DNA of 34,686 bases from Aphanocapsa sp. GSE-SYN-MK-11-07L (lineage in GTDB: Bacteria; Cyanobacteriota; Cyanobacteriia; Thermosynechococcales; Thermosynechococcaceae). The notes under the pieces are model-generated. The model saw only the letters and a program-made list of their open reading frames with translations, ran no database searches and was not told where the DNA came from. Location of the stretch: assembly GCA_019359715.1 (NCBI GenBank), contig JAHHGS010000121.1:1-34686 (forward strand), in the 5' to 3' direction. Shown in pieces: positions 1 through 34,686 of this stretch. The first letter of the stretch is position 1; each line of letters opens with the position of its first letter. Position numbers and translations under genes: made by a program.

Positions 1-107
1 TTGAGAAGTGTTGGGCCTGGTTGAAAAGCCGAATTCGCAAGTTGTTACCCGAATCTCCCAATTTACGAGATGCTATGGAATCTGTTCTCAAGCAAGCAGC
101 GTCCTAA
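1..107 (+). CDS. IS630-family transposase, C-terminal fragment (runs off left edge)
   Basis: An open frame enters from the left edge and ends at TAA 105-107, giving the last 34 residues of a protein. They contain EKCWAWLKSRIRK followed by LRDAMESVLKQAAS. This is the usual C-terminal signature of IS630-type DDE transposases: the (E)K-W-LK-R-R segment after the last catalytic acid, then a short helix. The rest of the gene lies outside the window. The stop is followed by only about 16 bases before a TA dinucleotide near 124-127, beyond which the sequence reads as the neighbouring DUF499 gene, so the IS end is probably there. IS630 elements duplicate a TA target. The other terminus is not visible, so the terminal inverted repeat cannot be confirmed. 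Confidence 0.8.
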   Translation, partial: EKCWAWLKSRIRKLLPESPNLRDAMESVLKQAAS

Positions 108-127
108 CAAATATGAATGCAGCTATA
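108..127. mobile_element. Putative right end of the IS630-type element and TA target
   Basis: After the transposase stop come a few AT-rich bases, and then the sequence can be read as the interrupted DUF499 gene from about position 124 on the minus strand (GGRI, then residues unlike the family). A TATA at 124-127 fits the TA target duplicated by IS630 elements. The exact boundary within this stretch is inferred, because the opposite end lies outside the window. Confidence 0.5.
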
Positions 128-2529
128 ATTCGTCCACCCGCGATCTGGGCCTGAAACTTCTTCAGTCGCCCCATAAACTCATAGGCATCTTTAGTCGTGC
201 TGGGATGGTGAGGACGCTTCCAGAGGGCAGGTTCTTCTGGTCTAATTTCCACTGTTATTTTGCCAGAAGGCTCCCAGCGAATATCTCGACGATGGATTTC
301 CGAGGCGAGTCCGTCCTTTTCAGCGATCGCTAGTACACACACCGTTCCCGATAAAACCACAAACGGCTCAGCGTAGCTGCCACCTGCATTTTTGGGGTCA
401 GAGCCATCGGTGGTATAGCGAATGGGTGAGATCGGAGCCGATCTCAGCTCGACCATCTTATCCGAGCCATTCTGATAACAAACTGATTTTAGGGTGATCC
501 GGTTACGCCAGGTTCTGGCTTCTCCCGCTTCATGCTCACCCTTGCAGTCTACGCACAAGAAAGAAACGGCTAGCGCTTGCGTTTTAAAGTTTTTTGGGTC
601 TACTACCTGCTGCGAGGCGGTTGTGGCTGAAGCACCGACCTCATAGTAAATGGTGTCTCCGTGAACGGCAGTCAGCTTGAGTGTCACCTGGCCCGTTTCA
701 TCATCTCGCTGGGCTTCGTACCAGCGAATATCGGTTTGAGGTTTTGGGAACGGCGGCTTTTCAGTGTAGCCTCCCTCTTCGCGCCATTGATCCTGCAAAA
801 TCAGGTTGGTTCTGAGTTCATCCAAGGCATCGCTCCGGTGCCACTGCCATTGGGGATTCATGGCTGCTCGTTTCTTGATCTCCGTCCAAGGCATCGCTTT
901 TTGAGTGAAGAGTCGCGCCTCGCACTTTTTGCGGAATGAATCGCTGGCAACATCTTCAGTAAATTTCTGCTTGGATCTCAATGCTTCCCGGATCTGCTTT
1001 TCACTGTTGTAGTCGTTATCCGTGAAGTTCATTAAGAAGTCAGCGGTGAGCAACCCGTCACCAGAGGGATAGTTCAGAGTAGTGAAGGTCTCCCGCATGG
1101 CGCTGAGAAGCCGAAGCTGAATATTGTCTCGAATATCCCTGGCTGCCACGAGTTGAGGGTCATTATCTGGAACCTTCTCAAACTCCATTTCCGTGATAAT
1201 CGAGGCGATCGCTTTCAACTCAGCCGCATTCTCCAGCAAAGATTCTAAAGTATTGCGAGAGCCAGAAAGAAATAGAATCCGGTTTTTGTAGTCCAAATCC
1301 TCGTAGAACTTGATCAGATCACCGGGTAGCCCACTGCTGGAGTCTGGTTCGCAAACGATCAGCGTCACTCGGTCAGACTTGATATTGATCTCATCAACGG
1401 CTGGAAAAACCAACACATCTTGGTAGCAATCCTTGAGTGAAATCGGCTTGAAGGTTTCGCCCAGAAATGTCCTCAATTGCTTCAACGAAGACTCACGGTT
1501 GAGGGACTCTGCTGTAGTCTTCAGCTTTGCCACCAAATTCTGGACATTTTTAAAGTAAAGCTTGCCCTCTCGGTTCGAGTGCAGATACCAAGCTTTGGTC
1601 GTTAGCACCCCCAAAATATCCTTGGGTAGCTTTGAAACATCTCGGCCCGGTGTACAGAGATAAGAAACAATTTCAGACAGCGATAATCCCAGCACGGCAT
1701 TGGGCACATTTGCCAGAGAGGAGACTAAAAGTAGCTTAGCGGCATCCTGAGCATCCGTTCCACCCAAGTGCGAGTCCATAATTTCGGCGATTGCCTGTCC
1801 ACCAGAGGCAATGTCGTGGCTAATGGCGTTATCCAGGTTGGGATTAATCTGGATAATTTCTCCCAATGTGTCGCGATCGTTGAAATCCAGGTCATAGGCA
1901 TGGATAAGATGCAGGTGATCAGCTCGTCCACCTTCTGGGTCAAACAGTCGAGCAACTACAACCCGCATCAGTCGAATTAAGCCACGGGTCTGCTGGAATC
2001 CAGGGTTTTCCCGAAAGCGAGCATAAAGATCTCGAATGGCAAAATGAAATGGGTAAGACTCTTTGAGTTGGGCTGCGAAGCTATCAGGGGAAGCACTGGT
2101 AATATCCATCTGTTTGGCATCCCGTACTGCCTGAGCATAGGCACGAGCAACCTGCCAAACCTCGTCTTCTGCGGGCAAATCCTCAAATAGTCGTTTGCGG
2201 AGGATATGGTAGACCTCATCCGTATTCAGTCCCACCGGCTCCAGAGTGACCGCTCCCCGGCCCACTTCTCCTTTGAGATTTTCCAAAGTACGGCTAATTT
2301 GCTGACTGCCCCCTTCGTAGGTCGCTTTCAAATCCGAAATCACCACACAGACGTTGGCAAGTTCTTCTTTGCCGACAGCTACCAGCAGGTTAGAAATGGC
2401 AGTAGTCGTCACCTTTGCTAAGTTTGAATCCCCAATCGACTTTGATTCGGCATTCTCTAGATAAGGCGGCAACTGATCCAGCAGGATCAGCAATGGCTGC
2501 CCTTTCAGCAGATTGACCCAGGCGGTTTG

Positions 2530-2545
2530 CCCTGGAGCCCTGGAG
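2530..2545. repeat. 8-bp tandem duplication (CCCTGGAG x2) causing a frameshift
   Basis: The plus strand reads CCCTGGAGCCCTGGAG, two perfect adjacent copies. The duplication shifts the DUF499 coding frame by +8. The frame through the duplication ends 14 codons later at a TGA, while deleting one copy restores a continuous frame across the whole gene. It looks like a recent slippage event in a gene otherwise free of stops. Confidence 0.85.
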
Positions 2546-3199
2546 CCGATAGGGGCGAGTAGTAATCCTTGAAAGCTTCCTTTTTGCCCAATTGCTCAGC
2601 GATCGCTCCCCAAACTCCCAACGGCGCATCACTCTCGCGCCCCGTGAAAGCAACCACCCTCACGGCTCCCAAACTACCTCCCTCATAGAGGTTTCCCATG
2701 ACCGTCTGACGCAATTCTGGGTGTTTTGCCAACAGCCCTAACACAATCATGTTGTGAGTCTTGCCGCCACCCATTGCTTGACTGAGGACAAAAATTCCCT
2801 GATTAGACTGGTCGCTAAAGCGCCGAAACGATTCTCTCAGCAGACGTTTCATGCCTTCAGTCAGGTAGTTCTCAGTAAAGAATTCTGCTGGCTTGATTTT
2901 ATCTTCGATCAAATCCGTCAAATCTAAAACGACATCACGGCGAGAGCGATCGAAGACATTCTGGCGAGGCTGACAAAGCTGCTTGAGGGTTTTCATAAAG
3001 TTACGGCTTAAATCAAAGCAACAGTCTACAGGCAAGATAGACGGCGATAAACTTCTTTCGTCACTCTGTCCAGAAAATATTTACAAGCTTGATTTTTCAC
3101 TAGTCTACGACCTAGTGATAGGACATGATAGTGACAAGGTTTCGTTGCTCTAGATTTCCTCTACCTAAAGTGATGAAAGAGGGATCAATTACCCTGCCG

Positions 3200-3664
3200 T
3201 TAGGCTAGTGCCTGAATTTGCTTGAGTACCTTCAGCGCTTCTTCAATATGGCCCTTAAAATTCAACTGGGAATTAAAAATTTGGCGCACGATGCCTTGTT
3301 TGTCGATGATATAGGTGACTCTGCCGGGCAAAATTCCTAGGGTTGCCGGTACACCATACAGTTTTCTAAGTTTATCACCGCCATCGCTCAGCAAGGGAAA
3401 GGGCAGTTGATGGGAAGCAGCAAATTTTTGATGAGCATTGATGCTGTCCCCACTCACGCCCAAGACTTCAGCCCCCAGTTCCTGAAACACCGCGTACTCA
3501 TCCCGGAATCCGCAGGCTTGCGCCGTGCAGCCAGGAGTTTCGTCCTTGGGATAAAAGTAGAGCACCACTGGCTTTTGTCCGACAAATTCCTTTAGGCTAA
3601 CGGGAGTACCCGCTCCAGAAGTAAGGGTAAAATCGGGGGCCTGATCGCCAACTTTGACAGCCAT
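3200..3664 (-). CDS. bcp: Thioredoxin-dependent peroxiredoxin, PrxQ/BCP type
   Basis: This 154-residue protein has the AhpC/TSA thioredoxin fold. The active-site stretch is YPKDETPGCTAQACGFRD, with the peroxidatic Cys at 46 and the resolving Cys at 51. The five-residue spacing marks the PrxQ/BCP subclass, which reduces H2O2 and alkyl hydroperoxides with thioredoxin as reductant. No signal peptide is present, so it should be cytosolic. Length and start (ATG 3664, preceded by an AAAGAG-like ribosome site) match the family. It appears monocistronic: the Rieske gene upstream is separated by two hairpins that probably end its transcript. Confidence 0.95.
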   Translation of the reverse strand: MAVKVGDQAPDFTLTSGAGTPVSLKEFVGQKPVVLYFYPKDETPGCTAQACGFRDEYAVFQELGAEVLGVSGDSINAHQKFAASHQLPFPLLSDGGDKLRKLYGVPATLGILPGRVTYIIDKQGIVRQIFNSQLNFKGHIEEALKVLKQIQALA

Positions 3665-3705
3665 GATAAAAACTCTTTAATTCAGTATCTCTCTTGACTG
3701 TAGCG

Positions 3706-3765
3706 AACTTGGTGAACTAAGTCCAAGTTGAATCGAGAGTGAGATTCCCTATAAGAATCTCACTC
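3706..3765 (-). terminator. Double hairpin downstream of the Rieske gene
   Basis: Two inverted repeats lie between the Rieske gene end and the peroxiredoxin start. The stronger is GAGTGAGATT (3737-3746) pairing perfectly with AATCTCACTC (3756-3765) around a 9-base loop. The second is AACTTGG (3706-3712) with CCAAGTT (3723-3729). No long T tract follows on the minus strand, so an intrinsic terminator is likely but not certain. Confidence 0.5.
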
Positions 3766-3800
3766 ATTGTCCCTGAAGGCTAATGTATTTGCTGCGACAA

Positions 3801-5189
3801 CTACTTACCCGGACGATTGCGAGCCGGAATTCTTGGCCCTTCATAGAATTGACGCTCTAATTTGCCTAAGCCAAACCAGCCCGCGATCGCCCCCAAACTG
3901 ACCCCAGCCGCTGCGATTGCGATCGACAAAGTTGGATGGGTCAGTGTCAGCAGGGGGAGGGTTGTCCAGGCGATCGCCCCGCTTGCTGCCAGTCCAAGCC
4001 GGATGCGCTTAATGTTGGCTAAGGCTCGACTGCAACTGGCACAGTGTTTGGTGTGGGAATGGTAGCGATCCAACAGCGTTTCGGCAGGCAAGGCGGGCGG
4101 CAAAGGCTGCCCGGCAAACGGATCAGCCTCAAACTGATTCACCCATTTCATCAGCGTGGAAACAAACGCATCAGCCCTAGTCGGCAGATAAAAAGCCTTA
4201 GCAAAGTTAGCACCGCCGCCCTTTTCCGCTAAGTAGCGCTCTTGGTGATGCAAGAAAATTTGATCGTCTTCCAGGACGTTGTTATTGCTAATGTGCGAGT
4301 ACCAGAGGGGCGTGAGCTGCATGAAAAACCCCGGCAGCTTAGAAGAAAATTTAAACGGGAACCGCGCAAACAGACGGCATTCTCCTTTCCGAATCGGCGT
4401 GGCGTAGACAACTGTTAGGGTGCGGCCAAACTGCTTGGAGGTGAGGTCGTGCCACATCATTGATGGCGCAATAAAGGTGGTGTGCTGCTGCCCCAAAGTG
4501 CCCTTGCGGGGGCCTTCGGCCCAGAAGCCAGTGAAGCCTTGCTTGCCAGTTTCTAAAACATCCAGTTCGACTGGGGCAGCATTAGCCCGATTGCCAACCG
4601 AACGGTGATGGGTAAATGGCACGTGGCTGGCATCTAAAACATTTTCCAGCAGGGTGAGGGCATCGTAGGGCAAATCTCGAAACGTGTTGAGGCAAATCCA
4701 CTCATCGGGGGATTCGGTCATCGGCTCAATGATCGGCACCTTGACTTGGGGAGCATTTTCGGGCTGACCGGGATAGACAAATAGTAGCCCCTGCCGTTCA
4801 GCCGTCGGCAAGGACTGCACACAGGCCCGCTGAGACTGGTGAGCCGTGTTTTCTGGTAACTGCTGAGGAATACGATCGCAGGCCCCATCGCCCTGAAAAG
4901 CCCAGCCGTGATAGGGGCACTCCAGCAAACCATCTTCAGCCAGCCGCCCCTCAGACAATGGCGCTAACCGATGCGGACACTGATCAGCAAACGCTCGCCA
5001 GCTCTCGCCCTGCCGATCCCACCAAATTACTAAATCTTGGTCGAGCAATGTAAACTTGGTCAGCTTGGCCTTATCTAAATCGGCAACGTAATGAACCGGA
5101 TACCAGGCTTCTTTACAGTCAAATCGGGTCGGGTCACTGCCGCCCGCCGCGATCGCAGGGACAACTTGAATGCGCTCTTCAGTTAGCAT
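3801..5189 (-). CDS. Rieske 2Fe-2S oxygenase of the pheophorbide a oxygenase (PaO/Tic55/PTC52) family
   Basis: This 462-residue protein has an N-terminal Rieske domain with C71-x-H73 and C91-xx-H94, the two ligand pairs of the 2Fe-2S cluster. A mononuclear iron site follows in ENVLDASHVPFTHH (about 182-195: D186, H189, H194). Near the C terminus is a C383-xx-C386 motif and then two hydrophobic stretches (about 397-412 and 418-440) that should anchor it in a membrane. That architecture is shared by plant PaO, Tic55, PTC52 and chlorophyllide a oxygenase and by their cyanobacterial homologues. The CxxC is a proposed thioredoxin target in the plant proteins. The substrate cannot be read from sequence: a chlorophyll-related tetrapyrrole is plausible, chlorophyll breakdown is not established for cyanobacteria. 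Flanking genes give no pathway clue. Confidence 0.88.
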   Translation of the reverse strand: MLTEERIQVVPAIAAGGSDPTRFDCKEAWYPVHYVADLDKAKLTKFTLLDQDLVIWWDRQGESWRAFADQCPHRLAPLSEGRLAEDGLLECPYHGWAFQGDGACDRIPQQLPENTAHQSQRACVQSLPTAERQGLLFVYPGQPENAPQVKVPIIEPMTESPDEWICLNTFRDLPYDALTLLENVLDASHVPFTHHRSVGNRANAAPVELDVLETGKQGFTGFWAEGPRKGTLGQQHTTFIAPSMMWHDLTSKQFGRTLTVVYATPIRKGECRLFARFPFKFSSKLPGFFMQLTPLWYSHISNNNVLEDDQIFLHHQERYLAEKGGGANFAKAFYLPTRADAFVSTLMKWVNQFEADPFAGQPLPPALPAETLLDRYHSHTKHCASCSRALANIKRIRLGLAASGAIAWTTLPLLTLTHPTLSIAIAAAGVSLGAIAGWFGLGKLERQFYEGPRIPARNRPGK

Positions 5190-5229
5190 TGCCGGGGCTT
5201 ACCTATTTAATTAAGAACCTTCACGTATC

Positions 5230-5850
5230 TTAACAACTAGAGTTCTTTTGTGTGGTTGGCTGATCTAAGCCGATTTTTTGAATCGCCTCTAAGCTGACAT
5301 CTTCGTAGAGGTCAGCAATCGCCACTTTAAAGTTTAGGCTGACCAAACTTACCTCACGATCGGCCAGAAAAGAATGCATTACCCATAGCCCTTCTGGATT
5401 GCGGCGAAAGCAGTCCACCCGCTGCCGATGGCTACTGATCAAAACATACTCTTGCAATGTTTCTAGCTGCTGATAGTCGGCAAATTTATCGCCCCGGTCA
5501 AAGCCTTCTGTCGATTGAGATAGGACTTCGACAATCAGGCGAGGATAACGCTTGCAGGTAGTCAAGACCCGATCGCGATCGTCACAAGTCACCATCACAT
5601 CGGGGTAGTAGTAGGTGTTGAGGCTCTCAATCCGTGCCTTCATATCAGACATAAACACCCGACACGGGCCGCCTCGGACATGGCTTCTGAGCAAGGCAAA
5701 CAGATTGCCAGCGATCGTCACATGGGAGTCCGATGCTCCCGCCATCGCGTAAATCTGCCCGTTCACATATTCGTGCTTGAGCGGACTCTTCGCTTCTGTT
5801 TGGAGATACTCTTCTGCGGAAAGATGGAAATGGCTAGGCTGAGCAATCAT
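5230..5850 (-). CDS. Uma2 family (DUF820) putative endonuclease
   Basis: This protein of about 206 residues shows the PD-(D/E)XK nuclease-like Uma2 fold: HEYVNGQIYAMAG near the N terminus, YYPDVMVTC (the PD motif) in the middle and RLIVEVLSQST (the E-x-x core strand) soon after. Dozens of paralogues exist in filamentous cyanobacteria. Their role is unknown, although the fold suggests nucleic-acid cleavage. The ATG at 5850 is preferred to the upstream TTG at 5862, because GAAAGAA just before it could act as a ribosome site. It is a standalone gene between the Rieske and hydrolase genes, with a second, longer family member at 28780. No mobile-element features adjoin it. Confidence 0.85.
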   Translation of the reverse strand: MIAQPSHFHLSAEEYLQTEAKSPLKHEYVNGQIYAMAGASDSHVTIAGNLFALLRSHVRGGPCRVFMSDMKARIESLNTYYYPDVMVTCDDRDRVLTTCKRYPRLIVEVLSQSTEGFDRGDKFADYQQLETLQEYVLISSHRQRVDCFRRNPEGLWVMHSFLADREVSLVSLNFKVAIADLYEDVSLEAIQKIGLDQPTTQKNSSC

Positions 5851-5932
5851 GAGTTCTTTCAATTCAAGTGATCCGGTAGCTAAGGCAATGACAACCAGTA
5901 CTCCAATCTTAGCCCCCAGGTAAGTTTGATGA

Positions 5933-6730
5933 TTAAGCCAAGTGGCGCTGGAAAAAACTGATCGTCATTTCCCAGGCTTCTTCGGCGGCAGGCTGGTTAT
6001 AGCTATCGCGGCGATCGCTCAAGAAACCGTGCCCAGCTTCAGGAAAAACGCTGATCACATAGCGCTTTTTTTGGCTAGACAGCGCTAAGGCGATGCGGGC
6101 GTGTTCATCGGCAGCAATTAGCTGATCGTTAGCGCCGTAGAGCAGCATAATTGGGGCTTTAATCTCGGCCGTCCGATCCAAAAGGGCTGGGCGACCCAAT
6201 GGATCGGGGTTGGCGGCTATCCCACCGCCGTAAAAGGCAACCCCCGCTTTCAGCTTGTCGGCATGGGTCGCGCAGGCTAAATAAACTAGCCGTCCACCCA
6301 TACAGAAGCCGATCGTACCGATAGTGGCTGGCTTGACCTCTGGACGCTGAGCCAAAAAGGCGAGGCTGCTGGCAACGTCAGCCATCGCAGTGTCATCTTT
6401 GAGGGTTTTCAGTTTGGCGACCGCTGCATCGACATTCGTGTAAGCAAAAGTTTCGCCCCGGTAAAAGTCGGGTGCCAGGGCAGCATAGCCTTTCTGAGCC
6501 AAGCGATCGCAGATTTCTTTGATGTTATCGTTCAATCCAAATGCTTCCATCTGAACAATCACCGCTGGATGGGGGCCAGCCGGACTCGGAATCACGTAGT
6601 ATCCTGACAGACCATCGGCTAGTGTAACCATTTGACCTGGGTTGGTTTTAGCAACCGTGGTGTTAGTTCGGGTAAACAGAGCGGCGATCGCGATGCCCGA
6701 AGAAGCAAACAGCAAATTTCGTCGTTTCAT
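5933..6730 (-). CDS. Dienelactone hydrolase family protein, probably exported
   Basis: This 265-residue alpha/beta hydrolase carries the nucleophile motif GFCMGG with Cys143 in place of Ser, as in dienelactone hydrolases. Asp202 and His234 (EAGHGF) complete the triad, and E62 in the VQMEAFG strand matches the glutamate that orients the Cys. The N terminus, MKRRNLLFASSG plus a hydrophobic run, resembles a signal peptide with a possible twin-arginine motif (KRRNLLF), so it may act in the periplasm. The family hydrolyses enol lactones and related esters; the substrate here is unknown. It is followed 20 bases later by a secreted protein gene in the upstream direction (6750-7358), so the two may share a transcript. 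Confidence 0.9.
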   Translation of the reverse strand: MKRRNLLFASSGIAIAALFTRTNTTVAKTNPGQMVTLADGLSGYYVIPSPAGPHPAVIVQMEAFGLNDNIKEICDRLAQKGYAALAPDFYRGETFAYTNVDAAVAKLKTLKDDTAMADVASSLAFLAQRPEVKPATIGTIGFCMGGRLVYLACATHADKLKAGVAFYGGGIAANPDPLGRPALLDRTAEIKAPIMLLYGANDQLIAADEHARIALALSSQKKRYVISVFPEAGHGFLSDRRDSYNQPAAEEAWEMTISFFQRHLA

Positions 6731-6749
6731 AAAAAATCTTGACAGACCC

Positions 6750-7358
6750 CTAGCGCTGATTTTCGATTACGGAGTTGGCTAATTCAACCACGTCTTTTCG
6801 CTCTCCAGCTTTGACCCCGACCATATAGCGAAACCCATCCTGATCCCAAAACAGCATTGAGTCGCCGCAGTTGGCCCCACAGATCGCCGGCACAAAAAAG
6901 CCGGAAATTCCTCTGGTTAAAGACACTGGCCCAAATTGCTGCTTTACATCCTCTGGCAGGCGGGCCCAAGGCTCATAGGCAGGATCGCGGTAGTCAGCAA
7001 ACTGCTTAGCGATCGAGGGCGTATTGGGAGTCAGGCGCTCGCCTGACAACGTTCCCCACCGACAGGCATTGCCGCCGTGGCAATCTTCAGCCCAGCCCAG
7101 AATGATTTCGTATTGGGTCGTATTGCGAACCGTGACGGTAGCGTAAAGAGGCGGGTCGTCTTTATCTTTGGGCAGCCGGGGCGGTAACAAGAGCGGCACC
7201 TGCGTCACCGTCGGCAGTTGAGCGGCAATCGCCTCTAGAGCAGGCGGAATTGATCTTAGTTTGACAGCTTCAGCCCAACTGGGCTGACTCCAAACCAGTC
7301 CAGCGGCAACCCAGATCCAGAGGGGCAATCGGGGCAAAAGAGACTTGATTCCTAACAT
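6750..7358 (-). CDS. Secreted protein of unknown function with four cysteines
   Basis: I do not recognise a named family for this 202-residue protein. The first 29 residues form a clear signal peptide: a short basic start, a hydrophobic core LWIWVAAGLVW and a likely SWA cleavage site. The mature part has two cysteine pairs, DCHGGNACRW and AICGANCGDS, which could form disulfides in the periplasm. A TVTVRNTTQYEIILGW strand suggests a beta-rich domain. ATG 7358 follows an AGGAATCCC ribosome site. The gene lies 20 bases upstream of the dienelactone hydrolase gene and just downstream of ridA, all on the minus strand, so co-transcription is possible. Confidence 0.75.
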   Translation of the reverse strand: MLGIKSLLPRLPLWIWVAAGLVWSQPSWAEAVKLRSIPPALEAIAAQLPTVTQVPLLLPPRLPKDKDDPPLYATVTVRNTTQYEIILGWAEDCHGGNACRWGTLSGERLTPNTPSIAKQFADYRDPAYEPWARLPEDVKQQFGPVSLTRGISGFFVPAICGANCGDSMLFWDQDGFRYMVGVKAGERKDVVELANSVIENQR

Positions 7359-7381
7359 GGGATTCCTAGCATAGGTAATCT

Positions 7382-7783
7382 CTAGCTCTCGGCATCAATC
7401 ACTGCAATACAGTCAATTTCCACCAAGACATCCTTGGGCAGCCGGGCCACCTCGACGCAGGCGCGGGCTGGAGCCAATGATGCTTCAAAATACTGCCCGT
7501 AAACGCTGTTCATGGCAGCAAAATCATTCATGTCTGCCAGGAATACGGTTGTTTTGACGACGTTCTGCCAGTTGGCTCCGGCTGCCTCTAAAATCGCCTC
7601 TAAGTTTTTCATGACTCGGATTGTTTGTTGGGTGACATCGCCTGCACCAACAATCTCGGCGCTATCAGGATCTAAAGCAATCTGTCCAGCCACAAACACC
7701 AAATCACCGCTGGCCCGAACGGCTTGATTGTAGGGGCCAACCGGGGCGGGGGCGCGATCGCTGCGGATCATCTGTTGAGTCAT
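7382..7783 (-). CDS. ridA: RidA (YjgF/YER057c/UK114) enamine/imine deaminase
   Basis: This 133-residue protein matches the RidA trimer subunit over its full length. It has APAPVGPYNQAVRA near the N terminus, then VFVAGQIALDP, and the signature PARACVEVARLPKDVLVEID. The latter contains the arginine (R107) that binds the substrate carboxylate and a glutamate (E122) that positions water. RidA hydrolyses reactive 2-aminoacrylate and related imines made by PLP enzymes, protecting the cell. The head-to-head neighbour at 7950 is a regulator placed before cysteine synthase, itself a PLP enzyme using serine derivatives. This is a suggestive but unproven link. Confidence 0.95.
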   Translation of the reverse strand: MTQQMIRSDRAPAPVGPYNQAVRASGDLVFVAGQIALDPDSAEIVGAGDVTQQTIRVMKNLEAILEAAGANWQNVVKTTVFLADMNDFAAMNSVYGQYFEASLAPARACVEVARLPKDVLVEIDCIAVIDAES

Positions 7784-7949
7784 AAAACCTTAAAGTCTGG
7801 TGTCGTTCTAGCCCCAATCTTAGCAGGGTCGGGTTTTGCCCAGATTCGAGACTGACATGGGTTGGACTAGATAGATTTTTTAAATCCCCAAATCCTAGCT
7901 GAGAACCGGGGTATACTTAGAGCTAAAGCATAGAATTCAGTTTGTCTCT

Positions 7950-8387
7950 GTGGAACTTTCCTGTAAAAGTGAGTATGCATTGCTGGCAATGCTGGAAATG
8001 GCGGACAGCTATCAACGGGCTGAGCCAATGCAAATTCGTCAGTTGGCTGCCCTGCATAATATTCCTGACCGCTATCTAGAGCAGCTTCTGGCCACTTTGC
8101 GTCGAGCCGGCTTAATTCGCAGCCAGCGCGGAGCCAAGGGAGGCTATCTGCTGGGGCGAGAACCTTGGCAAATTACTTTACTGGAAGTGATTGACTGCAT
8201 TGAAGGGCTAGAGGCGAAAGCGGGTGAAAAGTCCTTAACCACAGAGACGGTTGAACGAGCTGTCGTCCGGGAAACTTGGCAAGAAGCCTGCCAAGCTGCG
8301 AATACGGTGCTTCAACGCTGCACCCTCAAAGATTTATGCGAACGGCGACAGATCAAACAGCAGCTTGATGTGATGTACTACATTTAA
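7950..8387 (+). CDS. Rrf2-family transcriptional regulator
   Basis: This 145-residue protein starts at GTG 7950. It has the Rrf2 winged helix over residues 1-70: SCKSEYALLAMLEMA, DRYLEQLLATLRRAGLIRSQRG and GGYLLGR in the wing. Cysteines fall at 5, 83, 114, 124 and 130. The CX5CX5C spacing of IscR is absent, so an iron-sulfur cluster is possible only with different ligands. A CymR-like cysteine-metabolism sensor is another reading, supported by cysK 56 bases downstream on the same strand. A TATACT box at 7912-7917 is a possible -10 element; no convincing -35 was seen. The two genes probably form one unit. Confidence 0.88.
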   Translation: MELSCKSEYALLAMLEMADSYQRAEPMQIRQLAALHNIPDRYLEQLLATLRRAGLIRSQRGAKGGYLLGREPWQITLLEVIDCIEGLEAKAGEKSLTTETVERAVVRETWQEACQAANTVLQRCTLKDLCERRQIKQQLDVMYYI

Positions 8388-8443
8388 AGACCTTTTAGGT
8401 TGAAAGACCCTTTAACCCTTTGCCCTTTTAACGACACTGCCCT

Positions 8444-9400
8444 ATGCGGATTGCCCACGACATTACCGAGCTGATTGGTCGCACTCCTTTAGTGCAACTG
8501 AATCGGATTCCCCAAGCGGAAGGCTGTTTAGCCCAAATTGTTGTCAAGCTGGAAAGCATGAATCCAGCGGCGTCGGTCAAAGACCGGATTGGCATCAATA
8601 TGATTAACGAAGCCGAGCGGCAGGGCTTGATTGTGCCCGGCAAGACAGTCTTAGTGGAGCCAACCTCTGGCAATACCGGCATTGCGCTGGCGATGGTAGC
8701 CGCTGCCAAAGGCTATCGACTGATTCTGGCCATGCCAGAAACGATGAGTTCAGAACGACGGGCCATGCTGCGGGCCTACGGGGCTGAGCTAGAGCTAACT
8801 CCTGGGATTGAAGGAATGAGTGGCTGCATTCAACGGGCCCAGGAGATTGTCGATAAAACCCCTGATGCCTATATGTTGCAGCAGTTTCGCAACCCCGCCA
8901 ATCCGCAAATTCACCGCTTAACAACGGCAGAAGAAATTTGGGCCGACACCGATGGTGAAGCTGATATTTTGATCTCCGGCGTTGGCACAGGCGGGACGCT
9001 AACCGGAGTTGCCGAAGTGCTGAAAGAGCGTAAACCCAGCTTTCAGGCGATCGCCGTTGAGCCAGCCAATAGCCCGGTGCTGTCGGGCGGGCGGCCTGGG
9101 CCCCATAAAATTCAAGGGATTGGAGCTGGTTTTATCCCGCCGGTGCTACGGGTTGACCTGATTGATGAAGTAATTACCGTCGCTGATGATCAGGCGATCG
9201 CCTATGGGCGGCGGCTAGCCAGAGAAGAAGGTTTGCTTTCAGGCATTTCCAGCGGGGCGGCTCTTTACGCCGCTATTCAAGTCGGGCTACGCCCAGCCAA
9301 CAAAGGTAAGCTGATCGTGATGGTACAGCCTAGTTTTGGTGAACGCTACCTCAGTACTCCCCTGTTCCAAGACCCAGAGCCAATCCTAGCCCACTCTTAA
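8444..9400 (+). CDS. cysK: Cysteine synthase A (O-acetylserine sulfhydrylase)
   Basis: This 318-residue PLP enzyme makes cysteine from O-acetylserine and sulfide in the cytosol. Visible features are [11 protein letters not shown] with the PLP lysine at 46, the substrate loop PTSGNTG (about 73-79), the phosphate loop GVGTGGT and the C-terminal GISSGAA. The length and start fit CysK/CysM. It is the second gene after the Rrf2 regulator, and no promoter is obvious in the 56-base gap, so it is likely co-transcribed and under that regulator. A small hairpin (9431-9457) with a T-rich tail lies just downstream as its terminator. CysM cannot be fully excluded on sequence alone. Confidence 0.92.
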
Positions 9401-9430
9401 AATCCTGACTTGCATATTATTACTATTTCT

Positions 9431-9473
9431 CGAAAGCCCTACGGATCATAGCTTTCGGGAAAAATTTGTTTTT
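9431..9473 (+). terminator. Putative terminator of cysK
   Basis: CGAAAGC (9431-9437) pairs with GCTTTCG (9451-9457) around a 13-base loop, and the stretch after it is A/T rich (AAAAATTTGTTTTT). The stem is short and the loop large, so it is a moderate candidate. Confidence 0.45.
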
Positions 9474-9556
9474 GCCTTTGTCGGATTAGACATCGCTCTC
9501 TCTACAATTTGAGGTAGGATTTATCGCGATCGCTCACCTCATTCTCGTTCAAATTT

Positions 9557-10192
9557 ATGGCAAACTCGAATCGAGTCCTCGTGCTGTTTGCTCACCCCGC
9601 CTTAGAAAAGTCGTGGGTGAATCGACATTTGATTCGAGCTATTCAAGGGTTAGAATCTGTTACCGTTCACGACTTGTATGAGCTGTACCCCAGCTTTCAC
9701 ATTAATGTTGAGCTTGAGCAAGAGCTGCTGCTAGCCCACGATGTAATTGTGTTTCAGCATCCCTTCTACTGGTACAGCAGCCCCGCCCTCCTAAAGGAGT
9801 GGCAAGATTTAGTCCTGGAGTATGGATTTGCCTACGGTGACGGTGGCACTGCCCTGAGGGGGAAAAAATTTCTGTCGGCGATTACAACGGGCGGCGGCGA
9901 GAAAGCTTACTGTCGAAAGGGGTACAATCGCTTCACAATTCGAGAACTGCTGGTGCCGTTTGAGCAAACTGCCGTCCTGTGCGGGATGGAGTATTTGCCC
10001 CCCTTTGTTGTCCAGGGAACGCATCAACTGCGAGAGCGGGAGCAAATCGCCAGGCATGTTGAAGATTACCGACGGACAATTCTCGCCTTGCGCGACGATA
10101 CCGTTGATTGGTCAGGACTGCGGCAACTCCAACACCTAAACCACGGTTTGGAGCAGATTATCCTCAGCTCGGAGACAATGCCCCATGTCTAA
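9557..10192 (+). CDS. kefF: KefF-type NAD(P)H:quinone oxidoreductase, ancillary subunit of K+ efflux
   Basis: This 211-residue flavodoxin-like protein opens with RVLVLFAHPALEKSWVNRHL and has FQHPFYWYSSPALLKEWQD and a GGGEKAYCRKGYN loop. These are the FMN and quinone-binding signatures of the KefF/MdaB/NQO family. In E. coli KefF activates the KefC channel and reduces electrophilic quinones. Here the stop codon overlaps the KefC start by 8 bases, so the two are translationally coupled, matching the enteric kefFC arrangement. Whether glutathione-adduct gating operates in this host is inference. Start is ATG 9557. Confidence 0.9.
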   Translation: MANSNRVLVLFAHPALEKSWVNRHLIRAIQGLESVTVHDLYELYPSFHINVELEQELLLAHDVIVFQHPFYWYSSPALLKEWQDLVLEYGFAYGDGGTALRGKKFLSAITTGGGEKAYCRKGYNRFTIRELLVPFEQTAVLCGMEYLPPFVVQGTHQLREREQIARHVEDYRRTILALRDDTVDWSGLRQLQHLNHGLEQIILSSETMPHV

Positions 10193-12077
10193 CCAAGGCT
10201 TCTTTATTCAGGCGTTTATTTACCTGCTGGCGGCGGTGCTGTCGGTGCCGATCGCCAAACGATTGGGATTAGGCTCTGTGCTGGGGTATCTGCTGGCGGG
10301 GGTGATTATTGGCCCGTTTGGCTTGCGGTTTGTCGGTCAGGAAGGCGAAGATGTGATGCATTTCGCCGAATTTGGGGTTGTGATGATGCTGTTTCTGGTC
10401 GGGCTAGAACTGCAACCTACCCTGCTTTGGCGTCTGCGGATGCCGATTTTGGGCTTGGGCGGTTTGCAGGTGGGCGTCACAGCCCTGGTAGCAGCGGGTA
10501 TTGGCTTACTGGCAGGGCTGTCTTGGCAGATGTCCCTAGCAGTTGGGCTGATTCTGGCCATGTCTTCGACCGCGATCGTTCTGCAAACCCTAAACGAAAA
10601 GGGGTTGATGAAAACCGATGCCGGACAAGCTTCCTTTTCAGTGCTGCTGTTTCAGGACATTGCGGTGATTCCAATTCTGGCCCTGCTGCCGCTGTTGGCA
10701 ATCCGTAAAAGTTCGCCGGTGAGTCTAGCCTCGAATCAACTGATCTTCGTCGCAGCCGAAACGACCAAGCATGCCAGTCTCCCAGCGTGGCAACAGGCGC
10801 TCCTGGTGCTGGGGACTGTCGGCGGCATTATTATTGGCGGTAGATTTCTCACCCGCCCCATCTTTCGCTTCATTGCCGTAACGCGGCAGCGGGAGGTATT
10901 TACAGCCATGGCCTTGCTGCTGGTGATTGGAATTGCGATCGCAATGCAAAACATTGGCTTGTCGCCTGCTCTAGGCACCTTTGTGGCCGGAGTCGTGCTG
11001 GCCGAGAATGAGTATCGTCACGAATTAGAAAGTGATATTGACCCCTTTAAAGGCTTACTGCTGGGTCTATTTTTCATTTCGGTCGGAGCGAGTATCAACT
11101 TCAATTTATTGATTCAGCAACCGCTGTTGATTCTGGGGTTAGTGCTCGGATTAGCCGTAGTCAAATTTGCCGTTTTATTCGGGCTAGGGCGGCTGTTTCG
11201 GATGGAGCTGAGCCAGAATTTACTATTTGCTTTCGCCTTGGCTCAGGGGGGCGAATTTGCCTTTGTATTGTTCTCGTTTGCGCTCCAAAACAACGTCCTC
11301 ACACCAGCCGTCTCAGAATCTTTGGTAGCAGCCGTTGCCCTCTCGATGATGCTAACGCCGCTGATCATGATCTTCAATGACCGGGTGGTGCAGCCTCGGT
11401 TCACTCTGGCAGAAATTGAGCAGGAAGCGGACGAAATTGACGACAACGAAAATCCGGTCATTATTGCTGGCTTTGGTCGGTTTGGGCAAGTGGCGGGGCG
11501 GCTGCTGATTGCCAACGGCTACAAAGTTACCCTACTCGAACAAAATCCAGCCCAAATTGACCTGCTGCGTCGGTTTGGTTGGAAGGTGTTTTATGGTGAT
11601 GCCTCCCGGCTCGATTTACTGCGGGCAGCAGGAGCAAATCAAGCCAGACTGATGATTGTGGCGATCGATGATCCTGAAAAGACCGTTGAAGTGGTCAGAC
11701 TCGTTAGCAAGCATTTTCCTCACCTCAAGATCTTGGCCCGGGCAACCGATCGCCGTCATGCCTATGAACTGATTCGACGTGGGGCAGATGTGATTCAACG
11801 AGAAACCTTTGAGTCTGCCCTAGAGCTGGGGACTGAAGCGCTAAAACTGCTGGGCAGCCGCTCCTACAAAGCACATCGGGCGGCCAATCTGTTTCGGGAT
11901 CACGATGAGAAGGTTTTACGGGAAATGGCACTTTTGGAGGGAGATGAGACAGCAATTATTGCCAGAGCGCGTCAGATGTCGCAGGATCTGGCCCAGCTCC
12001 TCCAATCAGATAACCGCGAACTGACCCAGGACGTTGACCGAGCCTGGGATATTTCCGCTCTGCGCCGGAGTCCCTAA
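10185..12077 (+). CDS. kefC: KefC-type K+:H+ antiporter with RCK (TrkA-N) domain
   Basis: This 630-residue CPA2 membrane protein has roughly a dozen hydrophobic segments over residues 5-390, with family motifs VLGYLLAGVIIGPFGL and FLVGLELQP. A cytosolic Rossmann RCK domain follows at about 418-540 (VIIAGFGRFGQVAGRLL, then YGDASRLDLLRAAGA), ending in a charged tail. It expels potassium in exchange for protons and acidifies the cytosol against electrophile stress. The start codon lies inside the end of kefF, so the efflux channel and its ancillary enzyme are coupled. The E. coli-like KefC central loop cannot be confirmed by eye. No terminator with a T tract is seen; nested hairpins lie at 12085-12180. 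Confidence 0.92.
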   Translation: MSNQGFFIQAFIYLLAAVLSVPIAKRLGLGSVLGYLLAGVIIGPFGLRFVGQEGEDVMHFAEFGVVMMLFLVGLELQPTLLWRLRMPILGLGGLQVGVTALVAAGIGLLAGLSWQMSLAVGLILAMSSTAIVLQTLNEKGLMKTDAGQASFSVLLFQDIAVIPILALLPLLAIRKSSPVSLASNQLIFVAAETTKHASLPAWQQALLVLGTVGGIIIGGRFLTRPIFRFIAVTRQREVFTAMALLLVIGIAIAMQNIGLSPALGTFVAGVVLAENEYRHELESDIDPFKGLLLGLFFISVGASINFNLLIQQPLLILGLVLGLAVVKFAVLFGLGRLFRMELSQNLLFAFALAQGGEFAFVLFSFALQNNVLTPAVSESLVAAVALSMMLTPLIMIFNDRVVQPRFTLAEIEQEADEIDDNENPVIIAGFGRFGQVAGRLLIANGYKVTLLEQNPAQIDLLRRFGWKVFYGDASRLDLLRAAGANQARLMIVAIDDPEKTVEVVRLVSKHFPHLKILARATDRRHAYELIRRGADVIQRETFESALELGTEALKLLGSRSYKAHRAANLFRDHDEKVLREMALLEGDETAIIARARQMSQDLAQLLQSDNRELTQDVDRAWDISALRRSP

Positions 12078-12084
12078 TCCTAAT

Positions 12085-12180
12085 TCCAACTGATGTTGGA
12101 TTCAAGATTTGTCACCTTTTGGGCAGGTAGGGAATCCAGGTGATTTCGACCCTGTGAGGGTTTCTAAAATAACCTGGATT
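12085..12180. other. Nested inverted repeats between convergent genes
   Basis: Three inverted repeats fill the gap between kefC and the convergent gene at 12227. TCCAAC (12085-12090) pairs with GTTGGA (12095-12100). AATCCAGGT (12133-12141) pairs with ACCTGGATT (12172-12180), and inside that lies ACCCT (12149-12153) with AGGGT (12157-12161). Such nested stems could end both transcripts. There is no T tract, so the role is uncertain. Confidence 0.45.
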
Positions 12181-12226
12181 GCTCAGGCGCTATCGCAACC
12201 GATCGCGCCATTTGCAGCTTGGCAAT

Positions 12227-13249
12227 CTAAGGATAAACGTATACCCCAAGCTGGTTCGGCACCCGCTGCCAGCGTTTTGCCTTTGCTCCCTTCGCCAATC
12301 GGTCAGCAATTTGCTTCTTCACCTCGGTCAGTCGAGCTGGCGATAAATCACCGTACAGGGCAGAGGCGATCGCTTCTGCCCGCATTGGTGTGCCCTGGTT
12401 AGAGGCTAACACCTGCTCAACTGAACCCATCAAAGAGCTGCCGTTTGCCAAGGGGTTGACTGGCGAAGACTTACCGGCCTTCTTCTTCTGCATCCCAGCA
12501 GACTTGGTCTTAGCTGGCGGCTTTTGTTTGCCGGCAGATGCTGGCTTAGTTCGGAGGGTATAGTGGGAATCTTTGCCTGTGACTTTGTCCCACCGTTGAC
12601 GGTCTACGCCCCGCCACATAATTGTCCGCATCCGTTTGCGCTCTTGTTGGAGCATGTTTTTGTCCAACGCTCCATGCAGCAGATCGATAATGTCATCCAA
12701 AGACATCACCTGTCCCGCATGATCTTCCATTACCTTGGCTACCGCCTGGGTCTTTGTCATCTCAGTGAATGGAGGCAGCAGGGGTAACACGGTTTCCCGC
12801 AGAACCGTTCCTGATTCAGTCGGGGGCGATGCCGGAATTGGCTCTTTGGTAACTTTTGCAGCCTTGACTCCAGCTTTAGGCGGAGTGGGCTGGGCGGTCG
12901 ATTTCTGGCCCCGAGGCTTAGTTGGACGAGTGGAAGCGGAACGAGGCGGTTTTGCTTGAGTGGGCGAAGCCGACAAGGCTGATTCCTCTGGCGTGGAAGG
13001 ACTAGAGGCGGCTGGTAAGGCTGGCGGAAGTTCGGCTGGACTGACGCTCGGCTTTGCCGTTCCATAGGGAATTGCGATCGCCGATGCGCCTGGTGAAATC
13101 ATCTGATCGACCAAGAGAGCATTGATATGATTGAGTTGCTCTCTAGCGTGACCTGCTTGGTGCTCAGCGTCAGTGACGAGGGCAAGGTAGTGATCGCGCA
13201 AAGCAATCAAGGTATCCAATAGATTGGCAGAATTTGATGTTGAAGACAT
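12227..13249 (-). CDS. Protein with two predicted winged-helix domains and basic Pro/Ala linkers
   Basis: I do not recognise a named family. Residues 9-50 look like a coiled coil. A Pro/Ala/Ser/Lys-rich, histone-H1-like linker (60-145) leads to a domain (about 163-232) with TKTQAVAKVMEDHAGQVMSLDDI and SHYTLRT. A second basic linker (233-272) leads to a domain (273-338) with GTPMRAEAIASALYG and ending GVYVYP. Both domains have the helix-helix-wing pattern of HARE-HTH-type winged helices. The layout suggests a DNA-binding or nucleoid-associated protein that dimerises through the coiled coil. The gene stands alone and convergently faces kefC. Start ATG 13249 has no strong ribosome site. No function is assigned. 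Confidence 0.65.
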   Translation of the reverse strand: MSSTSNSANLLDTLIALRDHYLALVTDAEHQAGHAREQLNHINALLVDQMISPGASAIAIPYGTAKPSVSPAELPPALPAASSPSTPEESALSASPTQAKPPRSASTRPTKPRGQKSTAQPTPPKAGVKAAKVTKEPIPASPPTESGTVLRETVLPLLPPFTEMTKTQAVAKVMEDHAGQVMSLDDIIDLLHGALDKNMLQQERKRMRTIMWRGVDRQRWDKVTGKDSHYTLRTKPASAGKQKPPAKTKSAGMQKKKAGKSSPVNPLANGSSLMGSVEQVLASNQGTPMRAEAIASALYGDLSPARLTEVKKQIADRLAKGAKAKRWQRVPNQLGVYVYP

Positions 13250-13530
13250 TAGGCAAGAAGAGCATTACTTTAGCGCATAGCATACTACATTGAGCATAAA
13301 GTAGCGAGGTTATCGCTCAATTTTCTGGATCAAAATGCCGATTGAGAGTGATATTCTCAAAAAGCTCTGCCGATAGCACTCTCAAATTGGGTCTGAAATT
13401 GCGAGTAGCAGTAGGCAAGTAATGCTTGCGGACTGACTTGAATACCACTACTCTTTTTGTGGAACCCAATTGATTTCTAGAACCAGAGTCTGCCCGATTA
13501 GAAAGTTATCGCTGCCTAGCCACAACAAAT

Positions 13531-14385
13531 ATGCGCTGTTCATTACTGAATCGGTTTCAGGGGACGTTATTGGGGGCAAACCTGGGGCTTGTTCTGGCGC
13601 AATTGGCCCAGATTTATCCGCATTGGCGGTTATGGCAGGCTCTGCCGTCTGAAATTGCAGCGTTGCCCTTACTGCCGCTGATTCAGCATTGGTCTGAGGT
13701 CCTGATTCAGGGCGACTCAGAACTCTTGGCTTTGAGGATTCAGCCCAGAGATTTGCCGGTAACAGCCTTCGGACTGACGCTGCCGTTGGGGTTGTACTAC
13801 CATGACCAACCGACCCAATTAGAGCAGCAAATTCAAGTTACCCTAACCGCGATCGCCGCAACTGAGCTGGCATCAGCCGTTACCGCAGTCAATCAAGCGA
13901 TCGCCTATATCTTGCAAGAGCGCGGGCAACCGACGGAGCTAATTCCAACCCTTTTAGCGGCCGGGCTGCCTAGTCCCTTGAGTCAGTGTTTAGTTCAGGT
14001 GCAGCGCTTGCAGGCGGAATACATCGGGCTAGGCCCAGCGATCGCTGCAATGGCGGATACTGAACCTGTGATAGCCGCAATCGGACTGGGCTTTTACGCC
14101 TATTTATCCACTCCAACCGATGTTCGGCTGACGCTGCTGAGAGCCATTCAAACCAGTCCGAAAGTTGAACTAACAGCCCTGGTTGCAGGCGCACTTGCCG
14201 GAGCTGAGCAGGGTTGGACTGCAATTCCGATCAGTTGGCGATTGCAGACCCCGTCAGACTATCCGCAGGCAATTTTGAGCTTAGCCGATCGCCTGTTGGC
14301 AGCATGGGCAGGCTGCGATCCTGTCAGTCAGACTCCGATCGAAAATCTAGCCCTGTCTGCGCCTGGCGTCATGCGTCCTCGTTAA
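13531..14385 (+). CDS. ADP-ribosylglycohydrolase (DraG)-like protein without the metal-site residues
   Basis: This 284-residue, mostly helical protein matches the ADP-ribosylglycohydrolase fold weakly but recognisably. RFQGTLLGANLGLVL at the N terminus corresponds to the family's RF-GALLG-A-GDALG, with Asp missing. LTALVAGALAGAEQGWTAIPISWR near the C terminus corresponds to AGALAGA-xG-xAIP-xW. The canonical D-x-D-T motif that binds the two magnesium ions is absent before that last segment, so it is probably a pseudoenzyme or a binding protein. Typical family length is about 300. It stands alone; the stop is directly followed by a perfect 12-bp hairpin. Confidence 0.6.
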   Translation: MRCSLLNRFQGTLLGANLGLVLAQLAQIYPHWRLWQALPSEIAALPLLPLIQHWSEVLIQGDSELLALRIQPRDLPVTAFGLTLPLGLYYHDQPTQLEQQIQVTLTAIAATELASAVTAVNQAIAYILQERGQPTELIPTLLAAGLPSPLSQCLVQVQRLQAEYIGLGPAIAAMADTEPVIAAIGLGFYAYLSTPTDVRLTLLRAIQTSPKVELTALVAGALAGAEQGWTAIPISWRLQTPSDYPQAILSLADRLLAAWAGCDPVSQTPIENLALSAPGVMRPR

Positions 14386-14421
14386 GTTAAGAAGTGTACT
14401 TTAGGAAGGACACTTCTTAAC
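14386..14421. terminator. Perfect 12-bp hairpin between convergent genes
   Basis: GTTAAGAAGTGT (14386-14397) pairs exactly with ACACTTCTTAAC (14410-14421) around a 12-base loop. It starts directly after the stop of the glycohydrolase-like gene and lies before the convergent padR stop. No T tract follows, so it probably terminates or stabilises the 3' end of one or both transcripts. Confidence 0.55.
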
Positions 14422-14470
14422 ATCTAAACTGCTCATGTCTCAATCGCTGTGGCGGTCGCTAGGTCAACTA

Positions 14471-15031
14471 TTAGTCTGCGAGTAATCGATAAATTTCTCG
14501 CTTCACCTGAATCAAGCTCTCGCGGATTTGGCTTGCTTGCTCTAGGTTGCCACTTCTCGCCAACTGAGTTATGGCATCATTTAACTCAATAAAAGCCTTG
14601 CGTAACTCCAGCAGTTCCGCCGGCATACCTGGGTTGCTGTAGGCTTCATCTGGGCTACCGGCCTGCTGATTGCGATCGCTCAGCAACTGCTGGCCGCTCT
14701 CAGTCACGGTGTAAACTCGCTTACCTTCTACCTGCTCACTGGTTAGATACCCCCCATCTTCGAGTAATTGCAGGGTTGGGTAAACAGAACCAGGGCTAAG
14801 TCGCCGAAAGCCGCCGTGCCGAGCTTCTAAGTCTTTGATTAGCTCATAGCCGTGCCGAGGGCGCTCAGCCAGCAATTCCAGCAAAATGAACTTAATATCA
14901 CCCCGCCGAGTTCGCTGTTCGTCTCCCCAGCCCCGCCCGTGTCTACCGCGACCGTGGGCAAAAAATTGATTGCCGCAGCCTGTATCGGCCCAAGCGATCG
15001 CGAAGGCGGGTCGATGAAATTGTCTAAACAT
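14471..15031 (-). CDS. PadR-family transcriptional regulator with Gly/Arg/His-rich N terminus
   Basis: This 186-residue protein has the PadR winged helix at about 44-112: DIKFILLELLAERPRHGYELIKDLE, SVYPTLQLLEDGGYL and GKRVYTVTESGQQLL. A C-terminal helical stretch (about 132-186) should form the dimer interface. The first 43 residues are unusual for the family (AHGRGRHGRGWGDEQRTRRG) and may help bind DNA or metal. ATG 15031 has a good ribosome site, GGAGA, 6 bases upstream. PadR repressors often control their own gene, and a large inverted-repeat operator lies just upstream at 15065-15130. The target other than padR itself is unknown; the divergent malic enzyme is the obvious candidate. Confidence 0.9.
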   Translation of the reverse strand: MFRQFHRPAFAIAWADTGCGNQFFAHGRGRHGRGWGDEQRTRRGDIKFILLELLAERPRHGYELIKDLEARHGGFRRLSPGSVYPTLQLLEDGGYLTSEQVEGKRVYTVTESGQQLLSDRNQQAGSPDEAYSNPGMPAELLELRKAFIELNDAITQLARSGNLEQASQIRESLIQVKREIYRLLAD

Positions 15032-15064
15032 ATCTGTCTCCTAGCTAATGAGCCTAGAATTTTT

Positions 15065-15130
15065 GTTGACGCATCACGATATATCGTAAGCATAAAAATA
15101 CTGTATCGCGATATATCGTCATGCGTCAAC
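15065..15130. promoter_or_regulatory. 66-bp inverted-repeat operator, likely for the PadR regulator
   Basis: Two 22-base arms (15065-15086 and 15109-15130) are inverted repeats with one mismatch, at 15075 against 15120. They flank a 22-base spacer. Each arm contains the 10-base palindrome CGATATATCG (15077-15086 and 15109-15118), with centres 32 bases apart, about three helical turns. The site lies 34 bases upstream of the padR start and 132 upstream of the malic enzyme. AT-rich palindromes of this kind are typical PadR binding sites. The sequence is certain; the regulator assignment is inferred. Confidence 0.75.
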
Positions 15131-15262
15131 TTCTTGATCATGAATAGTGCGAAGGGGTACCGTTTGAGCAAACTCTTTTCGCTAAGCTGATAGCGGGACT
15201 GGGCGTACTGATGCCTAGCCAGTTTGCCTCAATCGCTTTGTGAGTAGGAGCCGGATAACTGT

Positions 15263-16654
15263 ATGGTCGTTTTAACCCCCAATCCAAGTTTTAGCTTGAC
15301 GATCCGCGTGGAAGTGCCCCGTCAACCAGGCAGGCTGGCCCAAGTCCTGGCAGCGATCGCAGATGTGGGGGGAAGCATCGGGCATATCAACCTAATTGAG
15401 ACAGGGCGGACAACGCTGATTCGCGACATTAACGTCGATGCCTCCAGCACCGAACACGCGGAAGCGATTGTCGAAGCCGTCAAAACCAATAGCCCAGTTA
15501 AAGTCTTAGAAGTTTTTGACCGCACGTTCAAGCTCCACCAAGGCGGCAAAATTACCATCCGCAGCAAGCATCCCCTCCAAGGTCAAGATGATCTGGCCAT
15601 GGCCTACACGCCAGGGGTGGGCAGAATTTGCACGGCGATCGCTCAAGAGCCGGAAAAAGTTCACACCCTGACGATTAAAAGCAACACGATCGCCGTTGTC
15701 ACCGATGGCAGCGCCGTTTTGGGCTTGGGCAACATTGGCCCCGCCGCCGCTCTGCCAGTGATGGAAGGCAAAGCGATGCTGTTTCAGGAGTTTGCGGGGC
15801 TAGATGCTTTCCCAATTTGTCTGTCAACCCAAAATGTGGATGAGATTGTCGCCACCGTTAAAAATATTGCCACCGTCTTTGGCGGTGTCAACCTGGAAGA
15901 TATTAGCGCTCCCCGCTGTTTTGAAGTCGAGGCTCGCCTGAAGCAAGAACTGGATATTCCAGTCTTTCATGATGACCAGCACGGCACGGCAATTGTCTCT
16001 CTGGCGGCTCTGATCAACGCTCTCAAACTGGTGAACAAGACCTTGCCAGCCGTCAAGATTGTGATCAATGGGGCCGGAGCGGCGGGGGTGGCGATCGCCC
16101 GGCTTTTACGCCAAGCTGGAGCAACCACGCTCTGCCTGTGCGATTCCCAGGGAATTGTTAGTCATCAACGCTCCAACTTGACCGCTGAAAAACAAGAATT
16201 TGCGGTTGACCAATCAGGTAAACTAGCAGATGCAATGCAGGAGGCTGATATCTTTTTGGGCGTGAGTGCGCCAGGGGTGGTGACGCCAGAGATGGTGCGC
16301 TCCATGGCGGCTGACCCAATTGTGTTTGCGATGGCCAACCCCGTACCAGAAATTCAGCCGGAACTGGTGCGAGATCACGTGGCGGTGATGGCAACCGGGC
16401 GCAGTGATTACCCGAATCAAATCAATAATGTTTTAGCCTTTCCAGGTGTCTTCCGGGGGGCGCTAGATTGCCGCGCCAAGGCGATCACCACCAGCATGTA
16501 TTTAGAAGCGGCCCATGCGATCGCTGCCTTAGTCTCTGCCACTGACCTCAGCCGAGAGTATATTGTCCCCTCTGTGTTTGATCCACGGGTTGCTCCAGCG
16601 GTGGCCGCCGCTGTGATCCAAGCGGCTCGCCAAGAAGGAATTGCTCGCTGCTAG
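15263..16654 (+). CDS. Malic enzyme (NAD(P)-dependent, decarboxylating) with N-terminal ACT domain
   Basis: This 463-residue enzyme oxidatively decarboxylates malate to pyruvate in the cytosol. An ACT domain covers residues 8-88 (LTIRVEVPRQPGRLAQVLAA), a regulatory module that usually binds a small effector. The catalytic part follows with AYTPGVGRIC (114-123), TIAVVTDGSAVLGLGNIGP and FHDDQHGTAIV, and the nucleotide fold VINGAGAAGVAIARLL near 277-292. The short bacterial-type size excludes the longer eukaryotic type. ATG 15263 has an AGGAG site 12 bases upstream. The gene is divergent from padR and may share its operator. Its stop overlaps the convergent hydrolase stop. Confidence 0.93.
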   Translation: MVVLTPNPSFSLTIRVEVPRQPGRLAQVLAAIADVGGSIGHINLIETGRTTLIRDINVDASSTEHAEAIVEAVKTNSPVKVLEVFDRTFKLHQGGKITIRSKHPLQGQDDLAMAYTPGVGRICTAIAQEPEKVHTLTIKSNTIAVVTDGSAVLGLGNIGPAAALPVMEGKAMLFQEFAGLDAFPICLSTQNVDEIVATVKNIATVFGGVNLEDISAPRCFEVEARLKQELDIPVFHDDQHGTAIVSLAALINALKLVNKTLPAVKIVINGAGAAGVAIARLLRQAGATTLCLCDSQGIVSHQRSNLTAEKQEFAVDQSGKLADAMQEADIFLGVSAPGVVTPEMVRSMAADPIVFAMANPVPEIQPELVRDHVAVMATGRSDYPNQINNVLAFPGVFRGALDCRAKAITTSMYLEAAHAIAALVSATDLSREYIVPSVFDPRVAPAVAAAVIQAARQEGIARC

Positions 16655-17556
16655 AGCGCATCAGCGCCCTCATCCCCCAACCAGTCCAGAATTCCGGTAG
16701 CGGTTGCTCGGGGGCATTCTAGGTGAGGAACGTGACCACAGTTAGGGATCCAGATTAACTTGCTCGTGGGAATGCTGCGCTGAAACGGCTCAGCATCGGC
16801 TGTGCCTAAAATCCGGTCAGATTCGCCCCAAACGATTAGAGTGGGCGATCGCAGTTCGGCCAACCTGGCTCGAAATGAGCCGTAGCCGCCGCTGCGGGTA
16901 AAGGAAATCAGCGCTTGTCGCCAGCCAGGGGCTCCTAAATGCAAGGCGGCACAAAGTTGGGCATCTGGGCTGGCGAAACTAGGGTCATAGTAGGCGTTGA
17001 GGCTAATGTTTTGCCGCACCTTGGGCGATCGCAAAAACGAAGTAGCTAGCCAACCCAAAGGTGGAATCAAAAACTTGCCAACGGTCGGGCCAGGATTAAA
17101 GCCAGCGCTGTCAATCAAGACTAGCTTCTGCACGGCCGCTGGGTAAGTGAGGGCAAAGTCGATCGCCGCCGCTCCGCCCATTGATGCACCAACTAAAATC
17201 ACCGGTTGATTGATTAAGGTTCGCCAGCAGTGGTACAGATGAGTCTTGATCGTGTCTGGGCTAAAAGCTAATCCTGCTGGACGGTCTGTAAACCCAAATC
17301 CCAGCAGGTCAATGCCCCAAGTCGGGTGGCTATCAGCGAGCAGCGGCAGCAGGCGGCGAAATTCCAGCAAAGAACTGTCAAAGCCAGACAGCAGTAAAAA
17401 TGGAGTGCGCTGGTGCGCTTGACCTAGACCAACATAGGCAGTGGCGATCGCCGCTGACTGAAGAGGCGTCATCATCGGCTGAAACTGAATTTGTTTGACG
17501 AGAGCCAGGGAAGCTGGCTCTGTGAGTTGAGCAATCAAGTCAGAGCAGAAATCCAT
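16651..17556 (-). CDS. Alpha/beta hydrolase in the tetrapyrrole cluster
   Basis: This 301-residue protein is an alpha/beta hydrolase with nucleophile motif GASMGG (Ser125), Asp247 (GESDRIL) and His275 (CGHVPHLE), the triad in standard order. A cap domain spans about residues 150-225. Its start is 5 bases after pcyA, so it is co-transcribed with phycobilin and heme-branch genes, but no pigment role is proven. Its stop codon and the malic enzyme stop share the palindrome CTAG (4-base overlap). Substrate unknown; an epoxide hydrolase or esterase cannot be told apart. Confidence 0.85.
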   Translation of the reverse strand: MDFCSDLIAQLTEPASLALVKQIQFQPMMTPLQSAAIATAYVGLGQAHQRTPFLLLSGFDSSLLEFRRLLPLLADSHPTWGIDLLGFGFTDRPAGLAFSPDTIKTHLYHCWRTLINQPVILVGASMGGAAAIDFALTYPAAVQKLVLIDSAGFNPGPTVGKFLIPPLGWLATSFLRSPKVRQNISLNAYYDPSFASPDAQLCAALHLGAPGWRQALISFTRSGGYGSFRARLAELRSPTLIVWGESDRILGTADAEPFQRSIPTSKLIWIPNCGHVPHLECPRATATGILDWLGDEGADAL

Positions 17557-17561
17557 GGCGC

Positions 17562-18299
17562 TTAGACTGGCAAATCAAACAGCACCGTTGTCATGTAGCG
17601 TTCCGCCCAATCTGCCCCAAACGCTTTTTCTAGCACCCGTCGCGTTTTGTCATTTTGCTGCTGTTGCAAGCAGTAGCGCTGCTGTCCGGCTAAAACGCCG
17701 GCCTGTTGCTCACGGGTCAGGGCGGGAGTAGCGATCGCCTGCTGGCAGTGAATGCTCAAAAAATCCGCCACGCGCTGCACAAACTGGTCGCCCTCAGCCT
17801 CATCTGTCGGGCGGACAAATAAGCAAAACTGCGAAAAAATGTTGCCCCAGCCCGGTAAGTCTCTCGGTTGAGCAAACTCTAACCGGGGTAGACTTCTGAG
17901 CGCGCTTTGGTAAGACTCTGGCAGCGCATAGTTCTCGCTCACAGGTGACAAATCGACGATCGCAGCGCTAATTTGTCCTCGTCCAGCCACCAAGTCAGTC
18001 CCAAACATTGGCAGTGCGTAGCTGGGGCGGGGAAACATGACGCAGTGCAGAATATCGAGGGTATTGCCGACGCGGGCTAATTCGAGGTGCAGCTTGCGAA
18101 ACTGCGGCGTTTGGTAGCAGCGATTTTGGATCACCAGCCGTTCTCCTTCTAGCTTGCCTTCGACGTAGCCTAAATCCGCTGGCAGATCGTAGGGCGACAA
18201 GTCTAAATACTGCTGCCACACCGATTCAATCCGGTCAGATAGCTGACGGATCAAGGGGTGCTGCTGTTCTCGAATCGAGGGTGGAATTAAATCCGGCAT
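17562..18299 (-). CDS. pcyA: Phycocyanobilin:ferredoxin oxidoreductase
   Basis: This 245-residue protein is the ferredoxin-dependent bilin reductase that converts biliverdin IXalpha to phycocyanobilin, the chromophore of phycobiliproteins and phytochromes. It shows [34 protein letters not shown] and TDLVAGRG. The catalytic residues corresponding to E76, H88 and D105 of the Synechocystis enzyme are E73, H85 and D102 here. No membrane segment or signal is present. It is the middle gene of a minus-strand run, 23 bases after the cobA-hemD fusion and 5 before the hydrolase gene, consistent with one tetrapyrrole operon. Confidence 0.96.
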
Positions 18300-18322
18300 G
18301 ATGATTGCGGCGGTTCTAACTC

Positions 18323-19870
18323 TCAGGATACAGGCGTCGGGTGCCCATAGTCAGCGGCGATCGCCGCAGTCAAGCCCTCCAACGTATATTCTGCGGCTTC
18401 AATGTCTACTTTACCGAACAGTTGACGGCAGGTCTGTGACGTTTGGGGGCCAATCGAGGCCAGGCGAACCTCTGCCAGCCAGGCTTGCCAGCCTGACCCA
18501 GCCGCCTGGGTGATCAACTGACAAAAGTTTTGCACGGTTTTAGAACTGGCAAAGGTGATCACCTGGACGGCTCCTTGCTTGAGCGCCAGCAGAATCTGCG
18601 GGTCAACCTCCGCCGGACAGCCGGACTGGTAGGCTGGAACTTCGACCACGTCGGCTCCCTGAGCTTGAAATTCCGCCACCAGCGTCTCGCGTCCCCCCGT
18701 TTCCACCCGTGGGAAAAGAATTTTCATCCCCGCTAAATGCCCACCTTCTGGAAAATGGGCCACCAAAGAATCAGCCACAAAGTCTGGTGGAATAAAATCG
18801 GGCTTTAAGCCTTTTTGGATCAGGCAATTTGCCGTTTTACGCCCGACGACGGCAATTTGAACCCCAAACAGCGATCGGGCATCTTTGCCTTGGGTCAGCA
18901 GCCTTTCCATAAACGCTTCCACGCCATTGGCCGAGGTGAGAATTAGCCAGTCAAACTGCGACAGGTCGGCGATCGCCTGATCTAATCCTTGCCAACTGGT
19001 CGGCGGGCCAATCTGGAGCGCAGGCATTTCTAACACATTGGCGCCAATTGCCCGCAGGCGATCGCTAAACTGGCTCGATTGCTCTAGGGCGCGGGTCACC
19101 AGCACGGTTTTACCTGCCAGGGGCTGAGCAGTTGGATCTAGCTGGGGCGCATATTCGACCGGTGGCAACAAAGACAAGCCAGCCACCTGACCGACAATCA
19201 CTACAGCCGGAGAAAGCTGCTCTCCCGCCGTTTTGGTCATAATATCGGCCAGGGTGCCGCGCCAAATCGTTTGCTCTGGTCGTCCTGCCCAGCGGACAAT
19301 TGCCACCGGGGTGCGGGGCGATCGCCCATAGTCTTGTAGGTGCAAAATAATTTCTGCCAGCCGCTGCCCGGCCATCAAGATCACCAGCGTTTCCATCCGG
19401 GCGAGGGCGCGCCACTCCAATTCTTCTGGAGCGTGGGCGGTTAAAACCGTAAAGCAGCGGCTCAATTCTGGATGGGTGAGCGGAATCCCGGCTAGCAGCG
19501 GGGCAGCCAGGGCTGAAGACAGACCTGGGATCACTTCTAAATTGCAATGGGCCGCCTGCAAAGCTTCAATCTCAGCTATTCCCCGCCCGAACACTAATGG
19601 GTCGCCGCTTTTGAGCCGTACCACCTGCTGGCCCTGCTGACAAGCATCAATCAGCAGCCGATTAATGTCTGGTTGACTGACGCTGGGGCGACCGCCCCGT
19701 TTCCCTACATCCAAGCATAGACACCCCTGCCTGGCTAAACTGAGCAATTGGCTATCGACTAAAGCATCGTAGACAATCAGATCTGCCTGCGCTAAAAGCT
19801 GCTGTCCCCGTAAGGTGAGATATTCAACTCTGCCTGGGCCAGCGCCCACCAGATAAACTTTGCCCTGCAT
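18323..19870 (-). CDS. cobA-hemD: Bifunctional uroporphyrinogen-III C-methyltransferase / uroporphyrinogen-III synthase
   Basis: This protein fuses two enzymes of tetrapyrrole synthesis. The N-terminal SUMT domain (about 1-245 from ATG 19870) has VYLVGAGPG and [11 protein letters not shown], and methylates uroporphyrinogen III toward siroheme and B12. The C-terminal HemD domain (about 255-510) has [21 protein letters not shown] and [12 protein letters not shown], and closes hydroxymethylbilane to uroporphyrinogen III. An upstream ATG at 19984 would add 38 residues unlike any family member; ATG 19870 begins directly at the SUMT core and has GGAAG just before it. The gene feeds the precursor of heme, and pcyA follows it in the same direction. 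The domain order differs from enteric separate genes. Confidence 0.9.
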
Positions 19871-19998
19871 ACTTCCAAGCCGATTGCGATCGCCCGCTGC
19901 ACTATCAAGTCTCAGCTTAGCCTGCAACCGAAATCGAGAAGCATCAAGTCCTGTAAAGTTTGCAGATTTGGCTTCAGAGAACAAACCGCCGAGCAGTC

Positions 19999-20433
19999 CT
20001 AACGATAAGCCGTCAAATAAACTTGGCGAATGTAACCGGTCAGACGATAAATTTGGCTGGAAATTAAATCAAGGAACGGATAGAGACGATCAACATCGGC
20101 TGTGCTGTTACAGCGAATAATTAGCGATCGCTGTTGTCCTTCCGTCGAAATGTCGAGGTCGCAGTTGCCGAGCAGCGATCGTAACGGTTCATCAAAGGAC
20201 TGCCAGAAGCGAATTTTCCAAGTCAGGCTGAGCAGCGATTGCAATTCCAAATCAGCATCAACTAGCAAGCCACCGCAGTCTCTGACAAATTCTTGGTGCT
20301 CAGCGATCGACTTAACTCGCCAGGCAATCCGCTCAGACAGAGACAGGGCTTCTCGTTGTCGAATTGGATCTTTAGAATCGAGAGACTCAGCCAAGAAGTC
20401 GGAAAACACTGCTAGAATTTCGCCGTCATTCAT
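19999..20433 (-). CDS. Conserved-looking protein of unknown function upstream of cobA-hemD
   Basis: I do not recognise this 144-residue protein. It is soluble, acidic and helix-rich, with ILAVFSDFLAESLDSKD near the start and a C-terminal part ending in LISSQIYRLTGYIRQVYLT. No motifs, signal peptide or membrane segments are visible. It starts at ATG 20433 (or GTG 20436) and ends about 130 bases before the cobA-hemD start, in the same direction. That makes it the possible first gene of the tetrapyrrole unit. The intact frame over its full length and normal codon use suggest it is real. Confidence 0.7.
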   Translation of the reverse strand: MNDGEILAVFSDFLAESLDSKDPIRQREALSLSERIAWRVKSIAEHQEFVRDCGGLLVDADLELQSLLSLTWKIRFWQSFDEPLRSLLGNCDLDISTEGQQRSLIIRCNSTADVDRLYPFLDLISSQIYRLTGYIRQVYLTAYR

Positions 20434-20879
20434 CACTGATATCAGCCTCTAAGCTTGAAACACAACCGTTGAGTTGTGGTTTTTTGGGGAAAGTTGACGC
20501 AAGTTAAAGACTAAATAAAAACTAAATTGCAAGCAAAAATTGCGGCTCAGCTAACTCAAATTATTTTCCAGAACAGACGAAAATTCAATTCATCAACAGC
20601 CGCAGCCCTACTTTAGTTGATCGGAAAATAACTTGCCTATAGTTTCTAATCTCTGTCTCACCTTTTAAAGGTTCCATAAAAATTTCAAAACCGCATTAAC
20701 GCCAGCCGTAAATTATTGATTAGCATTTTCAAACAACGCCTGGTTTTAAACTCTTCGCCAAAAAGTCTTTGGCTTATTACTTAAAGCGTATTTAATTATG
20801 TTAGACGTTCTCAAGCCATGTCAGCCGCATCAAAGATAAAAAAAAGCTTGTCAGACGATAGATAAACTTAGAGGCAGTT
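20434..20879. other. 446-base AT-rich intergenic stretch
   Basis: This gap separates the start of the 144-residue gene from the end of the DUF3593 gene. It is A/T rich with no ORF of note and no tRNA-like sequence. A weak hairpin, CACAAC (20461-20466) with GTTGTG (20473-20478) followed by GTTTTTT, lies in the leader of the 144-residue gene. An A8 run (20838-20845) would be a T tract for the DUF3593 transcript. Promoters for the tetrapyrrole unit probably lie here, but I could not place them. Confidence 0.5.
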
Positions 20880-21191
20880 TTATTTGATTGAATCGCTGAG
20901 TTTTTGTTGATTACGCAATTTTTTAATTCCCTGCCGAAAACCTAAAACTAACAAAATGTTAGCCAGCGTTAAAAACAGTTCGGCTCCTCCATGCAGCACA
21001 TCAACATTGCCGAGGGACTGCCCATAGACAGTTTGGGCATAGATGCCAACTGGAATGGTGACTGCCACAAATACCAGCGTGCCGTAGAAGCCAACCAACC
21101 CTAACCAAGGAGCCTGCCCCGAACGGGTGAGAAACCAAAGAAATCCTAAGTAGGGAAACAGTGACAGGGCAAACAGCGTTTCTTTAGACAT
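20880..21191 (-). CDS. DUF3593 family membrane protein
   Basis: This 103-residue protein matches the DUF3593 family found in cyanobacteria and plastid-targeted in plants. It has KETLFALSLFPYLGFLWFL at the N terminus, then GFYGTLVFVAVTIPVGIYAQ, and a final segment ELFLTLANILLVLGF. Three hydrophobic stretches predict an integral membrane protein, with a short basic C-terminal tail. Function is unknown. The gene for the partner family, DUF2499, lies 127 bases upstream on the same strand, as commonly seen, so the two may act together in thylakoids or plasma membrane. Start is ATG 21191. Confidence 0.8.
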   Translation of the reverse strand: MSKETLFALSLFPYLGFLWFLTRSGQAPWLGLVGFYGTLVFVAVTIPVGIYAQTVYGQSLGNVDVLHGGAELFLTLANILLVLGFRQGIKKLRNQQKLSDSIK

Positions 21192-21318
21192 ACTGCAATC
21201 TTAAATCAAATCAATAGAGCGATTCTAAATCGGTCATCAAGGGTACGGTCTGAACAAGAGCGCTTTTCAGCATCAGCTTGGAGCAAAAATGGCAGATATT
21301 GAAAACTGTCGGCGATCG

Positions 21319-21636
21319 CTAGCTTTCATCTTTTGCTTGACTGAGTTTTGCGGTGCGCCAAATCCACCAGCCGGCTCCGCAGAGGGCTATGTTCCCAACC
21401 AGAGTCATCGCTGCTTGCAGCGTCACCAGCCATTCCAAGCTGGGAGCGTTGTCAAAGTAGTGCCAGGTGCAGGCACACATGGCGCTAATCAAAGCTGGCA
21501 GCATTGCCCAGGACAGCCAACGCCAAGCCGAATTCGCCTGCGCCTCGCCGTAAATCCAAATCAGCCAAATCGCTACAATCCACTCAATCACGCTAGAAAC
21601 GTGGATAATCCAGGTGGGTAAAGACAGGACGTGCAT
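21319..21636 (-). CDS. DUF2499 family membrane protein
   Basis: This 105-residue protein matches DUF2499, a small membrane family of cyanobacteria and plastids. It opens with MHVLSLPTWIIHVSSVIEW and has three or so hydrophobic segments, including WRWLSWAMLPALISAMCAC. It has no signal peptide separate from the first segment. Its ATG (21636) is only 2 bases from the divergent csaB ATG (21639), so its promoter must lie inside csaB coding sequence unless starts are misplaced. DUF3593 follows on the same strand. No function is known. Confidence 0.82.
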   Translation of the reverse strand: MHVLSLPTWIIHVSSVIEWIVAIWLIWIYGEAQANSAWRWLSWAMLPALISAMCACTWHYFDNAPSLEWLVTLQAAMTLVGNIALCGAGWWIWRTAKLSQAKDES

Positions 21637-21638
21637 AG

Positions 21639-22697
21639 ATGGCTAAAAAAGAAAAGCAGGTGGTGTTATCTGGCTACTATGGCTATGGTAACGGCGGCGA
21701 CGAAGCACTACTGGCAACCCTGCTTCAAATGTTACCGCCTCCGGTTTCACCGCTGGTACTGTCTGCTGATCCTGAGTTGACAACGCAACAGCATGGAGTG
21801 CCGGCTTGCGATCGCAATTCTCCTGCCGCAGTCTGGCAGGCTTTGCGTAGCTCAGATGGGTTTATTTGGGGCGGAGGTAGCTTAATTCAAGATGCCACCA
21901 GCGCCCTCAGCCCGCTCTACTACACCGGCTGGATGGCGATTGCCCAACGCTTAGGACTCAAAACGATCGCCTGGGGGCAAGGCATTGGCCCGCTTAAGCG
22001 ACGCACCACCCAATGGTTAGCCAAAACTAGCTTTCAGGGCTGTACAGCGGTGAGTGTCCGCGATTCTGCTTCAGCTCAGCTTTTAAAGCAGTGGGAGATT
22101 AAGGGAACGCTTGCCCCCGATCCAGTCTGGGCATTGGAGTCGGTGATGCTGCCCGAATTGGCTGATTTACCGACGCCGCGAGTTGCTGTGGTGCTGCGAT
22201 CGCACTCTCAACTCACCTCAGAGCGGTTACACAGTTTAACTCAGTCCCTGCAACAGTTTCAGCAGTCAACTCAGGCGTTTATCTTGCTACTGCCGTTTCA
22301 GGCTAGCCAAGATTTGGCGATCGCTCAAACCCTCCAGGCTCAGTTGCCAACGGTGAGTAAAATTCTGCAAGTGGCTGATCCACGCCAACTCAAAGGCGTG
22401 TTTGAGGGCGTAGAGCTGGCGATCGCCATGCGGCTACACGGGCTAATCATGGCAGCCGCAGAAGGCTGTCGCTGTTTTGCCCTCAGCTACGACCCGAAAA
22501 TCAGCCAACTGATGCAGGAGCTGAGTTTACCAGGCTGGCTGTTGAGCGAACTGCCTACCGATCCGAAAACGATTTGTCAGACCTGGCTAGCCAGCTATGC
22601 CAGCCCGCCCGTCGCGCCTTCGCAAATCGAATCCTTGGTTGATCGGGCTTTGTTGCACCGCCAAGTATTAGCTGAAGGCTTACAAATATCGCCCTGA
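21639..22697 (+). CDS. csaB: Polysaccharide pyruvyl transferase CsaB
   Basis: This 352-residue protein belongs to the polysaccharide pyruvyl transferase family. It has VVLSGYYGYGNGGDEALLATL at residues 8-28, then FIWGGGSLIQDATS, IAWGQGIGPLKRR and a C-terminal AIAMRLHGLIMAAAEG. It is predicted to add pyruvate ketals to cell-wall or sheath polysaccharide, which in other bacteria anchors S-layer-homology proteins. It is a cytosolic enzyme with no signal. ATG 21639 is nearly back to back with DUF2499; GTG 21660 (residue 8) is an alternative start that would free 21 more bases. Its stop is 9 bases from the convergent MBL gene. Confidence 0.9.
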   Translation: MAKKEKQVVLSGYYGYGNGGDEALLATLLQMLPPPVSPLVLSADPELTTQQHGVPACDRNSPAAVWQALRSSDGFIWGGGSLIQDATSALSPLYYTGWMAIAQRLGLKTIAWGQGIGPLKRRTTQWLAKTSFQGCTAVSVRDSASAQLLKQWEIKGTLAPDPVWALESVMLPELADLPTPRVAVVLRSHSQLTSERLHSLTQSLQQFQQSTQAFILLLPFQASQDLAIAQTLQAQLPTVSKILQVADPRQLKGVFEGVELAIAMRLHGLIMAAAEGCRCFALSYDPKISQLMQELSLPGWLLSELPTDPKTICQTWLASYASPPVAPSQIESLVDRALLHRQVLAEGLQISP

Positions 22698-22706
22698 CTG
22701 GATTGA

Positions 22707-23579
22707 TTAAACAGTCTGCATCCAGTCGAGACACTTTTGCAGTGATTGCCGCATGGTTTGGCGATCGCTGTGGAACCGCCGCCCGTGCCCTGGCAAAACC
22801 CACTCAAATTCGTAGTCCAGCAGCTTTTGCATTGACTGAACTAACTCTGGCCAGGAGTACCAGCAAGCCCGCCGAAAAGCAATCAGTTGATGCATTGACT
22901 CCGACCAGGACAGATGATCGCCAGTGAACAAAAATTGCTGACGGTAGAGCAGGACGGTGTGCCCTTTGGTATGCCCCGGCACCGGAATAATTTTCAGGTC
23001 GATCGCCAAGTCAACGGGTGCAGAACTCGTGAGGGGAATTTCTACCCCACGGGTGTCGGAGCTAATGTCATCTTGATGCAAAATTCGCTCACAGCCAAAG
23101 TAATCGTGAAACTTCTGGTGGTCGGCGACATCATCTTGATGGGTTAAATACAGGTAACGCAGACCGCCCATTGCTTCTAGCTGCTTGACTAGAGGCGGGG
23201 CAAACCGGGGAGAATCGACCAAGACATTGCCTTCTGGACGCTGGATCAAATAGCTGGCTGCGCCATAGGAATTTTCAGCATGGTAGCCGCAGTGGTAAAC
23301 ATTCTCGGCAACTGGAATTGGAAAGCTGGCCTGCACAGTTTTGACGTCCGGTGGCTTTTCGACCGTACCAATTGAAGCCGTTGGGCAGGCCAATAGGGCC
23401 TGCATTGCCCGCAGCCGCTGCTCCGAGCTAATCGGTTGATGATAGACTGCTGACTGATCCCCAGCCTGCTGAAATACCTCTGGAGCCATCCAGCGGCAGG
23501 TATCGCAGTCAATGCAAGTCTGATCAACATAAAAATCGCCGGGGACATTTTCTGCCCGCCGCTGCTTGACCTGAGCCAT
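22707..23579 (-). CDS. Ferredoxin-metallo-beta-lactamase fusion protein
   Basis: This protein of about 290 residues combines two domains. Residues 15-75 form a 4Fe-4S ferredoxin-like domain with C24-xx-C27-xx-C30 (numbered from TTG 23585) and C67-P later. Residues 85-290 form a metallo-beta-lactamase hydrolase with THQDDVADH (149-156), PVPGHTKGHT (202-210), LFTGDHLSW and LPGHG. The first metal motif replaces the usual second His by Asp, so the site is a variant. Such fusions occur in cyanobacteria and plants with unknown substrate; a redox-coupled hydrolase is a fair guess. ATG 23579 is preferred because AGGAA sits 8 bases upstream. Confidence 0.85.
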   Translation of the reverse strand: MAQVKQRRAENVPGDFYVDQTCIDCDTCRWMAPEVFQQAGDQSAVYHQPISSEQRLRAMQALLACPTASIGTVEKPPDVKTVQASFPIPVAENVYHCGYHAENSYGAASYLIQRPEGNVLVDSPRFAPPLVKQLEAMGGLRYLYLTHQDDVADHQKFHDYFGCERILHQDDISSDTRGVEIPLTSSAPVDLAIDLKIIPVPGHTKGHTVLLYRQQFLFTGDHLSWSESMHQLIAFRRACWYSWPELVQSMQKLLDYEFEWVLPGHGRRFHSDRQTMRQSLQKCLDWMQTV

Positions 23580-23752
23580 GGCCAAATTTCCTGATCAATC
23601 GGAGGTGCAATTCCAGCCTAGCGATTTTTTAAGGCGGCTGAGCAACACAAAAGTTAATGCATTCCAGGGATTATGAAGATCCCAGCCTCCTCCAGCCTTG
23701 GTTGTTGAATTTATAGGTCGTAGTTGTTGAGTATGCTAGGATAAACTTATTG

Positions 23753-23772
23753 TTCCGCAATATATTACGGAA
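23753..23772. promoter_or_regulatory. 20-base near-palindrome upstream of the 44-codon ORF
   Basis: TTCCGCAATATATTACGGAA is palindromic except for one mismatch and sits 42 bases before ATG 23814. It could be an operator for the small ORF and aroQ. No regulator can be assigned. Confidence 0.35.
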
Positions 23773-23813
23773 ATTTAAACAACCCATAAAGACCAAGGGG
23801 GCAGTTTAATCAA

Positions 23814-23948
23814 ATGGATTACATCGAAGGCATCATTGAGAGAGTGGCCGATTGGATACGTCAGTTGATTGATGCCTTGATGGGTGAAAGCCCAGAGGCT
23901 GAGCCAGAGCTGATTCCAATTCCTGTCCGCGATCGCCAAAGTCGCTAG
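23814..23948 (+). CDS. 44-residue small protein of unknown function upstream of aroQ
   Basis: A short ORF begins at ATG 23814 and ends at TAG 23946-23948. It encodes an acidic, amphipathic helix (MDYIEGIIERVADWIRQL and onward) followed by a Pro/Glu-rich tail ending PVRDRQSR. An AGGGGG stretch about 13 bases upstream could serve as a ribosome site. It lies 30 bases before aroQ and in the same frame, with just the TAG and ten codons between them. Codon use and the patterned hydrophobicity make a real gene plausible. The function is unknown; membrane association of the helix is a guess. Confidence 0.55.
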   Translation: MDYIEGIIERVADWIRQLIDALMGESPEAEPELIPIPVRDRQSR

Positions 23949-23978
23949 GCTAAGGTTTTCGCGAACGGTGTTCTCAGT

Positions 23979-24416
23979 TTGACTCACATTCTTGTCTTGC
24001 ATGGGCCCAACTTGAACCTGTTGGGTCAGCGTGAGCCAGATACCTATGGGCGAGTGACCCTGTCCGAAATTAATGCTCAGTTGCAGCATGAAGCCAAGGA
24101 GCTGAGTCTCTGTTTGGAAATTTTGCAGTCTAACCACGAGGGGGTTCTGGTTGATGCCATTCAGGCTGCTTTAGGTCAGCAGCAAGGTATTTTGATCAAT
24201 GCAGCAGCTTACACCCATACCAGCGTTGCCTTGAGAGATGCGATCGCCGCCGTTGCCCTACCCACGGTTGAAGTGCATCTTAGCAATATTTATAAACGAG
24301 AAGAGTTTCGCCATCACTCTTGGATTGCGCCGGTTGTAATTGGTCAAATTAGCGGGTTTGGAGCCAACAGCTACCGTCTGGGGCTGCGCGCACTTGCAGA
24401 TTACTTGAGCAGTTAG
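23979..24416 (+). CDS. aroQ: 3-dehydroquinate dehydratase, type II
   Basis: This 145-residue enzyme dehydrates 3-dehydroquinate to 3-dehydroshikimate in the shikimate pathway. It shows [20 protein letters not shown] at the N terminus (with the catalytic Tyr), [21 protein letters not shown], and [17 protein letters not shown] near the C terminus. The size fits the dodecameric type II class. The only plausible start is TTG 23979, since no ATG or GTG occurs in frame between it and the TAG at 23946. It is probably co-transcribed with the small ORF upstream. The next gene is rplU, with its own likely promoter. Confidence 0.95.
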
Positions 24417-24418
24417 CC

Positions 24419-24448
24419 TTGACAGAAACTGGCAAAATTCAGGATACT
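24419..24448 (+). promoter_or_regulatory. Candidate sigma-70 promoter for rplU-rpmA
   Basis: A TTGACA at 24419-24424 is followed after 18 bases by GATACT at 24443-24448, a good -35 and a fair -10 match. It lies just after the aroQ stop and leaves a leader of about 110 bases before rplU, in which I could not recognise a known structure. Confidence 0.45.
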
Positions 24449-24566
24449 AGAAGACTGCGACTTTTACCGTAAACTGCGCGGATCAGGTCTGCAAAGGCTG
24501 TTTTAGGATTAACTTTGATTAGCGATCGCCAAACAGCTACCTGTACGGCAAACATTAGGATAAACC

Positions 24567-24911
24567 ATGACTTACGCAATTATTGAAACGAGCGGCAAGC
24601 AACTGCGGGTAGAGCCGGGTCGCTTCTACGACGTGAATCGGCTGAACGATCTGGAAGCTGACGCAACTGTTGAGCTAGATCAAGTGCTGCTGGTGCAATC
24701 GGGTGAAACAATCTCCGTTGGTCAGCCATTGGTGGCCGGTGCAAAAGTAGTAGCAACGGTGATGCAGCATTTGCGTGCTCGTAAAATCATCGTTTACAAG
24801 ATGCAGCCGAAGAAGAAAACCCGCAAAAAGCAAGGGCATCGGCAAGACCTAACTCGGTTGATGATCAATGCGATTCATTTCAATGGCGAAGTTTTGGAAT
24901 CTGCTGACTAA
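24567..24911 (+). CDS. rplU: 50S ribosomal protein L21
   Basis: This 114-residue protein is ribosomal L21, with [18 protein letters not shown] at the start and [25 protein letters not shown], the basic 23S rRNA-binding region, in the second half. It precedes rpmA (L27) by 71 bases, the conserved bacterial order. A candidate promoter lies at 24419-24448. The C terminus after the KQGHRQ region is slightly longer than the E. coli protein, as usual in cyanobacteria. Start is ATG 24567, with a GGATAAACC leader that lacks a strong Shine-Dalgarno. Confidence 0.97.
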
Positions 24912-24982
24912 GATTTCTAAACTCTGTTAGCCGATTGTATTAGGTACGTTTGGGTAGGTTTTTTTAGGAGTAGAGAAGCACT

Positions 24983-25249
24983 ATGGCTCACAAGAAGGGA
25001 ACAGGCAGTACGCGTAACGGTCGTGACTCTAATGCTCAACGCTTAGGGGTGAAGCGGTTTGGCGGTCAAGTTGTCCGGGCGGGCAATATCTTGGTGCGGC
25101 AGCGAGGCACAAAATTTCATCCTGGCAACAATGTTGGGCGGGGGAATGACGATACCTTATTTGCCACGGTTGATGGGGTTGTCACCTTTGAGCGGTTTGG
25201 CAAAACCCGCAAGCGGGTGAGTGTCTATCCTGTAGCGGAATCTGCCTAG
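24983..25249 (+). CDS. rpmA: 50S ribosomal protein L27
   Basis: This 88-residue protein is ribosomal L27, starting [20 protein letters not shown] with the N-terminal tail that reaches the peptidyl transferase centre. It continues with [23 protein letters not shown]. It lacks the Firmicutes-type cleaved leader. The ribosome site TAGGAGTAGAG lies upstream of ATG 24983. It is the second gene after rplU and ends before a strong terminator at 25309. Confidence 0.97.
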
Positions 25250-25308
25250 GTTTTTCAATTTTCAGGATTAAGTTTTTCAATCGTCCGATCTCCTTTATGA
25301 TCAGTAGC

Positions 25309-25340
25309 GGAGGTTTTCCATTGGAAAGCCTCCATTTTTT
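25309..25340 (+). terminator. Strong intrinsic terminator after rpmA
   Basis: GGAGGTTTTCC (25309-25319) pairs with GGAAAGCCTCC (25323-25333), with one G-T wobble, around a 3-base loop, and is followed by A then six T. This is a textbook intrinsic terminator, separating rpmA from mscL. Confidence 0.9.
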
Positions 25341-25368
25341 AGTGAGCGTTTAGGAGTAAAAAATTTAT

Positions 25369-25809
25369 ATGACAGTCAGACGTGGACGTAGAGCAGCAAC
25401 TGGCTTCATGCGAGATTTCCAGGATTTTATCCTCAGAGGCAATGTCGTTGAGTTGGCAGTTGCTGTTGTGATCGGTGGTGCCTTTGGCAAGATTGTCACC
25501 TCTTTGATTGAAGATGTAATTACCCCAGCAATTCTTAATCCTGCCCTCAAAGCCGCCAATGTTGACGATCTTGCTAAGTTGCAGGTCAACGCGATTAAAT
25601 ATGGCTCTTTCCTGGCTGCAATTATTAACTTTGTTGTGATTGCCTTTGTTATCTTCTTAATGATTCGGGCAATTGAGAAGTTTAAGCGCCAAGAAGAAGT
25701 TCAAGAAGCTGCTGCACCCGATACCCAAGAGCGCTTGGTCGATGTTTTGGAGCGACTAGAGAGAAAAGCCCAGCAACTGGCGATCGCTCAAAGCCCAGCA
25801 ACTCGATAG
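25369..25809 (+). CDS. mscL: Large-conductance mechanosensitive channel MscL
   Basis: This 146-residue protein forms the pressure-relief pore opened by membrane tension in osmotic downshock. It has the N-terminal helix FMRDFQDFILRGNVVELAV, TM1 AVAVVIGGAFGKIVTSLIEDV, TM2 FLAAIINFVVIAFVIFLMIRA and a charged C-terminal bundle. The periplasmic loop is ordinary in length. It follows the rpmA terminator by 29 bases, so it needs its own promoter, which I could not place. Start is ATG 25369. Confidence 0.96.
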   Translation: MTVRRGRRAATGFMRDFQDFILRGNVVELAVAVVIGGAFGKIVTSLIEDVITPAILNPALKAANVDDLAKLQVNAIKYGSFLAAIINFVVIAFVIFLMIRAIEKFKRQEEVQEAAAPDTQERLVDVLERLERKAQQLAIAQSPATR

Positions 25810-25983
25810 CTGTTTAATGACTTTGAAGTTAAAATTGAGCGCAACTATTCTTCACAAACCTGGTAAGGAATCTGCATAGTCTTCGGGAGATGCTGGTAAA
25901 ACTTTTCGCAGCCCGATCGGCTTAGCTTTTAGACTGGGCAGCGCTCAATTGACGAAACACTTCTCTGAAAAAGATTATTCTCA

Positions 25984-27285
25984 ATGACACTTAAATTTTT
26001 TAAGTCTTGGCAGCAGTTTGGTTTCCTGGCCTTGGTCGGACTGTTGCTGAGTTGGCTGATTAGCTGTGGCACCCCCGCTAGCAACAATTCTTCAACCAGC
26101 GGAGCCAAGCAGGTCGAATTTTGGACAATGCAGCTTCAGCCCAAATTTACTGACTACTTTAATCAACTGATTGCCCAGTTTGAAAAAGAAAATCCTGACG
26201 TGAAAATTCGCTGGGTTGACGTGCCCTGGGAAGCAATGCAGCGGAAGATTTTGACGGCGGTTTCGGCCAAAACCGCCCCGGATGTGGTCAACTTGAATCC
26301 CGATTTTGCCTCTCAGTTGGCTGCTCGCAATGCCTGGCTTGATTTAGATCGCAAAATTACGTCAGAGCAGAAGGCTGAATATTTGCCAAAGATTTGGCAG
26401 GCCGGCACGCTGGGCGGTAAGAGCTTTGGCATTCCTTGGTATTTGACTTCGCGGGTTGCGATCTACAACCAAGCCTTACTGAAGCAGGCTGGAGTAACAA
26501 CGCCCCCCAAAACCTTTACTGAACTGGCTCAGGTCGCCAAACAGGTCAAAGATCAGACTGGCAAATATGCTTTTTTCACTACCGTCGTGCCAGAAGATTC
26601 GGCTGAGGTGATGGAATCGTTTGTCCAAATGGGCGTCCAATTGGTGGATCAGCAAGGCAAAGCCGCTTTTAACACACCGGCTGGCAAAGCCGCATTTCAG
26701 TATTGGACTGATTTATACAAGCAAGGCTTAGTACCTCCAGAGGTGCTGACGGAAGGACATCGCTATGCGGTCGAGCTGTACCAATCAGGGCGAACCGGGA
26801 TTTTAGCGTCTGGCCCAGAGTTTTTAAATGCGATCGCCACCAACGCCCCCGACGTTGCCAAAGTCTCTAGCTCTGCGCCTCAGATTACTGGCGAAACGGG
26901 CAAGAAAAACGTGGCGGTGATGAATTTGCTGATTCCCCGCGATACTGACCAACCGGAAATGGCGGTTAAGTTTGCGCTCTTTGTCACCAATAGCCAGAAT
27001 CAACTCGCGTTTGCCAAGGCAGCGAATGTCTTGCCCTCCAACGTCAAGGCTTTAGCCGATCAATTTTTCACTGCTGCTCCGGCCAATGCCACGCCTGTCG
27101 AGCAAGCGAGAGTGGTCAGCGCTGCCCAAATGAAAGATGCTCAAGTGCTGGTGCCGCCGCTTAAAAATGTCAAACAGCTCCAAAAAGTGATTTACGACAA
27201 CTTGCAAGCCGCCATGCTGGGCCAAAAAACCGTTGATCAAGCGATCGCAGATGCAGCCAAAGAATGGGATCAGCGATCGTCTTGA
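25984..27285 (+). CDS. ABC transporter sugar-binding lipoprotein
   Basis: This 433-residue protein is a family-1 extracellular solute-binding protein. A lipoprotein signal ends at LISC with the lipidated Cys at 28, followed by a Ser/Asn-rich tether. The mature part has VEFWTMQLQPKF, the NLNPDFASQLAARNAWLDL segment and FGIPWYLTSR, as in maltose, glycerol phosphate and glucosylglycerol binders. The ligand cannot be read. No permease or ATPase genes adjoin, so it is an orphan component whose partners are encoded elsewhere. Its 3' end overlaps the convergent folC by 16 bases. Start ATG 25984 lies after a 174-base leader with an inverted repeat (25833-25842 and 25941-25950). Confidence 0.9.
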   Translation: MTLKFFKSWQQFGFLALVGLLLSWLISCGTPASNNSSTSGAKQVEFWTMQLQPKFTDYFNQLIAQFEKENPDVKIRWVDVPWEAMQRKILTAVSAKTAPDVVNLNPDFASQLAARNAWLDLDRKITSEQKAEYLPKIWQAGTLGGKSFGIPWYLTSRVAIYNQALLKQAGVTTPPKTFTELAQVAKQVKDQTGKYAFFTTVVPEDSAEVMESFVQMGVQLVDQQGKAAFNTPAGKAAFQYWTDLYKQGLVPPEVLTEGHRYAVELYQSGRTGILASGPEFLNAIATNAPDVAKVSSSAPQITGETGKKNVAVMNLLIPRDTDQPEMAVKFALFVTNSQNQLAFAKAANVLPSNVKALADQFFTAAPANATPVEQARVVSAAQMKDAQVLVPPLKNVKQLQKVIYDNLQAAMLGQKTVDQAIADAAKEWDQRSS

Positions 27286-28697
27286 AGCTGCGTGAGTAGT
27301 TCCCCAATCAGATAAAGGGAGCCACAAATAACGGTTAAGTGGGGGGTTTTGAATCCCTCAGTCGCCCCCCTACCCCCCCAACTTTGAGCTTCGACGTGAG
27401 CGCTCAGCCGAACGGGGGAACTGGATCTGAAGTCCCCCAGAATTGGGGGATTTAGGGGGCGAAGGTGCCGAGCATCAAAGTCATCCAGCGCTGCACCGCT
27501 AGTTTGGGCTTGTAAGGCCGCCTCCAGCCCGGCGGATAAATTGGGGTAAGTCTGGCAACTGGCAAGCCACGGACAGACGTGCTGAGCCAAAATTGCTAAA
27601 GCTTCTGGATTGGCTGAGGCATGGCCAGGAATTGGGACAAGGTAGAGGTAATGGGCTTTGATAGTTGAGAGGTGAGCACTGAGTAAAGCCTGCAAAATTT
27701 CCTGATGGTCTTTGGTGCCCAGCATCCCCACCACCCAGTTGACCTGAGCGTAGCCCAAGCCATCCACGTAGCGGCGTAGCTCTTTAGCGGCAGCCGGATT
27801 ATGGGCCCCATCAATTAAAATCTGTTCACCTTGCCAGTTGATCCACTGCATCCGACCTGGCCAACGAGTCTGCCCCATCCCGGTGACGATCGCTTGGTCT
27901 GTAATCTTTGACCAGCCTTGCTCACGCAAACTGAGCAAAGCGGCGATCGCCACGGCCGAGTTTGTCAATTGAAATTCGCCCGCCAGCACCAAGGGATACT
28001 CAATCCCCTGATACTCTGCCCAAGATTGCTCACCTTTTTGAATCAAACGGGCAGGTTGCACCCAAATTCCTGGGCAATCCAACTCGGCAATTCGGTTTTT
28101 GACTACGGCTACGGCGGCTGGCGGCAAGGGGCCAACCACGGACGGACGGCTCGGTTTGAGAATGCCCGCTTTTTCACCGGCGATATCAGCCAGCGTTGGG
28201 CCAAGGCGCTGCCAGTGGTCACGGCTGAGAGAGGTAATCACGCTGACCAAGGGGCGATCGCAGACATTGGTTGCATCCAACCGACCCCCTAAACCGACTT
28301 CAATCACGGCAATCTCTACACGTTGTTCGGCAAAATACCACCAAGCAGCGGCGGTAATCAGTTCAAACTGAGTGGGCTGATCGGGTTGAATCACAGACTG
28401 CACTTTTAACAGCGATCGCTCTAAATCCAAATCGCTAATCGGCTGGTCATTAATGCAAATCCGCTCGTTCCAGTTGACCAAGTGAGGAGAAATAAACCGC
28501 CCGACCCGATACCCTGCCGCCTTTAGGACTGCCGACAGATAAGCGCAGACTGATCCTTTGCCATTCGTGCCTGCTACATGCACGATCGGCACCTGCTGCT
28601 GCGGGTGGCCCAGATCAGCCAAAAGTTGCTCAATTCGCTCTAGACCGAGACAAACTCCAAACCGATCGTACTGTTTGAGAATTGAATCAATATCCAC
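27270..28697 (-). CDS. folC: Dihydrofolate synthase/folylpolyglutamate synthase with an inserted palindromic repeat
   Basis: This protein of about 475 residues adds glutamate to dihydropteroate and folates, using ATP. It shows AGTNGKGSVCAYL (P-loop), ELITAAAWWYFAEQ, EVGLGGRLDATN, LIDGAHNP and LTVICGSLYLIGELL at the C terminus. The last hallmark is separated from the preceding SAGLEAALQA by about 50 extra residues, made mostly from a GC-rich palindromic repeat (27364-27460). The start is set to GTG 28697, giving MDIDSILKQYDRFGV as in relatives; TTG 28706 is the alternative. The frame is intact. The enzyme probably still works, since the insertion lies in the C-terminal domain near a surface position; this is inference. 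Confidence 0.9.
   Translation of the reverse strand: MDIDSILKQYDRFGVCLGLERIEQLLADLGHPQQQVPIVHVAGTNGKGSVCAYLSAVLKAAGYRVGRFISPHLVNWNERICINDQPISDLDLERSLLKVQSVIQPDQPTQFELITAAAWWYFAEQRVEIAVIEVGLGGRLDATNVCDRPLVSVITSLSRDHWQRLGPTLADIAGEKAGILKPSRPSVVGPLPPAAVAVVKNRIAELDCPGIWVQPARLIQKGEQSWAEYQGIEYPLVLAGEFQLTNSAVAIAALLSLREQGWSKITDQAIVTGMGQTRWPGRMQWINWQGEQILIDGAHNPAAAKELRRYVDGLGYAQVNWVVGMLGTKDHQEILQALLSAHLSTIKAHYLYLVPIPGHASANPEALAILAQHVCPWLASCQTYPNLSAGLEAALQAQTSGAALDDFDARHLRPLNPPILGDFRSSSPVRLSAHVEAQSWGGRGATEGFKTPHLTVICGSLYLIGELLTQLQDDR
27364..27460 (-). repeat. Palindromic GC-rich repeat inserted in the folC reading frame
   Basis: The arms GCCCCCCTACCCCCC (27364-27378) and GGGGGATTTAGGGGGC (27445-27460) are imperfect inverted repeats. 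An inner CCCCCAGAATTGGGGG at 27434-27449 forms its own stem. In coding sense it reads GCCCCCTAAATCCCCC, a sequence commonly repeated in cyanobacterial genomes, here translated as PLNPPILGDF and following residues. It occupies about codons 413-445 of folC without breaking the frame. Repeat identity is from general recall and should be checked. Confidence 0.7.
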
Positions 28698-28779
28698 AAA
28701 AACCAATCACATCAACCTTTTGTCAGTTTAGGATGCGTGTTAGCCTGTGTCTATCCGGACGCTCAGGACTCGCTGCGTT

Positions 28780-29646
28780 ATGCAATCCAAGACCTATCCC
28801 GTTCCGCAAACTGATCCGCCTCTCTCTCCTCGGTTGACGCTGCCAACCATGTATGATTTGCCCAGCGAAAACTCTCAGGAACCCGGTTTGCCCGACGAAT
28901 ACCACTCCCTGCAACCGCAACTGCTAACGGCTACCCTCCGCTTAGCTGATTATTCGGCTGACAACCGATTCAGCGTTGGGGATATGAATCTTTACTATGA
29001 TGTCCGCCACGCCAACTGGTACAAGCGCCCAGATTGGTTTTTGGTTTTGGGCGTTCCCCGTCTCTACGATCAACAAGATTCGCGCCTCAGTTATGTGATC
29101 TGGCAAGAGGGAGTGAGTCCGTTTATTGTCGTGGAATTGCTCTCGCCTGGCACCGAAAAAGAGGATCTAGGAAAAACTCTGGCAGCAGCGGACAGTCCGC
29201 CGACCAAGTGGCAGGTTTATGAGCAGATTTTGCGAGTTCCTTACTACATTGTTCTCGATCGCTACACCAATCACTTGCGAGCGTTTGGCTTAACAACCGG
29301 TGGCTATCAGCCTTTAGAAATGATTGATCAACGGCTGTGGTTGCCGGAGTTAGCGATCGGCTTAGGGGTTTGGCAAGGAGAATATCAGGGCATCACGCGA
29401 TCCTGGCTGCGTTGGTACGACGTTGATAACAATTGGACAATGACGGACGCTGAGCAGGAGTGCCAAGCTAAAGAGCAAGCCTTAATCCAGGTAGAGCAAG
29501 CGATCGAACGAGCAGAGCTGGCAGAGTCACAGCTAGAGCAGGTTGTACTGAGGCTCCTGCAATCAGGGATGCCAACCGCGCAGGTGGCTGACTTGACAGG
29601 GCTGGCGGAAGCAGAAGTCGTAAAACTTACTCAGGTTGATAAATAG
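28780..29646 (+). CDS. Uma2 family protein with C-terminal coiled coil
   Basis: This protein of about 288 residues has a Uma2 (DUF820) nuclease-like domain, with VGDMNLYYDVRH, YKRPDWFLVLGVPR (the PD motif) and SPFIVVELLSPGTE (the E-x-x strand). An Ala/Glu/Gln-rich coiled coil (about 230-265) follows, then a helical end LLQSGMPTAQVADLTGLAE. That last motif is shared with many cyanobacterial transposase-like and Uma2 proteins. ATG 28780 is preferred to GTG 28747 because AGGA lies 12 bases upstream. The 3' end overlaps the convergent speA by 16 bases. Function unknown. Confidence 0.85.
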   Translation: MQSKTYPVPQTDPPLSPRLTLPTMYDLPSENSQEPGLPDEYHSLQPQLLTATLRLADYSADNRFSVGDMNLYYDVRHANWYKRPDWFLVLGVPRLYDQQDSRLSYVIWQEGVSPFIVVELLSPGTEKEDLGKTLAAADSPPTKWQVYEQILRVPYYIVLDRYTNHLRAFGLTTGGYQPLEMIDQRLWLPELAIGLGVWQGEYQGITRSWLRWYDVDNNWTMTDAEQECQAKEQALIQVEQAIERAELAESQLEQVVLRLLQSGMPTAQVADLTGLAEAEVVKLTQVDK

Positions 29647-31586
29647 GTATAGCTTCTGAGGCTGCGCTCGTAGTTTTCCAGTAAGCGCTGCGATTCAGCC
29701 AGCGTGATTTTATGGTCAGCCAAGGCTTTTTCGGACTGGCGGCGGATATTTTCAATCAAATCTTCGGCATCGTACTGGACATAGCCCAGGACTTCCTTCA
29801 TTGTGTCGCCCCGGACGACGTGCTCAATTTGGTAGCCTTTGGGGGTGAGTTGAATGTGAACGGCGTTGGTATCGCCAAACAGGTTGTGCAGGTTGCCCAT
29901 AATTTCTTGGTAAGCCCCGTTCAGGAATAAGCCCAAATAGTAGGGCTGCTCCGGCTGGAGCGGATGCAGTTCTAAGACAGGTTTGACATCGCGCAGGTCA
30001 ATGAACTGGTCAATTTTGCCGTCGCTGTCGCAGGTTAAGTCGGCCAGAATGCCGCGCTGGGTTGGCTCTTGGTCGAGGCGATGAATGGGCATAATCGGGA
30101 AAAGTTGATCGATCGCCCAACTATCCGGCACCGACTGAAACACCGACAGGTTGATGTAGTAGATCGAAGCCATCATTTTTTCCAGGTCTTCGAGATCGTC
30201 CGGCACGTAGTCTTGCTGACGGGCGATCGCCAAAATCCGGGCGCAGCAGTTCCAAAATAGCCGCTCCACCCTGGCCCGTTCGGTCAGGCTAAGGTGGCCA
30301 AAGTTAAACAGGCTAATTGCTTCCTCTTTGAATTGGAGGGCGTCGTTGTAGGCTTCTTGGTAGTTGTCAGCTTCAATCCCGACATAGGTTTCGTAGAGTT
30401 CCCGTACGATCGCGTGCTCCTCGTCTTGCAGCGGTTCCGGCAGTTCTGACCAGACTTCGCTGCTGCCTAAAACATCAAAAATCAGCACTGACTGGTGGGA
30501 GGCGATCGCTCTGCCGCTTTCACTCACTAAGGTCGGGACAGGGATTTGGCGCTCAGTGCAGGCTTCTTTGATTTCCGCCACGACATCATTGGCGTAGTTC
30601 TGCATACTGTAATTTTTGGAAGCGTGAAAGTTGGTTTTGGAGCCGTCGTAGTCTACCCCTAGCCCGCCGCCGACATCCAAGAAGCGCATATTAGCCCCCA
30701 GCCGCACCAGCTCCACGTAAACTTGGCTGGCTTCCCGCAGGGCGTCTTTGACGACGCTAATCGCCGAAATCTGCGAACCAATATGAAAGTGCAAGAGCTG
30801 CAAGCAATTCAGCATATCCGCCGATCGCAGTTGCTCGACCGCGGCTAAAATCTCTGGAATCGTCAGCCCAAACTTGGCCCGATCGCCAGCGGAGGTGCCC
30901 CAGCGCCCAATTCCCTTGCTGCTCAGTTTGACCCGGACGCCGACAATCGGCTGCACGCCCAGCTTGCGGCTAACTTCAATCACGAGCGGAATTTCTTCAA
31001 TTTGCTCTAAAACAATAATGCAGGTTTTACCCAGCTTGCTGGCCAAAATGGCGGTTTCAATGTATTCCTGGTCTTTGTAGCCATTGCAAATCAGTAGGGC
31101 ATCCGGCGTAGTTAAAGCAGCCAAAGCAATCAGTAATTCTGGTTTAGAGCCTGCCTCCAAGCCAAACTGGTGCGGCTGCCCAAACCGGACTAAATCTTCG
31201 ACTAAATGCCGCTGCTGGTTGCACTTGACCGGAAACACGCCCCGATAGCTGCCAGCATAGTTATAACGGGCGATCGCCTTGGCAAAGCAGGCATTTAGGC
31301 GCTCAATCCGGTCTTCTAAAATATCTGAGAACCGCAGCAGCAGGGGTAAGCCAATGCTGCGCTGTTGCAGTCCATTCACCAAGTCAAACAGGTCAAGCGA
31401 ACCCCCGCGATCGCCCTTGGGCGAAACCGTCACGTGTCCGGCGGCATTGATCGAAAAGTAGGGTTCTCCCCAGCCCTGAATCCGATAGAGGCGCTCGCTA
31501 TCTTCAATTGTCCAGGCGGCAACAGCAGGGCTGACGTTTGGCTTGGTCGGTTGCTTCGGCAATTGCTGCGATAGTTTGGCCCCCAT
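29631..31586 (-). CDS. speA: Biosynthetic arginine decarboxylase
   Basis: This 651-residue PLP enzyme converts arginine to agmatine for putrescine and spermidine synthesis. It has GVFPVKCNQQRHLVED with the PLP lysine at 121, FGLEAGSKPELL, LLHFHIGSQIS and FLDVGGGLGVDYDGS. Length fits the cytosolic speA class rather than the acid-inducible one. ATG 31586 is preceded by GAGGAG 11 bases upstream. It is transcribed away from a 304-base gap containing a palindrome (31805-31826), and ends in a 16-base overlap with the convergent Uma2 gene. Confidence 0.96.
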   Translation of the reverse strand: MGAKLSQQLPKQPTKPNVSPAVAAWTIEDSERLYRIQGWGEPYFSINAAGHVTVSPKGDRGGSLDLFDLVNGLQQRSIGLPLLLRFSDILEDRIERLNACFAKAIARYNYAGSYRGVFPVKCNQQRHLVEDLVRFGQPHQFGLEAGSKPELLIALAALTTPDALLICNGYKDQEYIETAILASKLGKTCIIVLEQIEEIPLVIEVSRKLGVQPIVGVRVKLSSKGIGRWGTSAGDRAKFGLTIPEILAAVEQLRSADMLNCLQLLHFHIGSQISAISVVKDALREASQVYVELVRLGANMRFLDVGGGLGVDYDGSKTNFHASKNYSMQNYANDVVAEIKEACTERQIPVPTLVSESGRAIASHQSVLIFDVLGSSEVWSELPEPLQDEEHAIVRELYETYVGIEADNYQEAYNDALQFKEEAISLFNFGHLSLTERARVERLFWNCCARILAIARQQDYVPDDLEDLEKMMASIYYINLSVFQSVPDSWAIDQLFPIMPIHRLDQEPTQRGILADLTCDSDGKIDQFIDLRDVKPVLELHPLQPEQPYYLGLFLNGAYQEIMGNLHNLFGDTNAVHIQLTPKGYQIEHVVRGDTMKEVLGYVQYDAEDLIENIRRQSEKALADHKITLAESQRLLENYERSLRSYTYLST

Positions 31587-31890
31587 ACGGCGAATTACTC
31601 CTCAAGACTTAACGCTAGCCAGTCTATCGCATCTGCGTTAACTACAAATACTGCGAAACCTGATCCTCGGTTAGTTCTGGCTATGGTTCGATTAATTTTC
31701 AGTTAAGCTCCGCCCAGGTCTTCATTGAGTGATTTTATTTCTGGCATTAATAACAGAGAATGATTTGTGTGTGTCAGATGACGATTTGGCACTGTAGCAT
31801 ACTGAGAAGGTGCGATCGCACCTTCTGAAACTGGTTGAAAAAGTAGGCTAACCTGCATTTTGAAAGCAGATAATATGGGGGCATTAACAA
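31587..31890. other. 304-base intergenic region between divergent genes
   Basis: This gap carries the promoters of speA and the 120-residue protein. Its one clear feature is a perfect 22-base palindrome (31805-31826) whose half-site is AGAAGGTGCGA, centred on a HIP1 octamer GCGATCGC. No ORF, tRNA or other structure is visible. Confidence 0.6.
31805..31826. repeat. Perfect 22-base palindrome centred on HIP1
   Basis: AGAAGGTGCGA is followed directly by its exact reverse complement. It lies between speA and the 120-residue gene. HIP1 sites (GCGATCGC) are abundant here, but this one is extended by 7 further paired bases on each side. It may be a hairpin, an operator or a chance extension. Confidence 0.7.
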
Positions 31891-32253
31891 ATGGCTGTTG
31901 TAATGCGGTACAAAAGACCAGAACATAACCATTCCCTGATCGGATTGTGGCATATCTACGAGATGGAAATGTGGGCTGAAGATTACTTCAACATGGAAAC
32001 CCAAGCCTACATTGAAATCACCCCTGAAAATGGTGGCGAGTTCCAGTTTGGTTTAGTCACAGGCTCCCTTAATGGCTATATTGAAGACAACAATGGCAAA
32101 GAGCGTTTTGCTTTTACTTGGGATGGGGCTGACGAAATGGATGAAGCGAGTGGGAGTGGATGGCTGCAACTGAGCAGTAAAGACCAAGTCAATGGTCTAA
32201 TCAAAATGCATGGCGGCGATCGCTCCACCTTCAAAGCCCGTAAAGCTGGTTAA
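31891..32253 (+). CDS. Conserved protein of unknown function (120 residues)
   Basis: The sequence resembles a small family that I recall from varied bacteria but cannot name. Motifs include LIGLWHIYEMEMWAEDYFN, YIEITPENGGEFQFGLVTGS, RFAFTWDGADEMDEASGSGW and GLIKMHGGDRSTF. The aromatic and acidic residues alternate with predicted beta strands, suggesting a compact beta-barrel-like fold. No signal or membrane segment is present. It starts at ATG 31891, about 10 bases after a GGGGGC stretch, stands alone, and ends before a bidirectional terminator. No function is assigned. Confidence 0.75.
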   Translation: MAVVMRYKRPEHNHSLIGLWHIYEMEMWAEDYFNMETQAYIEITPENGGEFQFGLVTGSLNGYIEDNNGKERFAFTWDGADEMDEASGSGWLQLSSKDQVNGLIKMHGGDRSTFKARKAG

Positions 32254-32304
32254 CGATAGATAGCGGGGGTTAAGTGGCGATGCCTTTACTCATGCCTAAT
32301 GCCA

Positions 32305-32345
32305 AAAACGAAGTCGCGTTGATCTGGCCAACGCGACTTCGTTTT
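32305..32345. terminator. 17-bp perfect bidirectional terminator
   Basis: AAAACGAAGTCGCGTTG (32305-32321) pairs exactly with CAACGCGACTTCGTTTT (32329-32345) around a 7-base loop. The A and T ends supply a T tract for both strands. It separates the 120-residue gene from the convergent rplT. Confidence 0.93.
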
Positions 32346-32372
32346 AAACTCAAGTCTATTAATTAATTTGGC

Positions 32373-32723
32373 TTAAGCTTTCTTAGCTAAAGTCACAACT
32401 TGATCAAAGGCAGCCGGGTCAAGGACAGCCATTTGAGCCAGCATCTTGCGGTTGAGTTGAATGTTGGCCTTTTTGAGGCTACCGATCAACTGGCTGTAGC
32501 TAATGTCGTGCTGACGGGCAGCAGCATTGATCCGGGCAATCCAGAGCCGCCGAAAATCGCGCTTGCGCTTGCGCCGATCGCGATAGGCATTCCGCAGCGC
32601 CTTCATCACCTGCTGGTTAGCGGTTCTAAACAGGCGATGATGAGACCCCCGGAAGCCTTTGGCAAGTTTGAGAATTTTTTTGCGGCGCTTGCGTGCAACA
32701 TTACCGCGCTTTACCCGTGTCAT
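32373..32723 (-). CDS. rplT: 50S ribosomal protein L20
   Basis: This 116-residue, highly basic protein is ribosomal L20, with [19 protein letters not shown] at the start and [21 protein letters not shown], then [13 protein letters not shown]. It binds 23S rRNA early in assembly and, in E. coli, represses its own operon. It follows rpmI by 23 bases on the same strand, the usual L35-L20 pair. infC, often the first gene of this operon, is not present here. Start is ATG 32723. Confidence 0.97.
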
Positions 32724-32746
32724 GGTTTTAGGTTTCCTTTACAGCT

Positions 32747-32944
32747 TTATAAGTAGGGCAGCATGAGTGAAACGTTTTCGGCATCACGCTCATCGACGAC
32801 TGCCATCTGCGACAGCCGATTTTTGCGGTGAGAAGACTTATGCTGCAACAAATGGTTGCGAAAGCCTTTCCGGCGCATCAATTTGCCGGTGCCGCTACGG
32901 CTAAACCGCTTAGCGGCTGACTTACGAGTCTTTAATTTGGGCAT
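32747..32944 (-). CDS. rpmI: 50S ribosomal protein L35
   Basis: This 65-residue basic protein is ribosomal L35, with [20 protein letters not shown] at the start and KHKSSHRK-like [14 protein letters not shown] in the centre. It is transcribed with rplT, 23 bases away. Its ATG 32944 is divergent from the L,D-transpeptidase gene (33048) with about 100 bases between, which should hold both promoters. Confidence 0.97.
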
Positions 32945-33047
32945 AATTTGGTCTTATTTCAACACAGTCTTTAATTTTAGTACCCTAAAGCAAGCTCTGG
33001 CAACTAATTTTGCGCCTACAATAAACAACGAACAATTTCAGCCCGTC

Positions 33048-33566
33048 ATGAGGATGTTTCTGCCCCGGATGCTTAGCCTTAGTTTGGCGATGCTTTTGCC
33101 AACTGCCATTGCTCCTGCTGTCTTAGCCGCAAGTCCACCGGTTGCCCCGGCAGCGATCGCTCCAGCAGCAGTGATTCCCCTGCGATTAGAAATTAGTCTT
33201 TCGCGACGACAACTGACGGTTTACCAGGGCACAACCCCAATTAAACGCTATCCGGTGGCGATCGGGCGGGCGGGTTGGGAAACTCCAACCGGACAATTTA
33301 AAGTTAAGCAGATGATCCGCGACCCGGCCTGGAAAAATCCGTTTACCGGCGTCGTCATTCCAGGCGGTGATCCAGAAAACCCCCTCGGCCGCCATTGGAT
33401 TGGCTTCTGGACTGACGGCAAGAATTGGATTGGTATGCACGGCACCCCCACGCCTAAATCCGTTGGCCGAGCGGTATCTCACGGCTGTGTCCGCATGTTT
33501 AATCAAGATATTGCCGATGTGTTTCAGCGGGTAATTCCGGGAACGCCGATCGCGGTTGTCCGCTAA
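33048..33566 (+). CDS. L,D-transpeptidase (YkuD domain), exported
   Basis: This 172-residue protein has a signal peptide (MRMFLPRMLSLSLAMLLP then AVLA) and a YkuD catalytic domain from about residue 45. It shows LEISLSRRQLTVYQG, GRAGWETPTGQF, IGMHGTPTP and the active site SHGCVRM. Its role is cross-linking or anchoring within periplasmic peptidoglycan. The open frame extends upstream to 32856, over the rpmI gene, but the ATG at 33048 begins directly with the signal peptide, so it is chosen (ATG 33054 is two codons later). The gene stands alone. Confidence 0.93.
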   Translation: MRMFLPRMLSLSLAMLLPTAIAPAVLAASPPVAPAAIAPAAVIPLRLEISLSRRQLTVYQGTTPIKRYPVAIGRAGWETPTGQFKVKQMIRDPAWKNPFTGVVIPGGDPENPLGRHWIGFWTDGKNWIGMHGTPTPKSVGRAVSHGCVRMFNQDIADVFQRVIPGTPIAVVR

Positions 33567-33704
33567 AGTTGCCCTAATGATTTTGAGTCGTGTTGAAAGG
33601 GGTAAAGTCGAGGTTAAGAGCTAAATTTTACTTTTCGTCCAGCAATACTTACGAGATTCTAGGATAAACTTAATTCTTTGGTTTGCTCTTGTGATTTTTG
33701 CTTC

Positions 33705-34517
33705 ATGAAGTCTTATCTTGCTGCGGCGATTCAGATGACCAGCCTGCCAGAGCTGTCAAAAAACCTGGCTCAAGCGGAGGAATTAATTGAACTGGCTGTG
33801 CGCCAAGGGGCTGAGTTAGTTGGCTTACCGGAAAATTTTCCATTTTTGGGAGATGAAGCCGCCAAGATTGCTCAAGCAGAAGCGATCGCCCAAGGCAGCG
33901 AAAAATTCCTGAAGCGGATGGCGCAGCGGTTTCAAATTACCCTGCTCGGCGGTGGCTTTCCAGTGCCTGCCGGGGACGGCAAGGTTTATAATACGGCGCT
34001 TTTGATTGGCCCAAGTGGGCAAGAGCTGGCTCGCTACGAAAAAGTGCATCTGTTCGATGTTGATCTGCCCGATGGCAACATTTACCACGAGTCGGGTATT
34101 GTCTTGGCTGGCAATCAAATTCCGCCGGTTTATCCCTCTAAAGAGCTGGGTAATTTGGGGCTGTCGGTCTGCTATGACGTTCGCTTTCCTGAGTTGTACC
34201 GAGCGATGATGCAGATGGGCGCAAATGTTTTGTTTGTGCCGGCCGCCTTTACAGCCTTTACCGGCAAAGATCACTGGCAAGTTTTACTACAAGCGCGGGC
34301 GATCGAAAATACCTGCTATGTGGTGGCTCCCGCCCAAACCGGCAAGCATAACTCTCGCCGCCAGTCCCACGGACACGCCATGATTGTTGATCCTTGGGGG
34401 GTGATTTTAGCCGATGCTGGCGATCGACCAGGGGCGGCAGTAGCAGCGATTAATCCAACCCGTCTCGATCAAGTTCGTCGCCAGATGCCCAGTCTCAAAC
34501 ACCGAGTCTTTATTTGA
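33705..34517 (+). CDS. Carbon-nitrogen hydrolase (Nit1/Nit2-type nitrilase family)
   Basis: This 270-residue protein has the nitrilase triad E43 (LVGLPENFPF), K113 (YEKVHLFD) and C156 (LSVCYDVRFPEL), and the C-terminal SHGHAMIVDPWG. The closest well-known subfamily is Nit1, the deaminated-glutathione amidase, though omega-amidase is not excluded. ATG 33705 is preferred to GTG 33678, which would add a poor nine-residue tail. The stop codon TGA is directly followed by the end of an IS200/IS605-type remnant, so the last residue and the stop may come from it. Confidence 0.9.
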   Translation: MKSYLAAAIQMTSLPELSKNLAQAEELIELAVRQGAELVGLPENFPFLGDEAAKIAQAEAIAQGSEKFLKRMAQRFQITLLGGGFPVPAGDGKVYNTALLIGPSGQELARYEKVHLFDVDLPDGNIYHESGIVLAGNQIPPVYPSKELGNLGLSVCYDVRFPELYRAMMQMGANVLFVPAAFTAFTGKDHWQVLLQARAIENTCYVVAPAQTGKHNSRRQSHGHAMIVDPWGVILADAGDRPGAAVAAINPTRLDQVRRQMPSLKHRVFI

Positions 34518-34520
34518 CAC

Positions 34521-34553
34521 TCCCACGGCTCCGCAAAGCCTAAAGCCGTGGGA
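34521..34553. repeat. IS200/IS605-type terminal hairpin
   Basis: TCCCACGGCT (34521-34530) pairs exactly with AGCCGTGGGA (34544-34553) around a 13-base loop. On the minus strand it is followed by GTGTCAA, and TCAA is the right-end cleavage motif in some IS200/IS605 elements. This hairpin with a tnpB remnant beside it identifies the right end of such an element. Confidence 0.7.
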
Positions 34554-34686
34554 TTCTTGAGTCATTAGACTTCACCACGCACCTTGCAGTCTTAACCGCA
34601 AAGTCTCTACGCTGGTGTTGCACTTTCAGATGCGCCCTTCCCAACCGTTTGACCGCCTTACGACGATTCTCAGACCCCTTCACCTT
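34540..34686 (-). pseudogene. TnpB (OrfB) transposon-nuclease remnant, internally deleted, runs off right edge
   Basis: Minus-strand codons from the right edge read KVKGSENRRKAVKRLGRAHL then KVQHQRRDFAVKTARCVVKS, the TnpB region just before the RuvC-II motif (normally V-E-D-L). The next residues, ND then SRIPRL, end at TAG 34540-34542. The VEDL segment, the zinc finger and the rest of the RuvC domain are missing. The short end lies inside the terminal hairpin, as in tnpB genes whose 3' end overlaps the element's right end. So an internal deletion has joined the middle of the gene to the extreme end. The N-terminal part lies outside the window. Guide RNA function cannot be judged. Confidence 0.72.

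Follow-up and report, generated by a model that had tools for sequence, protein, structure and literature searches.

Rickettsia and Wolbachia provide the best-known cases of translated palindromic repeats; both are obligate intracellular bacteria whose genomes are reduced, and weak selection offers a natural explanation there. The palindromic elements of Rickettsia are palindromes of about 100-150 bp that are found between genes and also in frame within many unrelated conserved genes (PMC2229807, PMC10969869). REP sequences of the GTAG and CGTC super-families likewise occur inside ORFs in several bacteria, with more than half of these intragenic REPs forming dimers or groups that encode 20-30 amino acids, and cyanobacteria are among the GTAG carriers (PMC3733652). 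Related behavior has been described for MITEs: in the 107-bp Correia element and ERIC, open frames are joined to other ORFs (PMC2229807), and a list of ORF-bearing MITEs includes MITEb and MITEe from Anabaena PCC 7120 (PMC10969869). Here we analyze a short palindromic repeat that is translated within the folC gene of a cyanobacterium, and compare it with these systems.

The palindromic insert in folC

The window is the whole stretch of DNA that was analyzed, a contig of 34,686 nucleotides (C121) from a 5.1-Mb draft genome in 159 contigs, which we studied as assembly sequence rather than reads. The ORF that contains the insert is folC (NCBIfam folC, E 1.3e-104; Pfam domains Mur_ligase_M and _C), and the source genome yielded no other comparably strong folC-like match. 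The preliminary description placed a palindromic repeat of about 97 bases at 27364-27460, in frame within this gene; we find that this repeat is the core of a symmetric 102-nt element at 27362-27463. The reading of the repeat as PLNPPILGDF and onward, with the frame unbroken, is also correct: the element contributes 34 codons to the 478-residue ORF. The features of the locus are as follows.

27270..28706, minus strand: folC (bifunctional folylpolyglutamate/dihydrofolate synthase), 478-aa ORF, insert included
27438..27463, minus strand: 5' arm of the element (TTCGCCCCCTAAATCCCCCAATTCTG), encoding RPLNPPIL; 19 exact genome copies of GCCCCCTAAATCCCCCA
27388..27413, minus strand: nested 26-nt module GTTCGGCTGAGCGCTCACGTCGAAGC in the core of the element, common to other copies
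27362..27386, minus strand: 3' arm of the element (CAAAGTTGGGGGGGTAGGGGGGCGA), with 76% complementarity to the 5' arm
27362..27463, minus strand: complete palindromic element, 102 nt or 34 codons, in frame; identified by repeat match, inverted repeat and absence from orthologues
27299..27340, minus strand: C-terminal end of folC after the insert (final strand TVICGSLYLIG and the start of the next helix), which aligns with relatives

On the minus strand the element runs from TTCGCCCCC to GGGGGGCGA and is translated as RPLNPPILGDFRSSSPVRLSAHVEAQSWGGRGA; only one of its six frames is free of stops, and this is the frame used by folC. The two arms (27362-27386 and 27438-27462) are 25 nt long and 76% complementary. 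The calculated RNA fold of the element has an energy of -62.5 kcal/mol (z = -3.26), stronger than all 200 shuffled sequences, and the element thus has the long stem-loop capacity that characterizes protein-coding palindromic elements.

Comparison with orthologues shows that the insert is specific to this genome among the sequences aligned. As the preliminary description anticipated, it is absent from the FolC proteins of the same family (18 of 18, one sequence stopping at a contig end just past the site), and the orthologues have no such loop. To quantify the difference, we counted the linker from the SAGLEAAL helix to GSLYL: it comprises 63 residues in the source genome. Among 17 relatives from the family the range is 6-16, and 41 more distantly related FolC proteins have 8-19. 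The source protein is thus longer by about 47-57 residues, more than the 34 that are recognizable as repeat. Either the inserted unit extended beyond the present element, with outer arms that have since eroded, or the protein already had a long loop at this site. The original insertion may thus have exceeded 102 nt, with a long native loop as the alternative.

The structural consequences were evaluated with an AlphaFold2 model built on a 44-sequence FolC alignment (mean pLDDT 90.1). In this model the C-terminal domain accommodates the insert between its last helix and strand pairs, as an unstructured loop with pLDDT below 50 for residues 416-442 and 444-450. Beyond the loop, the predicted chain returns to a strand (456-461) and a helix (464-477), with a pLDDT of 97 for the block 461-470. 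The model superimposes closely on E. coli FolC (1W78; Z 43.5, rmsd 1.9 over 396 residues). The fold is thus predicted to be intact, and the enzyme has probably remained intact, and presumably active, despite the insert.

Copies between and within genes

To place the folC element in its genomic context, we searched the source genome with DNA queries and patterns, a census that gives a lower bound on copy number. A 141-base query returned 43 DNA matches. The best non-self match to the folC element, at C141:4649-4747 (97% identity over 99 nt, E 7.7e-42), is an intergenic copy that differs from the folC copy at 3 of 99 core positions. The 17-nt end GCCCCCTAAATCCCCCA is present in 19 exact copies, while the reversed control pattern gives none. 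We read at least 32 copies of the repeat together with their flanks, and most of them are intergenic. Of 292 genomes drawn evenly from the phylum, 24 carry the 17-mer, with very uneven counts of up to 83; it was found in none of the four family relatives in this draw. Neither of the two findings that would have contradicted the preliminary description, an equivalent loop in orthologues or a lack of other copies, was made.

The copies appear modular. Simple repeats have cores of about 70 nt without the nested 26-nt module, the 97-nt cores in folC and C141 contain the module, and longer forms of it produce cores of 123 and 147-148 nt. The module GTTCGGCTGAGCGCTCACGTCGAAGC, in its short or longer forms, is common to copies on contigs C141, C80, C136, C22, C99 and C134. 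The outer inverted arms around the core are of three or more kinds (TAGACCTCTTGCATGAAT, AGGAGTTACGCAGTTG and ATAGCGATCCTAAATC), and those of the kind TAGACCTCTTGCATGAAT surround several copies other than that in folC. The core seems to be a module carried along by several MITE-like elements; this variety of outer arms, together with the patchy distribution among 24 of 292 genomes, is as expected for mobile DNA. A further nested palindrome (e.g., CCACTG...GGGTTCCTCGACTTAAAGCAAGTGGCGTGGG) is inserted within the element in the copies at C14:2476, C118:29351 and C134:12679.

The preliminary description also pointed to possible copies in other coding genes. At least seven of the copies in the source genome are intragenic, in seven unrelated conserved genes, and all seven are in frame.

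27362..27463 (C121), minus strand: element copy in folC, in frame
C136:2354-2503: element copy in the gene of a CobN-like chelatase subunit, in frame; gene named by sequence reading
C84:762: element copy in the gene of a ChlH-like chelatase subunit, in frame; gene named by sequence reading
C124:19677: element copy in menC, in frame; gene named by sequence reading
C79:14796: element copy in a hyuA/oxoprolinase-like gene, in frame
C118:29351: element copy in a soxA-like (sarcosine oxidase alpha-like) gene, in frame; compare structure 2GAG
C58:7652: element copy in the urea carboxylase gene, in frame; compare structure 3VA7

The insert is missing from the relatives compared for four more of these genes (eight for hyuA, three for the chlH-like gene, seven for cobN and eight for menC). 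For the other two, comparison was made with known structures: the soxA-like protein has 92 residues where sarcosine oxidase (2GAG) has 6, and urea carboxylase has 50 where structure 3VA7 has 14. Three frames and both orientations are used among the seven genes. The PLNPPxLGDF frame is found in four of them, the hyuA-like and chlH-like copies share one antisense frame, and the urea carboxylase copy is read in another.

The soxA-like gene has two further peculiarities. A 30-residue in-frame tandem duplication (REQCIQAEVNAVRQQVGLIDVGTLGKLELR twice) directly follows the palindrome and accounts for part of the 92 residues. The copy also keeps its left outer arm (TAGACCTC...), in which CGA takes the place of the in-frame TGA stop of the usual arm, suggesting that the stop was lost or never there.

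Several copies were excluded from the intragenic count. Those at C22:43784 and C80:14123 lie in N-terminal ORF extensions, and the true start is possibly downstream; they are located at the 5' ends of FAD oxidoreductase-like and fni-like genes, respectively, where they could form either a protein extension or a leader. A second repeat family, TCCCCCTAAATCCCCCT, was excluded as well; its two copies are in frame near the N-terminus of two TonB-dependent-receptor-like genes (C2:1390 and C137:13471), past the signal-peptide region.

In seven other cyanobacterial genomes, 3 of 61 exact copies are in frame inside long genes: two in one genome (G160: hypB and the gene of an NB-ARC-type protein) and one in another (G219: the gene of an NTPase/WD40-type protein), all named by sequence reading. 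The corresponding value in the source genome is 6 of 19 (Fisher p 0.005). In the other genomes, a copy was counted as genic when its frame stayed open for at least 120 nt upstream of the 17-mer start and for at least 220 nt downstream of it; short genes may thus be missed, and several of the 61 copies sit close to contig ends. It is conceivable, but rather doubtful, that translated palindromes are unusually abundant in the source genome and that the element itself is adapted to genes, with a preferred stop-free frame giving a harmless flexible peptide. In another cyanobacterium (G148:C1:206055-206900), a tandem array of the repeat, mostly with a 45-base period, lies within a 232-aa open frame.

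Origin of the insert

These observations are best explained by a short palindromic (MITE-like) element, dispersed in cyanobacteria, of which one copy inserted into folC and became a translated part of the enzyme, a reading that we hold with considerable confidence. The element would be non-autonomous, lacking a transposase and moved by an enzyme acting in trans. It would insert mainly between genes and sometimes inside them, and genic copies would persist only where they are in frame within a flexible surface loop and the protein still works; the remaining genic insertions would be removed by selection. Few would survive, because stops interrupt most of a copy's frames and the added length has to be compatible as well. 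Among 23 copies, the mean number of open frames is 1.6 of six. A random insertion would be in frame with a probability of about 0.09, and seven of seven would then have a probability of about 5e-8 for independent insertions without selection, a value that is only indicative because the seven intragenic copies were sought via open frames. Since this search biases the intragenic set, we examined ten non-genic copies with same-strand ORFs on both sides, and found no broken gene at any of them: the flanks, identified by sequence reading, are different genes. Insertion followed by loss of the gene-breaking copies is thus a model that fits.

The class of the element and its possible partners were also considered. 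The element has terminal inverted repeats and no transposase gene, as is typical of MITEs, and is too short for a transposase ORF. No clear target-site duplication was seen at the folC copy. A partner IS with the element's ends was not found in the source genome, where the draft may have lost one at contig ends, and none of the 22 places found in a search with the outer arm TAGACCTCTTGCATGAAT is clearly autonomous. A REP/RAYT system of the GTAG or CGTC type was not supported: the copies read have neither tag at their termini, which are TTCGCCCCC and GGGGGGCGA. A Y1 transposase partner was not supported either, since none of the four full Y1_Tnp genes and one fragment in the source genome is flanked by cores.

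How firmly can other origins be set aside? The peptide might have been domesticated: instead of being merely tolerated, it might be maintained by selection for a useful role, for example as an interaction loop or a regulated one. The recurrence of the PLNPPxLGDF frame in four of the seven host genes, and again in hypB and the NB-ARC-type protein of another cyanobacterium, is in line with this idea, but the preferred frame may merely be the one most often open, and the use of three frames in both orientations implies that there is no single common peptide. Moreover, the inserts lie in unrelated host proteins, that of FolC is predicted to be disordered, and the small divergence between the folC copy and its intergenic counterpart on C141 (3 of 99 core positions) shows little trace of selection. 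We therefore regard domestication as unlikely. A native, fast-evolving loop that came to resemble the repeat by chance or convergence is scarcely credible: linker length at this site does vary (6-19 residues), but the near-identity of the folC DNA to that same intergenic copy contradicts it.

The two remaining explanations would mean that the insert is absent from the mature product or from the gene itself. Excision after transcription or translation, by a mini-intron or an intein-like process, would be compatible with the strong hairpin potential of the element, and a splice of RNA or protein had been raised in the preliminary description. We saw no sign of it: the surrounding 1 kb gives no Rfam match, the junctions of the seven insertions have no residues common to all, and the conservation of frame and the absence of stops would be needless under a splice. 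At 34 residues, the insert is also far below the size of any intein known to us. Insert size and the Rfam search speak against an intein or self-splicing intron, and excision in general is extremely improbable. Repeats are common in this draft of 159 contigs, and one could have been misjoined into folC during assembly. However, a misjoin would interrupt the gene or terminate the contig, whereas we observe seven separate cases in which one gene spans both flanks, each in frame, and the same pattern in other cyanobacterial genomes; an artefact of this kind is very unlikely. Insertion of a mobile palindrome thus remains our preferred explanation.

Relation to known palindromic elements

The pattern described here occurs in an apparently free-living phototroph with a 5.1-Mb genome, and in conserved biosynthetic genes that include a single-copy folC. 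It offers a testable mechanism for the addition of loops to proteins by small mobile DNA, and seven enzymes within one organism in which the cost of insertion could be measured. It also has a practical side: repeat-derived peptides such as PLNPPILGDF pass for native sequence in gene predictions and protein databases. We found no report of a translated insert from this cyanobacterial repeat in the literature searched, which excluded key papers such as Elhai et al. 2008 on small dispersed repeats.

Each of the systems introduced above resembles the element in part. Intragenic REPs are, like it, small palindromic repeats within ORFs, but the units in the source genome are longer, have untagged ends and flank no Y1 transposase gene. 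The MITEs and small dispersed repeats of cyanobacteria (Nezha, MITEb/MITEe) are likewise short and dispersed, with inverted arms, a likeness by description; the same holds for the Correia element and ERIC, whose hosts are unrelated. The closest parallel is with the palindromic elements of Rickettsia, which the preliminary description had proposed. It stands as regards behavior: both are palindromic, are translated in frame in unrelated conserved genes, and have intergenic copies too. The further terms of that proposal, that the repeat is selfish and tolerated by its host, are what we infer rather than observe. The two differ in host phylum, and the cyanobacterial element has a core of about 70-150 nt, nested modules, and use of three frames on both strands. 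By analogy, the cyanobacterial element appears to work like the Rickettsia elements, a likeness of behavior for which we claim no common family.
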